NCBI RefSeq assembly: GCF_001469875.2
Contig: NZ_LOPW02000005.1
Coordinates: forward strand, 124,001 to 188,000
Length of the DNA: 64,000 nucleotides
DNA from: Haloferax marisrubri
GTDB lineage: Archaea > Halobacteriota > Halobacteria > Halobacteriales > Haloferacaceae
Reading direction: 5' to 3'
Shown here piece by piece: positions 1 through 64,000 of this stretch; position 1 is the stretch's first letter, and each line of letters starts with the position of its first letter. The translations under genes were made by a program, and so were the position numbers. The notes under the pieces are model-generated. The model was not told the origin of the DNA and ran no database searches. It worked only from the letters and a program-made list of their open reading frames with translations.

Positions 1-1055
1 CGTTCAAACCCGGCGTCTACACCGTCACGAAGGACCTGAACTACCTCGAAGACAACTTCGAGAGCACGCAGGGTGACAGCGTGACCATATACGTCGAGGG
101 ACAGTTACGACAGGACTCGTCCCTCGAGATGATTTACCGCAACGGCGAGGACCCGCCGGAGTCGTTCGTGACGGACGACCGCCGCGCGGAGGCGACCAGC
201 ATCGTCACGGTCATCCGGAACTACGCGGAACAGGACCCCGAGTTCGCCGCGCTCGTCGCCCGGAACGACGCCAACGGTAACGGCGTCCCCGACGACAACC
301 TCGAGACGGTATACGACGAACTCCTCAGTTCGCCGGTATCGGACCAGGCGTCGTCGTACATCACGGAGGACTACCGGCAGACGCGCATCGTCTACACCGT
401 CGAGGGCGACGCCACGCAGGACGAAATCGTCGCCGACGGGAACGTCGTCGCCGAGCGCCTCCGCATGGACTCCACGGCGACCGGGAGCACCGTCGTCTTC
501 AAGGGAGTCTCCGACACGATTCTACTGTCGGCCATCGAGAGCCTCGCCGTCGCGCTCGCCGCGACTGCGCTGTTCCTGGTGTTGATCTACCAACTGCTCG
601 AAGGGCAGTGGACGCTCGGCGTGGTGAACCTCGTGCCCATCGTCGTCTCCATCGCGCTCCTCGCCGGGACGATGCGCTACCTCGGCATCCCGCTGAACGC
701 GTTGACGGCGACGATTCTCTCCATCGCTATCGGGCTGGGTATCGACTACTCCGCCCACGTTGTCCACCGGTTCGCCGACGAGTACAACACCGAAGGCCAC
801 GACCTCGACGAGGCGCTTCGGCTGACCGTCGGCGGGACCGGGGGCGCGCTCACCGGGAGCATGCTCACCACGACCACGGGCCTCGGCGTCCTCGCTATCG
901 CCATCACGCCCGTCCTCGGACAGTTCGGGGTCGTGACCGCGCTGAGTATCTTCTACTCGTACCTCACCGCGCTCCTCGTCACGCCCTCGGCTATCGTCCT
1001 CTGGGAGCGACTGACCCAGCAGGATACCGCCGCCGCGGCACCCACGTCCCCCTGA
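1..1055 (+). CDS. RND/MMPL-family exporter, C-terminal part (5' end outside window)
   Basis: The reading frame is open from the first bases, so the gene begins upstream and only the last ~350 codons are seen. A soluble extracytoplasmic domain comes first, followed by about five hydrophobic helices from base ~520 on. The helix containing GLGIDYSAHVVHRF matches the RND/MMPL proton-relay helix with its conserved Asp. The protein should sit in the cytoplasmic membrane and export hydrophobic substrates with the proton or sodium gradient. A membrane protein and a TetR regulator follow on the same strand, a common arrangement for a regulated efflux unit. The substrate cannot be told from sequence; family assignment is firm. 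Confidence 0.85.
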   Translation, partial: FKPGVYTVTKDLNYLEDNFESTQGDSVTIYVEGQLRQDSSLEMIYRNGEDPPESFVTDDRRAEATSIVTVIRNYAEQDPEFAALVARNDANGNGVPDDNLETVYDELLSSPVSDQASSYITEDYRQTRIVYTVEGDATQDEIVADGNVVAERLRMDSTATGSTVVFKGVSDTILLSAIESLAVALAATALFLVLIYQLLEGQWTLGVVNLVPIVVSIALLAGTMRYLGIPLNALTATILSIAIGLGIDYSAHVVHRFADEYNTEGHDLDEALRLTVGGTGGALTGSMLTTTTGLGVLAIAITPVLGQFGVVTALSIFYSYLTALLVTPSAIVLWERLTQQDTAAAAPTSP

Positions 1056-1319
1056 CGTATCGACTCCAAAGCCCCCACACCGAATCGATTCCACGATTCC
1101 ACCGACGAATCGCAGTCCCGGTCTCCCTGACGCGCCGACCTCCCGAATGCAGTTTGCCCCTGCCCCGGCCCCTACGCCCGCATCGCTCGCAAACCAGCCC
1201 ACACGGTCGAACCGAACGACGAACGAGCCCACACGAACCGACTCCCAACTGGCCCGGACGGTTGACGCATCGCACACGACCCGACGCCACACCCACGACA
1301 CACCACGAACGGAACTCTC

Positions 1320-1811
1320 ATGAGCGAGAATCAATCGAGTCCACGTATGTCCGCACTCACGAAGGTCCGCCCCTGGCTCGCCGCGATACTCGGGCTGGCG
1401 ATCACCGGACTCGGCCACCTGTACCTGCGGCGCTGGCGACGGGCCGCGATGTGGGTGCTTGTCACCCTCGCGGTGGCCACGCTGTTCGTACCCTCGGGGG
1501 CGTTCGAGGCCCTGAACGCCGCCGAAACGATGCCTCCCTCGGAGTTCGCGTCGGTCCTCACAGAGCTGTTGCCCGTCCTCGCGGTGAGTTTCGTGAGCGT
1601 CCTCGACGCCTTCTTCCTCGGTCTGCGGCAGGCCGCCGAGGCGCAGGCGAAGGCCGCTCGCGACGCCGCCGAAGCCGACGACGCGGTGCTGACCGATTCC
1701 GACGCCGAGTCGGACGAAGTCACGTGCCCCGAATGCGGCCGCGAGGTCGACGCCGACCTCGACTTCTGCCATTGGTGTACCACCCGCCTCGACGAACCGA
1801 CTGACCGCTGA
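1320..1811 (+). CDS. Small membrane protein with C-terminal zinc ribbon
   Basis: 163 residues, function unknown. Two to three hydrophobic helices lie around residues 17-60 and 75-103, then a charged linker rich in Ala, Asp and Glu, then a CPxCG-type zinc ribbon (CPECG about 22 residues before the end, then CHWC). The N-terminal part with GLGHLYLRRWRRA resembles the GxGxxYxG-type small membrane proteins of archaea. A second possible start lies at 1347 (MSALTKV), which would remove nine polar residues. It sits between an RND exporter and a TetR regulator on the same strand with short gaps, so it may be part of the same export module, but that is inference. Confidence 0.75.
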   Translation: MSENQSSPRMSALTKVRPWLAAILGLAITGLGHLYLRRWRRAAMWVLVTLAVATLFVPSGAFEALNAAETMPPSEFASVLTELLPVLAVSFVSVLDAFFLGLRQAAEAQAKAARDAAEADDAVLTDSDAESDEVTCPECGREVDADLDFCHWCTTRLDEPTDR

Positions 1812-1831
1812 GAATCCCAACGAGACACATC

Positions 1832-2557
1832 ATGGACGACGACCGAATCGACACCGGCCGAAGCGAGACCGAGCAGGCGATTATGGACGCCACGCTCCGA
1901 GCCCTCGCGAAACACGGCTACGCCGACCTCTCGATAAAGAACATCGGCACGGAGTTCGAAAAGAGCACCTCGCTTCTGTACTACCACTACGAGAACAAAG
2001 ACGAACTCCTGCTCGCGTTCCTCGACTACATCATCGACCTGTTCGTCGAGACCATCGACCCGGACGCCGACGACCCCGACGCGGAGCTTCGGGAGTTCGT
2101 CGAGTACGTCCTCCCGCCGGAGGGCGACCTCACGTCTTGCGAGACGGTTCCCGCCGGAGTTCCGTCGCCGATTCCCGACGACAGCGGCGTGGACCCGTTC
2201 CAGCGAGCGATCTTCGAACTCCGCACGCAGACCATCCACGACGAGGAGTTCCGCAAGAAGTTCACACGCGTGGAGTCGCACATGGTCGACACCGTCACGA
2301 CGCTCATCAAGCGGGAGATGGAGGCGGGTCACTACCGGGAGATGAACGCGGAGATGATGGCCGAGAACCTGATGGCCTTCCTCTTTCGCAGCCTCGACGT
2401 CCGCGTCACCGGGACGCGACTGGAGTCGGCCTACGCGATGCGCGACTCCGTGTACTTCCTCCTCGACAACGTGATGCCGAAGGAGGGTAACCCGACGGAG
2501 GCCGCCGCGGCCGACACCGACCTCGACCACGCGGACGACTCCGACAACGACGCATAA
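1832..2557 (+). CDS. TetR/AcrR-family transcriptional regulator
   Basis: 241 residues. An N-terminal helix-turn-helix DNA-binding domain spans about residues 12-60, with the typical TetR pattern KHGYADLSIKNIG and STSLLYYHYENKDELL. The rest is the helical ligand-binding and dimerisation domain, ending in an acidic tail typical of halophiles. It starts 20 bases after the zinc-ribbon membrane protein and follows an RND exporter, so it probably represses that transport unit when no ligand is bound. This regulatory target is inferred from context only. The family call rests on the clear HTH. Confidence 0.88.
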   Translation: MDDDRIDTGRSETEQAIMDATLRALAKHGYADLSIKNIGTEFEKSTSLLYYHYENKDELLLAFLDYIIDLFVETIDPDADDPDAELREFVEYVLPPEGDLTSCETVPAGVPSPIPDDSGVDPFQRAIFELRTQTIHDEEFRKKFTRVESHMVDTVTTLIKREMEAGHYREMNAEMMAENLMAFLFRSLDVRVTGTRLESAYAMRDSVYFLLDNVMPKEGNPTEAAAADTDLDHADDSDNDA

Positions 2558-2590
2558 CGCTCGCCGTCCGCGTACCGGCCCGAACTGGTT

Positions 2591-2941
2591 TTATCGCTCT
2601 TCGTTCTCGACGAAGTCCACGACCGCCTGTGCCCCTTGGAAGCCGTCGGCGAGGCGGTCGACGAGTTCGCCGTCCTCGAACAGGAGGAGCGTCGGGACGC
2701 TCCGAATCGTGTACCGCTCTGCGACCGACATGTCCGTCTGGGGGTTTATCATCGCGACGACCACGTCGGTGGCTTTCGCGACGTTGCCCAGCACCGGCTC
2801 GATGCTCTGACACAGCGTACAGCCCTTGGTGTAGATGTCGAGGAGGACCCGGTCGTGTTCGGCCACGAGGGCGTCGAGTTCCTCGGCGGTGTCGATTCGC
2901 ACGGGCTTCGTCGGTGCGGTCGCGGACTCTGTCGAACTCAT
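2591..2941 (-). CDS. Thioredoxin-family protein
   Basis: 116 residues, the usual thioredoxin length. The fold is recognisable: a strand leading to the redox motif CTLC (residues 41-44), and the cis-Pro segment IRSVPTLLLFEDGE. The active site is preceded by TKG and lacks the classic WCGPC, so reduction potential and partner may differ from a housekeeping thioredoxin. The ATG at 2941 was chosen because the frame upstream encodes unconserved, Arg-rich sequence, and because a TATA-like AATCATAAG (minus strand, about 2964-2972) lies about 25 bases upstream, giving a leaderless mRNA. The inverted repeat GTGGTG-5-CACCAC lies just upstream of that TATA box. Confidence 0.85.
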   Translation of the reverse strand: MSSTESATAPTKPVRIDTAEELDALVAEHDRVLLDIYTKGCTLCQSIEPVLGNVAKATDVVVAMINPQTDMSVAERYTIRSVPTLLLFEDGELVDRLADGFQGAQAVVDFVENEER

Positions 2942-2982
2942 TGACGGGAATACGTAACCGGTGTTCTTATGATTTCGGTGAG

Positions 2983-2999
2983 GTGGTGTACCACACCAC
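2983..2999. promoter_or_regulatory. Inverted repeat upstream of thioredoxin promoter
   Basis: GTGGTG, five bases, CACCAC. It lies immediately upstream of the TATA-like element of the minus-strand thioredoxin gene and about 55 bases from the plus-strand TATA box of the tRNA-Ser/rps13 transcript. The position fits an operator, but no cognate regulator is known to me and the match could be chance. Confidence 0.3.
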
Positions 3000-3053
3000 A
3001 TCGCCGGCGAGCGGCGGTGTCTCGGGCTGTCACGCGAGGTCCCTTTCGTGATG

Positions 3054-3061
3054 TTTAAGTA
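3054..3061 (+). promoter_or_regulatory. TATA box for tRNA-Ser / rps13 operon
   Basis: TTTAAGTA in a locally AT-rich stretch. Transcription would start about 25 bases downstream (~3085), ahead of tRNA-Ser(GCT) at 3146. No other TATA-like element is visible between the tRNA and rps13, so the tRNA and the ribosomal operon may share this promoter. Confidence 0.55.
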
Positions 3062-3145
3062 ATGCCCCCGTCTCGTAACGGATGCAATCGATGTAGGGGA
3101 ATGTCGTCCCCGAGTCCGGAAGGGCGAAACTAACACGACCGAAGT

Positions 3146-3230
3146 GTTGCGGTAGCCAAGCCTGGCCCAAGGCGCTGGGTTGCTAACTCAGTGGCGTCAA
3201 GCCCCCGGGGTTCGAATCCCCGCCGCAACG
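3146..3230 (+). tRNA. tRNA-Ser(GCT)
   Basis: 85 bases, with a long variable arm as expected for a class II tRNA. Acceptor strand GTTGCGG pairs with CCGCAAC, followed by discriminator G, which is typical of serine tRNAs. The anticodon loop is TTGCTAA, closed by CTGGG/CTCAG, giving anticodon GCT, which reads AGC and AGT codons. The T arm carries GTTCGAATC. No intron is present and the CCA end is not encoded. It ends only 23 bases before rps13, so it could be released by RNase P and RNase Z from a common precursor with the ribosomal operon. Confidence 0.95.
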
Positions 3231-3253
3231 CTCACAACACGACTTCCAAAGTC

Positions 3254-3757
3254 ATGAGTGCAGAAGAACCACAGGACGGCTCTCCGGAGGAGGAAGAGGA
3301 CCTCCGTTACTTCATCCGAATTGGTCAGACCGACCTTGACGGAACGAAGACGGTAGAGCGCAGTCTGACGGACATGAAGGGTATCGGCAAGCGCACAGCG
3401 CGCATCATCGCCGACGCCGCGGAAGTGAACCGAACGGCGCTGTTCGGTAAGCTCCCCGAAGACGAGATCGACTCCGTTGTCGATGTCGTCGAGAACTTCG
3501 AGGACCACGCCCCCGAGTGGATGGCAAACCGACGGAAGGACTTCTTCTCCGGTGAGACCGACCACATCACGGGTTCGGACCTCGAAGAAAAGCGGCGGCA
3601 TGATATCAACCGCATGAAGATGATCAGCTCCTACAAGGGCGTTCGACACCAGCGCGGCCAGAAGGTTCGCGGCCAGCGGACGAAGTCCACTGGACGTACC
3701 GAAGGCACCATCGGTGTCAACGTCGAGGAGATCAAGGAGGCGCAGGCTGAAGAATGA
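3254..3757 (+). CDS. rps13: 30S ribosomal protein S13 (uS13)
   Basis: 167 residues, archaeal/eukaryotic-type uS13 in the head of the small subunit, contacting tRNA and the L5/S19 bridge region. The family pattern GIGKRTARIIADAAEV is visible near residue 42, and the basic C-terminal segment GVRHQRGQKVRGQRTKSTGR is the rRNA-binding tail. The start at 3254 gives MSAEEPQ and an acidic N-terminus; upstream codons overlap the tRNA. It is the first protein gene of the rps13-rps4-rps11-rpoD run, overlapping rps4 by four bases (ATGA). Confidence 0.97.
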   Translation: MSAEEPQDGSPEEEEDLRYFIRIGQTDLDGTKTVERSLTDMKGIGKRTARIIADAAEVNRTALFGKLPEDEIDSVVDVVENFEDHAPEWMANRRKDFFSGETDHITGSDLEEKRRHDINRMKMISSYKGVRHQRGQKVRGQRTKSTGRTEGTIGVNVEEIKEAQAEE

Positions 3758-4281
3758 CGACGGGTAACAACACCAAGTTCTACGAGACCCCGAACCACCC
3801 GTTCCAGGGCGAGCGTATCGCGCAGGAATCGGACCTCCTCTCTCGGTACGGTCTCAAGAACAAGGAAGAACTCTGGCGCGCGCAGTCCGAACTGCGCAAC
3901 CTCCGCCGCGAGGCGCGACGCCTCCTCGGCGAGGCCCAGGGTGACGTCGAAGAAGCCGAGTCGCTCGGTGCCGAGTTCATGGCGCGCATGCGCCGCTACG
4001 GCATCCTCTCTGCGGAGGACGACATCTCCCAGACGCTGCGTCTCGACGTGACCGACATCCTCGAGCGTCGGTTCCAGACGGTCGCCTACCGCAAGGGGCT
4101 CGCACAGACGCCCCAGCAGGCCCGTCAGTTCATCGTCCACGGTCACGTGACCGTCGACGGTGCTCGGACGACCGTCCCCTCCCGCAAGGTCGAGGTCGAC
4201 GAAGAGGACACCGTGGCGTTCGACGAGACGTCGAAGCTCGCGGATGAACTGCACCCTGAGCGCGCGGAGGCCCAAGAATGA
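3754..4281 (+). CDS. rps4: 30S ribosomal protein S4 (uS4)
   Basis: 175 residues, archaeal uS4, a primary 16S rRNA binder that nucleates assembly of the small-subunit body. The S4 RNA-binding domain is seen near residues 104-150 ([20 protein letters not shown], then [13 protein letters not shown]). There are no zinc-ligand cysteines, which is common in archaeal S4. It overlaps rps13 and rps11 by four bases at each end, pointing to translational coupling. Confidence 0.97.
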
Positions 4282-4670
4282 GCGAATCCGAAACCGGTGA
4301 CAAGTGGGGCATCGCCCACGTTCACGCATCGTTCAACAACACGCTCATCACGGTGACTGACATCACGGGCGCCGAGACGATCGTCAAGTCGTCCGGTGGT
4401 TCCGTCGTCAAGCAGAACCGTGACGAGGCATCTCCGTACGCGGCCATGCAGATGGCAGAGAGCGTCGCCGACCAGATCAAGGCGGCCGGTATCGCCGGTC
4501 TGCACGTCCGCGTTCGCGGTCCCGGTGGCAACGGTAACAAGAGCCCCGGACCCGGCGCACAGGCAACGATTCGCGCCCTCGCTCGCGCCGGTCTCGAGAT
4601 CGGTCGCATCGAGGACGTGACGCCGATTCCGCACGACGGAACTCGCGCGCCGAAAAACAGCCGACTCTAA
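4278..4670 (+). CDS. rps11: 30S ribosomal protein S11 (uS11)
   Basis: 130 residues, uS11 of the platform of the small subunit, lining the E-site mRNA path. Recognised by [15 protein letters not shown] near residue 14, the [21 protein letters not shown] loop region around residue 80, and the conserved C-terminus [13 protein letters not shown]. It overlaps rps4 by four bases and is followed six bases later by rpoD, the standard archaeal order. Confidence 0.97.
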
Positions 4671-4676
4671 CACACC

Positions 4677-5456
4677 ATGGTAAACGACTTCCAGGTCGAG
4701 TTCATCGAACGCGAAGACCGACGCGCCCGTTTCGTCGCGCGCGGTCTGACCCCGGCGCTAGCCAACGGCATTCGCCGGGCGATGGTCGCCGACGTGCCGA
4801 CGTTCTCCATCGACACCGTTCGGTTCGTGGAGAACACCTCGGTCATGTTCGACGAGATGATCGGGCTTCGTCTCGGTCTGGTTCCGTTGACCACGCCTCT
4901 CGACGACTTCGAACCCGGTGACACCGTCACCGTCGCGCTCGAAGTCGACGGGCCGGCAACCGCGTACTCCGGGGACATCGAATCCGCGGACGACATGGTC
5001 GTCCCGGCGGACGAGAACATCCCCATCATCGAGCTGAAGGAGGGCCAGCGCCTCGAGTTCGAGGCCGACGCCGTCCTCGGTTACGGAAAGGACCACGCCA
5101 AGAACCAAGGCGGGGTCGCCGTCGGCTACCGACACCTCCAGCGCGTGGAGGTCGTCGGCGACGCCGGCGAGTTCGATGAACAGGAGCCGAACATCCTCCG
5201 CGGCGTCATCGAAGAGGCCGCGGCGGAGCACGCCGAGGGGGACGCCGAAGACGGCGACCTCGTCGCGACAGAAACGTTCGGCAACGACCTGACGGAGCGG
5301 TACCCCGGTAAAGAGGTCGAAGTACACGACGTGCCCGAAGCGTTCGTCTTCAGTGTGGAGACGGACGGTTCGTTCGACGTCGACGAACTCGTGACCCGCG
5401 CTGTCGCCTCCTTGGGTGACCGCGCGGCCGAGCTCGAAGAGAAGGTCGCACTGTAA
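4677..5456 (+). CDS. rpoD: DNA-directed RNA polymerase subunit D (Rpo3)
   Basis: 259 residues, the alpha-like subunit which with RpoL forms the platform that nucleates RNAP assembly. The alpha-type dimerisation motif is seen near the start ([19 protein letters not shown]) and the C-terminal dimerisation helix at the end. In many archaea this subunit carries an Fe-S cluster bound by four cysteines in an inserted domain. Here the protein contains no cysteine at all, and the corresponding segment is acidic, so no cluster can be held. It follows rps11 by six bases and ends the first part of the ribosomal operon; tRNA-Leu(CAG) lies downstream. Confidence 0.97.
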
Positions 5457-5565
5457 GAATGAATACTGCCCCGTCTCAACACCGACGTTCGCCCGCCCCA
5501 CGAGGGGTCACAGCCACCGATAGCGTGGCGTGTGACTCCCTCACGGCGGCGGGCCGGACCGAAGG

Positions 5566-5575
5566 TGTTTTTACG
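5566..5575 (+). promoter_or_regulatory. TATA box for tRNA-Leu(CAG) and rpl18e operon
   Basis: TGTTTTTACG, about 28 bases before tRNA-Leu(CAG). The spacing is right for initiation at or just before the mature tRNA 5' end. It would restart transcription of the second half of the cluster. Confidence 0.55.
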
Positions 5576-5600
5576 GGGCATGAAGTACAGCGGAATGCTT

Positions 5601-5685
5601 GCAGGGATAGCCAAGTCTGGCCAACGGCGCAGCGTTCAGGGCGCTGTCTCATAGGAGTCCGCAGGTTCAAATCCTGCTCCCTGCA
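5601..5685 (+). tRNA. tRNA-Leu(CAG)
   Basis: 85 bases, class II with a long variable arm. Acceptor GCAGGGA pairs with TCCCTGC, discriminator A as expected for leucine. Anticodon stem CAGCG/CGCTG closes loop TTCAGGG, giving anticodon CAG for codon CTG, a heavily used leucine codon in this GC-rich genome. T arm GGTTCAAATC. No intron, no encoded CCA. It sits in the gap between rpoD and rpl18e and ends 26 bases before rpl18e. Confidence 0.95.
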
Positions 5686-5711
5686 CTCCGCTTTCTCTCT
5701 GGAGGTAGACA

Positions 5712-6062
5712 ATGAGTAAGACGAACCCGAGACTCAACAGTCTCATCGCCGAGCTGAAGGCGGTCTCGCGTGAGTCCGGTGCCAACGTCTGGCAGGATGT
5801 CGCGGACCGTCTCGAAAAGCCACGGCGCACCCACGCGGAAGTCAACCTTGGTCGTATCGAACGATACGCTCAGGAAGACGAGACCGTCGTCGTGCCCGGC
5901 AAGGTGCTGGGTAGCGGTGTGCTGCAGAAGAACGTCACAGTCGCGGCCGTGGACTTCTCGTCCACCGCTCGAAAGAAGATCGAGCAGGTCGGCGACACCG
6001 TGACGCTAGAACAACTCGCTGAACAGAACCCCGACGGGTCCAACGTACGGGTGATCCGATGA
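5712..6062 (+). CDS. rpl18e: 50S ribosomal protein L18e (eL18)
   Basis: 116 residues, eL18, an archaeal/eukaryotic protein related to bacterial L15. Recognised by the N-terminus [20 protein letters not shown] and the [10 protein letters not shown] segment near residue 62. A strong Shine-Dalgarno GGAGGT lies seven bases before the ATG, worth noting because many transcripts here are leaderless: this gene is behind a tRNA on its transcript and needs a leadered start. It overlaps rpl13 by four bases. Confidence 0.97.
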
Positions 6063-6496
6063 GCCTCGCAGAATTCGACGCAGACGTCGTCGTCGACGCT
6101 CGAAACTGCATCGTCGGCCGCGTCGCCTCGGAGGTCGCACAGCGCGCCCTCGCAGGGGAGACGGTCGCCGTCGTCAACGCGGAAGACGCCGTCATCACGG
6201 GCTCGGAAGAGGACGTGATGGCCAAGTACAGAAAGCGCGTCGAAGTCGGTTCGGACCAGGGTCCGTACTACCCGAAGCGTCCCGACCGCATCTTCAAGCG
6301 TGCCATCCGCGGCATGCTTCCGTACAAGAAGCCCCGCGGCCGCGAGGCGCTCTCGAACGTCCGCGTCTACGTCGGCAATCCGTACGACGAAGACGGCGAG
6401 ATGCTCGAAGACACCTCGCTGGACCGCCTTTCGAACATCAAGTTCATCTCGCTCGGAGAGGTCTCCGAGAAGCTGGGTGCTAACGTCACATGGTAA
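6059..6496 (+). CDS. rpl13: 50S ribosomal protein L13 (uL13)
   Basis: 145 residues, archaeal uL13, an early-assembling large-subunit protein. Features: [21 protein letters not shown] near residue 11 and the conserved [14 protein letters not shown] near residue 85. It overlaps rpl18e by four bases and rps9 by seven, consistent with coupled translation of the rpl18e-rpl13-rps9-rpoN-rpoK-eno-rps2 unit. Confidence 0.97.
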
Positions 6497-6888
6497 CGAA
6501 CACGTCCGGTAAGAAGAAGACCGCAATCGCCCGCGCCACCGTGCGCGAGGGCGAGGGTCGAGTCCGAATCAACTCCCAGCCGGTCGAGCTGGTCGAGCCG
6601 GAGATGGCCCGCCTCAAGATGCTGGAACCGTTCCGCATCGCAGGCGAGGACCTCCGCTCGCAGGTCGACATCGACGTGCGCGTCAACGGCGGCGGCGTGG
6701 CCGGTCAGGCCGACGCAGTCCGCACCGCGCTCGCTCGTGGGCTGGTGCAGCACCTGAACGACGCGGAGCTTCGCGACGCGTACATGGAGTTCGACCGCTC
6801 GCTTCTGGTCAACGACGTTCGCCAGTCCGAACCCAAGAAGTGGGGCGGACCGGGCGCACGCGCTCGTTACCAGAAGTCCTACCGCTGA
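6490..6888 (+). CDS. rps9: 30S ribosomal protein S9 (uS9)
   Basis: 132 residues, uS9, whose C-terminal tail reaches the P-site tRNA. The tail [14 protein letters not shown] ends in the conserved SYR, and the N-terminus [20 protein letters not shown] is typical. It overlaps rpl13 by seven bases and precedes rpoN by twelve. Confidence 0.97.
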
Positions 6889-6900
6889 GGTGATCTAACC

Positions 6901-7095
6901 ATGATGATTCCCGTCCGGTGTTTCACCTGCGGCACAGTGATCGGCGAACACTGGGACGAGTTCAAAGCCCGTGCTCGCGAGGGCGACGAGGACCCCGCTG
7001 AAGTCCTCGACGACCTCGGAGTCACGCGTGCCTGCTGCCGGCGGATGATGGTGTCGCACAAGGACCTCGTGGACGTCGTATCTCCCTACCAATGA
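6901..7095 (+). CDS. rpoN: DNA-directed RNA polymerase subunit N (Rpo10)
   Basis: 64 residues, the small zinc-binding platform subunit equivalent to eukaryotic Rpb10. All four zinc ligands are present: C7 and C10 (CFTC) and the adjacent pair C45-C46 (ACCRRMM), the unusual HX/CC zinc bundle of the family. Two consecutive ATG codons occur; the second (6904) would give the common MIPVRCF start, so either is possible. It overlaps rpoK by four bases (ATGA). Confidence 0.96.
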
Positions 7096-7268
7096 TTCAA
7101 CGGTACAACCGATACGAGAAGGCACGAATCCTCGGCGCGCGAGCGCTGCAGGTCTCCTACGGTGCACCCGTTCTCGTCGATTCGGAACAGACAGAACCGA
7201 TATTAATCGCCGCTGAGGAGTACGACGCAGGTGTACTTCCGTTCACCGTCAAACGAGAGGGTAAGTGA
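7092..7268 (+). CDS. rpoK: DNA-directed RNA polymerase subunit K (Rpo6)
   Basis: 58 residues, equivalent to Rpb6 / bacterial omega, which stabilises the largest subunits. The translation begins [20 protein letters not shown] and continues through the family motif [19 protein letters not shown], ending VKREGK. The core [14 protein letters not shown] is diagnostic. It overlaps rpoN by four bases and lies four bases before eno. Small but unambiguous. Confidence 0.95.
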
Positions 7269-7272
7269 CAAC

Positions 7273-8472
7273 ATGACTCGAATCACATCCGTAGCGCTGC
7301 GCCGCGTACTCGACTCCCGTGGAAACCCGACGGTCGAAGCCGACGTGCTCACCGAATCCGGTGGGTTCGGTCGCGCTGCGGCCCCGAGCGGGGCATCCAC
7401 CGGCGAGTACGAGGCGATCGAACTGCCGCCGACCGAAGCCATCGCCGCCGCGCGGCGACACGCCGTTCCCCGACTCGTGGACGAGGTCCACGCGGGCAAC
7501 CAGCGTGAGGTCGACGCGACGCTTCGCGCCGCCGACGGCTCCGAGAACTTCTCGGAAATCGGCGCGAACAGCGCGGTCGCCATCTCGATGGCGGCCGCCA
7601 AGGCCGGTGCCGACGTGCTCGGTGCACCCCTGTACCAGCATCTCGGCGGCGCGTTCCGCGGCGACAACTTCCCGACGCCGCTCGGGAACGTCATCGGTGG
7701 CGGTGAACACGCGAAGGAAGCGACGAACATCCAGGAGTTCCTCGCCGCGCCCGTCGGCGCGCCGAGCGTCTCCGAAGCCGTCTTCGCCAACGCGAAGGTC
7801 CACGCCCGCGCGTCCGAGATTCTCGACGAGCGCGGCGTGCCCGCCGCGAAGGGCGACGAGGGTGCGTGGGCACCGCCGGTATCCGACGCCGACGCGTTCG
7901 AGATCATGTCCGAAGCGGTCTCCGACGTCGAGGACGAACTCGGCTTCGAGATTCGCTTCGGCCTCGACATCGCGGCCTCGGAGATGTTCGAAGACGGCGT
8001 CTACCACTACGGTGACGAGACGAAGACGACCGACGAGCAGATCGACTACGTCGCCGAGATGGTCGACGAGTACGACCTCGTCTACGTCGAAGACCCCCTC
8101 GACGAGAACGACTACGAGGGCTTCGCGGAACTCACAGAGCGCGTGGGCGACCGCACGCTCATCTGCGGTGACGACCTGTTCGTCACCAACGTCGACCGTC
8201 TGCAGGACGGCATCGACGTGGGCGCCGCGAACTCCATCCTCATCAAGCCGAACCAGATCGGGACGCTGACCGACGCGTTCGACGCCGTCGAACTGGCCTC
8301 CCGAAACGGGATGGACGCCGTCATCTCTCACCGCTCCGGTGAGACGGAAGACGCGACCATCGCACACCTCGCCGTCGCAACCGACGCGCCGTTCATCAAG
8401 ACTGGCACGGTGCAGGGCGAGCGAACCGCCAAACTGAACGAACTCATCCGCATCGCGGACGACGCAGTATGA
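7273..8472 (+). CDS. eno: Enolase (phosphopyruvate hydratase)
   Basis: 399 residues, converts 2-phosphoglycerate to phosphoenolpyruvate in the cytoplasm. Recognised by [19 protein letters not shown] near the N-terminus, the metal-binding acids in [15 protein letters not shown] and [10 protein letters not shown], and the lid and active site segment [17 protein letters not shown] near residue 350. The ATG at 7273 directly follows rpoK; upstream codons lie inside rpoK. The last four bases overlap rps2. Enolase in this operon is a conserved archaeal arrangement linking glycolysis/gluconeogenesis with the translation apparatus. Confidence 0.97.
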
Positions 8473-9251
8473 GCGACAACGAAAACGACGCGGTGGAGGT
8501 CGCCGACGAGGAACCCGAGACGGAGACCGAAGCGGTCGCCGAGACGGAACCCGCCGAGGCCGCCACCGAAGACGAGACAGCAGAGACCGCTGAGGCGGCC
8601 GACGAAGCCGCCGAAGCCGAAGAAGCAGAGCCGGAACCGGCCTTCGACGAGGACGTTATGCCCGACGAAGACGCCGACCTGCTCATCCCGGTCGAGGACT
8701 ACCTGGCCGCCGGTGTCCACATCGGTACCCAGCAGAAGACCAAGGACATGGTCCGGTTCATCCACCGTGTCCGCGACGACGGGCTCTACGTGCTCGACGT
8801 CAGCCAGACTGACTCGCGAATCCGCACCGCCGCGGACTTCCTCGCGAACTACAGTCCGGAGCAGATTCTGGTCACGTCCTCGCGCCAGTACGGTCGCTTC
8901 CCGGCCGAGAAGTTCGCCGACGCCGTCGGCGCTCGCGCCCGCACGGGCCGCTTCATCCCGGGAACCCTGACGAACCCGGACTACGCCGGCTACATCGAAC
9001 CCGACGTGGTCGTCGTCACCGACCCGATTGGTGACGCGCAGGCCGTCAAGGAGGCCATCACGGTCGGCATCCCGGTCATCGCGATGTGCGACTCCAACAA
9101 CCAGACGTCGAACGTCGACCTCGTCGTCCCGACGAACAACAAGGGTCGACGCGCGCTGTCGGTCGTCTACTGGCTCCTCGCCAACGAGACGCTCGACCGC
9201 CGCGGCTCCGACACCGTCTACGCCCTCGAAGACTTCGAGGCCGAACTGTAG
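8469..9251 (+). CDS. rps2: 30S ribosomal protein S2 (uS2)
   Basis: 260 residues. The conserved uS2 fold begins near residue 68 ([24 protein letters not shown]) with the family motifs [10 protein letters not shown] and [16 protein letters not shown]. It is preceded by a 60-residue, highly acidic Glu/Ala/Asp-rich extension not seen in most archaeal S2 proteins and likely disordered. It overlaps eno by four bases and is the last gene of the cluster. In other archaea mvk follows here; in this genome mvk is 12 kb away. Confidence 0.96.
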
Positions 9252-9426
9252 TCCGGGACGACCTTTCGATTCGACTTTTCTGACACCCGCCCGGTGAGCG
9301 GCGGCGCTTTCGTTCGGTTCGGTGCAGTCACGACGCCGCCGACCGCGCGTCGGGTCGACGCCACGCGAGACCACAGACCCGCGTCCGCCACAAACGGTTT
9401 TGTGCGTCGTTCCCATAGCTAACCAC

Positions 9427-10587
9427 ATGAGTAAACTCCTCCACCAACTCACCGTGACCGAACTCGCGGACCGACTCGATGCGGGCGATTCGTTCACCGT
9501 GGTCGACACGCGACCACCGGAGAGCTTCGAGTCGTGGCACATCGAGGGCGCGGTCAACGTCCCCTTCCACCCCGTCGACGGACTCGGCGGCGACTGGGAT
9601 TGGGACCGCGTCGACGACCTCGCCGCGGAGGGACCGGTCGTCGCCATCTGCGGGAAAGGTCTGTCTTCGACGTCGTTCGGCTTCGAACTCGCGGCTCGCG
9701 GCTACGACGACGTTGAGGTCGTCAAAGGCGGCATGGAGGACTGGAGCAAACTGTACGAGGTGGTCGAACTCGACACCGGTGAGGACGACCTGTTCGTGGC
9801 GCAGGTCCAGCGCCGCGCGAAGGGCTGTCTCGGCTACGTCGTCGGCTCGCGGTCGACCCGCGAGGCGGTCGTCGTGGACGCGACCCGGCAGGACCACGAG
9901 TTTGAACTCGTCGCCGCCGACGCCGGCATGACGGTCGCCGGTGTGCTCGACACGCACGTCCACGCCGACCACGTCTCGGGCGGGCGGGGCCTCGCCGACC
10001 GACTCGGCGTGCCGTACTACCTCGGGTCGAACGCGACGGACCGCGACGTCGAATACGAGTTCACCGCGCTGGACGACGGCGAGACGCTGGCCGTCGGCGA
10101 CTACGATATCGAGGCGATTCACGCGCCGGGGCACACCTCGGACATGACGAACTACCTCGTCGACGGGCGGTTCCTCCTCACCGGCGACACGCTGTTCGTC
10201 GAGTCGGTCGGCCGGACGGAACTCCAGTTCGGCGACGCCGACGCGGCGACGGGCGCGGAACTCCTCTACGAGACGCTCCACGACACGCTGTTGTCGCTTC
10301 CCGACGAGACGCGCGTCCTCCCCGGCCACGTCTCAGTCGGGACGGACGGGCGCTACGGCGTCGCCGCGCCGGGAGAACTCGTGAGCGCGACGCTCGGCGA
10401 CCTGCGCGCGGACCTCGACCTCCTGTCGATGAACGAGTCGGCGTTTGTCGACCGCGTGGCCGGAGACACGCCCGAGAAGCCGGTGAACTACGAGCGCGTC
10501 ATCGACATCAACACCGGCCGCGCCGCCGTCGGCGACGAGGAGGAGGCGACCGAACTCGAACTCGGACCGAACAACTGCGCCGCCTGA
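9427..10587 (+). CDS. Rhodanese-metallo-beta-lactamase fusion hydrolase
   Basis: 386 residues in two domains. Residues ~8-112 form a rhodanese domain with the active-site loop CGKGLSS (C75), able to hold a persulfide. Residues ~120-340 form an MBL domain with the metal motif HVHADH (177-182) and further ligands in APGHTSDM, LTGDTLF and LPGHVSVG. MBL proteins of this class include persulfide dioxygenases (ETHE1-like) and glyoxalase II relatives, and fusion to rhodanese points to sulfur transfer or persulfide oxidation. Usual fusions place rhodanese at the C-terminus, so this order is less common. The ATG at 9427 is chosen from conservation; a TATA-like GGTTTTGTG lies ~30 bases ahead. Confidence 0.88.
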   Translation: MSKLLHQLTVTELADRLDAGDSFTVVDTRPPESFESWHIEGAVNVPFHPVDGLGGDWDWDRVDDLAAEGPVVAICGKGLSSTSFGFELAARGYDDVEVVKGGMEDWSKLYEVVELDTGEDDLFVAQVQRRAKGCLGYVVGSRSTREAVVVDATRQDHEFELVAADAGMTVAGVLDTHVHADHVSGGRGLADRLGVPYYLGSNATDRDVEYEFTALDDGETLAVGDYDIEAIHAPGHTSDMTNYLVDGRFLLTGDTLFVESVGRTELQFGDADAATGAELLYETLHDTLLSLPDETRVLPGHVSVGTDGRYGVAAPGELVSATLGDLRADLDLLSMNESAFVDRVAGDTPEKPVNYERVIDINTGRAAVGDEEEATELELGPNNCAA

Positions 10588-10654
10588 GCGACTCCTCTGC
10601 TTCGGTCGGTGATTTTCAGGCGACAGAGGGCGATTCAGAGCGATAGAGAGTGAT

Positions 10655-11473
10655 TCAGGGGAGTTCGACCACGCCCAACCGACCTTCGAACAGGTCGTGG
10701 TCGAACCACGCCATGTGGCGGTCGCTGTAGCGAATCTCCGGCCCGAGCGACAGCGAGTTCCGCGCCCGGTCGAGGTCGGTGACGCCGACGAGGAACGCGC
10801 ACGGTCCCTCGCCGACCTCGTCGATGCGCTCCCCGAGCGCGCCGTCACCGGGTTCGCACAGGGCGAGCGGCGTGCCGGGAAGGACGGCGAACTCGGAGAA
10901 CGGCCCGTTGATATCGACCGGCGAGGGGTAGCGGTGTCGCCGGGCGAACAGCGCCGCGGTCGCCTCGCGGTCCCGGGTGGCGACGACGACGGTTTGGAGT
11001 CCGCGGACGGCGGCGTTTCGAGCGGCTCTCGGGACGCGGTAGCTCCGCGGGGTGCGGTCGCGGATGAAGAAGGGGAGTCGCTGGTCTGCGCCCTCGAAGC
11101 ACATGTCCCACTCGACGAGGCGACCGTCGGGTCGGGCGCGGGAGGCCTCGTGGGGACCGTCGACGGGGAGACCGGCGTCGATGGCGGCCTTGGCGCTGGC
11201 GGCGGCGTCGTCGGTCTCCAGACACCACGCCGCGGGGCCGGCGTCGGCCGCGAGGTGGTCGGGCCAGAAGCCGGCGTCTTCGGCGTCGGTCCCGAGCGTC
11301 GGCGCGATGAGTTCGAGGTACGACCCGTCGGGGAACGGGACGACGGCCATGTGGGTCGTTCCGGTCCCGTGTTCGCCGCCGTAGGTCGGCGTGAGTCCGA
11401 CCTCGTTCGCGGCCGTCCGGAGTTCGTACAGCTCGGTACCACCGAACGCGACGTGGTCGATGGTTCGGTCCAT
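10655..11473 (-). CDS. VOC-family (glyoxalase-like fold) protein
   Basis: 272 residues. It starts MDRTIDHVAFGG, the first strand and metal-ligand His of a vicinal-oxygen-chelate module, followed by FPDGSYLELIAPT with the paired Glu. A second module is suggested from residue ~155 on (GLQTVVVATRDREATAALFARRH and LSLGPEIRYSDRHMAWFDHD). It resembles the glyoxalase-like domain family (PF13468 type), whose reaction is mostly unknown. It is divergent from the DUF2342 gene and converges on the rhodanese-MBL gene. No specific substrate can be assigned. Confidence 0.8.
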   Translation of the reverse strand: MDRTIDHVAFGGTELYELRTAANEVGLTPTYGGEHGTGTTHMAVVPFPDGSYLELIAPTLGTDAEDAGFWPDHLAADAGPAAWCLETDDAAASAKAAIDAGLPVDGPHEASRARPDGRLVEWDMCFEGADQRLPFFIRDRTPRSYRVPRAARNAAVRGLQTVVVATRDREATAALFARRHRYPSPVDINGPFSEFAVLPGTPLALCEPGDGALGERIDEVGEGPCAFLVGVTDLDRARNSLSLGPEIRYSDRHMAWFDHDLFEGRLGVVELP

Positions 11474-11583
11474 ACGACTCCCACGTCCGACTCAGTATAG
11501 TGTTTAGGGGCGTCGTGTCTGCGAATCAGAGGGTTCGTTCCACCCGACCGAAGCGTTTTGCGTCCGGCCCGCCACGATATGGT

Positions 11584-12546
11584 ATGAACCTCTTTCGGAG
11601 CGTCAGAGCGGTCGCGGACGCTTCGGCGACCGGCTCCGGCACCATCGACTGGGACGCCGTCGCCGAGGCCGCAAAAGCCGCGACCGACCCCGGCTCGCTC
11701 GACCTCACGGACGCCGAGCGCGCGGGCTACGCGGCCGACGTTCGCGACGCGCGCGACCGCCTCTCGACCGTCGCCGAGGTCGAGTTCGACGTGCCCGAAG
11801 TCGTCGAAGTCCAGAACCGACACCACTGGATAGACGCGAACGTGGCGACGTTCCGCCGGGTGATGGTCCCCTTCGAGGAACACGGGCCCGCGGTCCTCCC
11901 CGGATTCACCCGCGCCGTCAACACCGGGTCGTTCGCCTTCGTCCTCTCGTTCCTCGGAAACAACGTCCTCGGTCAGTACGACCCGTTGCTCCTCGCCGAG
12001 GGCGACGACGACCACGGCCTGTACTTCGTCCACCCGAACATCCGCCGGGTCGCCGACAGCCTCGACGTGGACTACCCGCGGTTCCGACGCTGGATCGCCT
12101 TCCACGAGGTGTCGCACGCCGCGGAGTTCGGCGCGGCCCCGTGGCTCTCGACGCACCTCGAATCCCGGATGCAACGCGGGGTCGACGCCCTCGTCGACGG
12201 CGACATCGACCGCGACGCGTTTCACGAACTCGACACGGCGATGACCGCCGTCGAGGGCTACGCGGAACTGCTGATGGACCGTGCGTTCGACGACGACTAC
12301 GAGGACCTCCGCCGGAAACTCGACGAGCGCCGGCAGGGTGGCGGCCCCGTCGCGAAGCTCGCGCGGCGGCTCCTCGGACTCGGCCTCAAGCGCCGGCAGT
12401 ACGAACGCGGCGCTCGCTTCTTCGAACACGTCGCCGACGAGCGCGGCGTGGCCGCCGCTTCGCGGGTGTGGGACCATCCGGAGAACTTGCCGACCGACGC
12501 GGAATTGGACGCGCCCGAGCGATGGATCGCGCGGGTATCGCCCTGA
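11584..12546 (+). CDS. DUF2342 zinc-metalloprotease-like protein (F420-associated family)
   Basis: 320 residues. The family is annotated as a putative zinc-dependent hydrolase found in organisms with coenzyme F420. The metalloprotease signature HEVSH (in RWIAFHEVSHAAEFGAAPWL) is seen near residue 180, and a downstream Glu in AVEGYAELLMDRAF could be the third metal ligand. The helical N-terminal part and the Arg-rich C-terminus fit the family length. The start at 11584 gives MNLFRSVRAVAD; codons before it are unconserved. Whether it is a true protease or acts in F420 metabolism is not known. Confidence 0.85.
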   Translation: MNLFRSVRAVADASATGSGTIDWDAVAEAAKAATDPGSLDLTDAERAGYAADVRDARDRLSTVAEVEFDVPEVVEVQNRHHWIDANVATFRRVMVPFEEHGPAVLPGFTRAVNTGSFAFVLSFLGNNVLGQYDPLLLAEGDDDHGLYFVHPNIRRVADSLDVDYPRFRRWIAFHEVSHAAEFGAAPWLSTHLESRMQRGVDALVDGDIDRDAFHELDTAMTAVEGYAELLMDRAFDDDYEDLRRKLDERRQGGGPVAKLARRLLGLGLKRRQYERGARFFEHVADERGVAAASRVWDHPENLPTDAELDAPERWIARVSP

Positions 12547-12674
12547 GGAGACTGCAACTCCATCAGCTTGCGTACCCGATGCCCGAACCGTTTCGGGTCG
12601 CGCACGCACCTTGGGTAGGACGCCGTGTTGCACCGAAGGCCCAATTCCGGAGCCCCACGACGCTATCCGGTGAA

Positions 12675-12703
12675 TAACCAGGTCATTGCCCCTGCCCTGG
12701 TTA
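12675..12703. terminator. Inverted repeat in AT-rich gap between convergent genes
   Basis: TAACCAGG, 13 bases, CCTGGTTA: an eight-base-pair perfect stem, flanked on both sides by CCGG. It lies about 130 bases after the DUF2342 gene and about 110 bases before the 3' end of the convergent small membrane protein gene. It could act as a bidirectional transcript end. No T-run follows, so the function is uncertain. The rest of 12547-12810 is lower in GC than its surroundings and holds no gene. Confidence 0.35.
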
Positions 12704-12810
12704 CCGGCGAGAAACTGTCCTCAGAGGATAGATATATACTCTGCGATTCCGTGCCACACGTTTAATCTGAGATATGTATTTGTGTTCGAATTTCACAACA
12801 GACGATACGT

Positions 12811-13023
12811 CTAGCGCCGGTTCACCGCGGTGAACTCGCGGGCCCACCGGCTCATGTACCACGTGAGGAGGCCGCCGACGACCAGGCCGGCGAGGAGCGC
12901 GACCGCGCCCTGAACGAGCGTCGCTCCGGCTTGGACGGCGACGAGTCCGGCCGACACGCCGACCAACAGGGCGAACCCGATTTTGATTCGGTTGTTGGCG
13001 AGCCGCGTCTCCTCGTCGCTCAT
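12811..13023 (-). CDS. Small two-helix membrane protein, unknown function
   Basis: 70 residues. A short polar N-terminus (MSDEETRLANNRIK) is followed by two hydrophobic helices, about residues 15-35 and 38-58, and a basic end containing WYMSRWAREF. Located in the cytoplasmic membrane by prediction. A start five codons upstream (13038, MVGSSM) is also open. No family recognised. It is convergent with the DUF2342 gene and separated from the next minus-strand gene by about 115 bases. Confidence 0.65.
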   Translation of the reverse strand: MSDEETRLANNRIKIGFALLVGVSAGLVAVQAGATLVQGAVALLAGLVVGGLLTWYMSRWAREFTAVNRR

Positions 13024-13140
13024 GCTCGAACCGACCATCGTCCCTCCGAAGTCGCGCCGTTCGACGGCCGTCGCGGCCGTCCGAAGCGTCCATCGTCCAT
13101 ACCTGTCTATGGAGTCGCGTGGGTTTGAAACCGGTGACTC

Positions 13141-13722
13141 CTACTGGAAGCCGCGGTCGACGCCGTCGGACTCGATGAGGTCGTCGAGGTCCGTGGACAG
13201 TAGCTCGTCAGCGTCGGCGAACTCGTCTGCGAGGTCGTCGAGGCGGTCGGGCCGGGCGTCGAACTCGTAGTCCATCGGGCCGAACGCCGGGCTCTCGAGG
13301 GCCTCCATCACGTCGGTGAAGAAGTCGTCGGCGGTGGTCGGCGCGTCGGCGTGGACTTTCACGGTCTCTTCGAGTCGCCGCGCCATCGACTCGGCCTGCG
13401 ACTCGTCTTCGGGCGGTTGCTGGACGGCGAATCGCCCGGCGTCGTTCTCGCCGTGCTCGCCGTCGCCGCGACGACGCGGGAACAGCGGGTCGAGGTCGTC
13501 GTCGATGCGGCGGGCGACGCGAGCGCCGACGCCGCGGACCTCGTAGGGGTTCTTCGCGTACGTCTTCAGTTGGTAGACACCGGCGGCGGGGTGGGCGAGA
13601 AAGAGGTCTTCGCCGAGACTCCGGCGGCGGGTGCCCGCGACGGCCCGCCACGCGTCGGGGTCGCGGTCGCGGCCGTCTTCGACGACCTCCGAGAGGATGT
13701 CCTGCCAATCTTTGACGCGCAT
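13141..13722 (-). CDS. Conserved haloarchaeal protein of unknown function, divergent from dna2
   Basis: 193 residues. The N-terminal third (MRVKDWQDILSEVVEDGRDR..., then GTRRRSLGEDLFLAHPAAGVYQLKTYAKNPYEVRG) looks folded and is well supplied with hydrophobic residues. The middle is Arg/Gly/Glu-rich and probably flexible, and the C-terminal third is very acidic. I do not recognise a family. Its start at 13722 lies head-to-head with the dna2 gene, so the two may share a control region. That suggests, but does not show, a role with Dna2 in DNA metabolism. Confidence 0.75.
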   Translation of the reverse strand: MRVKDWQDILSEVVEDGRDRDPDAWRAVAGTRRRSLGEDLFLAHPAAGVYQLKTYAKNPYEVRGVGARVARRIDDDLDPLFPRRRGDGEHGENDAGRFAVQQPPEDESQAESMARRLEETVKVHADAPTTADDFFTDVMEALESPAFGPMDYEFDARPDRLDDLADEFADADELLSTDLDDLIESDGVDRGFQ

Positions 13723-13843
13723 GGGTGAGCGTAACGCGCGGGAGAGAAAGAGCGTGACGGTCGGGGGAGTCGCCCGCGCGGACGGACAGACCAGCCACGC
13801 CCCACCGACGGCTATTTGGCTGCGCCTCACCCACGCTTTCGAC

Positions 13844-16498
13844 GTGAACCTTCGCGGTCCGCTCGTCGAGGTCGGCGAGCCGCGCGACGTCGAAACGAAG
13901 TACGGCGAGCGCTCGCTGGCGGAGGTGACGCTCCGCCCCGAGCGAGGGACGGGAGACCCCGTGACCGTCACCCTCTGGGGGAAGTGGACCCACGCCGCCG
14001 AACACGCCGAACCGGGGATGGACCTGCTCGTCACCGACGCCGAGGAGTCCGAGTACCGCGGCGAGACGACGTACTCGACCGGCTCCGAGTCGTTCGTCGT
14101 CGTCGAGCCCGACTTCCTCGTGGACGTGACCGACATCCGCTCGTGGGTGCAGTGCTCGCGGATGTACTACCTGAACAAGCTCTCGGGCATCCCGCTGAAC
14201 TACCCGGTGGTGAAAGGGACCATCGTCCACGACGTGTTCGGCGACCTCCTCCGCGGCCGCGACCTCGACTCGTCAATCGACGAGCGCATCGACGAGCGCG
14301 GCCTCGAACTCGGCCTGCTCGGCCGCGAGGTCGACGAGGTCGCGGACGAGGTGCGCCGCAACGCCGCCGCCATCGAGGGGTGGCTCTCGCAGGGCGTCCT
14401 CACCGACGAGGACGAGTGGCGCTCGGAGTACACCCTCATCTCGCCGACGTTCGGCATCAAAGGCCGCGCCGACGCCCTCCGCCGGGGGTCGCCCGTCGAA
14501 CTCAAGACCGGCAAGAACCTCAACCGCGACCCGCGGTTCCAAGACAAGATTCAGGCCGCCTCCTACGCGCTCATCCTCGAAGAGCGGGGCGTGCCGGTCG
14601 ACACGGGGACGCTCCTCTACACGAAGAACACGACGCTCGACCGCACCGAGGAGTCCGGCGACCTCTCGCCGGCGAAGGACTTCTCCATCGGTCGCGGCCT
14701 GCTGGAGTTCGTCGTCCGCACCCGAAACGAAATCGCGGCGATGGAACACGACGCGTCGGTCCCGACCGGCTACGAGGTGAACTCGAAGTGCGAGTACTGC
14801 TTCGAGAAGGACACCTGCATGGTCGTCTCCGGCAGACTCGACCAGGAGTCGAAAGCCGGCGCAATCGGGAAGCCGGTCCCCGAGGACGAACGCGACTACT
14901 TCGACCGCTTCTACCGCGCCGTCGAAGAAGAGCGCCGGGCGGTCCACAACGAGTACCGCAAACTCTGGGACCAGAGCGCCGAGGAGCGCGCCGACGACGA
15001 CCGGGCGCTCATCGGCCTCGAACCCCTCGGCCAGACCGAGCGCCCCGACGGCACGTGGGAACTCCGGGCCAAACAGACCGACGACGCGGTGTCGAAGCTC
15101 CGCGCCGGCGACGTGGCGCTCGCCAGCGACGGCCACCCCGTCGAGGGGCACGCCGAACTCGCGCGCATCGTCGAACTCGGCGACGAAGTCGTCGTCACGA
15201 CCGACGAACCCGTGCCGCTCCGCCGCCTCGACGTGTACCCCTCCGAGCTCACCGTCGACCGCCTGCTGACCGCCCTCCACGACGCGGTGCTCAAGGGCTC
15301 GCCCGACCGCAAGGACGTGCTGTTCGGCCGCCGCGACCCCGACTTTTCGGACCGCTCTGCGGGCCGCACGTTCATCGACAACAACGACGCCCAGGACGAC
15401 GCGGTACGCCTCGCGGTCGACGCCGATGACCTCGCGCTCATCCACGGCCCGCCGGGGACGGGCAAGACCTACACCATCGCCCGGACCATCCGCGCGCTCG
15501 TCGAGGACGGCAACCGCGTCCTGCTCTCGGCCTTCACGAACCGCGCGGTCGACAACGCGCTCGAAGCCCTGCGGGACCAGAGATTCGAGAATATCGTCCG
15601 CGTCGGCACCGAATCGGGCGTCCGCGAGGACATGCAGGACGTGCGCCTCTCGCGGAGCGGCGACCCGAACGCGCTCGCGGCCGCCCTCCACGACGCGCCG
15701 GTCGTCGCCGCGACCACCGCCTCCTGTGGGTCGCGCGTGATGCGCGAGCAGTCGTTCGACGTGGCGCTCGTCGACGAGGCGTCGCAGATAACCGAACCCG
15801 GGACGCTCGCCGCCGTCAACCTCGCCGACCGGTTCGTCCTCGTCGGCGACCACAAACAGCTTCCGCCGGTCGTCCGCGCCGAAAACGACCTCCAGAAATC
15901 GCTGTTCCAGCGACTCATCGAGACGTATCCCGACGCCTCGGTCATGCTCGACCGCCAGTACCGCATGTCCCAGCGGATTCAGGCGTTCGCCTCGAAGGAG
16001 TTCTACGACGGCGCGCTCCGCCCGGCCACGGGTGCGGTCGCCGCTCAGCACCTCCGCGACCTCGGCGTCGATACCGCGGACCTCCCCGCCGAACTCGCGG
16101 ACCAAGTCGCCTTCGTCGACCCAGACGGCCGGCGCGTCGGCAACACCAACCCGACGGAGGCCGACCGCGTGGCCGAGGTCGTCGCCGCCTACGAGGCCGC
16201 CGGCGTCGACATCGACGACATCGGCGTCATCGCGCCGTTCCGGGCGCAGGTCGCCGAAATCTCCCGCCGAACCGACGCCACCGTCGACACGGTCGACCGG
16301 TTCCAGGGCTCCTCGAAGGAGGTCATCGTCGTCTCGTTCGTCGCCACCGGCGAGTTGGACGGCCCGCTGTTCGAGGACCACCGTCGCATCAACGTCGCCC
16401 TCACGCGGGCGAAGAAGGCGCTGTGTCTCGTCGGCGACGCCGACGCGCTCGAATCCGACCCGTTCTACGACCGGATGCTCGCGTGGGCGCGGCGATAA
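13844..16498 (+). CDS. dna2: Dna2-like nuclease-helicase
   Basis: 884 residues from the GTG chosen here. A Cas4/RecB-type nuclease domain has an iron-sulfur site formed by C~104 (VQCSRMYYL) and the trio near residues 316-325 (CEYCFEKDTC), with VELKTGKN holding catalytic Asp/Glu-Lys. A superfamily 1 helicase follows: Walker A GPPGTGKT near residue 535, Walker B VDEASQ near 643, then VGDHKQLPPV, QYRMS and the C-terminal VALTRAKK. Such enzymes trim 5' flaps and resect DNA ends. A TATA-like CTATTTGGC about 30 bases before the GTG supports a leaderless start; an in-frame ATG at 13721 (41 codons upstream) is the alternative, but those codons are unconserved and Arg-rich. Confidence 0.9.
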   Translation: MNLRGPLVEVGEPRDVETKYGERSLAEVTLRPERGTGDPVTVTLWGKWTHAAEHAEPGMDLLVTDAEESEYRGETTYSTGSESFVVVEPDFLVDVTDIRSWVQCSRMYYLNKLSGIPLNYPVVKGTIVHDVFGDLLRGRDLDSSIDERIDERGLELGLLGREVDEVADEVRRNAAAIEGWLSQGVLTDEDEWRSEYTLISPTFGIKGRADALRRGSPVELKTGKNLNRDPRFQDKIQAASYALILEERGVPVDTGTLLYTKNTTLDRTEESGDLSPAKDFSIGRGLLEFVVRTRNEIAAMEHDASVPTGYEVNSKCEYCFEKDTCMVVSGRLDQESKAGAIGKPVPEDERDYFDRFYRAVEEERRAVHNEYRKLWDQSAEERADDDRALIGLEPLGQTERPDGTWELRAKQTDDAVSKLRAGDVALASDGHPVEGHAELARIVELGDEVVVTTDEPVPLRRLDVYPSELTVDRLLTALHDAVLKGSPDRKDVLFGRRDPDFSDRSAGRTFIDNNDAQDDAVRLAVDADDLALIHGPPGTGKTYTIARTIRALVEDGNRVLLSAFTNRAVDNALEALRDQRFENIVRVGTESGVREDMQDVRLSRSGDPNALAAALHDAPVVAATTASCGSRVMREQSFDVALVDEASQITEPGTLAAVNLADRFVLVGDHKQLPPVVRAENDLQKSLFQRLIETYPDASVMLDRQYRMSQRIQAFASKEFYDGALRPATGAVAAQHLRDLGVDTADLPAELADQVAFVDPDGRRVGNTNPTEADRVAEVVAAYEAAGVDIDDIGVIAPFRAQVAEISRRTDATVDTVDRFQGSSKEVIVVSFVATGELDGPLFEDHRRINVALTRAKKALCLVGDADALESDPFYDRMLAWARR

Positions 16499-16550
16499 GG
16501 CGTCTCCGCTCCGCGGCGCACCGACCGTCGAACCGCTAGCCCGTCGGTTG

Positions 16551-19307
16551 TCAGTTCACGTCGATACCGAGGTCCGCCTCGTCGTCGCCGATTTCGGCCT
16601 TGACGCGCTCGTGGAACTCCCGGAGCGCCGCGCTCTCGTCCTCGGCGAGGACCACGTCGCTCGCGGTCAGCGTGGCGAGGCCGAACGCCCGCGGCGTCGG
16701 CGACGAGACCTGGTGGCCGACCACGTCCACGTCGCCCGCTCGAATCGCCGCAACCGCGTCCTCGATGGCGTCGAGGTTGAGTTTGTCTTCGAGAATCTCG
16801 CGGTAGGTCTCTTCCATCACGGCGAACTCATCGAGGTCCTGCGCGAACGACAGCAGCATCTCCGAGGAGACCTGCTGTTGGGCGGCGGACTTCTCGTAGC
16901 CCTTGTAGCGCTTGAGAATCATGAGCGACCGTGTCGCGTTGATGCGGAAGTACCGCTTCAGGAGGTCGGTCCCGTCGAGGGCGGCCCGCAGGTCGGCTTC
17001 GACCGCCTCGGGCGTGAGGTCGCGGAGGACGCCCGCGAGGTCGACCTTGCGGTTGAGCGGCATCGACAGCGAAAAGCCGTTGTCGGCGACGGCGACCTGC
17101 ACGTTCGCGTTCGTCCGGCGGGCCGCGTGGTACGCGAGGAGCCGCGAGAGGCCGTCGTTGAACCGCCGGCCGTAGGTGCAATGGACGTAGAAATGTCGGC
17201 GGTAGGTGTCGCGGTCGAGTTCGGTCTCCACGACGAGTCTGTCGGGCGTCGCCACGCTCTCGGGGCCGGCGTACCTGACCTGCTCGTCGAACATCCGCGT
17301 GACGGCGCGAACGCTGTTTTCGTCGAGCGGGAACTCCCGGAGCCACGACCTGACGGCGGGCGCGCCGCCGGCGTCGAGTCGGTCCACGAGGTCGGCCTGG
17401 AACGCCGCGAGTTCGCGGCCGAGGTCGTACGAAAGCGGCAGGCGCTCGGAGAACCACGAGGGGACCGTCGGCCGCTGTGAGGTGCGGTCCACGTACACCT
17501 TCGACCCGCGGCGGTAGCGGTAGGCGAAGTGGTCGCCGCCGAGGACGAACACGTCGCCTTTCTCCAGCGTGTCGAGGTAGCCCTCGTCGAGCGTGCCGAC
17601 CCACTGGTCGGCCCCGCGGACCAGCACGTCGCAGGTGAAGGAATCGGGAATCGTGCCGATGTTGGTCATGTAGATGACGCGGGCCATCCGACCGCGTTTG
17701 CCGATGAGGGGCTCGCCGACGGGGTACTCCTCGTAGTGGTGTTCGCCGTCCGGCGGGTCGTTGGTGTCGCGCCAGATTTTCGCGTAGACGTTCTTGTCTT
17801 CGAGGCCGTCGTAGTCGGCGGTGAGGTAGCGGAACAGGCGCTCGAAGTCGTCGTCCGAGAAGTTCCGATACGGGTAGGCCCGCCGGAGCGTCTCGCGGAG
17901 GTCCGACTCGGGGCGGATGGCGTTGATGGCCATCCCGTACACCTGCTGGGCGGCCACATCGAAGGCGTTCTCGGGGATGAACACCCGGTCGACGAACCCG
18001 GATTCGGCCTTCGAGAGCATCACCGCGCACTCGACGAGTTCGTCCCTGTCGAGGGCGATGACGCGGCCTTCGACCGTCTGGCCGAGTTGGTGGCCGGCCC
18101 GGCCGACCCGCTGGAGGAGCGCGGCGACCGACTTGGGCGAACCGACCTGCACGACGAGGTCGATGTGGGGCATGTCGATGCCGAGTTCGAGGCTCGTGGA
18201 GGTTGTGACGACGCGCAACTCGCCCGCCTTCAGTTTCGACTCTATCTCCTGTCTGCGCTCCTTCGAGAGGCTCCCGTGGTGACAGCCGGAGTTCGACTCG
18301 TCGATGTCGTCGAACTCCTCGCGGAGGTTGTGGAGGACGCGCTCCGCGCCCGACCGCGTGTTGGTGAACACGAGCGTGTTCGTGTGCGAGGCGACGAGTT
18401 CGTGCAGGCGGTCGTAAAACCGACTCTGGACCTCGCTTCGGGGCGTCCGAATCAGGTCGTCGGTCGGACACTCCAGTTGCACGTCGAAGTCGCGGACGAA
18501 CCGCGTGTCCACGAGTTCGTAGTCGCGGGGGTCGCCGTCCTCGCAGCCGACGAGGAACTCCGCGACCGTGTCGAGCGGCTCGACGGTGGCCGAACAGCCG
18601 ATGCGCGTCGGCGACGACTCGGCGAGGTTTTCTAACCGCTCCAGCGACACCGACAGGTGGGTGCCGCGTTTGTTCTCCGCGAGGCTGTGAATCTCGTCGA
18701 CGACGACGTACTCGACGGTCCGAAGCTTCTCTTTGAACTTCGGCGAGTTGAGCAGAATCGCCAGCGTCTCGGGCGTCGTGTTGAGGATGTGCGGCGTCTC
18801 CGAGAGCATCTTCTGGCGGTCCGCGGAGGAGGTGTCGCCGTGGCGGATGGCGTGTCTGATGTCCACCGTCTCGCCGCGGCCCTCGGCGATGTCGGCGATG
18901 CCAGAAAGCGGCTCGGTCAGGTTCCGGTGGATGTCGTTTGCGAGTGACTTCAGCGGCGAGACGTAGAGGCAGTACACCGAGTTGTCGAGCCCGTCGGGCG
19001 ACTCGCGCTCCCGGCGGAACAGCTCGTTGATGATGGCGGTAAAGGAGGCGAGCGTCTTGCCCGACCCCGTCGGCGCGCAGATGAGGGCGTTGTCGCCGTC
19101 GTGGATACGCGGGATGGCCCCGCGCTGTGGCGGGGTGAAAAAGCCGCCGTTGCCGGGGACGAACTCCCCGAACCGGTCGACCCACCACTCCTGCACGGCG
19201 GGCTCCAACAGGTCGAGCACGTCCTCGTCGGCGACCGACACCGACTCGGGGTCGAACTCGTAGTCGCCGCCTCTCGACGCGAGAAGCGAGCGGCCGCGCC
19301 GGGTCAT
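16551..19307 (-). CDS. lhr: Lhr-type ATP-dependent superfamily 2 helicase
   Basis: 918 residues. N-terminal RecA domains with FTPPQRGAIPRI (Q-motif-like), Walker A APTGSGKT (78-85), DEIH (204-207), a SAT-type motif CSATVEP, and motif VI QRVGRAGHQ. Long C-terminal Lhr-specific winged-helix and beta-sheet domains follow. Lhr translocates 3' to 5' on single-stranded DNA and unwinds RNA-DNA hybrids and forks, and is linked to DNA repair. The ATG at 19307 starts MTRRGRSLLASRGG; the upstream open frame encodes an unconserved hydrophobic stretch. It is divergent from the RNase Z-like gene and convergent with dna2, 52 bases apart. Confidence 0.92.
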   Translation of the reverse strand: MTRRGRSLLASRGGDYEFDPESVSVADEDVLDLLEPAVQEWWVDRFGEFVPGNGGFFTPPQRGAIPRIHDGDNALICAPTGSGKTLASFTAIINELFRRERESPDGLDNSVYCLYVSPLKSLANDIHRNLTEPLSGIADIAEGRGETVDIRHAIRHGDTSSADRQKMLSETPHILNTTPETLAILLNSPKFKEKLRTVEYVVVDEIHSLAENKRGTHLSVSLERLENLAESSPTRIGCSATVEPLDTVAEFLVGCEDGDPRDYELVDTRFVRDFDVQLECPTDDLIRTPRSEVQSRFYDRLHELVASHTNTLVFTNTRSGAERVLHNLREEFDDIDESNSGCHHGSLSKERRQEIESKLKAGELRVVTTSTSLELGIDMPHIDLVVQVGSPKSVAALLQRVGRAGHQLGQTVEGRVIALDRDELVECAVMLSKAESGFVDRVFIPENAFDVAAQQVYGMAINAIRPESDLRETLRRAYPYRNFSDDDFERLFRYLTADYDGLEDKNVYAKIWRDTNDPPDGEHHYEEYPVGEPLIGKRGRMARVIYMTNIGTIPDSFTCDVLVRGADQWVGTLDEGYLDTLEKGDVFVLGGDHFAYRYRRGSKVYVDRTSQRPTVPSWFSERLPLSYDLGRELAAFQADLVDRLDAGGAPAVRSWLREFPLDENSVRAVTRMFDEQVRYAGPESVATPDRLVVETELDRDTYRRHFYVHCTYGRRFNDGLSRLLAYHAARRTNANVQVAVADNGFSLSMPLNRKVDLAGVLRDLTPEAVEADLRAALDGTDLLKRYFRINATRSLMILKRYKGYEKSAAQQQVSSEMLLSFAQDLDEFAVMEETYREILEDKLNLDAIEDAVAAIRAGDVDVVGHQVSSPTPRAFGLATLTASDVVLAEDESAALREFHERVKAEIGDDEADLGIDVN

Positions 19308-19410
19308 TACCTCGGGGTTAGCCTGCGCGGGTATGAGGGTTGTGCCTGTGGCCGCGGCGGCCGACCCGGCGAGCACAAGGACTAACGCCGCCGCCGTGGT
19401 AGCTCTGCGC

Positions 19411-20157
19411 ATGCGCGTCACGTTCCTCGGCACCGGTAGTGCGATGCCCGTCACCGGCCGCGCCCAGACCGGACTCCTCCTCGAATCGGACGGCAACGCC
19501 CTCCTCGTGGACTGCGGGTCGGGCGTCCTCGCCCGCCTCGCCGAGACGGAGGTCGGCTACGAGGGCGTCTCGTCGGTCCTCCTCACGCACCACCACCTCG
19601 ACCACGTGTCGGACCTCATGGCGCTCGTGAAAGCCCGGTGGCTCGCCGGACAGGACCGCCTCGAAATCGTCGGTCCGGAGGGGACCGAGGAACTCGTCGA
19701 GGGACTGCTCGACGTCCACGACTACCTCCGGGGCCGCCTCGACATCCAGATTCGGGAGGTCGGCCCGACCGAGTTCGGCGTCGCCGGCTTCGACGTGATG
19801 GGGTTCGAGGTCCGCCACTCGATGCCGACGCTCGCCTACCGCTTCAGCAACGAACGGGGCGAGGCCGACTTCGTCTTCTCGGGGGACACCGAGGCGTTCT
19901 CCGCCCTCGGCGACTTCGCCGACGGCGCGAGCGTCCTCGCGCACGACTGCTCGTTCCCGGACGACGTGGACGTGTCGAACCACCCGACGCCGTCGCAGGT
20001 GGGCGAGGCACTCGCCGGGTGGGACATCGATTCGGTCTTCCTGACACACCTCTACCCGCACGCCGACCGCGTCACCGACGACCTGCGGGCGAGCGTGAGC
20101 GAACACTTCGACGGTGAGGTCCGGGTCGCAAAAGACGGCTTGGTCGTCGAACTCTGA
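19411..20157 (+). CDS. RNase Z-like metallo-beta-lactamase hydrolase
   Basis: 248 residues. It begins MRVTFLGTGSAMPVTGRAQTG, the RNase Z / ElaC-type N-terminus, followed by the metal site HHHLDH near residue 61 and SGDTEAF and HLYPHAD further on. Compared with true tRNase Z (about 300 residues) it is short and I see no exosite arm, so it may be a paralogue acting on another phosphodiester or as a general MBL hydrolase. A genuine tRNase Z is expected elsewhere on the chromosome. Divergent from lhr; convergent with ipk, 12 bases apart. Confidence 0.82.
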   Translation: MRVTFLGTGSAMPVTGRAQTGLLLESDGNALLVDCGSGVLARLAETEVGYEGVSSVLLTHHHLDHVSDLMALVKARWLAGQDRLEIVGPEGTEELVEGLLDVHDYLRGRLDIQIREVGPTEFGVAGFDVMGFEVRHSMPTLAYRFSNERGEADFVFSGDTEAFSALGDFADGASVLAHDCSFPDDVDVSNHPTPSQVGEALAGWDIDSVFLTHLYPHADRVTDDLRASVSEHFDGEVRVAKDGLVVEL

Positions 20158-20169
20158 GTCCGGCTTCGA

Positions 20170-20916
20170 CTATTCTCCGCGGATGACGGTTCCCGGCGAC
20201 TCGCCGGCGACGAACGCCGACAGCCCCTCGGGGCCGAAGACGTGCGCCGGCGCGCCGAGCGCGAGCAGTTTTCTGACCTTCGCGGCCATGCCGCCGGTCA
20301 CGTCGGTGGAGTCCGACCCGCCGAGCGCGTCGGCCGCGTCCGCGAACGCCGTAATCTCGGGAATCACGTCGCCGTCGGCGTCGAGCACGCCGGGAACGGT
20401 CGAACAGAGGCCGACGCGGTCCGCGCCGAGTCCGGACGCGAGCGACACCACGAGGTCGTCGCCGCTGACGATGGTCGCGCCCTTCCCCGCGTGCGCGATG
20501 ACATCTCCGTGGAGGACCGGGACGAAGCCCTCGTCGAGCATCGTCTCGGTCGCCGCGAGGGGAAGCGACAGCGAGCCGTCGGCCTCGCGCGCGCCGGCCG
20601 AAAGCGGGTGGACCGGCAGGGCCGCGACGCCGCGGTCCGCGAGGGCGTCGAGGACGGCGTCGTTGAGGCGCTTCATCGCGTCGTGGATGGCGCGGACGCC
20701 GCGGGCGTCGTCGCTTCCGGACTCCGAGGAGACGCCGTGTTCGGCGGCGTGGTGGTGGCCGAAGCTCCCGCCGCCGTGGACGACGACGACACGGCCCGAC
20801 TCGGCGAGGGCCGCGACCGCGTCCGCGGCGGCCGCCAGCCCCGCCTCGTCCACGGTCTCCGGTTCGTCCTTGTCGGTGACGACGCTCCCGCCGAGTTTGA
20901 GGACGACGAGGCTCAC
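20170..20916 (-). CDS. ipk: Isopentenyl phosphate kinase
   Basis: 248 residues, amino-acid-kinase fold. It makes isopentenyl diphosphate from isopentenyl phosphate in the archaeal mevalonate route to membrane lipids. Diagnostic signs: the N-terminal LKLGGSVVTDKD and the glycine loop HGGGSFGHHHA, whose histidine distinguishes IPK from other kinases of the fold. The start is a GTG at 20916 that overlaps the mvk stop codon by four bases (GTGA), so the two are translationally coupled. No ATG lies in the conserved region. Confidence 0.93.
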   Translation of the reverse strand: MSLVVLKLGGSVVTDKDEPETVDEAGLAAAADAVAALAESGRVVVVHGGGSFGHHHAAEHGVSSESGSDDARGVRAIHDAMKRLNDAVLDALADRGVAALPVHPLSAGAREADGSLSLPLAATETMLDEGFVPVLHGDVIAHAGKGATIVSGDDLVVSLASGLGADRVGLCSTVPGVLDADGDVIPEITAFADAADALGGSDSTDVTGGMAAKVRKLLALGAPAHVFGPEGLSAFVAGESPGTVIRGE

Positions 20917-22007
20917 GCCGAGTTCCCTCCGTTTCCTTCGCGCTCGGGGTCCGTTTCTGCTTCCGTTCCTGCTTCCGCGTCCGCTTCCGGCGGGACCTCG
21001 ACTCTGACGCCGTCGGTGGCGAGTTCGGCGCGGAAGGCGTCCTCGCACCCCGGAGTGAATCGGAGCGCGGTCTGGGTCTCGGGCGTCGGGTCCAAGGAGA
21101 CGATACAGCCGCCGCCGCCCGCGCCGGTCAGTTTCGCGCCGTACGCGCCGGCCTCGCGGGCGGCCCACACCATCGAGTCGAGCGAGCGCGAGGAGACGCC
21201 GAGGGCCTCCAGCAGGCCGTGGTTGAAGTTCATGAACCGGCCGAGTTCGGAGAGGAGTTCCTCGGGCGGTTCGTCGGCGTCGGGGTCCGCCTCGGCCAGC
21301 AGTTCCTCCCCTCGGCGGACGATGTCGCCGACGGTCGAGACGGTGTCGGCGGCGAAGTCGTACTCCTCGCGGAGCGCGCGGACGCCGGAGACGAGCGCGC
21401 CGGTGTCGCCCGCGCCGCCGTCGAAGCCGATGACGAACGGGAGGGGCGGCGCGTCGATGGTCCGGCAGTCGTCGCCCTCGACGCGGACGGCTCCGCCCAT
21501 CGCGGAGCAGAAGGTGTCGGCGCGGGACGCCTGCCCGTCTTGGACCTCGTGTTCGGCTTGGTAGGCGCGTTCCGCGATTTCGCGGGGCGCGAGTTCGACG
21601 CCGAGTTCGCGGGTCGCGGCGTCGATGCCGGCGACGACGACGGCCGCGGAGGAGCCGAGGCCGGCCCCGAGCGGGATGTCGCTCTCGACGGTGATGTCGA
21701 AGCCGGCGTCGGGCGCGTCGGCGGCGTCGCGGGCCTGGTCGACCGCGGCGTCGATGTAGCCCATCGCGGCCTCCACGAGCGGTGCCGGAACGTCCACGTC
21801 GGGCCGGTCGCCGGTCGAGCCGCGGTACTCGACGGTGAAGCCGTTGAGACTCAGGTCCTCGGCGCGGACGCGGACGTGGTCGTCGTCGCGGGCGGAGACG
21901 GTGACGGTCGCCCGGCGCTCGACCGCGCAGGGGACCGCCGGCTCGCCGTAGACGACTGCGTGCTCCCCGAACAGATACACCTTGCCGGGAGCGCTCGAAA
22001 CGGTCAT
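20913..22007 (-). CDS. mvk: Mevalonate kinase
   Basis: 364 residues, GHMP kinase fold, phosphorylates mevalonate. All three GHMP motifs are visible: PGKVYLFGEHAVVYGEPAV at the N-terminus, PLGAGLGSSAAV near residue 115, and KLTGAGGGGCIVSL near residue 300. A Pro/Glu/Gly-rich tail follows. First gene of the mvk-ipk pair. In many archaea this pair follows rps2; here it lies on the opposite strand 11 kb away. Confidence 0.95.
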   Translation of the reverse strand: MTVSSAPGKVYLFGEHAVVYGEPAVPCAVERRATVTVSARDDDHVRVRAEDLSLNGFTVEYRGSTGDRPDVDVPAPLVEAAMGYIDAAVDQARDAADAPDAGFDITVESDIPLGAGLGSSAAVVVAGIDAATRELGVELAPREIAERAYQAEHEVQDGQASRADTFCSAMGGAVRVEGDDCRTIDAPPLPFVIGFDGGAGDTGALVSGVRALREEYDFAADTVSTVGDIVRRGEELLAEADPDADEPPEELLSELGRFMNFNHGLLEALGVSSRSLDSMVWAAREAGAYGAKLTGAGGGGCIVSLDPTPETQTALRFTPGCEDAFRAELATDGVRVEVPPEADAEAGTEAETDPEREGNGGNSA

Positions 22008-22115
22008 ACCCCGGAGTTGCTACGGGATTCGCTTAAGGGTATCCGACCGCGGTCGAACCCGGCGGTGGTCGGCGGCGGGAACGGTCGCAGAAAAACGGTG
22101 TTCGGGGACGCCGGC

Positions 22116-22460
22116 TCAGGCGTCGATTTCGACTTCGTCGCGCTCGTCTGCGTCGTCGAGGTCGGCCAGTTCGTCGAGGTCGTCGCCGCCGCCGCGGATG
22201 TAGCGGACCGCCGCCGCGATGCCGACGAGAAGGACCAGCCCGACGAGTAGCCCCAGTCCGGAGCGGCCGCTCGACTCGGCCTCGTCGGCCTCGTCGTCGT
22301 CGTCGAACTCGACATCGTAGTCGTCGTAGTCGTCGTACGATTCGCCGTCAGCCTCGAGTTCCATCTCGCTGCCGCCCTTGGAGAGAAGCGGCGCGCTGTT
22401 GGTCGGGCTGAACTCGAAGCCGTCGTGCAGGTGGACCTCGAAGAGGGTGAAGTCGGCCAT
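22116..22460 (-). CDS. Acidic single-span membrane protein, unknown function
   Basis: 114 residues. A short globular N-terminal segment (MADFTLFEVHLHDGFEFSP) is followed by a Ser/Glu/Asp/Tyr-rich low-complexity region with repeated DDYDDYD, one hydrophobic helix at about residues 72-90, and an acidic cytoplasmic or external tail. Another ATG two codons upstream (22466) is possible. No family recognised. It is divergent from the M42 peptidase and upstream of mvk on the same strand with about 110 bases between, so it could be cotranscribed with mvk-ipk. Confidence 0.68.
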   Translation of the reverse strand: MADFTLFEVHLHDGFEFSPTNSAPLLSKGGSEMELEADGESYDDYDDYDVEFDDDDEADEAESSGRSGLGLLVGLVLLVGIAAAVRYIRGGGDDLDELADLDDADERDEVEIDA

Positions 22461-22610
22461 ACCCATCAGTACGCTCACAAGATGGATATGCCTTGTGGCG
22501 ACGGGTCGATGCCGGTCACCGCTGGACGCGACGACCTCGCACCGTGGCGACTCCCGGTGGAGTGCGCTGGATTCGCTGTGTTCTTGTCCCGCCGCCCGCG
22601 AACGTCCCGT

Positions 22611-23675
22611 ATGGACGACGACCGACGCGCCTTCCTCGAAGACCTGCTCACCACACCCAGCCCGTCCGGCTACGAGGTCGCCGGCCAGCGCGTGTGGGTG
22701 GACTACGTCTCGCAGTTCGCCGACGACGTGACGGTCGACGACTACGGCAACGCCGTCGCGGTCCACGAGGGCACCGGCGAGGGCCCCGAAATCGCCTTCA
22801 CCGGCCACGCCGACCAAATCGGCTACATCGTCCGCGACATCGACGACGACGGCTTCGTCCGCATCGGCCCCATCGGCGGCGCGGACCGCACCGTCTCGAA
22901 GGGCCAGCACGTGACGGTCCACGGCGACGACGGCGACGTGGCGGGCGTCATCGGTCAGACCGCCATCCACCTCCGCGACGTGGGGAGCGAGGAGTACGAC
23001 GACCTCGAAGAGCAGTTCGTCGACATCGGCGCGACGAGCAAGGGCGACGCGAAGGACCACGTCGAAGTCGGCGACCCCGTGACGGTCGAAGCGCGGGTCC
23101 GCGACCTCGCGGGCGACCGCGTCGCGGCCAACGGGATGGACAACCGCGTCGGCACGTGGTCGGCCGCTGAAGGCCTCCGTGCCGCCGTCGAGGCCGACGT
23201 GGACGCGACGGTGTACGCCGTCAGTACCGTCCAGGAGGAGGTCGGCGTGCAGGGCGCGAAGATGGTCGGCTACGACCTCGACCCCGACGCGATGGTCGCC
23301 GTCGACGTGACCCACGCGACGGACAACCCCGACGTGCCCGGCAAGCGCAAGGGACCGGTCGAACTCGGCGAGGGACCGGTCGTCTCCCGCGGGAGCGCGA
23401 ACCACCCGAACGTCGTCTCACTCGCCCGCGACGCGGCCGAAGACGCCGACATCGGCGTGCAGTTACAGGCCGCCGGCATCCGCACGGGCACCGACGCGGA
23501 CGCCTTCTACACGAGTCGCTCCGGCATCCCCTCGCTCAACATCGGCATCCCGAACCGTTACATGCACACGCCCGTAGAGGTCGTCTCCACGAGCGACCTC
23601 GACGACGTGGCCGAACTTCTCGGGTCGATGGCCGCGCTCGCGGGCGACGTGGAGTCGTTCGGCGTCGAACTGTAA
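22611..23675 (+). CDS. M42-family metalloaminopeptidase (TET/endoglucanase-like)
   Basis: 354 residues. Metal ligands H66 and D68 in FTGHADQIGY, the bridging Asp in NGMDNRVGTW near residue 171, the catalytic Glu pair in VQEEVGVQGA near 205, and VAVDVTHATD with another ligand. M42 enzymes form dodecameric tetrahedral particles that trim peptides left by the proteasome. The ATG at 22611 gives MDDDRRAFLEDLL; upstream sequence is unconserved. It stands alone, 96 bases before rpl11. Confidence 0.93.
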   Translation: MDDDRRAFLEDLLTTPSPSGYEVAGQRVWVDYVSQFADDVTVDDYGNAVAVHEGTGEGPEIAFTGHADQIGYIVRDIDDDGFVRIGPIGGADRTVSKGQHVTVHGDDGDVAGVIGQTAIHLRDVGSEEYDDLEEQFVDIGATSKGDAKDHVEVGDPVTVEARVRDLAGDRVAANGMDNRVGTWSAAEGLRAAVEADVDATVYAVSTVQEEVGVQGAKMVGYDLDPDAMVAVDVTHATDNPDVPGKRKGPVELGEGPVVSRGSANHPNVVSLARDAAEDADIGVQLQAAGIRTGTDADAFYTSRSGIPSLNIGIPNRYMHTPVEVVSTSDLDDVAELLGSMAALAGDVESFGVEL

Positions 23676-23700
23676 TCGGGCGGACGGCGGCCCGGCGCGC

Positions 23701-23719
23701 TGTGCGTAGTTGTCGCACA
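23701..23719. promoter_or_regulatory. Inverted repeat upstream of rpl11 promoter
   Basis: TGTGCG, seven bases, CGCACA. It lies about 22 bases upstream of the rpl11 TATA box and 25 bases after the M42 gene. It may be an operator for rpl11 or the end of the M42 transcript. Perfect arms but short. Confidence 0.3.
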
Positions 23720-23741
23720 CGACTCCGGGCGAAAGAAAACC

Positions 23742-23749
23742 GTTAAAAG
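23742..23749 (+). promoter_or_regulatory. TATA box of rpl11
   Basis: GTTAAAAG, 23 bases before the ATG, giving a leaderless mRNA. The 12-base core GTTAAAAGTCGC is identical to the promoter of the zinc-finger gene at 28153. Confidence 0.65.
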
Positions 23750-23771
23750 TCGCCACACGGTGTTTCCACGT

Positions 23772-24251
23772 ATGGCTGGAACTATCGAAGTACTCGTTCC
23801 CGGCGGGAAGGCGAACCCCGGTCCGCCGCTCGGCCCGGAACTCGGCCCGACCCCCGTCGACGTGCAGGACGTCGTCAACGACATCAACGACCAGACGGCT
23901 GCCTTCGACGGCATGGAAGTCCCCGTCACCGTCGAGTACGACGACGACGGCTCGTTCAGCATCGAAGTCGGCGTCCCGCCGACGGCGGCGCTCATCAAGG
24001 ACGAAGTCGGATTCGACACCGGCAGCGGCGAACCCCAGGAGAACTTCGTCGCCGACATGTCCATCGAACAGCTGAAGAAGGTCGCAGAGCAGAAGTCCTC
24101 TGACCTGCTCTCGTACGACCTCAAGAACGCCTCGAAGGAAGTCGCCGGGACGTGCGCGTCCCTCGGCGTCACCATCGAGGGCGAAGACGCCCGCACGTTC
24201 AAACAGCGCATCGACGGCGGCGACTTCGACGACCACTTCGACGACGAGTAA
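23772..24251 (+). CDS. rpl11: 50S ribosomal protein L11 (uL11)
   Basis: 159 residues, uL11 of the GTPase-associated stalk base. The N-terminus MAGTIEVLVPGGKANPGPPL contains the conserved proline-rich segment that contacts factors, and the C-terminal rRNA-binding domain carries SYDLKNASKEVAGTCASLGV. It is transcribed alone, 295 bases before rpl1, the arrangement described for Halobacterium. Confidence 0.97.
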   Translation: MAGTIEVLVPGGKANPGPPLGPELGPTPVDVQDVVNDINDQTAAFDGMEVPVTVEYDDDGSFSIEVGVPPTAALIKDEVGFDTGSGEPQENFVADMSIEQLKKVAEQKSSDLLSYDLKNASKEVAGTCASLGVTIEGEDARTFKQRIDGGDFDDHFDDE

Positions 24252-24407
24252 TCGTCTCGGAACCGTTTCGGCGGTTCGAACCGCCCTTTCCGTCGGGCCG
24301 AGCCGATTCGGCCCGCTTTCTTCTCTCCACCGAACCGACCGAACCACTCCGGAGCGACCCCCATATCGCTCGCGTGCTCGCCAGCCCGCATGTGTGGCTG
24401 TGGCACG

Positions 24408-24433
24408 CGAAACCCCCGAATTCGGGGGTTTCG
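24408..24433. terminator. 26-bp perfect palindrome after rpl11
   Basis: CGAAACCCCCGAA followed by its exact reverse complement, with no spacer. It sits about 155 bases after rpl11 and 20 bases before the rpl1 TATA box. No T-run follows. As RNA it could form a hairpin ending the rpl11 transcript; as DNA it could bind a dimeric protein upstream of the rpl1 promoter. Confidence 0.5.
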
Positions 24434-24452
24434 GCTCCCGTAGTTCGACGGA

Positions 24453-24460
24453 CTTAAGTT
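24453..24460 (+). promoter_or_regulatory. TATA box of rpl1-rpl10-rpl12
   Basis: CTTAAGTT. Initiation is expected near 24480-24486, leaving a leader of about 60-65 bases before rpl1, unlike the leaderless rpl11. Confidence 0.6.
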
Positions 24461-24467
24461 GAGCCTA

Positions 24468-24540
24468 CTCGTCCTGCCGGACGAGGCAGGCAGTAGCCTG
24501 TTTCACTGACCCGTAGGAGCAATCCTGCGTACTACGGAGG
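24468..24540 (+). promoter_or_regulatory. Structured leader of rpl1, candidate L1 autoregulatory site
   Basis: Overlapping stems are seen: CTCGTCC/GGACGAG (24468-24485), CCTGCC/GGCAGG (24473-24490), CAGGC/GCCTG (24487-24500), then CCGTAG/CTACGG (24511-24537) enclosing AGGA-GCAA-TCCT. The last hairpin ends directly in the Shine-Dalgarno GGAGG (24536-24540). L1 represses its own operon by binding an mRNA mimic of its 23S site in bacteria and methanogens, and an analogous leader was reported for Halobacterium; that this hairpin is the L1 site here is inference. Confidence 0.5.
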
Positions 24541-24546
24541 TGAATA

Positions 24547-25185
24547 ATGGCAGACACAATAGTTGACGCAGTCTCTCGCGCACTCGACGAGGCACCCGGG
24601 CGGAACTTCCGCGAAACGGTTGACCTCGCCGTGAACTTGCGAGACTTAGATCTTAACGACCCGTCGAAGCGTGTCGACGAGAGCATCGTGCTCCCGTCTG
24701 GCACCGGCCAGGACACCCAGATTGTGGTGTTCGCGACCGGTGAAACCGCGCTCCGCGCAGAGGATGTCGCCGACGAAGTTCTCGGGCCCGATGAGCTCGA
24801 AGACTTCGGCGACGACACCGATGCGGCGAAAGACCTTGCCGACGAGACCGACTTCTTCGTTGCCGAGGCTGGACTGATGCAGGACATCGGTCGCTACCTC
24901 GGTACCGTGCTCGGTCCCCGTGGTAAGATGCCGACCCCGCTTCAGCCCGACGACGACGTCGTCGAGACGGTGAACCGGATGAAGAACACGGTGCAGCTCC
25001 GCTCGCGTGACCGTCGTACGTTCCACACGCGCGTCGGCGCAGACGACATGACGCCCGACGAGATCGCGGAGAACATCGACGTTATCGTCCGTCGTCTCGA
25101 AGCGACGCTCGAAAAGGGCCCGCTCAACATCGATTCCGTCTACGTGAAGACGACGATGGGGCCGTCCGTGGAGGTGCCCGCATGA
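24547..25185 (+). CDS. rpl1: 50S ribosomal protein L1 (uL1)
   Basis: 212 residues, uL1 of the mobile stalk near the E site and a classic translational repressor of its own operon. The signature [19 protein letters not shown] is seen near residue 118. A strong Shine-Dalgarno lies six bases before the ATG, and a structured leader precedes it. It overlaps rpl10 by four bases. Confidence 0.97.
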
Positions 25186-26228
25186 GCGAATCCGAGGTTC
25201 GGCAGACCGAGGTCATCCCACAGTGGAAGCGTGAAGAGGTCGACGAACTCGTCGACTTCATCGAATCCTACGAATCCGTCGGCGTCGTCGGCGTCGCGGG
25301 CATCCCGAGCCGCCAGCTCCAGGCCATGCGCCGCGAGCTTCACGGTTCGGCCGCAGTGCGCATGAGCCGTAACACGCTCGCGAACCGCGCGCTCGACGAA
25401 GTCGACGACGGCTTCGAGGAACTCAAGGAGTACATCGCCGGGCAGGTCGCCCTCATCGGCACGAACGACAACCCGTTCGCCCTGTACAAGGAGCTCGAGG
25501 CGTCGAAGACGCCCGCGCCCATCAACGCCGGTGAAGTCGCCCCGAACGACATCGTCATCCCCGAGGGTGACACCGGTGTCGACCCGGGTCCGTTCGTCGG
25601 CGAACTCCAGCAGGTCGGGGCGTCCGCCCGCATCATGGACGGCTCGATCAAGGTGACGGAAGACTCCAACGTCCTTTCGGCGGGCGAGGAAGTCTCCGAG
25701 GAACTCGCGAACGTCCTGGCGGAACTCGGCATCGAGCCCAAGGAGGTCGGTCTCGACCTCCGCGGCGTCTTCTCCGAAGGCGTCCTGTTCGAGCCCGACG
25801 AACTCGCCATCGACGTGGACGAGTACCGCGCCGACATCCAGTCGGCCGTCTCCGCCGCGACGAACCTGTCGGTCAACGCGGTCTACCCGACCGCCCAGAC
25901 CGCGCCGACGCTCATCGCCAAGGCGACGAGCGAGGCCAAGGCCGTCGGTCTGTTCGCCAACATCGAGAGCCCGGACTTCATGCCCGAGCTCATCTCGAAG
26001 GCGGACGCCCAGCTTCGGGCGCTCGCGGCGAACATCGACGACGAAGAGGCGCTTCCCGAGGAACTCCGCGGCGTGTCCGCGGCTGACACGGGTGCCGCCG
26101 AGGAAGAAGAATCGACTGACGAAGAAGCAGCGGACGCCGACGAGGCAGACGCCGCCGAAGACGACGACGCCGCCGACGACGACGGCGACGACGAAGACGC
26201 TGGCGACGCCCTCGGCTCCCTGTTCTAA
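25182..26228 (+). CDS. rpl10: 50S ribosomal protein L10 / P0 (uL10)
   Basis: 348 residues, archaeal P0-type stalk protein that holds several L12 dimers. The N-terminal rRNA-binding domain begins with [20 protein letters not shown] and contains [17 protein letters not shown]; helical L12-docking spines follow. The acidic C-terminus ends DALGSLF, matching the end of L12 (GLGALFG), the conserved peptide that contacts translation factors. It overlaps rpl1 by four bases. Confidence 0.97.
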
Positions 26229-26249
26229 CAACACACAAGGTACACAACA

Positions 26250-26588
26250 ATGGAATACGTCTACGCTGCGCTCATCCTGAACGAGTCGGACGAAGAGGTC
26301 AACGAAGAGAACATCACCGCGGTCCTCGAGGCCGCCGGTGTCGATGTCGAGGAGTCCCGTGTCAAGGCGCTCGTCGCCGCGCTCGAGGACGTCGACATCG
26401 AAGAGGCCATCGAGACGGCCGCCGCTGCCCCCGCGCCCGCTGCGGGCGGTTCCGCCGGTGGCGAGGTCGAGGCCGCTGACGACGACGACGAGGAAGACGC
26501 CGAAGAAGAGGCCGCTGACGAAGGCGGCGACGACGACGACGACGACGAAGAAGCCGACGGCGAGGGCCTCGGCGCGCTCTTCGGTTAA
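26250..26588 (+). CDS. rpl12: 50S ribosomal protein L12 (P1/P2-type)
   Basis: 112 residues, archaeal P1. The N-terminal helical dimerisation domain starts [20 protein letters not shown]; a hinge rich in Ala, Gly and Pro and then a very acidic stretch lead to the terminal EGLGALFG that binds elongation factors. It follows rpl10 by 21 bases and is the last gene of the operon. No gene lies in 26589-26785. Confidence 0.97.
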
Positions 26589-26785
26589 ACTTCCGCGAGA
26601 CCCCGCCGCATCCGCGGCGACGCTCGCTTCGAAACTCCGATTTCTTTCGACGCAACTCACCAGCGGCGGCGTCGTTCGCACGCCCGACGACTCGATACAG
26701 GCCACGGCGCAGTCGGTGTCGGTGTCGGCGGTGGTGTCGGTGCTGAGCGTAGCTTCATACCGGAAGCCGCGGCCACTTCGGCGCG

Positions 26786-28069
26786 ATGTTCCTCATCGGC
26801 GGGTCGGCTATCACGCTCCTCGACCGAGTGGCGACGCTCGCGTCGCCCGCCGCGGCCGACCCGACGGTCGCCGCCCTCCTCGGCGTGGTCGCCGGCGTCT
26901 GCCTCGGGACGTGCTCGGGGCTCGTCCCCGGCCTCCACGCCAACGCGTTCGCCCTGCTTCTCGCCGGGGTCGCCTCGGAGTTCCCCGGCCCGCCGGTCGC
27001 CGTCGCGGCCGCCGTCCTCGCGGCGTCGACCGTCCACACGTTCCTAGACGTGGTGCCGGCGCTGACGCTCGGCGTGCCTGACGCCGCGCTCGCGCCGGGA
27101 GCGTTGCCGGCGCACAAACTCGTTCTCGGCGGGCGGGGACGCGAAGCGCTCAGGCTATCGGCGCTCGGAAGCGGCGCGGCGCTCTGTCTGGCGGTGCCGG
27201 TCGCGGTGCCTCTCACGGAGGTGTTGGTCGAGGGCTACCCCACCGTCCGCGACCACCTGTGGCTGGTTCTCGTCGGCGTCGCCGCCGCGCTCGTCTGGAC
27301 CGAACCGAGCCGGCGATCGAAACTGGCGGCCTGTGTGAGCATCGCCGCCTCGACCGGACTCGGCCTCGCCGTCCTCGACCGGGCGTTCGAGGGGCCGCTC
27401 CCGGTCGGCGGCGTGTTGGCTCCGCTCTTGGCCGGGCTGTTCGGCATCCCGGTTCTCTTGGCGGCGCGGCGGGGGGCCGGCATCCCGCCGCAGGGTGATG
27501 CCGCGCTCGCGACGTCGCCGCGTTCGGTCGCGCGGAGCGTCGCCGCGGGGACCGGCGGTGGAGCGTTCGTCGGCTACTTACCGGGCGTCTCCGCAGGGGT
27601 CGCCGGCACGCTCGCGCTGGCCGCTCTTCCCGGCCGCGACCCCGACGAATCGACGCGGGCCTACGTCACCGCGACCAGCGCCGCCACGACGGCGACGACG
27701 GTGTTCGCGCTGTTCGCGCTCGCCGGGTTGGGGACGCCCAGAACGGGGGCGCTCGTCGCGCTCACCGAGGCGGAACTCCCGACAGGGCTCGGACTCGCGG
27801 TGCCGGTAACGGTCGTCTCGGGGCTCTGCGGAGCGGTGTTGGTGCCGGTCGTCGGCGACCGGGCGCTCGCGGTCGTCGGAAAACTCGACCAGCGCCGGCT
27901 CGTCACCGCCGTCTGCGCCCTGCTCGTCGTTCTCTCGTGGGCGTTCGCGGGAGTCGGTGGCGTCGCCGTCCTCGTCGTCGCCGGGGTCGTTGGCCACCTC
28001 CCCGTCCGATTCGGCTGTCGGCGCGTCCACCTGATGTGCGTCCTCATAGGGCCGCTGGCGCTCGGGTGA
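26786..28069 (+). CDS. TctA/DUF112-like polytopic membrane protein
   Basis: 427 residues, almost wholly hydrophobic, with about ten to twelve membrane helices. Two related halves each carry a glycine-rich Gly-x-x-Pro-Gly segment ([19 protein letters not shown] near residue 40, and [19 protein letters not shown] near residue 260), the repeat signature of the TctA (tripartite tricarboxylate transporter permease) superfamily in its archaeal form. No periplasmic binding protein or small subunit gene is next to it, so the substrate and even transport activity are unproven. Confidence 0.8.
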
Positions 28070-28122
28070 GCCGTGTCCACGCGGGCCACGGATTTCCCCC
28101 AGCAGAACCCGGAAAGACAACG

Positions 28123-28130
28123 GTTAAAAG
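28123..28130 (+). promoter_or_regulatory. TATA box of the zinc-finger / aEF-1 beta unit
   Basis: GTTAAAAG, 23 bases before the ATG at 28153; followed by TCGC as at the rpl11 promoter. Confidence 0.6.
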
Positions 28131-28152
28131 TCGCGCGCCGGTTTATGAGCGT

Positions 28153-28332
28153 ATGAGCGAGTCCGAACAGCGACACGCGCACCAGTGTGTGTCCTGTGGC
28201 ATCAACATCGCCGGCATGAGCGCGGCGACGTTCAAGTGCCCCGACTGTGGCCAGGAGATTTCGCGTTGTTCCAAGTGCCGCAAGCAGAGCAACCTCTACG
28301 AGTGCCCCGACTGCGGATTCATGGGTCCATAA
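28153..28332 (+). CDS. 59-residue double zinc-finger micro-protein (HVO_2753 family)
   Basis: 59 residues with eight cysteines in four CxxC pairs: C12/C15, C29/C32, C39/C42 and C51/C54, several in the CPxCG form. This makes two zinc-binding sites. I recognise it as the Haloferax HVO_2753 family, for which a solution structure was reported and whose loss affects biofilm and swarming; that knowledge is from memory of the literature. Its stop is two bases before the aEF-1 beta ATG and its promoter resembles that of rpl11, so it is likely tied to translation. Its partner molecule is unknown. Confidence 0.93.
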
Positions 28333-28334
28333 TC

Positions 28335-28601
28335 ATGGGAAAAGTAGCTGCTAAAATCAAGGTCATGCCGAACAGCCCCGAGCTCGACCTCGACAACCTC
28401 GAGGACGCGCTCGAAGACTCCCTGCCCGAGGGTGCGAAAATCAAGGGCTTCGAACGCGACGACGTCGCGTTCGGTCTCGTCGCCCTCCTGCCGACCGTCA
28501 TCGTCCCCGACGACGCCGGTGGCACCGAGGCCGTCGAGGAAGCGTTCATCGAAGTCGAAGGCGTCGAAAGCGTCTCCGTCGAGAACGTCGGCCGTATCTG
28601 A
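28335..28601 (+). CDS. ef1b: Translation elongation factor aEF-1 beta
   Basis: 88 residues, the nucleotide-exchange factor for aEF-1 alpha, consisting of the catalytic alpha/beta domain only. Recognised by [19 protein letters not shown], the [18 protein letters not shown] segment, and the end [15 protein letters not shown]. The ATG is two bases after the zinc-finger stop codon, so the pair is an operon with tightly coupled translation. A T5 run at 28616-28620 follows and may end the transcript. Confidence 0.95.
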
Positions 28602-28615
28602 GCTGACGACCGACC

Positions 28616-28620
28616 TTTTT
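28616..28620 (+). terminator. T-run after aEF-1 beta
   Basis: TTTTT 15 bases after the stop codon, the kind of U-rich site used for archaeal transcript ends. No hairpin. Confidence 0.35.
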
Positions 28621-28658
28621 CGCAGGTTCGTCCCCGGAGCGACCGCGCTCGCCCGCCG

Positions 28659-28916
28659 TCAGCGGCGCTCCATGAAGTAGATTCCGAGGACGACGCCGAA
28701 CGTGAGTCCGAGCATCACGCCGATAGGCAGCGAGTCGCCGATGACGCCCGCGACGCCGCCGAGGAGAAAGCCGATGGACAACCCGATACCGAACTGCTCG
28801 GCGCTGTGGCTCGACCCCTCGTGGTCGTCGGAATCGACCATCACGCGGGCTGTGGGTTCGGTGTAGCTCTGTCGCTGTACGGACTCCGCGCTCAGGGTGA
28901 CTGACTCCTGGGACAT
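28659..28916 (-). CDS. Small two-helix membrane protein, unknown function
   Basis: 85 residues. A polar N-terminal half (residues 1-42) is followed by two hydrophobic helices (about 44-62 and 65-82) with many Gly residues, ending in the basic MERR. The ATG at 28916 is supported by a TATA-like TTATTGAAT about 25 bases upstream. It is convergent with aEF-1 beta. I recognise no family. Confidence 0.7.
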
Positions 28917-29022
28917 ACCTCATTATTCATCGTGCTATTCAATAACCCTTACTCGTGTTCCCAACTCGCGACAACGAGCGGTTCGTGAGGGCGCGCGGGG
29001 ACGAGCCGAGGGGTTCGACGCC

Positions 29023-30183
29023 TCAGAACGCCGCGTCGAACGCCTGCTGAAGGTCGGCCTTCATGTCGTCGATGTGTTCGACGCCGACGGAGACGCGGAT
29101 GAGGCCGTCGGTGAGACCCGCTTCGAGCCGTTCCTCGCGGGGAATGGCCGCGTGGGTCATCGCCGCGGGCTGTTCGATGAGGCTCTCGACGCCGCCGAGG
29201 CTCTCGGCGAGCGTGAACACCTCGGTCTCCTCGACGACGGTCGAGGCCTGTTCGAGCGAGCCGTCGAGTTCGAACGAGAGCATCCCGCCGAAGTCGTCCA
29301 TCTGCTCGGCCGCGAGGTCGTGTTGCGGGTGGGAGTCGAGGCCGGGGTAGAACACCTCGGAGACAGCCTCGTGGTCGTCGAGCCACGCGGCGAGTTCGCG
29401 GGCGTTGTCACAGTGGCGGTCCATCCGGACCGGGAGCGTCTTCGTCCCGCGGAGGACGAGGAAGCAGTCGAACGGCGAGGGCGTCGCGCCGACGGAGTTC
29501 TGGTAGAAGCCGAGTTCCTCGTCGAGGTCCGCGTCGTCGGTGACGAGCGCGCCGCCGACGACGTCGGAGTGGCCGCCGAGGTACTTCGTCAGCGAGTGCG
29601 AGACGATGTCCGCGCCGTGGTCGAGCGGGCGCTGGAGGTACGGCGTGGCGAAGGTGTTGTCGACGGCGCAGAGCGCGTCGACCTCGTGGGCGATGTCGGC
29701 GAGCGCGCCGATGTCGTTGACGCGCATGAGCGGGTTCGTCGGCGTCTCGACCCACACGAGTTCGGTCTCCTCGCGGACGGCGTCGCGGACGGCGTCGTGG
29801 TCGGTGGTGTCGACGAAGTCGAATTCGAGATCGTACTTCTCGTACACCTGCGTGAAGATGCGGTGGGTGCCGCCGTAGACGTCGTTGCCGGCGACGACGT
29901 GGTCGCCCGCTTCGAGGAGGTTGAGCACGGTGTTTATCGAGCCCATCCCCGAGGCGAAGGCGCGGCCGTACGAGCCGTTTTCGAGCGCCGCGAGGTTCGA
30001 TTCGAGGTCGGTTCGCGTCGGGTTCCCCGTGCGGGAGTACTCGTAGCCGCGGTGGTCGCCCGGCCCGTCTTGGGCGTACGTCGAGTTCGCGTAGATGGGC
30101 GTCATGAGCGCCCCCGTCTCCTCGTCGGGCTCCTGTCCCGCGTGGATGGCGCGCGTCTCGATGCGTCGCTCGTCTTCGGACAT
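29023..30183 (-). CDS. PLP-dependent trans-sulfuration enzyme (cystathionine gamma-synthase/lyase family)
   Basis: 386 residues, Cys/Met-metabolism PLP family. The N-terminus [21 protein letters not shown] is typical, [15 protein letters not shown] carries phosphate-binding residues, and the Schiff-base lysine is in [17 protein letters not shown]. The C-terminal motif [20 protein letters not shown] is conserved. Members either make cystathionine from homoserine esters and cysteine or cleave it; sequence alone does not separate these. Methionine synthase genes 5 kb downstream make a role in methionine or cysteine supply plausible. Confidence 0.9.
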
Positions 30184-30270
30184 ACGAGAAGCGCCGCGCC
30201 GACTCGGGTTAAGTCCGTCCCTCCCGCGCGACCACGCGGGAGACACACACGCGCGGTTCGTAACGTGCAA

Positions 30271-30278
30271 TTTATAAT
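30271..30278 (+). promoter_or_regulatory. TATA box of rpl21e-rpoF
   Basis: TTTATAAT, 28 bases before the rpl21e ATG. The divergent trans-sulfuration gene starts about 90 bases to the left. Confidence 0.6.
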
Positions 30279-30306
30279 GGCGACGCAAGTATTCGTTCTC
30301 ACGACT

Positions 30307-30597
30307 ATGCCGAGCTCCAACGGTCCGATGAAGGGGACGCGAGGAAAGCTCTCGAACAAGCCGCGCGAGCGCGGCACTTCGCCGCCGCAGCGCGCTATCG
30401 CGGAATTCGAGGAGGGCCAGAAGGTCCACCTCAACATCGACCCGAGCGTCCGCGAGGGTCGCTTCCACCCGCGCTTCAACGGTCTCACCGGTGAAGTCAC
30501 CGGGAAGCAGGGCCGCGCGTTCAAGGTCCAGATCAACGACGGCGGCAAAGAGAAGACGGTTATCGTCCGTCCTGCTCATCTGCGCGCCCAGCAGTAA
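30307..30597 (+). CDS. rpl21e: 50S ribosomal protein L21e (eL21)
   Basis: 96 residues, archaeal/eukaryotic eL21. Recognised by [20 protein letters not shown] and the KOW-like beta-barrel [19 protein letters not shown]. An in-frame ATG at 30277 would add ten hydrophobic residues ([10 protein letters not shown]), but the family starts at 30307 and the TATA box overlaps the upstream codon. Followed by rpoF after three bases. Confidence 0.96.
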
Positions 30598-30600
30598 GCG

Positions 30601-30957
30601 ATGACCATCTTCAAAGAAAAGCTCGACGAGGAGTATCTGACGACCTCCGAGGTCAAGGAACTGCTCGCCGAGGTTGAGGCGGAACGCGCCGCCGACGAAG
30701 AGCGCGAGATGCGCTACGAACTGGCCCGTGCGATAGAACACGTCAACCGGTTCGCCCACCTCGACCCCGAGGAATCTCGCGAACTCGTCGAGGAGCTCGC
30801 CGAGCTCGAGAAGGTCGACGGTCCGACCGCCATCAAAATCGCGGACCTCCTCCCGCAGTCGCGCGACGAACTCCGCGCGGTGTTCGCCCAGCAGCGCTAC
30901 GCGCTCTCGGGCGACGAACTCGACGAAATCCTCAACGTCGTCGCGAAGTACGTCTGA
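30601..30957 (+). CDS. rpoF: DNA-directed RNA polymerase subunit F (Rpo4)
   Basis: 118 residues, the Rpb4 homologue that with RpoE forms the RNAP stalk involved in open-complex formation and RNA binding. The family pattern is seen in YLTTSEVKELLAEVE and the C-terminal HRDC-like end KIADLLPQSRDELRAVFAQQ. The order rpl21e-rpoF-DUF655-ksgA is conserved in archaea. Confidence 0.94.
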   Translation: MTIFKEKLDEEYLTTSEVKELLAEVEAERAADEEREMRYELARAIEHVNRFAHLDPEESRELVEELAELEKVDGPTAIKIADLLPQSRDELRAVFAQQRYALSGDELDEILNVVAKYV

Positions 30958-30978
30958 CCGCGTGACAGCGCGGCCAAC

Positions 30979-30988
30979 TATTTAAATA
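30979..30988 (+). promoter_or_regulatory. TATA box of the DUF655 gene
   Basis: TATTTAAATA, a near-perfect archaeal TATA box, 22 bases before the ATG at 31011, implying a leaderless transcript separate from rpl21e-rpoF. Confidence 0.65.
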
Positions 30989-31010
30989 TCGGCTCGCCGT
31001 AACTACTGAC

Positions 31011-31604
31011 ATGACACGTACGGAGAGCGGTGACGCCGACGCCACGACCGAGTACGTCGTCGTACTCGACGTACTCCGCCACGGGCGTCAAGGAGACGAC
31101 CGACGGCGCTTCGACGCGGCACCCATCGCGTACGCGCTCGGAGAGTCCGATTTCCGTCTCCTCGAGTTGACCCTCGTCGAAGACGCCGACGTGAGCATCG
31201 GCGACCGGCTCGTCGTCTCGCCGGCCGCCGACCGCGAGCTGATTCAGTCCGTCGAAGAACTCTCGTACGGCGACCTCTCGAACACGGCGACGGCCGAAGT
31301 CGACTACGTCGTCGAGGACATCGTCGAGGCCGACGAACGGCGGTTCGTGGACTTCTACAACGACGCACAGCCCATCACGTTGCGGCTCCACCAACTCAAC
31401 TTGCTGCCCGGCATCGGGAAGAAGCTCCGCGATAAGATTCTCGAATCGCGCAAGCGACAGGGGCCGTTCGAGTCGTTCGAGGACCTCGAAGAGCGCGTCT
31501 CGGGGCTCCACCGCCCGAAGGAGGTCATCGTCGAGCGCATCCTCGACGAACTCCGCGACAACGACGTGAAGTACAAGACGTTCGTCGGACACGACGGGCG
31601 GTAG
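31011..31604 (+). CDS. DUF655 RNA-binding-type protein
   Basis: 197 residues. An N-terminal OB-like beta region (TEYVVVLDVLRHGRQGDDRR) is followed by a helix-hairpin-helix near residue 131 (NLLPGIGKKLRDKILESRKRQGPFESFEDLEERV), a non-sequence-specific nucleic acid binding motif. The family is universal in archaea, lies next to ksgA, and is thought to take part in RNA metabolism or ribosome biogenesis, but has no proven biochemical role that I know of. Confidence 0.9.
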   Translation: MTRTESGDADATTEYVVVLDVLRHGRQGDDRRRFDAAPIAYALGESDFRLLELTLVEDADVSIGDRLVVSPAADRELIQSVEELSYGDLSNTATAEVDYVVEDIVEADERRFVDFYNDAQPITLRLHQLNLLPGIGKKLRDKILESRKRQGPFESFEDLEERVSGLHRPKEVIVERILDELRDNDVKYKTFVGHDGR

Positions 31605-31646
31605 CGGAACGGGACTTTTACCCGCTCCCGCACGATACCTCTCCCA

Positions 31647-32510
31647 ATGACGAGCGACGGCAGCGAACAGGTCCGCGAGGCCGCCGCGCGCGACCCGGAC
31701 GCCCTCATCCGGCGGGCGGGCGCTCGCGGGAACCCGGACCACGACCAGCACTTCCTCGTCGACGACCGCGTCGTCGACCGAATCCCGACGTACCTCCCCG
31801 AGGAGGCGGACCGCTCGCACGTCCTCGAAATCGGCGGCGGGCCGGGCGTCCTCACGGACCGACTGCTCGGCGTCGCCGACCGCGTGACCGTCGTCGAACA
31901 GGACCGAACGTTCGCAGCACACCTGCGCCGCGAGTTCGCCGAGGAGGTCGAAGCCGGGCGGCTCACCGTCGTCGAGGGCGACGCGCTCGACGTCGACCTC
32001 CCCGAGTTCACCGCGTGCGTCTCGAACCTCCCGTACGGCATCTCCTCGGAGATTTCGTTCCGCCTGCTCCCCCGCGGGAAGCCGCTCGTGTTGATGTTCC
32101 AAAAGGAGTTCGGCGAGCGGATGGCCGCCGAGGCGGGCACCTCGGAGTACGGTCGTCTCTCGGTGAGCACCCAGCACTACGGCGAGGTCGAACTCTGCGA
32201 GCACGTCCCCCGCGAGGCGTTCGACCCCAAGCCCGCGGTCCAGAGCGTCATCGTCCGTATCACGCCGCGAACGCCGGATTACGAGGTCGACGACGAGGCG
32301 TTCTTCCTCGACTTCGTGAAGGCGCTTTTCACCCAGCGACGAAAGACAATCAGAAACGGCATCCGCAACACGGCGCACATCTCCGGACTGTCGGACCCCG
32401 AGGCGGTCGTCGAGGCCGCGGACGAGGACGTGCTCCGAAAGCGCGCCGGCAACATGGCTCCCGCTGAGTTCGCCGAACTCGCGCAACTCGCCGCGTCGGT
32501 CGGCTTATAA
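31647..32510 (+). CDS. ksgA: 16S rRNA adenine N6,N6-dimethyltransferase
   Basis: 287 residues, KsgA/RsmA/Dim1 family, dimethylates two adjacent adenosines in the 3' hairpin of 16S rRNA late in small-subunit assembly. Motif I LEIGGGPGVLTDRLL binds SAM, VEGDALDVDLP holds the acidic adenine-binding residues, and NLPYGISSEI is the catalytic NLPY. The C-terminal helical domain carries QRRKTIRNGIRN. Three bases separate it from the MscS gene. Confidence 0.95.
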   Translation: MTSDGSEQVREAAARDPDALIRRAGARGNPDHDQHFLVDDRVVDRIPTYLPEEADRSHVLEIGGGPGVLTDRLLGVADRVTVVEQDRTFAAHLRREFAEEVEAGRLTVVEGDALDVDLPEFTACVSNLPYGISSEISFRLLPRGKPLVLMFQKEFGERMAAEAGTSEYGRLSVSTQHYGEVELCEHVPREAFDPKPAVQSVIVRITPRTPDYEVDDEAFFLDFVKALFTQRRKTIRNGIRNTAHISGLSDPEAVVEAADEDVLRKRAGNMAPAEFAELAQLAASVGL

Positions 32511-32513
32511 CCC

Positions 32514-33707
32514 ATGACTGTCCCCGTACTCGCCGCGGTGCTCCTCCGCCTCGCCGCGACGGCAACCCCCCTCCAGAGCGGCACGGTTCTCGACATCGCG
32601 TCGCTGTTCCCGACGTTCGAACTCCGGGTCGCCGCGAGCGTCCTCGTGACCGTCGCCGTCGTCGCCGTCTGGCGACTCGGCGCGCGACTCCACGACAAGG
32701 AAGTAGAGTTCGTTTCGATGCCGGTGTGGCACCTCTCGGTGACGGTCCTCCGACTCGTCGTCGTCGCCGGCGGCGGGGCGTTCGTCTTCGCGGTCTGGTC
32801 GCTGTCGGGCGACATCGGCACGATTTCGGCGCAGTACGACCTCAACAGACAGACGTTCGTCCGCATCGCGCTGTCGGCGGCGTTCGTCGTCGGCGCGTAC
32901 GTCCTCACGAGCGTCCTCGGCCGGTTCATCGGCGAGATTGCGAGCACGCGCCCGGAGATTTCGGACCACCAGCGCGAAATCATCTACCGCATCGCGCAGG
33001 TGACGACTTACCTCGCCACGCTCGCGGTCATCCTCGGCATCTGGCGGGCCGACCTCGGCGGCTTCCTCGTCGGCGCTGGTTTCCTCGGAATCGTGGTCGG
33101 TATGGCCGCGAGACAGACCCTCGGCGCGCTCATCGCTGGCTTCGTCATCATGTTCTCCCGACCGTTCGAAATCGGCGACTGGGTCGAGGTCGGCGACTAC
33201 GAGGGCATCGTCACCGAAATCACGGTCGTGAACACGCGCATCCAGACGTTCGACGGCGAGTTCGTGATGATTCCGAACGACGTGGTGAGTTCGGAGAGCC
33301 TCGTCAACCGGAGCCGAAAGGGTCGGCTCCGCCTCGACATCGAGGTCGGCGTCGACTACGAGACCGACATCGACCGCGCCGCCGACGTGGCGCAGTCGGC
33401 CGTCGAAGACCTCGACGAGGTGCTGTCGGTGCCGAAGCCGCAGGTCGTCGCCAAGCGGTTCGACGACTCCGCGGTCGTCCTCGGGGTGCGCCCGTGGATA
33501 GACCGCCCGAGCGCCCGCCGGTGGTGGCGCGCGCGGACCGCGACCATCTCGGCCGTCCGCGAGGCGTTCGCCGACGAGGACATCACCATCCCGTTCCCGC
33601 AGCGCGCGCTGTCCGAGCGCGACCCTTCGGGACCGATTCCGCTCACCGACCAGCGAACCGAGGCGAGCCCCGAAGCCGACGGCGGTGTCGAGGGGGCCGA
33701 CGAATGA
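32514..33707 (+). CDS. MscS-type mechanosensitive channel protein
   Basis: 397 residues. Four hydrophobic helices precede the pore helix, rich in Gly and Ala (LVGAGFLGIVVGMAARQTLG, near residue 185), followed by the MscS beta domain signature SRPFEIGDWVEVGDYEGIV. Opens under membrane tension to release solutes at hypo-osmotic shock, an obvious need in a halophile. It is in a tight operon between ksgA and the HemK-type methyltransferase, overlapping the latter by four bases. Confidence 0.92.
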   Translation: MTVPVLAAVLLRLAATATPLQSGTVLDIASLFPTFELRVAASVLVTVAVVAVWRLGARLHDKEVEFVSMPVWHLSVTVLRLVVVAGGGAFVFAVWSLSGDIGTISAQYDLNRQTFVRIALSAAFVVGAYVLTSVLGRFIGEIASTRPEISDHQREIIYRIAQVTTYLATLAVILGIWRADLGGFLVGAGFLGIVVGMAARQTLGALIAGFVIMFSRPFEIGDWVEVGDYEGIVTEITVVNTRIQTFDGEFVMIPNDVVSSESLVNRSRKGRLRLDIEVGVDYETDIDRAADVAQSAVEDLDEVLSVPKPQVVAKRFDDSAVVLGVRPWIDRPSARRWWRARTATISAVREAFADEDITIPFPQRALSERDPSGPIPLTDQRTEASPEADGGVEGADE

Positions 33708-34300
33708 CCGACCTCGCCGAGCGCCGCGGGATGAACACCTCGGTCTACCAGCCCGCGGAGGACTCCGGACTGCTCGCGCAGGCCGCGGTCGGGCGCGTCT
33801 CGGGGCGTGTCCTCGAAGTCGGCACCGGCTCGGGCTGGGTCGCAGAGCGGCTCGCGACGAAGACCGACGCCGACGTGGTCGCGAGCGACCTCAACCCCCA
33901 CGCCTGCCGGCAGGCCGCCGAGCGCGCCGCCGCGCTCCGGGCCGACGGCCACCGCGGGTTCGAGGTCGTCCGCGGGAGCCTCGTCGAACCGTTCCGCGAC
34001 GACGCCTTCGACGCGGTTGCGTTCAACCCGCCGTACCTCCCGGAAGACCTCGAAGCCGCGCGCGACGACTGGATGGAAGTCGCGCTCACCGGCGGCGAGG
34101 ACGGCCGCGAAATCATCGACCCCTTCCTCGACACGGTCGGGCGCGTCCTCAAACCGGGCGGCACCGTCTTCCTCCTCGTGAGTAGCTTCACCGGCTACGA
34201 CGAGGTGCTCGCCCGCGCCGAGGCGAACGGCTTCGGCCACGAGGTCGTCGTCCAGGAGTCGTACCCCTACGAGACGCTCACGGTGCTCGCGTTGGAATAA
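33704..34300 (+). CDS. HemK/Mtq2-type protein-glutamine methyltransferase
   Basis: 198 residues, class I SAM methyltransferase. SAM motif LEVGTGSGWVAERL near residue 36, and NPPYLPE near residue 106, the signature that recognises glutamine or adenine amino groups. Size and N-terminus (MNTSVYQPAEDSGLL) match archaeal/eukaryotic Mtq2, which methylates the GGQ glutamine of release factor aRF1 with partner Trm112. The ATG overlaps the MscS stop by four bases. Confidence 0.9.
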   Translation: MTDLAERRGMNTSVYQPAEDSGLLAQAAVGRVSGRVLEVGTGSGWVAERLATKTDADVVASDLNPHACRQAAERAAALRADGHRGFEVVRGSLVEPFRDDAFDAVAFNPPYLPEDLEAARDDWMEVALTGGEDGREIIDPFLDTVGRVLKPGGTVFLLVSSFTGYDEVLARAEANGFGHEVVVQESYPYETLTVLALE

Positions 34301-34326
34301 CCAATGCGCATATGTTGATACAGGAA

Positions 34327-34334
34327 ATATTATA
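34327..34334 (+). promoter_or_regulatory. TATA box of the methionine synthase pair
   Basis: ATATTATA, about 28 bases before the ATG at 34360. An additional AT-rich palindromic ATGCGCATATG just upstream (34303-34313) could be a binding site. Confidence 0.6.
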
Positions 34335-34359
34335 CACCGTCATTTCTTAGCCAGGAGTG

Positions 34360-35367
34360 ATGACTGAACTCGTCTCGACGACACCGGGACTGTATCCCCT
34401 CCCGGATTGGGCGAAACAGGAGCTTTCCGACCTCAAGGGCCACCAGAAACACGACCTCATCTCCGGTAACGAGGGCGCGGACATCGTGGGCGCGTACGAC
34501 CGCGCCCGCGAGGAAGTCGTCTCCGAACAGACCGATGCCGGCCTCGACCGCGTCGTCGAGGGGCAACTCCGCTGGGACGACATGCTCGCGCACCCGTTGA
34601 CGGTCCACGAGAACGTCGAGACCGGCGGCATCGTCCGCTACTACGACAACAACAACTTCTACCGCGACCCGCAGGTCCGCGGCGAACTCACCTTCTCCGG
34701 CGACGTCGCGGCCGAACTCGACGCCACCGCCGACCTCCTCGGCGACGAGTCGCTGCAGGCGGTCCTCCCCGGTCCGTACTCGCTTTCGGACCTCGCCACG
34801 GACGAGCACTACGGTGACGAGGCCGACTTCCTCGACGCCGTGAGCGAGTTCCTCGCGGGCGAAGTCGACGCCTTCCCGGAACACGAGACGCTGTTCCTCC
34901 TCGAACCCTCGCTCGTGTTCTCGCCGCCGGGCGAGGACGTCGACGAGCGCGTCCCCGAGGCAATCTCCGCCGTCTCCGACGCGACCGACGCCGACGTGGT
35001 CGTCCACACCTACTGGGGCGCGCTCGACGAGAAGGTCTACGCGCACCTCATGGACGCCGACGTGGACGCCATCGGCTTCGACTTCGTCGCCGGCGACCGC
35101 GACCAGACGCTCTACAACGTCAACGAGTACGGCACGAAAGACGACATCGCCCTGGGTCTCGTCGACGGCCAGAACACGCTGGTCGAAGACCCCGCGACGG
35201 TCCGCGAGCGCGTCGAGTGGACCCTCGACAACATCCAGAGCCAGACGTTCGACACCGCCTACGTGACCTCCAACACCGAACTGTTCTACCTGCCGGAGAA
35301 CCGCGCGACGGAGAAGCTCGCCGCCCTCGCGGCCGCCACCGAGGACGAACTGGAGGTGGAAGCATGA
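34360..35367 (+). CDS. MetE-like protein lacking zinc ligands (upstream half of pair)
   Basis: 335 residues, cobalamin-independent methionine synthase / URO-D superfamily barrel. It aligns in overall layout with the downstream protein (LPGPYSLSDLATDEHYGDEADF, and VVHTYWGAL), but the zinc-binding pattern is broken: the His-x-Cys of MetE is His-Thr-Tyr and the C-terminal Cys region reads VTSNTELFYLP. It therefore probably does not activate homocysteine by itself and may be a structural or substrate-binding partner. ATG at 34360 is preferred over an immediately upstream GTG. It overlaps the next gene by four bases. Confidence 0.85.
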   Translation: MTELVSTTPGLYPLPDWAKQELSDLKGHQKHDLISGNEGADIVGAYDRAREEVVSEQTDAGLDRVVEGQLRWDDMLAHPLTVHENVETGGIVRYYDNNNFYRDPQVRGELTFSGDVAAELDATADLLGDESLQAVLPGPYSLSDLATDEHYGDEADFLDAVSEFLAGEVDAFPEHETLFLLEPSLVFSPPGEDVDERVPEAISAVSDATDADVVVHTYWGALDEKVYAHLMDADVDAIGFDFVAGDRDQTLYNVNEYGTKDDIALGLVDGQNTLVEDPATVRERVEWTLDNIQSQTFDTAYVTSNTELFYLPENRATEKLAALAAATEDELEVEA

Positions 35368-36437
35368 GCCGCGACGCCGAGAACCGCGAGCAGTTCCGCC
35401 CCGACGGCCACGACAACGAGCACTTCCTGCTCACCACCGTCGTCGGCTCCTACCCGAAGCCCAAGTGGCTCAACCGCGCCAACGACCTCGCGGAGGACCC
35501 CGACTCCAAGTTCACGCAGGAGCACCTCCACGAGGCCCACGACGACGCCTGTCGCGTCATCACCCACGAGCACGAGCGCTCCGGCCTCGACACCGTCGTC
35601 GACGGCGAGATGCGCCGCGAGGAGATGGTCGAGTACTTCGCCCACCGCATCCCCGGCTACGAGTTCAACGGCCCGGTGAAGGTGTGGGGTCACAACTACT
35701 TCGACAAGCCCTCTGTCGTCGGCGAGGTCGAGTACGACGAACCGTGGCTGGTCGACGAGTTCGAGTTCACGAGCGACGTGGCCTCCAAGCCCGTCAAGGT
35801 GCCCATCACGGGCCCCTACACGCTCGCGAGCTGGTCGTTCAACGAGCACTACGACTCCGAGGCGGACCTCGCGTACGCGCTGGCCGACCTCGTCAACGAG
35901 GAAATCGAAAAGCTCGTCGAGGCGGGCGCGACCTACATCCAGATCGACGAGCCCGCGCTGGCGACGACGCCGGACGACCACGCCATCGTCGGCGAGTGTC
36001 TCGAACGCATCGTCGCGGGCATCTCCGACGAGGTCCGCATCGGCCTTCACGTCTGTTACGGCGACTACTCGCGTATCTACCCCGAACTCAACGACTACCC
36101 CATCGACGAGTTCGACGTGGAACTCTGCAACGGCGGCTACGAGCAGATAGACGTGTTCACCGACCCCGAGTTCGAACCGGACCTCGCGCTCGGCGTCGTG
36201 GACGTTCACACCGCCGAAGTCGAGACCGTCGAGGAGATTAAAGAGAACATCAAGCAGGGCCTGAAGGTCGTCCCGCCGGAGAAGCTCACCGTCTCGCCCG
36301 ACTGCGGCGTGAAGCTCCTCCCCCGCGAGGTCGCCTACCAGAAGATGGAGAACATGGTTCAGGCCGCCCGTGAGGTCGAAGCCGAACTCGACGCCGGCGA
36401 AATCGACCTCGACGCGCCCGTTCCGCAGGCCGACTGA
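35364..36437 (+). CDS. metE: Core methionine synthase, cobalamin-independent type
   Basis: 357 residues, corresponding to the C-terminal catalytic half of bacterial MetE; the N-terminal half is missing, as is usual in archaea. Zinc ligands are visible: HVCYGDY near residue 230, the Glu in VELCNGGYEQ, and the Cys in SPDCGVKLLP. QIDEPALA near residue 196 also fits. It transfers a methyl group to homocysteine; the methyl donor in archaea may be a corrinoid protein. Forms a coupled operon with the degenerate upstream paralogue. A T7 run follows 28 bases downstream. Confidence 0.92.
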   Translation: MSRDAENREQFRPDGHDNEHFLLTTVVGSYPKPKWLNRANDLAEDPDSKFTQEHLHEAHDDACRVITHEHERSGLDTVVDGEMRREEMVEYFAHRIPGYEFNGPVKVWGHNYFDKPSVVGEVEYDEPWLVDEFEFTSDVASKPVKVPITGPYTLASWSFNEHYDSEADLAYALADLVNEEIEKLVEAGATYIQIDEPALATTPDDHAIVGECLERIVAGISDEVRIGLHVCYGDYSRIYPELNDYPIDEFDVELCNGGYEQIDVFTDPEFEPDLALGVVDVHTAEVETVEEIKENIKQGLKVVPPEKLTVSPDCGVKLLPREVAYQKMENMVQAAREVEAELDAGEIDLDAPVPQAD

Positions 36438-36464
36438 GCGACCCGACCCGTAGCTCCCCGTTCG

Positions 36465-36471
36465 TTTTTTT
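36465..36471 (+). terminator. T7 run after metE
   Basis: TTTTTTT 28 bases after the stop codon, the clearest U-rich terminator in the window. Confidence 0.5.
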
Positions 36472-36580
36472 GTAGCCGCATCGAGCCCCGAGTCTCTCGA
36501 CCGCGCTCTCGCCGCCGTGAGTGTCACGGTTCCCGCCACGTGAAATAAATGTTAACGCACCACATGGCGTATCGCTCAGT

Positions 36581-37108
36581 ATGGGCACCGAATCAGTCGC
36601 ACCGACGCGGACGAACGTCGAACTGTGCCGCCGATACGTCGAGGAGTTCGTCAACGAGGGCGACGCGACGGCGGCCGAGGAGTTGGTCCACGAGGACGTC
36701 ATCACTCACCAGTTGGGCGTCAACGCCGACAGAGTAGGGAGGGACGCGCTGGTCGACCAGATACTCGGCTTCCGCGGGGCGGTCCCCGACTGGCACCTCG
36801 CGGTCGAAGACGCGGTCGGCGAGGGCGACCGGGTGATGATGCGACTCACGGCGCGGGGGACGCCGCAGGAGCCGTGGGGGAACCTCGTCCCGACCGGGAA
36901 GTCGTTCGAGCAACCGGCGTTCTTCGTCTTCCGCCTCGAAGACGGTCGCATCGTCGAGCAGTGGAACCTCGTGAACCTGATGGGAATCGCGCGCCAGCTC
37001 GGCTTGCTCCCGCCGGGACCGCGGGTCATCGCCAAGGTGGCGGCCCAGCGCATTCGGTCGCGCCTCGGCGGCGGTCGGCGACGCGCCCGGGCCGACGGCC
37101 CGAAGTAG
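36581..37108 (+). CDS. SnoaL-like / ester cyclase family protein
   Basis: 175 residues, nuclear-transport-factor-2-like cone fold. The pattern LCRRYVEEFVNEGDATAAEELVHEDVITHQ, the segment VPDWHLAVEDAVGEGDRVMMRL and FRLEDGRIVEQWNLVNLMGI are typical of the SnoaL-like ester cyclase group found in many metabolic contexts. A Lys/Arg-rich tail follows. TATA-like AAATAAAT lies ~35 bases before the ATG. No substrate can be assigned, and neighbours give no hint. Confidence 0.82.
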   Translation: MGTESVAPTRTNVELCRRYVEEFVNEGDATAAEELVHEDVITHQLGVNADRVGRDALVDQILGFRGAVPDWHLAVEDAVGEGDRVMMRLTARGTPQEPWGNLVPTGKSFEQPAFFVFRLEDGRIVEQWNLVNLMGIARQLGLLPPGPRVIAKVAAQRIRSRLGGGRRRARADGPK

Positions 37109-37109
37109 G

Positions 37110-37682
37110 TTAGACGCGCTCGGTCTCGAACGAGCGTTCCCGAGTCGCGTCGTCTCCAACGTCGGAACCACCGAGTCCACGGTTGCCCCCGCCTCCGACG
37201 CGCCATCCGCCGTCGGAACCGCGCACTAGCGGAAGCTCCGCGCCCACGGCGTCCGAAATCTCTTCGGGGGCCACGTCGCACACCGCGGCGATGCGCTCGA
37301 ATCGCGAGCCGCCGGTCAGTGCCTCGGGAACCGGCACCCAGACGGTCGCGGTCCGGTCGTCGGGCGTCGCGAGCGCGAGGTCGAGTCGCACGCCGTCTCG
37401 TCGGGAGAACCGGGCGAGCCCGCTCGCGCCGCGCCGCCGCTCGGGGACGACGTTCGTGACGACGCCCGAATCGACGTGGTCGAGCGCGCGCAGGCCGGCC
37501 ACGCGGAGTTCCACGTCGCGGATGTCGGTCGGGCCGAGAACGACCGGTCGCACGAGCGTCGAGAGCGTCGCCGCCAGTCGCGCGGCCGTCCACGCCGCCA
37601 CCGCGGTCGCGCCGAGCATCGCCACCGCGCCGACGACGAACAGCGTCGCGAGCGCGAGGAGTACGAGTTCCACTTCGACCAT
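37110..37682 (-). CDS. Membrane-anchored protein of unknown function
   Basis: 190 residues. One hydrophobic N-terminal helix (about residues 5-30) anchors a soluble domain with VLGPTDIRDVELRVAGLRAL and a C-terminal Gly/Asp/Glu-rich tail. No motif or family recognised. It is convergent with the SnoaL-like gene, with stop codons one base apart. The next gene upstream on this strand is about 210 bases away. Confidence 0.65.
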   Translation of the reverse strand: MVEVELVLLALATLFVVGAVAMLGATAVAAWTAARLAATLSTLVRPVVLGPTDIRDVELRVAGLRALDHVDSGVVTNVVPERRRGASGLARFSRRDGVRLDLALATPDDRTATVWVPVPEALTGGSRFERIAAVCDVAPEEISDAVGAELPLVRGSDGGWRVGGGGNRGLGGSDVGDDATRERSFETERV

Positions 37683-37896
37683 GTGACACGTTTCGCCGGG
37701 CGACGAGAAAACCGTTGTTCGCCGCGCGGTGGACGGTCAGGTCGCGGTGACGGTCGTCACCGGCCGCGGATGACCGGTGGTAGAACCCCGCACACCGAAC
37801 CGACGAGAACGCCCTCTCGGCGGCTGGAGCGCGGACGAGAGGGGGACGTGGCCGTCGCTCCTCTCGGAAGAAAGCGTGAGAACCGCGAGACGAGAC

Positions 37897-38361
37897 TTAC
37901 TCGTAGAGCCAGGTCTCGTCGACGCGCTCGTAGTCGACGAGTTCGTCCTCGTCGAAGAAGAGCGCGATTTCGCGCTCGTTCGCGCCCTCGTCCTCGTGGT
38001 CGGAGCCGTGGATGACGTTCCGACCGAGGTCGAGACCGTAGTCACCGCGGATGGTGCCGGGTGCGGACTCTGCGGGGTCCGTCTCGCCCATCATGCGGCG
38101 GACCTGTCGCGTCGCGTCCTGACCTTCCCAGACCATCGCGAAGACGGGACCGGACGTGATGAAGTCGACGAGACCCTCGAAGAAGGGCTTGCCCTCGTGC
38201 TCGCCGTAGTGGTCGTGGGCGAGCTCCTCGTCGATCTGCATGAACTTGCCGCCGACCATCTTCAGACCGCGGTCCTCGAAGCGGGAGACGATGTCTCCGA
38301 TGAGGCCGCGCTGGACGCCGTCGGGCTTGACCATCACGAAGGTGCGCTCTGCGTCGGACAT
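37897..38361 (-). CDS. ndk: Nucleoside diphosphate kinase
   Basis: 154 residues, standard NDK length; transfers gamma-phosphate between nucleotides via a phosphohistidine. Active-site His in [20 protein letters not shown]-terminal [16 protein letters not shown], and [20 protein letters not shown] are diagnostic. Last gene of the rpl7ae-rps28e-rpl24e-ndk operon, a conserved archaeal order, overlapping rpl24e by one base. Confidence 0.96.
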
Positions 38362-38561
38362 CAGTTGTCCTCCGCCTTGCCGCTCGCGCGGCGGCCGGCC
38401 TCCGTCCACTCGAGGTCGCGGGCCTCGCGGCCGAGGAAGTAGTTCTTCTCGGCCTTCGAGTCCTTGAAGTGGAGGATGGTACCGTCGGTCTTGACGTACA
38501 TCGTGCCCGTGCCGGGCTCGATCTCTTCACCGCTGTAGTCGCACGTGCGCTTCTCGACCAT
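38361..38561 (-). CDS. rpl24e: 50S ribosomal protein L24e (eL24), zinc site degenerate
   Basis: 66 residues. The fold is clear: [17 protein letters not shown], then [20 protein letters not shown]. Related proteins such as Haloarcula L24e bind zinc through two Cys pairs. Here only C7 remains; the other three positions read S10, K33 and A37, so zinc cannot be bound. The reading frame is intact and lies in its normal operon, so the protein is presumably functional without metal. Confidence 0.94.
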
Positions 38562-38563
38562 TG

Positions 38564-38788
38564 TTACTGCCCTCCGATGGAGTCGGCGTCACGCTGGGTC
38601 TCGCGGAGCTGGAGGATGTCGCCCTCGCGGACGGGACCCAGCACGTTTCGCGTGATGATACGGCCCTGGTTGGAGCCTTCGCGGATGCGGCACTTGACCT
38701 GCATGGCCTCGCCGTGCATCCCAGTCTTTCCAACGACTTCGATGACTTCGGCAGGCGTCGAGTCGCTGGCTTGTTCGTCCGCGCTCAT
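38564..38788 (-). CDS. rps28e: 30S ribosomal protein S28e (eS28)
   Basis: 74 residues, an OB-fold protein in the small-subunit head near the E-site mRNA exit. Recognised by [20 protein letters not shown] and [18 protein letters not shown] and by the conserved terminal [11 protein letters not shown]. Two bases before rpl24e, six after rpl7ae. Confidence 0.97.
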
Positions 38789-38794
38789 GGTCGG

Positions 38795-39157
38795 TTATCG
38801 AAGGTCCTCGACCTTAGTCGCGATGTCCTCGACATCGTCGGACGCGTCGCCGGCGTCGACGATGGCGGCCGCGGCACTACCGACTTCGAGGCCGGCGGCG
38901 TGACCGATGTCGTCCTGCGTCTCGACGAAGATGAACGGAATGCCCTTCTCGTCGGCGAGTTCGGGCAGGTGCATGACGATCTCCTCGGGGGAGACGTCTT
39001 CCGCGATGAGGACGAGCTGGGCGTTGCCCCGCTCGATGGACTTGGTCGTTTCGTTGGTTCCTTTCTTCACGATACCAGTATCTCGGGCGACCTCGAGCGC
39101 CTCGACGGCGCTGTCAGCGAGGTCGGCCGGTACGTCGAAGTCTACGTAAACAGCCAT
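38795..39157 (-). CDS. rpl7ae: 50S ribosomal protein L7Ae (kink-turn binding protein)
   Basis: 120 residues. L7Ae binds kink-turns in 23S rRNA, box C/D and H/ACA guide RNAs and RNase P RNA. The RNA-binding motif is in [21 protein letters not shown] near residue 30, and the loop selecting the kink-turn is [19 protein letters not shown] near residue 75. It has an unusually long leader (about 120 bases) holding a candidate kink-turn, and a Shine-Dalgarno-like AGGTGA seven bases before the ATG. First gene of its operon. Confidence 0.97.
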
Positions 39158-39193
39158 TGTTGTTCACCTATATCCTGCTCGCGGGCTCGACTC

Positions 39194-39254
39194 CCTCGCC
39201 GGTATCACACCGGTCGGTCGGTCGCGACCGGTCAACGATTTCCCTACGGCGAGG
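39194..39254 (-). promoter_or_regulatory. Candidate kink-turn in the rpl7ae leader
   Basis: Read as RNA (minus strand). Outer stem CCUCGCCG/CGGCGAGG (39247-39254 with 39194-39201). Short NC stem GU/AC (39235-39236 with 39202-39203). Then U-G-A opposite G-A-U (39232-39234 with 39204-39206), giving sheared G-A and A-G pairs plus a U-U pair. A three-base bulge UGU (39207-39209) and a seven-pair C stem CCGGUCG/CGACCGG (39225-39231 with 39210-39216) complete it. This is the standard kink-turn layout of L7Ae sites. A ten-base bulge separates the NC and outer stems. Confidence 0.62.
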
Positions 39255-39303
39255 AGGTTCATCAACCCCGGACAGGCTGTAACCACTCTTTGCTCCGGCC
39301 CCC

Positions 39304-39310
39304 ATAAAAG
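39304..39310 (-). promoter_or_regulatory. TATA box of the rpl7ae operon
   Basis: CTTTTAT on the minus strand; the next plausible start of transcription is near 39280, about 120 bases ahead of the ATG. No nearer TATA box is seen, so the mRNA has a long leader. Confidence 0.5.
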
Positions 39311-39529
39311 CGCTTTCAAAATCGTAGCGCCGTGCGACGCGTCCGCACGACCCGCGAATCGCCCGATTTCTCGCCGACTACAGCGCCCCGAATCACCGTG
39401 TCGATTGCTCACATAACTCACTTTCAGCGGGGTGTGACGCCCCACCAAAACCACCGCTGTGCCGACCGGGTTGCTGGTCGCTCGCACCCGACCGAAGGAA
39501 GTGAATAGCCGCGCCGGCGTATCCATCCC

Positions 39530-41794
39530 ATGACCAGACTCGGCGACGACCCCGACGTCGAGGCGCTCGCCGCCGCCCGCCGCGAGGAGGCGCTGGCGAC
39601 GAACCAGCGACGCCTCCTCGTCCTCGCCGGCGACCGGGACGCCGGCATCGACGCCGCCTTCGACGCGGTCCGCGGGGCCGACGTGCCCGACGACGAGGTG
39701 ACGTTCGTCACCGCCCGGGAGGGTTTTCGCTTCCACCGCGTCGAACCGAAGCGCGCCTCGTCGCTCCTCGGGACGACCCGGACGCTCGTCGTCCTCGACG
39801 CCCACGAGGAGTTCTCGGCGAACGCGCTCGGCCGCGTCGCCGGCGCGGTCGACGGCGGCGGCCTGCTCGTTTTGCTCACCCCCTCTCTCGACGAGTGGGC
39901 GGTCCGCCGCGACTCCTTCGACGAGCGATTGGCCGTCCCGCCCTTTTCCGTCGGCGACGTGACCGGCCGCTTCCGCGGCCGACTCGTCTCGACGCTCCGG
40001 GACCACCCCGGCGTCGCTCTCGTGGACCTCGATTCGGGGACCGTCGAGCGCGACGGCGCGTACCGACAGGGAATCAGTTTCGACGCCGCCCCACCGCGGG
40101 TGCCGAGAGAGAAAGACCGCCGGTTCCCGCGGCGCGCCTACGAGAACTGCCTCACCGCCGACCAGTCCGACGCGCTCGCTGCCCTCGAAGCCCTGTCCGA
40201 ACCGGGAACCGCCGTCGTCGTGGAGGCCGACCGCGGCCGCGGGAAGTCGAGCGCCGCGGGCCTCGCCGCCGGAAGCCTCGCGGCCGAGGGCGCGGACGTG
40301 GTCGTGACCGCGCCCGGAAAGCGAAACGCCGCCGAGGTGTTCGCCCGCGCCGAGCGACTCCTCTCCGAACTCGACGCGCTCCGTGAGGGCGGCGCGGACG
40401 ACTTCGATATCGTGTCCGAACGCGGCGGTCGGGTCCGCTACGTCCCGCCGACCGAGGCTGGCGACGTGGCGGCCGACGCCGACGCGCTCGTCGTGGACGA
40501 GGCGGCCGCCCTGCCCGTCAGGCTCCTCGAATCGTTCCTCGCCGCGCCCGCGGTCGCCTTCTGTACGACCGTCCGCGGCTACGAGGGCGCGGGTCGCGGC
40601 TTCGCCGTCCGCTTCCGCGACCGCCTCGACGACGCGGACCGCGAGGTGACCGACGCGCGCCTCGACGACCCGATTCGCTACGCCGCCGGCGACCCCGTCG
40701 AGTCGTGGACGTTCCGCGCGCTCCTCCTCGACGCCCGGCCCCCGGTGGACCAACTCGTCGCGGACGCGACGCCGGAGTCCGCGTCCTACCGGGCGCTTTC
40801 GCCCGACGACCTACTGGCGGACGAGCACCTGTTGCGCGAAGCGTTCGGTCTGCTCGTCCTCGCGCACTACCGGACCGAGCCGGACGACCTCGCTCGCCTC
40901 CTCGACGCCCCGAACCTGACGCTCCGGGCGCTCACCCACGATGGGCGCGTCGTCTCGGTCGCGCTCCTCGCGCGCGAGGGCGGCCTCGACGCCGACACCC
41001 GCCGGCACATGTACGACGGCGGCCGCATCCGCGGGAACATGCTCCCCGACGTGTTCACGAGTCAACTCCGCGACGAGGACGCGGGCGTCCCCGTCGGCTA
41101 CCGCGTGATGCGTATCGCCACTCACCACGCGGTCCGGTCGTCGGGCCTCGGCTCGCGGCTCCTCTCGGAGATACGCGACGAGTTCGCGGGCGACGCGGAC
41201 TACCTCGGCGTCGGCTTCGGCGCGACGCCCGAACTCCTCTCGTTTTGGCGCGACAACGGCTACGGCACGGTCCACCTCTCGACCACCAGAAACGACACCA
41301 GCGGCGAGTACTCGGCGCTCATGATGCGCCCCCTGTCGCCCGCCGGCCGCGACCTCCGCGACCGCCACGCGGCGTGGTTCCGCGGCCGCGTCGGCGACGT
41401 GCTCGGCGACGCCCTCTTGGACCTCGACGCCGACGTGGCGCGGGCCGCCCTCGCCGCCGTCGATACCGCCGCCGAACCGGACCTCTCCGAGTACGAGTGG
41501 CGCGTCGTCGTCGGCGCGTCCTACGGCCCGGGGCTCTACACGACCGCGCCCGGCGCGTTCCGGCGACTCGGACTCGCGCACCTCACGAATCCGGGCCGGG
41601 CCTCGCTCACGCCCAGAGAGGAACGATTGCTCGTCCGCAAGGTCCTCCAGACGCGGCCGTGGGACGCCGTCGCCGACGAACTCGACTTCCACTCGACCGC
41701 GGGGGCCATGCGCGCGCTCGGCGACGCCTACGAACCGCTCGTGGACGAGTACGGCACCGACGCGGCCCGCGAGGAACGCGATCGATTCCGGTGA
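39530..41794 (+). CDS. tmcA: tRNA(Met) cytidine acetyltransferase TmcA
   Basis: 754 residues. Makes N4-acetylcytidine in tRNA (and in archaea possibly other RNAs) using ATP and acetyl-CoA. An N-terminal DUF1726-type domain is followed by an RNA helicase-like module with P-loop EADRGRGKSSAAGLAAG near residue 235 and VDEAAALPV near 323. A GNAT acetyltransferase domain follows (YRVMRIATHHAVRSSGLGSRLL, near residue 523), and then a C-terminal tRNA-binding region. Divergent from rpl7ae. Confidence 0.95.
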   Translation: MTRLGDDPDVEALAAARREEALATNQRRLLVLAGDRDAGIDAAFDAVRGADVPDDEVTFVTAREGFRFHRVEPKRASSLLGTTRTLVVLDAHEEFSANALGRVAGAVDGGGLLVLLTPSLDEWAVRRDSFDERLAVPPFSVGDVTGRFRGRLVSTLRDHPGVALVDLDSGTVERDGAYRQGISFDAAPPRVPREKDRRFPRRAYENCLTADQSDALAALEALSEPGTAVVVEADRGRGKSSAAGLAAGSLAAEGADVVVTAPGKRNAAEVFARAERLLSELDALREGGADDFDIVSERGGRVRYVPPTEAGDVAADADALVVDEAAALPVRLLESFLAAPAVAFCTTVRGYEGAGRGFAVRFRDRLDDADREVTDARLDDPIRYAAGDPVESWTFRALLLDARPPVDQLVADATPESASYRALSPDDLLADEHLLREAFGLLVLAHYRTEPDDLARLLDAPNLTLRALTHDGRVVSVALLAREGGLDADTRRHMYDGGRIRGNMLPDVFTSQLRDEDAGVPVGYRVMRIATHHAVRSSGLGSRLLSEIRDEFAGDADYLGVGFGATPELLSFWRDNGYGTVHLSTTRNDTSGEYSALMMRPLSPAGRDLRDRHAAWFRGRVGDVLGDALLDLDADVARAALAAVDTAAEPDLSEYEWRVVVGASYGPGLYTTAPGAFRRLGLAHLTNPGRASLTPREERLLVRKVLQTRPWDAVADELDFHSTAGAMRALGDAYEPLVDEYGTDAAREERDRFR

Positions 41795-41872
41795 CACCCG
41801 CCCGAGGAGCGGCCGAGTCGCAGTCGCTCGCCCGCCGACACACCGATAGTCGTCGGAGCCGACGCTCTCCGT

Positions 41873-42037
41873 ATGGCCGAGTGTAGCGAACCCGACTGCG
41901 AGAACGTCGCGGCGGTCAGGCTCTACGTGCCGTGGGACGCCGACAGGAACGTCTGTACGGCCCACGCGAGAGCGCTCGTTCAGCAGGACGGCGTCGTCGC
42001 CGAACCCCTCGACGGGGCCGAAGACGACTGGTCGTAA
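41873..42037 (+). CDS. 54-residue putative zinc-binding micro-protein
   Basis: 54 residues beginning MAECSEPDCENVAAVRLYVP, then VCTAHARALVQQDG, ending with a short acidic tail. Potential metal ligands C4, C9, C28 and H31 make a C-x4-C-x18-C-x2-H site. The small size, ligands and codon use like its neighbours support a real gene. It follows tmcA by 78 bases on the same strand. Function unknown; similar short zinc proteins are abundant in haloarchaea. Confidence 0.75.
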   Translation: MAECSEPDCENVAAVRLYVPWDADRNVCTAHARALVQQDGVVAEPLDGAEDDWS

Positions 42038-42148
42038 GTCGGCCGGCCGGAGCGACCCGTCGCGGATGGGGAGCCGCGAACCCACGCGCCGCTGGTCGGG
42101 GGAGACGCCGCGCAGAAATTCGGGATTAGGAGTGAGGCGAGTCCGCGC

Positions 42149-42883
42149 TCACCGGAGCGAGACGGCCATCATCACTTCGTCGACGTAGTCACCGTCTATC
42201 TTGTAGTGGCCGTCGCGGACGGCTTCGGTCTCCCAGCCGTGTCCTTCGAGGAACGCGATTGCCTCCTCGTTGGTCGCCGGAACGCTGTTGTAGAGCTTCT
42301 CGAAGCCGCGCTCGCGCGCCCACTCGACGCCGCGGTCGAGGAGCTTGCTCCCGATGCCGTGGCCGCGGAACTCCGGTCGCGTGCCGACGGTCAGGACGGC
42401 GGTGTGGCTCAGTTTCTCCGCCTCGGGCAGGTCGAGGTGGACCCAGCCGGCGAGTTCGTCGCCGACGGTGGCGACGAACACCATTCGGGAACTGACCTCG
42501 TTGTGCCGGAGGACGACCTCCTCGTGGTCGAGCAGGTCGGCGACCGTCTCGGCCTCGATGTACCGGCCCTCGTCCGCGACCTCGTGGATGGCGTCGACGA
42601 GGCTCTCCAAGTCGACGTTCTGGGCCATCCGAATCGTCACGTCGAGGTCGCCGAGTTCCACCGTCTCCTCCTCGCCGGGCGCGTAGGCCACCTCCACGTG
42701 GTTGCCGACCTTTCGGATGTAGCCGTCCCGCCGCAGGACGGTCAGGTGCGCCCCCAGCGCCGCCGGTTCGAAGTTGAGCGCTCTCCGTACCTCGTCCTCG
42801 CGGACGGTCCCGTGGCGCTCGATGTACTCGTAGATGTCCTTGCGGTCTTTGTGTCCGAAGTTGAGACTGTCAGTTACTTCCAT
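42149..42883 (-). CDS. Winged-helix / GNAT acetyltransferase fusion protein
   Basis: 244 residues. An N-terminal winged helix-turn-helix (residues ~8-62, DIYEYIERHGTVREDEVRRA and ALGAHLTVLRRDGYIRKVG) is joined to a GNAT domain whose acetyl-CoA loop is RPEFRGHGIGSKLLDRGVEW near residue 175. The acceptor may be a protein or small molecule, and the HTH may bind DNA, so it could be an acetylation-linked regulator. The ATG at 42883 is chosen; an AATTATAAAT promoter box lies 21-30 bases upstream. Confidence 0.88.
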   Translation of the reverse strand: MEVTDSLNFGHKDRKDIYEYIERHGTVREDEVRRALNFEPAALGAHLTVLRRDGYIRKVGNHVEVAYAPGEEETVELGDLDVTIRMAQNVDLESLVDAIHEVADEGRYIEAETVADLLDHEEVVLRHNEVSSRMVFVATVGDELAGWVHLDLPEAEKLSHTAVLTVGTRPEFRGHGIGSKLLDRGVEWARERGFEKLYNSVPATNEEAIAFLEGHGWETEAVRDGHYKIDGDYVDEVMMAVSLR

Positions 42884-42903
42884 GGTACACAATCACACTC
42901 AGG

Positions 42904-42913
42904 ATTTATAATT
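42904..42913 (-). promoter_or_regulatory. TATA box of the HTH-GNAT gene
   Basis: AATTATAAAT on the minus strand, 21-30 bases before the ATG, compatible with a leaderless mRNA. Confidence 0.6.
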
Positions 42914-42981
42914 GTTGTTCGTGCCGGACCCGACGACAGTCGGCCCCACCGACGAGTGAGACGAGGGCCCGTGCGCCGCCC

Positions 42982-43422
42982 TCAGCGTCTTTCGGGGACG
43001 CAGGTCAGCAGTTGGGCGGTGTCGAGCACGTCGTGGGTCCGCAGCAGAACTTCGGCGGCCTCGCGGACCGTGAAGTCCGCGTCGAGGTCGACGCCGTAAC
43101 ACCGGGCGTACATGGCGAGCCAGTCGTTCATCGCCCGGTGGAGCAGTTCGAACTCCTCGCCGGTAAACGAGACCTGCCGGTCGCCCGTCCGCGCGCTGAC
43201 GTAGAGCGACACCGCCGGGCCGACGCCGTCGCGGGCGCATTCGAGCGCGCGCTGGTCCGCGGCCGACGGCGGCGGCGGGTCGAACGACTTCCGGGCCTCT
43301 CGGGCCTCGTCGGCGAGGGCTCTGGCGCGCTCCCCGAACCGAACGTCTTCGGGATGGCGCTCCTCAGTTCCTCGACCGTCGGCGACGGGGCGAGAGGCCG
43401 ACTGGGTCGCGTCGCCGCTCAT
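42982..43422 (-). CDS. Unknown protein at the end of the etf/fix operon
   Basis: 146 residues, no family recognised. A polar N-terminal third with ERARALADEAREARKSFDPP is followed by a folded-looking part containing RQVSFTGEEFELLHRAMNDWLAMYA and VREAAEVLLRTHDVLDTAQLL. It starts 13 bases after the fixC stop on the same strand, so it is likely cotranscribed and might assist electron transfer or acyl-CoA oxidation, which is inference only. Confidence 0.72.
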   Translation of the reverse strand: MSGDATQSASRPVADGRGTEERHPEDVRFGERARALADEAREARKSFDPPPPSAADQRALECARDGVGPAVSLYVSARTGDRQVSFTGEEFELLHRAMNDWLAMYARCYGVDLDADFTVREAAEVLLRTHDVLDTAQLLTCVPERR

Positions 43423-43435
43423 CTTTGCACCCCCG

Positions 43436-45100
43436 TCATCCCCACTTGAACTCGACGCCCTTGTCGCCGCGCGGGTGGCTCCAGTCGGTGTCGGCGACGA
43501 CGGCGCAGGTGCCGCACTCGACGCAGGGTTGGGTGTCGAGGCTGACGACGCGCTCCTCCGAGCCGTTGGTCCGGACGACCTCCTCGCGGTAACAGCCGCC
43601 GCCGAAATCGACCGCCGAGACGGGGCAGGCCGCCACCGCGGCCCCGCTCGCCTCGTAGGACTCGTCGCGGAGCGTGATGTGCGGGCTGCCGATGTCGGTG
43701 TCGTAGGTCAGCCCGCCGATGCGGGCTTCGAGGTCCGGCGGCGTCACCGAACTCTCGTCGCGGACCCGCGTCCCCAACTCCTCGGCGATGACCGTCGGGA
43801 GCGTGACGTAGGGCGTCCGCGTGTCCGGCATCAGCGCCGACAGCGTCGGGACGTTGTAGAGGCGTTCGAGCCGACCCGAGAGCGCGCGGACGCCGGCGCG
43901 CCCGACCGCCGAGGTGAGCACGGTATCGACCACGTTGGTCACGCCGTCGTCCTCGGCGACGCCGCGGAGCAGTTCGTAGCCGCGGGGCCGGAGCTTCTTC
44001 ATCACGCCCTCGTTCCGGAGTTTGCGGGCGTAACGAGTCCCTGCCTTCTCCGGTTCGTTGCGCGACTTGGCCTGCGCGTACGACTCTGCGGCGAGCGCGC
44101 CGGCGGTGACGGCGTGGTTCATGCCCTTGATGATCGGCCCCTGCGCCTGCATCTGGCCGGCCGCGTCGCCGACGAGGAGCAGGCGGCCGAAGTGCGGTTC
44201 GCGCAGGGCGACCTTCTTCGAGTCGGGCACGAGTTTCGCGCTGTACTCCAGTTCGGTGTAGTCGTCGCCGAGCCACTGCGCGAGCAACGGGTGGGTCAAA
44301 AGCCCGTCCAGTAGCTCGTGTGGCTCCGCCTGCTCCGCGACGAGGCTGTCGAGGTGGAACACCGTTCCGAGCGATAGCGTGTCGCGGTTCGTGTAGAGGA
44401 AGCCGCCGCCGCGGACGCCCTCGAACAGGTCGCCCGAGAACAGGTGCGCCGCCCCCTCGTCTTCCGCCACGTCGAACCGGTCGGCGATGGTGTCTTCCGG
44501 CATATCGACGACGGCCTTGACGCCCTGGAACCACTCGTCGGGCTCGTCCCAGTCCATCAGGCCCGCGTCGCGGGCGAGTTCCGAGTTCACCCCGTCGGCC
44601 GCGACGATGATATCGGCGGTTATCGGGTCGAGTTCGTCCAGCGTGACGCCGACGATGCGGCCCTCCTCGCGGAGCAGGCCGTTGACGTGGACGCCCGTGA
44701 GGAGGCCGCCGCCTGTCTCGCGGGTCCGCTCGTGGACGCGGTCTTCGAGCCACGAGTCCATCTTCCGCCGGAGGACCGAGTCGGACCACTCGGTGTCGTG
44801 TTCGTGGAGGTCGGTGAGGTCGAACGACTCGACCTTGTCGCCGGCGATGTTGTGGATGCGGTACTTCGTGATGGGCCGCTCGGCGGCCGCCTCGCGGAAC
44901 CCCGGAAAGAGGTCGTCGATGGTGTACGGCGCGGACTCCTCGGCGTAGATGAGGCCGCCCGAGACGTTCTTCGACCCGGCCTCGACGCCGCGTTCGAGGA
45001 CGAGCGTCTCGATGCCGTAGTTGGCGAACGTCGCGGCCGCCGCCGCGCCGCCGGGACCCGCCCCGACGACGAGCGCCTCGTAGTGTTCGTAGTCGCTCAT
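43436..45100 (-). CDS. fixC: ETF:quinone oxidoreductase-type flavoprotein (FixC) with ferredoxin-like end
   Basis: 554 residues. N-terminal FAD-binding VVGAGPGGAAAAATFANYGI and the GDAAG motif (LLLVGDAAGQMQAQGPIIKG) mark the geranylgeranyl-reductase/ETF-QO family. The last ~90 residues carry the cysteine set AACPVSAVDFGGGC and CVECGTC, a single-cluster ferredoxin domain equivalent to FixX, so C and X are fused. Accepts electrons from EtfAB and passes them to quinone. Coupled to etfA by a four-base overlap. Confidence 0.92.
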   Translation of the reverse strand: MSDYEHYEALVVGAGPGGAAAAATFANYGIETLVLERGVEAGSKNVSGGLIYAEESAPYTIDDLFPGFREAAAERPITKYRIHNIAGDKVESFDLTDLHEHDTEWSDSVLRRKMDSWLEDRVHERTRETGGGLLTGVHVNGLLREEGRIVGVTLDELDPITADIIVAADGVNSELARDAGLMDWDEPDEWFQGVKAVVDMPEDTIADRFDVAEDEGAAHLFSGDLFEGVRGGGFLYTNRDTLSLGTVFHLDSLVAEQAEPHELLDGLLTHPLLAQWLGDDYTELEYSAKLVPDSKKVALREPHFGRLLLVGDAAGQMQAQGPIIKGMNHAVTAGALAAESYAQAKSRNEPEKAGTRYARKLRNEGVMKKLRPRGYELLRGVAEDDGVTNVVDTVLTSAVGRAGVRALSGRLERLYNVPTLSALMPDTRTPYVTLPTVIAEELGTRVRDESSVTPPDLEARIGGLTYDTDIGSPHITLRDESYEASGAAVAACPVSAVDFGGGCYREEVVRTNGSEERVVSLDTQPCVECGTCAVVADTDWSHPRGDKGVEFKWG

Positions 45101-46824
45101 TGCGACTCACCCCGGTCGTCCGCGGCCGCGCCATCGTCGGGCGTTCCGGTCGGCGCGGTCCCCCCGTCGCTGGCGACCGCCGCCTCGAACCGGCCCTCCT
45201 TGAGCGCCGTCGTCAGCCTCGGCAGCACATCGAACAGGTCGCCCTCGATGAAGTAGTCCGAGAAGTCGCGAATGCGGGCGTCGGGGTCGGTGTTGACCGC
45301 GACGATGGTGTCCGACTCGTCCATGCCGACCTTGTGCTGGACCGCGCCGGAGATGCCCGCCGCGATGTAGAGTTTCGGCGCGACGACCTGCCCCGTCTCG
45401 CCTATCTGTCTGTCCTCGTGGGTGTACTGCTCGACGTGGCCGTCGAAGTTGAACGACCCCGTGACGATGCCGCGGGTGACGCCGACCTCGGCGTCCTCGA
45501 ACTGGTCGGCGAGGTCCAAGGCGAGTTCGATACCCTTGGTCGGGTCGTCGCCGATGCCGCGTCCGACCGCGACGATGACGTCGTGGCCGGTCAGGTCGAT
45601 ACCCTCGTCCAGCTGGTCGAAATCGGTGACGGTGACGCGGAACCAGTCGTCGTCGAGCGGGGCGTCGTGTTCGACGACGAGTCCCTCGCGGTCGTGGTCC
45701 GGTTCGGGCAGGTCGAAGCTCCCCGGGATGACCGACGCGCCCTGCGGGTGGAACTCCCGCGTCGGGTTGTCGATACAGAGGATGGTCGAGTACTCGAAGC
45801 CGGAGAAGTCCGGACGCTTCATGTGCAGGACGCGCTGGAACTCCTTTTTCTCGCCGGCGACGCCGGTCTTGACCGGATTCGAAATGACTTCCTCCGTGAT
45901 GTAGAGCCCCGAGCAGTCGCTGGCGAGGCCGGAGTCGAGTTCGGCCTGCACGAGCGCCGAGAGGTCCCGGCCGTTGTTCGTCGCCGGGAACAGCACGTAC
46001 CGCGGCTTGTCGTAGTCGCGCCACGGCTCGTCGCGGCCGTCCGTGACCTCGAAGTTCTGGTGGGTCGCCCCCGCGCGGGCCATGTCGCAGAATATCTCGG
46101 TGTACGGCTTGTGCTGGAAGCGTTCGAGCCGGGCGTCCTCGCGGACGACGACCACGTCCGCGCCGTAGGCGATGACGTCCTCGACGTGCTTCGACACGTC
46201 GGAGCCGATGAGGACTGCGACGACCCGCTCGTCGGCCGTGTAGTCGTCGTTGTAGGTGTCCATCAGTTCGCGGGCCTTGCCCAGCATCTCCTTGGACACG
46301 TCCACGAGTTCGCCCGCCTGCGTCTCGCAGTAGACCCACATGTCGCGGTAGGTCCCCCCGTGGAGCGACCGGACGTGTCGCTTGTCCCGAGTCGGGTGGT
46401 CGAGGTCCGGGTGACGCTCCTCGGGCGGCCGTTCGTCCACCTCGATTTCCGTGTCTTCCTCGTCGCTTCCCTTCACGGAGTCGATGCGGTTTCTGATGAG
46501 TCGCTTCACCGGGTCGCGGTTCTCGCCCGCCTCCTCGCGTTCGAGGAGCGATTCGAGCTCCGAGACCTCCTCGACGTTCTGGAGGGTGTTCCCGACCTCT
46601 GCGGTGCTCATCGACGCGAGGTCCATCCCGTCGGCGTCGGCCGGCTCCTCGTCGTCCTCGGAGAACTTCTCGATGCGGCTCTCGATGAGCGCGACGGCCG
46701 GCGCGCGGTTCTGCCCGCGGTGTTCAGCCTGTAGAATCTCCTCTAACTCGCCGAGGTCCTCGATGTCCTTGATGGCCGGACCGAGCTCCGAAATCTCGTA
46801 GTCGCCGGGTTCGAAATCGGTCAC
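45097..46824 (-). CDS. etfA: Electron transfer flavoprotein alpha subunit (FixB) with N-terminal repeats
   Basis: 575 residues, far longer than the usual ~320. Residues from ~150 to the end are EtfA: SLHGGTYRDMWVYCETQAGE at the N-side, and the FAD-binding end with VAVGRGIG and YIAAGISGAVQHKVGMDESD. The first 120 residues hold two copies of a helical repeat (12-53 and 74-117; LEEILQAEHRGQNRAPAVAL versus LESLLEREEAGENRDPVKRL). The start is a GTG two bases after the etfB stop. It carries FAD and works with EtfB and FixC. Confidence 0.93.
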   Translation of the reverse strand: MTDFEPGDYEISELGPAIKDIEDLGELEEILQAEHRGQNRAPAVALIESRIEKFSEDDEEPADADGMDLASMSTAEVGNTLQNVEEVSELESLLEREEAGENRDPVKRLIRNRIDSVKGSDEEDTEIEVDERPPEERHPDLDHPTRDKRHVRSLHGGTYRDMWVYCETQAGELVDVSKEMLGKARELMDTYNDDYTADERVVAVLIGSDVSKHVEDVIAYGADVVVVREDARLERFQHKPYTEIFCDMARAGATHQNFEVTDGRDEPWRDYDKPRYVLFPATNNGRDLSALVQAELDSGLASDCSGLYITEEVISNPVKTGVAGEKKEFQRVLHMKRPDFSGFEYSTILCIDNPTREFHPQGASVIPGSFDLPEPDHDREGLVVEHDAPLDDDWFRVTVTDFDQLDEGIDLTGHDVIVAVGRGIGDDPTKGIELALDLADQFEDAEVGVTRGIVTGSFNFDGHVEQYTHEDRQIGETGQVVAPKLYIAAGISGAVQHKVGMDESDTIVAVNTDPDARIRDFSDYFIEGDLFDVLPRLTTALKEGRFEAAVASDGGTAPTGTPDDGAAADDRGESQ

Positions 46825-46826
46825 GC

Positions 46827-47711
46827 TCAGTCACCCCCCGCGGCCGCGGCGTCGCCGGCGTCGCCGTCGCCCACCGCCGACTGCATCGCGGTCAGCACGT
46901 CCTGCATGGCTCCCGTGTCGTCCGGGTCGACCATCGTCGCCTCCCGCTCCGCCGGGGCCTTCGGAATCGGGTCGACCGACGAGACGATAGTCGGCGAGCC
47001 GTCGAGGCCGATGTAGTCCGGGTCGACGTTGATGTCGGCGTGGTCCCGCACCGTCAGGTGCTCCTCGTAGTTCTGGGCGCGCGCTCGGGTCTCCTCGCGC
47101 AGGTCCTTCAGCGTCAGTCGCTCGCCCGCCGTCCGATACGACGGCTCGAACTCGGGGTCCGCGACGACGAACGCCGGAAGCTCCGTCTCGACGGTCTCTA
47201 TCTCCTCGATGTCGCCTTCGACCAGTCGCTTGGCGCGCAGGGTCCCCGCCTCCTCGTCGATGTCGAGGGAGATGACGTGCGTGACGAGCGGCATGTCGAG
47301 ACACCAGTTCGTCTGCGGGCCGGTGTGGCCCGTCTCCCCGTCTGCGGTCTTGAACCCGGCGAACACCACGTCCGGTTCGCCGAGCGTCTCGATGCCCGCG
47401 CTGAGCGTGATGGCCGTCGCCCACGTGTCGGCGGCCGCCATCTCGCGGTCCGAGACGAGGTGCAGGTCGTCGGCGTACACCGTCTCCATCGCCTCCTGTA
47501 ACACCTCCTTGTACCCCGGCGGCCCCATGCTCATCACGCTCACTCGCCCGCCGTGTCGAACTCGTGTCTGGAGCGCCGCCTCCAGCGCGAAGCGGTCGTT
47601 CGGATTCATTACTGTGGGCGTCTTCCCCCGTTCGAGGTGCCCGTCCTCGTCAAACGATACCTGGCCCTCCCGGAAGTCGGGCACACCTTTGGTAAGTACC
47701 ACCATGTGCAT
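46827..47711 (-). CDS. etfB: Electron transfer flavoprotein beta subunit (FixA)
   Basis: 294 residues. Pattern MHMVVLTKGVPDFREGQVSF, the NPNDRFALEAALQTR segment that starts the nucleotide-binding region, and the signature DGETGHTGPQTNWCLDMPLV are characteristic. The start at 47711 is taken; ATG 47705 is an alternative. A TATA-like TTATTATGA lies about 35 bases upstream and GGAGAG could be a ribosome site. First gene of the etfB-etfA-fixC operon. EtfAB collects electrons from acyl-CoA or similar dehydrogenases. Confidence 0.93.
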   Translation of the reverse strand: MHMVVLTKGVPDFREGQVSFDEDGHLERGKTPTVMNPNDRFALEAALQTRVRHGGRVSVMSMGPPGYKEVLQEAMETVYADDLHLVSDREMAAADTWATAITLSAGIETLGEPDVVFAGFKTADGETGHTGPQTNWCLDMPLVTHVISLDIDEEAGTLRAKRLVEGDIEEIETVETELPAFVVADPEFEPSYRTAGERLTLKDLREETRARAQNYEEHLTVRDHADINVDPDYIGLDGSPTIVSSVDPIPKAPAEREATMVDPDDTGAMQDVLTAMQSAVGDGDAGDAAAAGGD

Positions 47712-47841
47712 TGAGAACACTCTCCAGTTAATGCTAGCTCATATTCATAATAATCTTTTGTGCTAGGTGGCCGGAATGTCCGCGCCGCTCACGGGGGTCG
47801 CTGTCGGCGTCCTCGCCCGCAAAAAATCGGGGTTTCTTCCC

Positions 47842-48817
<976 letters not shown>

Positions 48818-48846
48818 GGTTCGCCTGACTTCGCTCCGCTACCGGC

Positions 48847-49506
48847 TTATTGCTCGTCGCGCCGCCGAATCAGCCCCGTCTCCGCGTCGGCGACGACCCG
48901 GGCGGGCGCGCCGTCGGCGTCCACCCGAAGCGGCATGACGTACAGGTCGAACGTCCGGTCGGTCGGGAGCGCGTCCAACCCGCAGAGGTTCTCGACGACG
49001 AGGAGTCCCGCCCCGAGAATCGCGTGGTGGGCGGGCACGTCGTCGCCGCCGGTCGGGTCGGGGCTGAGCGCGTCGATGCCGACCGAGAGCCCCCGGTCCG
49101 CGCAGGCCCGTGCCGTCTCGGGCGCGAGCGCCGGATGGTCGGTCATGCGCTCCGTCCCCCACTCGTCCTCCCAGCCGGTTCGGAACACGAGGAAATCCAC
49201 GCGCGGTTCGAGGTGTTCCGGAATCGCGTCCGGTCCGATTCGCCCGCGAGGGCCCGCGTCTCGGCAGTCGATGGCGCGGGCGGTGAACCGGAGGTCCTCG
49301 ACCGGGAAGTCGTCGAGCGTCGCGCCGTCCGGTTCGGTGTGCGCGGGCGCATCGACGTGCGTGCCCGCGTGGGTCCCGAGTTCGAGCCGGGAAACGCGGT
49401 AGCCGTCGGCCTCGAAGTCGGCGTGCGACTCGACTGCGACGGGCGGGTCGCCGGGGTACGTCGGCATCCCGCTTTCGACGCGACGGGTGAGGTCGAGGAG
49501 GGTCAT
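48847..49506 (-). CDS. Cyclase-family hydrolase (kynurenine formamidase-like)
   Basis: 219 residues. The metal-binding family motif HAGTHVDAPAH near residue 46 (His-x-Gly-Thr-His-x-Asp) is intact. RVESGMPTYPGDPPVAVESH at the start and GIDALSPDPTGG further on also fit. Members hydrolyse N-formylkynurenine or act on other cyclic amides and esters. No kynurenine pathway gene lies nearby, so the substrate is open. 66 bases downstream of gltX on the same strand. Confidence 0.87.
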   Translation of the reverse strand: MTLLDLTRRVESGMPTYPGDPPVAVESHADFEADGYRVSRLELGTHAGTHVDAPAHTEPDGATLDDFPVEDLRFTARAIDCRDAGPRGRIGPDAIPEHLEPRVDFLVFRTGWEDEWGTERMTDHPALAPETARACADRGLSVGIDALSPDPTGGDDVPAHHAILGAGLLVVENLCGLDALPTDRTFDLYVMPLRVDADGAPARVVADAETGLIRRRDEQ

Positions 49507-49572
49507 ACCACTCCGTACGTGGGGGTGGGTAAAACGAGTGTTTGTGTCGAGAGCGACTGTCCGTCGCTCGAC

Positions 49573-51285
49573 TTACTTGTGCGCGAAGTAGACGACCGTC
49601 TCGTCGTCGCCGCGGTCGTCCACGCGGACGAAGCCGACGCGCTCGAACTGGACGAGTTCGTCCTCGGGCACGTCGCCGAAGTCGGGTTCAGCGACGCCCG
49701 TCACGTCGCCGTCCATGGTGCGCATGCGGACCGAGACGCCGTCGGTCGGGGCCCAGTGAATCACGGCCACGTCGCCCTCGCGGACCACGTCGAGGTCGTC
49801 GCCGGTGGCGACGAGCGAGTCGCCCTCGCGGAGGACCGCGCCGAAGCCCTTCAGCCAGACGCGCTCGCCCTCGGCGGGCACGTCGCCCGACTCGAGGAGA
49901 ACGCTGTCGCCGACCGGGATGTCGCGGGTGCCGCGCTCCTCGAAACTCGGGTGGAGCGGCGGGTGGGCGCTGTCGGGGCCGCCCTCGACGGCGAACTCTT
50001 CCCCGTCCCGTACGAGGAAGTAGCGGTCCGTCTCGTCGTCGACGAGGTCGCGGTTGTTCGCGTAGACCGTGGACATCGAGAGGTCGACGTTCGACGTGGA
50101 GGTGCCGAGGCCGACCATCGCGTCCACGATGGCCTGTCCGCGGATGCCGCGGCGACGGAGGCTCTTGATGGTCGGCACGCGCGGGTCGTCCCAGCCCTCG
50201 ACCTCGCCCGCGTCGATGAGTTCCTTGATGCTCGACGTGGACATCTTCACGTCGTAGGCGTCGACCTGCACGTGACCCCAGTGGACGACCTCGGGGTAGT
50301 CCCAGCCGAAGTAGTCGTAGACGAACTGCTGGCGCTTCGCGGAGTCCTGCAGGTCGATGCCGCGGATGATGTGGGTGACGCCCGTGAGGTGGTCGTCGAC
50401 GCCGGACTGGAAGTCGAGCATCGGCCACGCGCGGTAGTCGGCCGCCTCCTCGCGGGGGTGCGGCGTGTCTATCATGCGGAAGGCGACCCAGTCGCGCAGC
50501 GCGGGGTTCTTGTGTTCGATGTCGGTCTTGACGCGGAGGACCATCTCGCCCGAACTGTACTCGCCTGCGACCATGTCCTCGAACTCCTCGCGGGTCGTCT
50601 CGGGGTCCTTGTCGCGGTGCGGACACGGCTTCCCGTCGTTCTTCAGGTTCGAGAACGCCTCGCCCGAACACGAACAGGTGTACGCGCCGCCCATCTCGAT
50701 GAGTTCGCGGGCGTAGTCGTAGTACGTCTCCACCCGGTCGGAGGCCCGAATCACGTCGTCGGGCTCGAACCCGAGGTAGTCGATGTCGTCGAGGATGGCG
50801 TCGTAGGCGGTCAGGTCCGGCCGCTTCGTCTCCGGGTCGGTGTCGTCGAACCGGACGAGGAAGGAGCCGTCGTACATCTCCTTGTACGTCCCGATAACCG
50901 CGGGCATGCGGGCGTGGCCAAGGTGCCACGGGCCGTTGGGGTTCGGGGCGGCGCGCATGCGGACCTCGTCGTACGCCTCGGCGTTCGGGAGGTCGGGGAG
51001 CAGCGAGTCGTCCGCTTCCTCCTCGGCTTCCATCTCGGCGAGTTCCTCGGGCGCGAGGTCTTCGAGTCGCTCGCGCTTTTCGTCGGCGGACTGTTGGTTG
51101 ACCTCGGCGACGACGGGGCCGATGAGTCCCGGAATCTCGCCGCCGTGCTGGCGGAAGTCGGGGTTCTCGCCCATCAGCGGGCCCATAATCGCGCCCACGT
51201 CGGCGTCGCTGTCGTGTTTGACCGCGTTGAGAAGCGCGTGCTTCTCGGCCTCTCGCTCGATGCGCTCTCGAAGCTCGTCGTCCAT
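49573..51285 (-). CDS. gltX: Glutamyl-tRNA synthetase, archaeal type
   Basis: 570 residues, class I synthetase of the archaeal/eukaryotic GluRS group. The HIGH-type motif is HLGH within RAAPNPNGPWHLGHARMPAV near residue 112, and the KMSKS-type motif is KMSTS (VKMSTSSIKELI) near residue 350. The C-terminal beta-barrel anticodon domain fits this group. In archaea it usually charges both tRNA-Glu and tRNA-Gln, the latter corrected by GatDE. In the ancestral cluster it follows idsA, as here, though with a 180-base gap. Confidence 0.95.
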   Translation of the reverse strand: MDDELRERIEREAEKHALLNAVKHDSDADVGAIMGPLMGENPDFRQHGGEIPGLIGPVVAEVNQQSADEKRERLEDLAPEELAEMEAEEEADDSLLPDLPNAEAYDEVRMRAAPNPNGPWHLGHARMPAVIGTYKEMYDGSFLVRFDDTDPETKRPDLTAYDAILDDIDYLGFEPDDVIRASDRVETYYDYARELIEMGGAYTCSCSGEAFSNLKNDGKPCPHRDKDPETTREEFEDMVAGEYSSGEMVLRVKTDIEHKNPALRDWVAFRMIDTPHPREEAADYRAWPMLDFQSGVDDHLTGVTHIIRGIDLQDSAKRQQFVYDYFGWDYPEVVHWGHVQVDAYDVKMSTSSIKELIDAGEVEGWDDPRVPTIKSLRRRGIRGQAIVDAMVGLGTSTSNVDLSMSTVYANNRDLVDDETDRYFLVRDGEEFAVEGGPDSAHPPLHPSFEERGTRDIPVGDSVLLESGDVPAEGERVWLKGFGAVLREGDSLVATGDDLDVVREGDVAVIHWAPTDGVSVRMRTMDGDVTGVAEPDFGDVPEDELVQFERVGFVRVDDRGDDETVVYFAHK

Positions 51286-51465
51286 TACCGTTCGCTTCCG
51301 CGGCGCGCCTAAAAACAGGCCCGGATTGCGGGGAAGGGTCCTCGCGCGGGCAGGGGTACGTGAAATGTTAGCACTTCAGAGTAAATATGAGTTACGGCGG
51401 AACTCGGGGACGGAACGACCGAAGAAGAGATTCTCGCGGCCGCGGTTCGCGGCGACGCCGCGCGC

Positions 51466-52512
51466 TCAGTAGCCGCGGGTGATGAGGTAGTCCGCGATGT
51501 CGCGGAGCAGGTCGCGGGCCTCGTTTTCCGGGAGGACGTCGAGTCGCGACTTGGCCTGTTCGGTGAGGTCTTCGGCCATCTCGCGGGCGTAGTCGATGCT
51601 GCCCGCCTCGTTCAGTTCGGCGACGGCGGCCTCGACGGCTTCCTCGGTGAGTTCCTCGGCCGTCTCGACGTCGACGAGGTCGTCCACGTCGATGCCCTGC
51701 TGGCGCGCGTGGAGGGAGATGATGGTCTCTTTGTTCTCCACGAGGTCGGAACCGCGCTGTTTGCCGAGCTGTTCCGACGGCACGGTCAGGTCGAGCACGT
51801 CGTCCTGAATCTGGAACGCGCTTCCGGACTCGATGCCGTACTGGTAGAGCGCCTCGACGACCTCGTCGTCGGCGCCCATGATGACGGCGGGGACGGCGGC
51901 CGCGGTCCCGTAGAGGACGGCCGTCTTCAGTTCGACCATCTGGAGGTACTCGTCGGGGAGCACCTCGGTGCGGCGCTCGAACTCGATGTCGAGCGCCTGC
52001 CCCTCGCAGATCTGCGTGCAGGTGGTCGCGAGTCGGCGGACGGCCTCGAGGCCGTCGGCGGGGTCAGCGCCGGTCTTCGTCAGGAGTTCGAACGCCTTGG
52101 CGTACAGCGTGTCGCCGGCGAGGATGGCGGTCGAGTTGTCGTACTCCTTGTGGACCGCCGGAACGCCGCGACGGAGGTCGTCGTCGTCCATGATGTCGTC
52201 GTGGATGAGCGTGAACGACTGGATGACCTCGATGCTCACGGCCGCGACCATCACGTCGATGGGGTCGCCCGCGAGCGTCGGGAACGCCCGGTAGTCCTCC
52301 GACATCGGTTCGACGTCCGCGAGCGACTCCGCGGTCAGGAGTGAGACGGTCGGCCGAAGGCGCTTGCCGCCGGCTTTCAGGAGGTACCGTGAGGCCTCGT
52401 AGAGCCGCTCGGGCTCGGCCATCGGTACGTCCTCGTCGAGCGCGTCGTTGACGAGTTCGCGTCGCTCGCGAATCGCCTCGAGCACCCGCTTTTCCGTCGC
52501 GTCGGGAGTCAT
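51466..52512 (-). CDS. idsA: Polyprenyl diphosphate synthase (GGPP synthase type)
   Basis: 348 residues. First Asp-rich motif in LIHDDIMDDDDLRRG near residue 85 and second DDxxD in FQIQDDVLDLTV near residue 220. Condenses isopentenyl diphosphate with allylic diphosphates to the C20/C25 chains of archaeal ether lipids. The ATG at 52512 overlaps the rnj stop codon by one base (TGATG), showing coupled translation; a GTG just upstream is less likely. Co-operates with mvk and ipk in the same window. Confidence 0.93.
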   Translation of the reverse strand: MTPDATEKRVLEAIRERRELVNDALDEDVPMAEPERLYEASRYLLKAGGKRLRPTVSLLTAESLADVEPMSEDYRAFPTLAGDPIDVMVAAVSIEVIQSFTLIHDDIMDDDDLRRGVPAVHKEYDNSTAILAGDTLYAKAFELLTKTGADPADGLEAVRRLATTCTQICEGQALDIEFERRTEVLPDEYLQMVELKTAVLYGTAAAVPAVIMGADDEVVEALYQYGIESGSAFQIQDDVLDLTVPSEQLGKQRGSDLVENKETIISLHARQQGIDVDDLVDVETAEELTEEAVEAAVAELNEAGSIDYAREMAEDLTEQAKSRLDVLPENEARDLLRDIADYLITRGY

Positions 52513-53864
52513 CACTCCACCAGCTGAATCATGTTGCCGTTCCGCGTGACGTGGACGTCGCGACCGAGGGCGTAGCCCTGACTCTCCGCGAGGTCCACGT
52601 ACGGAGCGAAGCCTTTCAGGTTCTGGTGAGCCGGGATGACGTGCTGGGGCTGGAGCGCCTGCAGCATCTCGTAGTGCCCCTCCTCGCGGAGGTGGCCCGA
52701 GACGTGAATCTCGTCGTAGATGCGCGCGCCCTGCATGCGCAGGAGGCGCTCGGACTGGTAGCGCTGGCCCTCGTTCGTCGGCTCCGGGATGACCCGCGCC
52801 GAGAAGATGACCTTGTCGCCGTCGTCAATCTCGTACGGCGTCTCGCCGCGGCCCATGCGGGTGAGCATCGCGCGCGGCTCGCCCTGGTGGCCCGTGACGA
52901 TGGGCAGGTAGTTCTCCTTGCCCTCCTTCATGATTCGCTTGAAGGTGCGGTCGACGGACTTGCGGTGGCCGTACATCCCGAGGTCGTCGGGGAGGTCGAC
53001 GAAGCCGAGGCGCTCGGCGGTGCCGGAGTACTTCTCCATCGAGCGGCCGAGGAGGACCGGCTGGCGGCCGATGTCCTTGGCGAACTCGACGAGCGAGGAG
53101 ACCCGGGAGATGTGCGACGAGAACGTCGTCGCCACGATGCCGCCGTCGTAGTCCTCGACGGAGGTCATCACGTCTTTGAGGTGGCGGCGCGCGACGGACT
53201 CGGAGGGCGTGCGGCCCTTCCGGCCGGCGTTCGTACAGTCTTCGATGTACGCGAGCACGCCGTTGCCCTCGCGACCGATCTCGCGGAAGCGCTTCATGTC
53301 GATGGGGTCTTCGAGGACCGGCGAGTGGTCCATGCGCTTGTCGAGACCGTAGACGACAGCGCCCTCGGGCGTGTGGACGACCGGGTTGATGGCGTCGATG
53401 ATGGAGTGAGTGACGTGGACGAACTCGAGTTCCACGTTACCGGAGTCGCCGATGGACATCGTCTCGCCGGCTTCCATCTTGACGAGGTCGTTGTTGACGT
53501 TGAACTTGTTCTCGCCCTCGATCTGCTGTTTCACCAGTTCGATGGTGAAGGGCGTGGCGACGACGGGGGCGTCGTAGCGGTGGGCGAGCTTGGAGATGGC
53601 ACCGATGTGGTCGAGGTGACCGTGCGTGGGGACGATGGCCTGCACGTCTCCTTCGAGGTCGCTCATGACCCGGTCGTCCGGGATAGCGCCCATGTCGATG
53701 AGGTCGAGGCTGTGCATCTTCTCGGTCTCGACGTTGTCGTGGATGAGGACCTGCGACAGGTTGAGACCCATGTCGAAGACGACGACGTCGTCTCCGGCAC
53801 GGACGGCCGTCATCTGACGGCCGACTTCTTCGTATCCGCCTATGGTTGCGATTTCGATTTCCAT
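52512..53864 (-). CDS. rnj: Ribonuclease J (archaeal aRNase J)
   Basis: 450 residues. A beta-CASP metallo-beta-lactamase: [10 protein letters not shown] near residue 80 binds metal, and the beta-CASP part contains [11 protein letters not shown], followed by the terminal [20 protein letters not shown] and [10 protein letters not shown]. Archaeal RNase J degrades RNA 5' to 3'. Gene order rnj-idsA-gltX is the ancestral archaeal one. Its start is followed upstream by a 380-base gene-free region. Confidence 0.95.
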
Positions 53865-54248
53865 GGTTTGTGTGTCTCGATATTCCGAGCATCGAAAGCC
53901 ACGATGTGGCGAAGGTGCTCACGGAAAGACGGGTGTCTGGGGGCCACCGGCCCCGGCGTCTTGCAGCTCGTCGGTCGAATGACCCCGCGTACGAGACGGC
54001 CCGAACCGGTCGATTTGGGCGCGCCCGCACTTACCCGCGGGTTTCTGGTACTGAGTTCTACTCACGGGGGTACTAAAAACTACGTGGGTTCACCGCGCCC
54101 GCACGCTCGGGCCCGTGAGAGAACATCTCGCGTGAGGTGCGGTGTCACCCGGTTCGGCGACGAGTTTGCCCCGGAACGACCGGGGCCGACGGCCATCGCG
54201 TACTGTCGGTCCGGCACATTTAAGACAACTACGAGACGGATTTGATGC
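53865..54248. other. Divergent control region between rnj and lsm
   Basis: 384 bases without a gene. Toward lsm: TATA box CATTTAAGA at 54217-54225. Toward rnj: either GGAATATCG (about 53879-53887, close to the ATG) or a stronger TTTTTAGTA near 54072-54080, which would leave a leader of about 180 bases. A CCGCGGG-containing short inverted repeat lies near 54030. Nothing else recognised. Confidence 0.5.
54217..54225 (+). promoter_or_regulatory. TATA box of lsm
   Basis: CATTTAAGA, 24 bases before the lsm ATG; leaderless transcript expected. Confidence 0.65.
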
Positions 54249-54479
54249 ATGAGCGGCCGACCTCTCGACGTCCTCGAAGCGTCACTCGACGAGCCGGTGA
54301 CGGTTCTCCTCAAGGACGGAAACGCGTACTTCGGCGTCCTCGCTGGTTACGACCAGCACATGAACGTCGTACTTGAAGAAGCGCTGGACGAAGACACCGT
54401 GCCCGGGGATATCGAACTCGAGCAAGTCCAAGACACAACCATTATACGCGGCGATAACGTCGTCACCATCAAAGCATGA
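54249..54479 (+). CDS. lsm: Sm-like RNA-binding protein Lsm
   Basis: 76 residues, archaeal Lsm, forming a heptameric ring that binds U-rich RNA and small RNAs. Sm1 motif [20 protein letters not shown] with the conserved DxHMN ([13 protein letters not shown]) and Sm2 motif [12 protein letters not shown] are both present. It overlaps rpl37e by four bases, an arrangement conserved in archaea and studied in Haloferax. Confidence 0.96.
54441..54448 (+). promoter_or_regulatory. Possible internal promoter of rpl37e inside lsm
   Basis: ATTATACG lies in the lsm coding region about 28-35 bases before the rpl37e ATG, correct for a leaderless start. A separate rpl37e promoter within lsm has been described for Haloferax, as I recall. 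Confidence 0.5.
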
Positions 54480-54652
54480 CGGGTGCAGGAACCCCCAGCC
54501 AAGGAAAGAAGAACAAGACGACGCACGTCAAGTGCCGTCGCTGCGGCGAGAAGTCCTACCACGTGAAGAAGAAGGTCTGCTCGTCTTGCGGCTTCGGTAA
54601 GTCGAAGAAGCGTCGGAGCTACGCCTGGCAGTCGAAGTCCGGCGACAACTAA
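54476..54652 (+). CDS. rpl37e: 50S ribosomal protein L37e (eL37)
   Basis: 58 residues beginning [20 protein letters not shown] and ending [17 protein letters not shown]. The zinc ribbon C20, C23, C35, C38 ([19 protein letters not shown]) is complete, in contrast to L24e in this window. Overlaps lsm by four bases. A hairpin CTCGCCG-CAGA-CGGCGAG follows 40 bases downstream. Confidence 0.95.
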
Positions 54653-54689
54653 CGACTCTCGACGGTCTCTGACCGTCTCTGTCTTCTCT

Positions 54690-54707
54690 CTCGCCGCAGA
54701 CGGCGAG
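54690..54707 (+). terminator. Hairpin after rpl37e
   Basis: Seven-pair stem CTCGCCG/CGGCGAG with loop CAGA, 38 bases after the rpl37e stop. Preceded by a pyrimidine-rich TCTTCTCTCT. Candidate transcript end. Confidence 0.45.
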
Positions 54708-54945
54708 AACGAACCCGCGTTCCTGACTCCCGGTTCGTTTTCGACCCCGTGACACTCGCTAGCACCGAGTACGGCGTCGCCTCGGCACCCTTGACTCGCG
54801 TTCAGATTCTGTCACCAGTTTCGCTGACCATTCCTACCCGCTGAGCCGTCGCTGTCCTCGCGGGCGACGAGGCCAGCCACGGATGAGTCGGTTCTGTTCT
54901 CGTCTGGTCGCGCGCCATCTCGCAGTCGCCGACTCGAACCGAGTT

Positions 54946-54961
54946 ATGCACTCATGTGCAT
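54946..54961. promoter_or_regulatory. Palindrome upstream of purF
   Basis: ATGCAC-TCAT-GTGCAT, perfect six-base arms, about 50 bases before the purF TATA-like element. The position suits an operator for a purine-responsive regulator; none is known to me. Confidence 0.4.
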
Positions 54962-54976
54962 ATTTCCCGGTTTCGG

Positions 54977-55012
54977 AACCCGTCGTTACTGCATAAGGAC
55001 GGGTTTTTTACC
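54977..55012 (+). promoter_or_regulatory. Hairpin and T-run overlapping the purF promoter
   Basis: AACCCGTC, 13 bases, GACGGGTT, immediately followed by T residues (TTTTTTACC). The eight-pair stem plus T-run looks like an intrinsic terminator or attenuator, yet TTTTTTA is also at TATA distance (about 28 bases) from the purF ATG. It may serve both as a terminator for upstream transcription and as the purF TATA element. Confidence 0.5.
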
Positions 55013-55035
55013 CCCTCGACTCTCTACCATCTTCC

Positions 55036-56517
55036 ATGGTAACTGGGCGGGACGACTCCCACCACCACATCGGCGGACCGACCGAGAAGTGCGGTGTCGT
55101 CGGCGTCGCACTCGGCGGTCGAGACGCCGCACGACCCCTGTACTACTCGCTGTACGCCCTCCAGCATCGGGGCCAAGAGTCCGCAGGCATCGTCACCCAC
55201 GACGGGTTCCAACAGCACAGTCACGTCCAGATGGGTCTCGTCGGCGACGCGTTCGACGCCGACGACCTCGACGGCCTGAAGGGCGAGGCCGGCATCGGTC
55301 ACGTCCGCTACCCCACCGCGGGCGACGTGTCGAAGTCGTGCGCCCAGCCGTTCGCCGTCTCCTTCAAGTCGGGGTCGCTCGGCCTCGCGCACAACGGCAA
55401 CCTCGTCAACGCCGACGAACTCCGCGACGAACTGGAGAACTTCGGTCACGCGTTCACCTCCACGGGCGACACCGAGGTCATCGCCCACGACCTCGCGCGC
55501 AACCTCCTCGAAGAGGACCTCGTCCGCGCTGTCAAGCGGACCATGGAGCGCATCCACGGCTCGTACGCGCTCACCATCATGCACGACGAGACGGTCCTCG
55601 GCGTGCGCGACCCCGAAGGAAATCGTCCGCTCTGCATCGGGAAACTCGACGACGGCTACGTGCTCGCCTCCGAGTCGGCCGCCATCGACACGCTCGACGG
55701 CGAACTCGTCCGCGACGTGAAACCGGGCGAACTCGTCGTCCTCGACCCCGACGGAAGCGGCTTCGACTCGTATCAACTGGTCGAACGCGACAACACGGCC
55801 CACTGCTTTTTCGAACACATCTACTTCGCCCGCCCGGACTCCGTGATGAACGACACGCTCGTCTACGAGGTCCGCCGCGGACTCGGCCGGAAACTCTGGG
55901 AGGAAAACGGCGTCGACACCGACGTTGTCATGCCCGTCCCCGACTCGGGCCGCGCGTTCGCCTCCGGCTACGCCGAGGCCGCACAGGAAGACGACGCGAC
56001 CGTCGAGTTCGCCGAGGGGCTGATGAAGAACCGCTACGTCGGCCGGACGTTCATCATGCCGACCCAAGACGAGCGCGAGCGCGCCGTCCGCCTGAAGCTC
56101 AACCCCATCAAGAGCACCGTCGAGGGCAAGTCCGTGACGCTCATCGACGACAGCATCGTCCGCGGGACGACCTCGAATCAGCTCGTGCAACTGCTGTACG
56201 ACGCCGGCGCGACCGAGGTGCACATGCGCATCGGCGCGCCGCCCATCGTCGCGCCCTGCTACATGGGTATCAACATGGCCACCCGCGAGGAACTCATCGC
56301 CTCGGACAAGTCCGTCGAGGAGGTCCGCGACACCATCGACGCCGACAGCCTCGGCTACCTCTCTATCGACGCCGTCGCCGAGGTGCTCGAAAAGTCCCGC
56401 GCCGACCTCTGTCTCGGTTGCGTCACCGGCGAGTACCCCTACGACATCGACGGCGAGGAGACCGACCGCGACGTGAGTCGTCCCGTGGTCGGTGCCGAAG
56501 CGCCGCTGAGCGACTGA
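55036..56517 (+). CDS. purF: Amidophosphoribosyltransferase
   Basis: 493 residues, first committed step of purine synthesis: PRPP plus glutamine gives phosphoribosylamine. The nucleophile is C19 (EKCGVVGVALGG) after an 18-residue leader that must be removed for activity. The PRTase site is TLIDDSIVRGTTSNQLV near residue 373. Cysteines in AHCFFEHIYFARPD, IVAPCYMGIN and DLCLGCVTGEYPY match the Bacillus-type 4Fe-4S ligands, so the enzyme should be oxygen-sensitive. Expressed from its own promoter as a single gene. Confidence 0.96.
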   Translation: MVTGRDDSHHHIGGPTEKCGVVGVALGGRDAARPLYYSLYALQHRGQESAGIVTHDGFQQHSHVQMGLVGDAFDADDLDGLKGEAGIGHVRYPTAGDVSKSCAQPFAVSFKSGSLGLAHNGNLVNADELRDELENFGHAFTSTGDTEVIAHDLARNLLEEDLVRAVKRTMERIHGSYALTIMHDETVLGVRDPEGNRPLCIGKLDDGYVLASESAAIDTLDGELVRDVKPGELVVLDPDGSGFDSYQLVERDNTAHCFFEHIYFARPDSVMNDTLVYEVRRGLGRKLWEENGVDTDVVMPVPDSGRAFASGYAEAAQEDDATVEFAEGLMKNRYVGRTFIMPTQDERERAVRLKLNPIKSTVEGKSVTLIDDSIVRGTTSNQLVQLLYDAGATEVHMRIGAPPIVAPCYMGINMATREELIASDKSVEEVRDTIDADSLGYLSIDAVAEVLEKSRADLCLGCVTGEYPYDIDGEETDRDVSRPVVGAEAPLSD

Positions 56518-56853
56518 GTCTCACCCGTTTCGTCCCCCCGACCTATCGCTTCGTCTGACAGTCACCGTGAGCCTCGATAGCATAGTCAACGCGGCCTTTC
56601 TTTTCTCTCGCGCCCGTGGTTCGAACTGTACTCCGACTCGCCGAGGACCGGGTTGCGAGCGGAGTACGGAGTGCGAATCGACGGGGCGGTGGAACGCCGC
56701 GGGAGGGCCCGCACGCCCCGTCTCTGTGACCTGCCGGTCGCACCACGTACTACCGCCCGTCCGAACCAACGGCCCTCGGGCCGCGCCCCGCCGCGGGCGT
56801 CGGACGGGTACTCCCTTTGAACGCCGGAGCGGCGGCGCTCGCCGACTCCCGGC
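56518..56853. other. Gene-free region after purF
   Basis: 336 bases of GC-rich DNA between convergent genes. A pyrimidine-rich CCTTTCTTTTCTCTC at about 56595-56609 could end the purF transcript. I see no gene, RNA or repeat that I can support. Confidence 0.5.
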
Positions 56854-57414
56854 TCAGTAGACGACGTAGAGGAGGACGTAGACGACGTTTCCGAGGACGA
56901 ACGAGACGAGCCATAGCGACGCGGCGACCCGGCCGAACCGCGCGTGTTCGGTGCCGAAGACTTCGGTTATCGGTCGCGTCAGCGCCAACAGCAGGACGTA
57001 GTAGACGACGGGGACGCAGACGACGGCGAGGAGGATGTGAATCGCCAGCGTCGGGAGGTAGACGAACTGGTAGACTGCGTCGGGGCCGGGGAACTCGGCG
57101 GTCCCCTGGACGACGACCTTGTAGAGATAGAGGACGAGGAACGTCGCGAAGAGGAGGAACGACGTGAGCATCATACGCCGGTGGCGCTCGAGTTCGCCGC
57201 GGCGGACGAACCGGACGCCGGCGAGGATGGTGACGATGGCGACGGTGCTGATGACCGCGTTCACGTGCGGAATCGCGTTCAGCAGGGCCTCCGACGCGGT
57301 CGGAATCGCGGCGCGGGGAATCGCGCCGAGCGCCGCGCCGAAGACGAGCGCGAGCGACAGCACCGAGAGGAGAGCGGTCAGTCCGCGGACGTGGTCGCGT
57401 GCTCGGAACTCCAT
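56854..57414 (-). CDS. DUF420-family membrane protein
   Basis: 186 residues with five hydrophobic helices. His residues lie in IPHVNAVISTVAIVTI, RRGELERHRRMMLTSFLLFA and LPTLAIHILLAVVCVPVVYY, the arrangement typical of DUF420, a family linked to cytochrome oxidase and heme biology (CtaM-like). The ATG at 57414 gives MEFRARDHVRG. Convergent with purF. A role in oxidase assembly is inference from the family. Confidence 0.85.
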   Translation of the reverse strand: MEFRARDHVRGLTALLSVLSLALVFGAALGAIPRAAIPTASEALLNAIPHVNAVISTVAIVTILAGVRFVRRGELERHRRMMLTSFLLFATFLVLYLYKVVVQGTAEFPGPDAVYQFVYLPTLAIHILLAVVCVPVVYYVLLLALTRPITEVFGTEHARFGRVAASLWLVSFVLGNVVYVLLYVVY

Positions 57415-57512
57415 AGGCGTACCCCGGTGCCGCGAGGCCAAAATCGTTCGGTCGCCCGCCCGCGGTACGGCGCCTGCAAACGCCCGACATTGCCGAGTCG
57501 AAAGGAAAGTCA

Positions 57513-57520
57513 TTTAAATT
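57513..57520 (+). promoter_or_regulatory. TATA box of tRNA-Leu(GAG)
   Basis: TTTAAATT, about 40 bases before the mature tRNA 5' end, leaving a short precursor leader. Confidence 0.65.
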
Positions 57521-57557
57521 ACCACGGGGTAAACGAGAGTGCAGTAAGACACAGCGA

Positions 57558-57642
57558 GCGTGGGTAGCCAAGCCAGGCCAACGGCGCAGCGTTGAGGGCG
57601 CTGTCCTGTAGAGGTCCGCCGGTTCAAATCCGGTCCCACGCA
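57558..57642 (+). tRNA. tRNA-Leu(GAG)
   Basis: 85 bases, class II. Acceptor GCGTGGG pairs with CCCACGC, discriminator A. Anticodon stem CAGCG/CGCTG with loop TTGAGGG, anticodon GAG, reading CTC and CTT. Very similar in body to tRNA-Leu(CAG) at 5601. T arm GGTTCAAATC. No intron, no encoded CCA. Confidence 0.95.
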
Positions 57643-57654
57643 TCGCAAGATGCA

Positions 57655-57731
57655 GGTGACGTCCCTACACGGACATCACCCACGCACAATCCTTCCACGA
57701 AACTACACCCCAGAGAGGAACACCTCTCTGG
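57655..57731 (+). terminator. Two hairpins downstream of tRNA-Leu(GAG)
   Basis: First hairpin: GGTGACGTCC/GGACATCACC with loop CTACAC and one mismatch (57655-57680). Second: a perfect nine-pair stem CCAGAGAGG/CCTCTCTGG with loop AACA (57710-57731), followed by ATTTCTCT. The second may terminate tRNA transcription. A third weaker stem GGTGA/TCACC lies at 57752-57780. Confidence 0.5.
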
Positions 57732-57860
57732 ATTTCTCTGACCCGCTTGCCGGTGAGATGCGTCTCGCTCGCGATTCACCGCTCTGAGCGCCTCGTTATT
57801 TACCGGTCAGCGGCCGTGCCGACTCCGGATTCGAGCACCGGCGTCAGCGCCGTGCCGCGA

Positions 57861-57868
57861 GTTTAAAA
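57861..57868 (+). promoter_or_regulatory. TATA box of the MBF1-like gene
   Basis: TTTAAAAG, 23 bases before the ATG at 57892; leaderless transcript expected. Confidence 0.6.
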
Positions 57869-57891
57869 GGGTCGAACGAGTAACACGGGGC

Positions 57892-58413
57892 ATGGCCAAG
57901 TACTCGACCAACCGGGGCGGTGGTGGCGGCGACGGCGACAGTTGCGAACTCTGCGGTCGCAGCACCGCGAAGCTCCGGCGTGCGAACGTGGCCGGCGCGG
58001 ACCTGCTCGTCTGCCCGGACTGCGCGCCGCACGGCGAGAACCGCCACGCGGACCGAAAGAGCGAGTCGACCGACGCCTCGCGCGACGGTTCCGAGCGGAA
58101 CCGCAAGAAACGCGCCGCCCAGCGGACGGCCAAGATGTACGACAGCGCGAAAGGGGACTCCAAACACTGGGAGGAGAAGGGAACGAACTACGAGAAAGAC
58201 CGGCTTCCCTACCTCGTCTCCGGCTACGGCGGCGTCGTCGAGTCCGCCCGGCAGGACGCCGGCCTCCAACTCGCCGACCTCGCCGACGAACTCGACCTCG
58301 ACGAGAAGCAACTGCTCGCCATCGAGCAGGGCCGCGCCACCCGGGCGAACGTCGGCGGCTCGGCCATCCGCGCCCTCGAAGAGCGACTCGACGTGACCCT
58401 CGTCGACGAGTAG
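57892..58413 (+). CDS. Multiprotein bridging factor 1-like protein
   Basis: 173 residues (archaeal MBF1 / TIGR00270-type). An N-terminal zinc ribbon C18, C21, C41, C44 (CELCG and CPDC) is followed by a Lys/Arg/Ser-rich linker. A C-terminal Cro/C1-type helix-turn-helix begins near residue 115 (VESARQDAGLQLADLADELDLDEKQL). In eukaryotes MBF1 bridges activators and TBP and acts at stalled ribosomes; in archaea it is ribosome-associated. A glycine run near the N-terminus is odd but harmless. Confidence 0.9.
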   Translation: MAKYSTNRGGGGGDGDSCELCGRSTAKLRRANVAGADLLVCPDCAPHGENRHADRKSESTDASRDGSERNRKKRAAQRTAKMYDSAKGDSKHWEEKGTNYEKDRLPYLVSGYGGVVESARQDAGLQLADLADELDLDEKQLLAIEQGRATRANVGGSAIRALEERLDVTLVDE

Positions 58414-58448
58414 CACGATTTTTCTCGGTCGGGCGTCTCGACGCGCAT

Positions 58449-59639
58449 ATGTCCGACTCACTCGCACCCGAGTCCCCGACGGTCCGGGCGTTCGACGCGA
58501 CGGTGACGCGCGTCGACGGTCGGTCGGTCGTTCTCGACGAGACGTACTTCTACCCCGAAGGCGGCGGTCAGCCCGCGGACCGGGGCGTTCTCGGCGGCGT
58601 CGACGTCGAACACGTCCGCACGGACGCCGACGGCGCGGTCGTCCACGACCTCGCGGCCGACCCCGACTTCGCCGCTGGCGACGAGGTGACCGGCGTCGTC
58701 GACGACGACTTCCGGACGTACTGCATGCGGGCGCACACCGCGAGTCACGTTCTCTACGGCGCGGGTCGCCGCATCTTCGACGACCTCGGCTACGGCGGCT
58801 TCGACATCTCCGCGGAGAAGGTCCGCGTCGACTTCGAAACCTCGACCGAGGTCGACGACGACGCGCTCGTCGAACTGGAGCGCCTCGTCAATCGAGCGGT
58901 GTGGAACAGCCGCGAGGTGTCGTGGGAGGAGATACCCGTCGCGGACGCCCGCGAGCGCGAGGAGATCGCGTTCAACGTCAAGACCGAGGAGGGCGTCTTC
59001 GCCGACTCCGAGTCGGTGCGGGTCGTCTCAATCGACGGTTGGGACTGGGCGGCCTGCGGCGGGACGCACGTTTCGAACACCGTCGAAATCGGGCCGGTCG
59101 AGGTGCTCGACCGGTCGAACCCCGGCGAGGGACTCACCCGCGTCGAGTTCGCGGTCGGCGCCTCGGCCATCGACCGCCGCGCCGCAGTCCGCGGGTCCGC
59201 CTACGAGGCCGCCCGAGCGCTCGGGACGAACCTCGACGGCCTCGGAGAGTCAGCCGCCACCGCCGCGGCCGCGCGCGAAGAACTGGAGTCCGAACTCGCC
59301 GACCTCAAGTCCGAGGTACTGCGCTCCCGACTCGCGGACTTCGAGACGGTCGAACGCGACGGGCTGACGTGGAAAGTCGGTGCAGTCTCGGGCTTCGACG
59401 CGAACGAGGTCGGCGACGCGGCCAAGGAGGCCCGCGACGGTGCGGACGTGCTCGTCGCCGTCGGCGAGTCCGACGCGCCGTTCGTCGTCGTCGCCAGCGC
59501 CGGCGACGCGGCCGCCGGCGACGTCGTCGCCGAGGTGACAGACGAGTTCGGTGGGGGCGGCGGCGGGGGACCGACGTTCGCGCAGGGCGGCGGCCTCGGC
59601 GCACCGGCCGACGAGGTGCTGGCGTACTTACGCGACTGA
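58449..59639 (+). CDS. alaX: Alanyl-tRNA editing protein AlaX, long form
   Basis: 396 residues, stand-alone homologue of the AlaRS editing domain plus C-terminal region. Zinc and catalytic ligands: H96 and H100 in RAHTASHVLYGA and C203/H207 in ACGGTHVSNT. A coiled segment (about 260-290) and a DHHA1-like end with FGGGGGGGPTFAQGG complete it. Hydrolyses Ser- or Gly-tRNA(Ala) made in error. 35 bases after the MBF1-like gene on the same strand, so possibly cotranscribed. Confidence 0.92.
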   Translation: MSDSLAPESPTVRAFDATVTRVDGRSVVLDETYFYPEGGGQPADRGVLGGVDVEHVRTDADGAVVHDLAADPDFAAGDEVTGVVDDDFRTYCMRAHTASHVLYGAGRRIFDDLGYGGFDISAEKVRVDFETSTEVDDDALVELERLVNRAVWNSREVSWEEIPVADAREREEIAFNVKTEEGVFADSESVRVVSIDGWDWAACGGTHVSNTVEIGPVEVLDRSNPGEGLTRVEFAVGASAIDRRAAVRGSAYEAARALGTNLDGLGESAATAAAAREELESELADLKSEVLRSRLADFETVERDGLTWKVGAVSGFDANEVGDAAKEARDGADVLVAVGESDAPFVVVASAGDAAAGDVVAEVTDEFGGGGGGGPTFAQGGGLGAPADEVLAYLRD

Positions 59640-59738
59640 GTGGAGTCCCGCAGAGCGGGCGAGACTGTGGCGTGCTGACGCCCGACGGACGACCGGCAGT
59701 TCAATCATCTTTTTCAATGATGGTCCGTACTCATCACC

Positions 59739-60884
59739 ATGGAAACCGTAGGGTCTGCCACGGGTCTGACCGACGAGCAACGGGCCATCCGCGACGTGGT
59801 CCACGAGTTCGCCGTCGAGGAGATTCGCCCGACCGCGCGCGAGGCCGACGAGACGGAGACGTTCCCCGAGGACGTGTGGGACGGCCTCGCCGAACTCGAC
59901 CTGACCGGGCTGACCGTCCCCGAGGAGTACGGCGGGTTCGGTGCCGACCGCGCCACCTACGCCGTCGTCAACGAGGAGGTCGCCTACGGCCAACTCGCCG
60001 TCGCCACCGCGCTCTCCGTGCACTGTCTCGCCACCGAGTGCATCGCCGAGTTCGCCACCGAAGAGCAGAAAGAGACGTGGCTCCCGGAGATGGCCCGCGG
60101 CCGGCCGGTCGGTATGTTCGGCCTCTCCGAGCCGGACGCCGGGTCGAACCCCGCGGAGATGTCGACGGTTGCCCGACGAGAGGGCGACGAGTACGTCATC
60201 AACGGGAAAAAGCAGTGGATAACGAACGGCCAGCGCGGCGGCGTCTGCATCCTCTTCGCCAAGACCGACCCGGACGACCCGTCGTCGGTCACGCAGTTCC
60301 TCGTCCCGAAGGAGGCCGGCTACGAGGTCGGGAAGAAAGAGGAGAAACTCGGCCTCCGCGCGTCCGACACGACAGCGCTCATCTTCGACGACGTGCGTAT
60401 CCCGGCCGAAAACCGACTCACCGAGGAGGGTAAGGGCCTCTCAGCGGCCTTCCGAATCCTGACCGGCGGCCGCATCGGCATCGCCTCGCAGGCCGTGGGA
60501 CTCGCGCAGGCCGCACTCGACGACGCCATCGACTACGCGAACGAGCGCGAGCAGTTCGACAAGCCCATCTCGAAGATTCAGGCGATTCGCCACAAAATCG
60601 CCGACATGGGCACGCAGGTCCACGCCTCGCGGATGCTCGTCCGCGAGGCCGCCCGCGTCGCCGACGCCGGCGACGACCCGCGGACCGCGGCGTCCATCGC
60701 GAAGTACTTCGCCAGCGAGGCCGCGGTCGACGTGACCAACGAGGCCGTGCAGGTCCACGGCGGCTACGGCTACACCACCGACTTCGACGTGGAGCGCTAC
60801 TACCGCGACTCGAAGATTACGACCATCTACGAGGGGACCAGCGAGATTCAAAAGGAGATTATCGCGCGGTCGCTCCTCGACTGA
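59739..60884 (+). CDS. acd: Acyl-CoA dehydrogenase
   Basis: 381 residues, FAD-dependent, standard length. Features: GLTVPEEYGGFGADRATYAV, GLSEPDAGSNPAEMSTVARR, KQWITNGQRGG, and the C-terminal YGYTTDFDVERYYRDSKI with the catalytic Glu in IYEGTSEIQKEII. Oxidises an acyl-CoA at the alpha-beta bond and delivers electrons to ETF, which is encoded 13 kb away (etfAB-fixC). The chain-length preference cannot be read from sequence. Confidence 0.95.
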   Translation: METVGSATGLTDEQRAIRDVVHEFAVEEIRPTAREADETETFPEDVWDGLAELDLTGLTVPEEYGGFGADRATYAVVNEEVAYGQLAVATALSVHCLATECIAEFATEEQKETWLPEMARGRPVGMFGLSEPDAGSNPAEMSTVARREGDEYVINGKKQWITNGQRGGVCILFAKTDPDDPSSVTQFLVPKEAGYEVGKKEEKLGLRASDTTALIFDDVRIPAENRLTEEGKGLSAAFRILTGGRIGIASQAVGLAQAALDDAIDYANEREQFDKPISKIQAIRHKIADMGTQVHASRMLVREAARVADAGDDPRTAASIAKYFASEAAVDVTNEAVQVHGGYGYTTDFDVERYYRDSKITTIYEGTSEIQKEIIARSLLD

Positions 60885-60901
60885 ACGGGCGAACCGGCCT
60901 C

Positions 60902-60907
60902 TTTTTT
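60902..60907. terminator. T6 run after acyl-CoA dehydrogenase
   Basis: TTTTTT 17 bases after the stop codon, in the gap to a convergent gene. Confidence 0.4.
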
Positions 60908-60923
60908 CAGCCAGTCGAGTCGC

Positions 60924-61337
60924 TTACGGACTCCGGGCGAGCGTCGGCAGCCCTCGCTCGCGGACCACGTCGACGCCGGCGACGCCCGCGAGGAGGAGAC
61001 ACCCGACGAGCGTCACCCACGCGCCGACCGCAGAGACGAACGTCTCGTCCCACAACTGGATGAACCGCAGGACTGCGACGGTCCCGACGACGCCGACGAC
61101 GAGTTCCGCGCGCCGGGAGCGCCGTCCGGCGAGCGCGGCCACGGAGAGCAGGACCACCGTCGGGAGGAGGACGACGCCGTGGGCGAGTTCCAGCCCGTTT
61201 CCCATCCCGCCGTAGTAGACGGAGATGACCGGACCCTCGTGGGCCGGGTCGACCTGTATCCACGGGAGGAAGACGCCGACCGCGACGACGAGCGACGGGA
61301 GGACGGGGGCGAGACGTTCGCGGAGCGGGAATTCCAT
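60924..61337 (-). CDS. Four-helix membrane protein, unknown function
   Basis: 137 residues with four hydrophobic helices. The loop after the first, LPWIQVDPAHEGPVISVYYGGMGNGLELAHG, recalls small haloarchaeal membrane proteins with an outward-facing PW motif. No family recognised with confidence. Convergent with the acyl-CoA dehydrogenase gene and divergent from the HAD gene. Confidence 0.68.
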   Translation of the reverse strand: MEFPLRERLAPVLPSLVVAVGVFLPWIQVDPAHEGPVISVYYGGMGNGLELAHGVVLLPTVVLLSVAALAGRRSRRAELVVGVVGTVAVLRFIQLWDETFVSAVGAWVTLVGCLLLAGVAGVDVVRERGLPTLARSP

Positions 61338-61412
61338 ACCGGAGGCGACGCCGGTTTTCGGTATAGGCCTTCTCCCGAAGCGTCTTTTCCCCGCGGTGCC
61401 CTACTGCGGGCA

Positions 61413-61967
61413 ATGACGCTCCCCGACCTCTCGGCGTTCGACGCGGTCGTCTACGACCTCGACGGCACGCTCGTGCACCTCCGCGTCGACTGGAACGACG
61501 CCGCTCGCGACGCCGCGACCGTCCTGCGGGACGCCGGCGTCGACGCCGACTCGCTGGACCTCTGGAAGATGCTCGACGCGGCCGACGAGGCCGGCGTCCG
61601 CGACGAATTGGAGCGGGAGCTCGCGGCCCACGAGCGGGAGGGCGCGTGGGTCTCAGACCGCCTCCCGCTCGCGGACCACCTCGCCGACGACGGCGTCCCC
61701 TCCGGCGTCTGCTCGCTCAACGCCGAGGACGCCTGCCGGGTCGCGCTCGACGTGCACGACCTCGCGACCCACGTCGACGCCGTCGTCGGCCGCGACACCG
61801 TGGCGACGCAGAAGCCCGACCCGGAGCCGTTGCTCACGACGCTCGAACGCATGGCGGTCGACCCCGACTCGGCCGTGTTCGTCGGCGACTCGGCCCGCGA
61901 CGAGGTGACGGCCGACCGCGCCGGCGTCGCCTTCAGATACGTCGATGGCGGTCCCTCCGGGGTCTGA
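61413..61967 (+). CDS. HAD-superfamily hydrolase
   Basis: 184 residues. Motif I VVYDLDGTLVHL near residue 15 has the nucleophile Asp and the acid/base Asp; motif II is in GVCSLNAED, with Asn replacing the usual Ser/Thr environment; motif IV is VFVGDSARDEVTADRAG. It is a phosphatase of phosphoglycolate-phosphatase-like type, with a short helical cap. Substrate unknown. The ATG at 61413 gives MTLPDLSAF. Confidence 0.88.
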   Translation: MTLPDLSAFDAVVYDLDGTLVHLRVDWNDAARDAATVLRDAGVDADSLDLWKMLDAADEAGVRDELERELAAHEREGAWVSDRLPLADHLADDGVPSGVCSLNAEDACRVALDVHDLATHVDAVVGRDTVATQKPDPEPLLTTLERMAVDPDSAVFVGDSARDEVTADRAGVAFRYVDGGPSGV

Positions 61968-62174
61968 GCGAGTCCGAACGAACAGGGACGGACCAGGGGA
62001 GGCAGGGACAGGATAGGGGCGAACAGGCGGCACGTCCGCTCCGCCGGGCGTCGTGCCGCGCTCCCGCGTCTCGCCCGGCGGCGATGCTCAACGCACGGGG
62101 GCGCTGGCCGCGGAATGCGTGATAAACCTCCGCCCCGGCGCGGGCGTTAAGCCCGCCGAGTCCTACGCTCACCC

Positions 62175-62588
62175 ATGGGATTCCCCGTCTCGTACTACTG
62201 TCCGCACTGCGGCGCGGTCGTCGAACTCGAACGCGACGGCTATCTGGCCGACAAGTCGGTGACGCCGTACCCGCTCGAAGGCTGGTCGTACGCCGACCCG
62301 ACCGACGGCTTCGAAGACGCCGAGGGCGTCCGGTTCTCCTGCGGCGAGAGCGACGCGCCCGGCCTGTCGTGGACCGATGACGTGGTCGACGCCGACGACG
62401 TGGAACAGCCCGGACTGTCGTCGCCGTGCGGTCGCGAGTTCTACCTCTCGTTCGTCAGATACGAGGACGGCCGCGAGGTCGAGGCGGTTCCCGAGAGCGA
62501 CTACGTCGTCATCGGCGGTCGAGGTCCCTCGGGGCCGACCGGCCCCGGCGGACCGGACGCGGGACCGCGCGGTCCCGGCGGATTCTGA
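62175..62588 (+). CDS. Putative zinc protein with Gly/Pro-rich tail
   Basis: 137 residues. C9 and C12 (YYCPHCGAV), C56 (FSCGES) and C85 (SPCGREF) could bind one zinc ion. The middle is acidic and globular-looking. The last ~22 residues repeat Gly-Pro units like a short collagen-type tail, probably disordered. The family is unknown to me. It stands between the HAD gene and the membrane protein gene on the same strand, with gaps over 150 bases. Confidence 0.7.
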   Translation: MGFPVSYYCPHCGAVVELERDGYLADKSVTPYPLEGWSYADPTDGFEDAEGVRFSCGESDAPGLSWTDDVVDADDVEQPGLSSPCGREFYLSFVRYEDGREVEAVPESDYVVIGGRGPSGPTGPGGPDAGPRGPGGF

Positions 62589-62616
62589 GCCCGCGTCCGC
62601 GACTCGCACGCACACT

Positions 62617-62680
62617 CGGTCGCCCGGTTGTTCGGTCGCCCGGCCGTCCGGTCATTCGATCATCCGGCCGTTCGACGGCG
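62617..62680. repeat. Four imperfect 16-bp tandem repeats
   Basis: Units starting at 62617, 62633, 62649 and 62665, each beginning CGG(T/C)C. Units 1 and 2 share CGGTCGCCCGG; units 3 and 4 are more diverged. The array lies about 70-130 bases upstream of the gene at 62747. Origin and role unknown; replication slippage of a GC-rich stretch is the simplest reading. Confidence 0.6.
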
Positions 62681-62746
62681 ACACCGCTCACGTCGTGCGA
62701 GCACGCGTCAGCACGTATTCAATAGCTCACGCGGCGACTATCCACC

Positions 62747-63094
62747 ATGGTTCCCATTCAGTCCACGTTCGGCCTCGGCGACGCGCTGTTCTTCGTGCCG
62801 TTCGTCTTCATCCTCGTCGTCGTCCTCGCGTTCGCCGGCGCGGTGGTCTATCTCGAACACAGAAAGGAGATGGCGCTCATCGAGCGCGGCCAGTACGACG
62901 AGGTCAGCCGCGACTCGCGGGCGTGGATTCTCGGCGGCGGCCTGCTCGTCCTCGCGCTCGGCCTCGGGAGCGTCGTCTCGGCGCTCCTCTCCGGCGGCGC
63001 GGTCGGCGACGGCGTGACCGCGGTGTTCGTCGGTCTCGCGGCGCTCGCGTACTACTTCTACAAGCGCCGCGCGGTCGGAACGACCGCCGCCTGA
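62747..63094 (+). CDS. Three-helix membrane protein, DUF6249-like
   Basis: 115 residues. A first helix (~10-34) is followed by the motif EHRKEMALIERGQYDE, common in a family of short membrane proteins annotated DUF6249, then two further helices. TATA-like GTATTCAATAG lies about 30 bases upstream of the ATG. Function unknown. Convergent with rtcB. Confidence 0.75.
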   Translation: MVPIQSTFGLGDALFFVPFVFILVVVLAFAGAVVYLEHRKEMALIERGQYDEVSRDSRAWILGGGLLVLALGLGSVVSALLSGGAVGDGVTAVFVGLAALAYYFYKRRAVGTTAA

Positions 63095-63116
63095 GCCGCG
63101 AAAAGCGGTCGGGAAC

Positions 63117-64000
63117 TCAGCCCTTGATGTTGCAGACGGGGAACGTCCGCGCGACCTTGTCGCCGATGCCCAGTTCGTCGGAGACGCGGACGACCTCGTC
63201 GACGTCCTTGTAGACGCCCGGCGCTTCCTCGGCGACCGTCGCGCCCGACTGGGCCTTCACGTATATCTTCTCCTGCTCGCGGAGTTCGTCCTGCACCGTC
63301 TCGCCCCAGTACTCCTGTTTCGCCTTGGTTCGGCTCATGAGCCGGCCCGCGCCGTGGGCCGTCGAGCCGAAGGTGAGGTCGAGCGACTGGTCGCCGCCGC
63401 GGAGGACGTAGCTCCCCGCGCCCATGCTGCCGGGGATGATGACCGGCTGGCCCACGTCGGCGTAGGCGGGCGGCAGTTCGGGTCGGCCCGCGGGGAACGC
63501 CCGCGTCGCGCCCTTCCGGTGGACGTAGAGTTCGCGCTCCTCGCGCTCGACGGCGTCGCCGTCTCGCACAGGTCGCCCCTCCGGGTCGACCCCGACCTCG
63601 TGAACCTCCTTCTTGGCGATGTTGTGCGCCACGTCGTACAAGAGGCGCATCTCCATGTCGCGCCAGTCGCGGTCGAACACGTCGGCGAACACCTCGCGCG
63701 TGCGGTGCATGATGAGCTGTCGGTTCACCCACGCGAAGTTGATGGCAGCGCACATCGCGCCGTAGTACTCCTCGGCGAGTTCGGAGCCGGCGGGTGCGGC
63801 CGCGAGTTCCTTGTCCGGCAAGCCGTCGAGCAGGTCCTTGTGTTCCTTCTCGATGCGCCGGAGGTAGTCGGTGCAGGTCTGGTGGCCGAGGCCGCGGGAG
63901 CCGCAGTGGATGAGGACGACGATTTGGTCGGCTTCGAGACCGAACGACTCGGCCACGTCCTCGCGGTAGATGTCGGTGACGCGCTGGACTTCGAGGAAGT
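63117..64000 (-). CDS. rtcB: RNA-splicing ligase RtcB, C-terminal part (5' end outside window)
   Basis: The frame runs open to the window edge; 293 codons are seen of about 480. Joins 2',3'-cyclic phosphate and 5'-OH ends during tRNA splicing, using GTP and manganese. Metal ligands are in IHCGSRGLGHQ and YDVAHNIAKKE; the loop IPGSMGAGSYVLRG binds GMP, and the guanylated histidine is in STAHGAGRLMSR. The terminal VCNIKG is the conserved C-terminus. It matches the many intron-processing needs of archaea. Confidence 0.96.
   Translation of the reverse strand, partial: FLEVQRVTDIYREDVAESFGLEADQIVVLIHCGSRGLGHQTCTDYLRRIEKEHKDLLDGLPDKELAAAPAGSELAEEYYGAMCAAINFAWVNRQLIMHRTREVFADVFDRDWRDMEMRLLYDVAHNIAKKEVHEVGVDPEGRPVRDGDAVEREERELYVHRKGATRAFPAGRPELPPAYADVGQPVIIPGSMGAGSYVLRGGDQSLDLTFGSTAHGAGRLMSRTKAKQEYWGETVQDELREQEKIYVKAQSGATVAEEAPGVYKDVDEVVRVSDELGIGDKVARTFPVCNIKG

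Follow-up and report, generated by a model that had tools for sequence, protein, structure and literature searches.

The 64,000-nucleotide stretch of Haloferax marisrubri DNA analysed here (the window) carries an rpl7ae–rps28e–rpl24e–ndk operon on its minus strand, preceded by a structured leader. The leader RNA is read from the same strand, and the coordinates given for it in the initial annotation are correct. The product of rpl7ae is a near relative of L7Ae proteins of solved structure, among them proteins in complex with kink-turns. The gene order is complete in 79 of 80 haloarchaeal loci, with rpl7ae as the first gene. The longest ndk open reading frame starts upstream and overlaps rpl24e; because the NDK domain begins only at residue 21, translation probably starts at an ATG further downstream. 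The divergent neighbour of the operon (39530–41794, plus strand) encodes TmcA, the tRNA-Met cytidine acetyltransferase. The features of the locus are as follows.

39301–39310, minus: TATA-like promoter element CTTTTATGGG of rpl7ae, at a spacing to P1 that is kept among leaders
39158–39283, minus: entire conserved rpl7ae leader element, matched by covariance model R2
39265–39276, minus: P1 5′ strand (C-helix) CCUGUCCGGGGU, with compensatory changes; 94.7% of cells in alignment A2 paired
39259–39264, minus: kink-turn bulged strand, bulge UGAU (39264–39261) and GA (39260–39259); GA in 111 of 111 leaders
39247–39256, minus: P2 5′ strand (NC-helix) CUCCUCGCCG, with compensatory changes in the inner five pairs
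39241–39245, minus: AGGGA motif (AGGRA) after the P2 5′ strand, at a near-fixed position in 105 of 109 leaders
39202–39240, minus: variable tip hairpin, differing in sequence and length among Haloferax species
39191–39201, minus: P2 3′ strand CGGCGAGGGAG, covarying
39187–39188, minus: GA of the kink-turn non-bulged strand, in 108 of 109 assigned leaders
39174–39186, minus: P1 3′ strand, GCCC-[G bulge]-CGAGCAGG, covarying
39164–39169, minus: Shine–Dalgarno (SD) sequence AGGUGA, 4 nt past P1 in the window leader
38795–39157, minus: rpl7ae (L7Ae/eL8), the proposed repressor; Pfam Ribosomal_L7Ae PF01248, E 1.1e-25
38564–38788, minus: rps28e; Pfam PF01200, E 1.6e-29
38361–38561, minus: rpl24e; Pfam PF01246, E 1.7e-21
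37897–38409, minus: ndk, longest open reading frame; Pfam NDK, E 2.2e-56, residues 21–156 covered

A long rpl7ae leader had been claimed in the initial annotation, and this is borne out by a conserved TATA-like element at a fixed distance from P1: among the 83 leaders with a recognised promoter pattern, 80 have it 27–28 nt 5′ of P1. As the promoter-to-P1 spacing is constant, the message is predicted to start, probably, a few bases 5′ of P1, and the same spacing supports a predicted leader of about 120 nt. In H. volcanii, 72% of transcripts are leaderless (PMC4983044). Haloarchaea also share a UACA sequence directly 5′ of P1 (39277–39283, minus strand), close to where transcription probably begins. 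The full-length leader has only a moderate folding advantage over shuffled sequences (z −2.05). The folding energy predicted without protein is −51.6 kcal/mol for the window leader and −42.4 kcal/mol for another leader, L116; both P1 and P2 are GC-rich.

From 5′ to 3′, the element is composed of UACA-gCCUGnnCGGGGU (P1), the UGAU bulge, GA, one base, P2, the AGGRA motif and the variable tip, followed by P2′, N-Y, GA, GCCC-[A/G/C bulge]-CGnGCAGG (P1′), the SD and the AUG, with a total length of about 90–130 nt or more. P1 consists of 12 bp; one nucleotide bulges out four pairs beneath the kink-turn, and the 3′ strand of P1 ends at or just 5′ of the SD. The SD-like motif starts between −3 and +4, counted from the end of P1, and most often at −2, such that in the majority of relatives it shares the final 1–2 nt of P1. 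The end of P1 is 10–17 nt from the AUG; the element is thus located in the l7ae 5′ UTR, adjoining the SD. P2 is found in two registers (95 versus 14 leaders), which differ in which 3′ base bulges. The AGG(G/A)A motif resembles an SD sequence, and no pairing partner for it was found in the leaders. A pairing with the 5′ CCUG, picked out by eye, was set aside: its bases are too invariant to judge, and the fourth base lacks covariation.

The element was traced by gathering 147 rpl7ae loci (80 with named organisms) and extracting the leader from each. The 117 distinct upstream stretches include 111 distinct elements with the motif, drawn from more than 30 halobacterial genera. Five loci lack it: L097 lies on a truncated contig, L128, L129 and L133 are divergent lineages with a short hairpin, and L131 has neither motif nor short hairpin. 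In the window, model R2 matches 39283–39155 with 71.8 bits (E 1.8e-26), the second-best match scoring 12.6 bits. Scanning 39 sampled genomes with the same model gave a single strong match at the start of rpl7ae in 34, weak matches only in 2 and no match in 3, and among 148 sampled genomes of the phylum strong matches are confined to the order. No strong match away from rpl7ae was seen in the genomes sampled. Weaker matches (for example, G357:C50 and G000:C10) are not 5′ of l7ae, and the two inspected show no relation to that gene. No Rfam covariance model matched, whether the gathering threshold or an E value of up to 5 was applied. In families outside the main group, l7ae is preceded by a short hairpin in which one strand carries GAU-GA and the opposite strand has GA directly ahead of the SD, in agreement with the GAU bulge and tandem G:A published for l7ae UTRs of other archaea (PMC6298567); these leaders are probably simpler relatives of the haloarchaeal switch. 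In several leaders from other families of the phylum (within L167–L186), a GATGA...TGATGA repeat precedes the SD hairpin and could give two alternative bulged strands.

The helices flanking the kink-turn core, P1 (C-helix) and P2 (NC-helix), each covary. Loci were filtered before pair counting by a motif list drawn up by eye, and L083 and L130, in which the 3′ GA is not automatically assignable, were excluded from per-sequence pair statistics. In A2, a MAFFT alignment of the 41 short-tip members scored against the proposed structure, 91.1% of cells are paired, compared with only 39–49% in slid versions. Double-change cells number 96 versus 30.6 in shuffles, and none of 500 shuffles reaches 96; the covariation score is 0.367, compared with 0.174 for shuffled and at most 0.110 for slid alignments. 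Change events were counted on a tree of the coding sequences, giving 39 double compensatory events for P1 (1–7 with a slid partner) and 22 for P2, the latter in the inner five pairs. The P2 register was picked for each sequence, a choice that favours pairing; pairing is 0.952, compared with at most 0.890 in shuffles given the same choice.

The kink-turn core is located between P1 and P2. Opposed GA/GA after a bulge, the standard mark of a kink-turn, is present in nearly all of the leaders examined, and the bulge always ends in U (its length is 4 nt in 98 of the 111 and 3 nt in the other 13). No substitution is seen on the gene tree at the bulge U, the 5′ G, the 5′ A or the 3′ A, and a single one at the 3′ G, against 9–15 at the flanking bases 27, 28, 78 and 79. 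Such a pattern indicates strong selection on a kink-turn core at the P1/P2 joint. The 3′ GA is replaced by AA in L144 and, by eye, in L083. Exceptional leaders fix the register of the kink-turn: Natronomonas has UGU-GA, L143/L055 have GGGU-CAU-GA / GA-ACCC, and L132 has GGGU-GGU-GA-GGAGCCACCG...CGGUGGCUCC-GA-GCCC, in which P2 forms 10 perfect pairs flush on the GA/GA and the bulge is 3 nt.

The initial annotation had placed a kink-turn on the leader of this operon; a structured leader with a kink-turn is indeed present, but the particular kink-turn drawn is not the conserved one, which lies lower in the hairpin. The outer eight-pair stem of that drawing, CCUCGCCG/CGGCGAGG, is real: it is P2, and it covaries. 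P1, the GAUGA...GA kink-turn atop it and the covariation of the P1 and P2 stems had been missed. The drawn structure, GUUGA-CCGGUCG...CGACCGG-UGU-GAUAC, is present at 39202–39236 but sits in the variable tip and is not conserved. In favour of its being the L7Ae site, the motif is well formed, with a 7-bp stem, a UGU bulge, GA/GA, a U-U and two pairs, and shuffling this tip yields a similar kink-turn in only 0.6% of cases when a 6-bp stem is required (5.9% with 4 bp). It is limited to a clade of H. gibbonsii-like species with near-identical tips (L001–L008; named carriers are H. gibbonsii, H. denitrificans, H. sulfurifontis and H. massiliensis), for which it could be an extra site. When its GA pairs were followed across Haloferax, however, no opposed GA/GA of this kind was found in the tips of H. 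larsenii, H. mucosum, H. marinum or H. profundi, and any such tip kink-turn is present in 3 of 60 long tips. Loss of the GA pairs in other Haloferax species is the outcome that the initial annotation had itself named as refuting its proposal. It is missing from nearly all other haloarchaea, whereas the P1/P2 kink-turn is universal, and it is distant from the SD, making it very unlikely to be the site at which L7Ae acts.

A different objection concerns the joint itself. Because the bulge is mostly 4 nt (UGAU) and RNAalifold prefers ordinary U24–G80 and G25–Y79 pairs there, an unkinked form competes with the kink-turn: the joint would be a continuous helix with small bulges (those two pairs, with A26 bulged), and the leader would simply be a hairpin or thermometer that sequesters the SD, perhaps with another protein such as S28e or L24e bound to it. 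Single-sequence folding draws the same pairs, and a pyrimidine predominates at position 79, compatible with G-C or G-U. However, A26, G80 and A81 are nearly invariant, beyond the need of plain pairing, and position 79 has undergone 11 changes and is a purine in 5 of 107 leaders, with no compensation at G25. The L132 stem set flush on GA/GA also argues against a continuous helix, and there is less ambiguity in the short hairpins that related families carry. We thus regard an unkinked joint as unlikely. The UGAUGA and YGA sequences beside a terminal stem also recall boxes C and D, as if the leader were a box C/D sRNA, or its precursor, within the 5′ UTR. The alignment has no conserved C′/D′ pair, the interior is a covarying hairpin with no guide, and strong matches occur solely at rpl7ae in the genomes sampled. 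A box C/D-style register using the first GA of UUGAUGA was rejected, as that GA is dispensable, being absent from Natronomonas (UGUGA) and L143. It is extremely improbable that the leader is such an sRNA or its precursor.

Because the conserved leader fold carries the L7Ae-binding shape, L7Ae very probably curbs its own synthesis. The reading we favour, and consider likely by analogy with known systems, is that of a haloarchaea-wide rpl7ae leader with a kink-turn that is bound by L7Ae and limits its production. L7Ae in excess of its rRNA and sRNA sites would bind the leader kink-turn; bound L7Ae would bend and lock the stem, thereby blocking the 30S subunit at the adjoining SD; and translation of rpl7ae, and probably of rps28e, rpl24e and ndk, would fall. 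The present data show the element with its location and helices, the nucleotides of the kink-turn that do not vary, and the operon; for binding, repression and SD occlusion we infer from Sulfolobus and Archaeoglobus. As the stems are GC-rich and predicted to be pre-folded, and the kink is 12 bp from the SD, the switch may bend a standing hairpin. A version of this model in which both stems stay formed at all times and the sole effect of L7Ae is to kink the joint, with P2 folding back, seems improbable. The AGGRA loop would then reach the SD end of P1 and serve as a ribosome dock or decoy, and repression would operate by tertiary folding, not by masking and unmasking of the SD.

To our knowledge, few cis-regulatory RNAs are known in archaea. 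Almost all Halobacteria genomes examined retain the rpl7ae leader element, which shows covariation sufficient to define it and is directly testable in H. volcanii, a genetically tractable species. Autoregulation through a leader kink-turn is itself published; new here are the correct site, the complete structure, its covariation and the spread of the element.

Daume et al. 2017 (PMC5539422) report that L7Ae represses translation via a kink-turn in the l7ae leader in Sulfolobus, and that, of 121 archaeal l7ae leaders aligned, only those of the Sulfolobales are highly conserved. The same authors marked candidate strands in H. volcanii, one of them further upstream, and saw repression by Sulfolobus L7Ae when a reporter in E. 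coli carried about 50 bp of this leader (PMC5539422). The suggestion that a haloarchaeal case would newly extend L7Ae leaders is thus overtaken, H. volcanii having been both surveyed and reporter-tested. That upstream strand may be the same as the present 5′ strand. The last 50 nt of the window leader contain the 3′ GA, and the native 5′ kink-turn strand, about 109 nt before the AUG, is absent from them; a 50-bp test piece therefore does not equal the native element.

Eckert and Weinberg 2020 described archaeal leaders for S15, eL15 and L4, and a haloarchaeal L7Ae leader is absent from their table of new leaders (PMC7247131). Those leaders are likewise supported by covariation and located before ribosomal protein genes, the S15 one in Halobacteria (PMC7247131), but they concern other proteins. 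The kink-turn of the yeast L30e mRNA differs in being eukaryotic and in also acting on splicing. Kt-7 and other 23S rRNA kink-turns share the bulge and GA/GA core; no mimicry of 23S beyond this core was found, longer leader words being absent from the 23S of another haloarchaeon. No LSU (23S) rRNA match was found in the window's own assembly, although it is rated 99% complete, and the rRNA operons are probably absent from its contigs.

The closest known counterparts are the L7Ae-autoregulated l7ae leaders of S. acidocaldarius, A. fulgidus and other archaea, which precede the same gene, lie in the 5′ UTR by the SD and have a bulge ending in U with GA/GA; l7ae UTRs of other archaea have a GAU bulge and tandem G:A (PMC6298567). 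The haloarchaeal element differs from the published l7ae leaders in its 12-bp GC-rich P1 with a single-nucleotide bulge, its kink-turn bulge of usually 4 nt, its long P2, AGGRA motif and variable tip, and its overall length. In Archaeoglobus, the leader folds upon L7Ae and the SD is occluded (PMC6298567). The A. fulgidus model holds the leader to be unstructured without L7Ae, whereas the haloarchaeal leader is predicted to be strongly folded on its own, suggesting a departure from that model.
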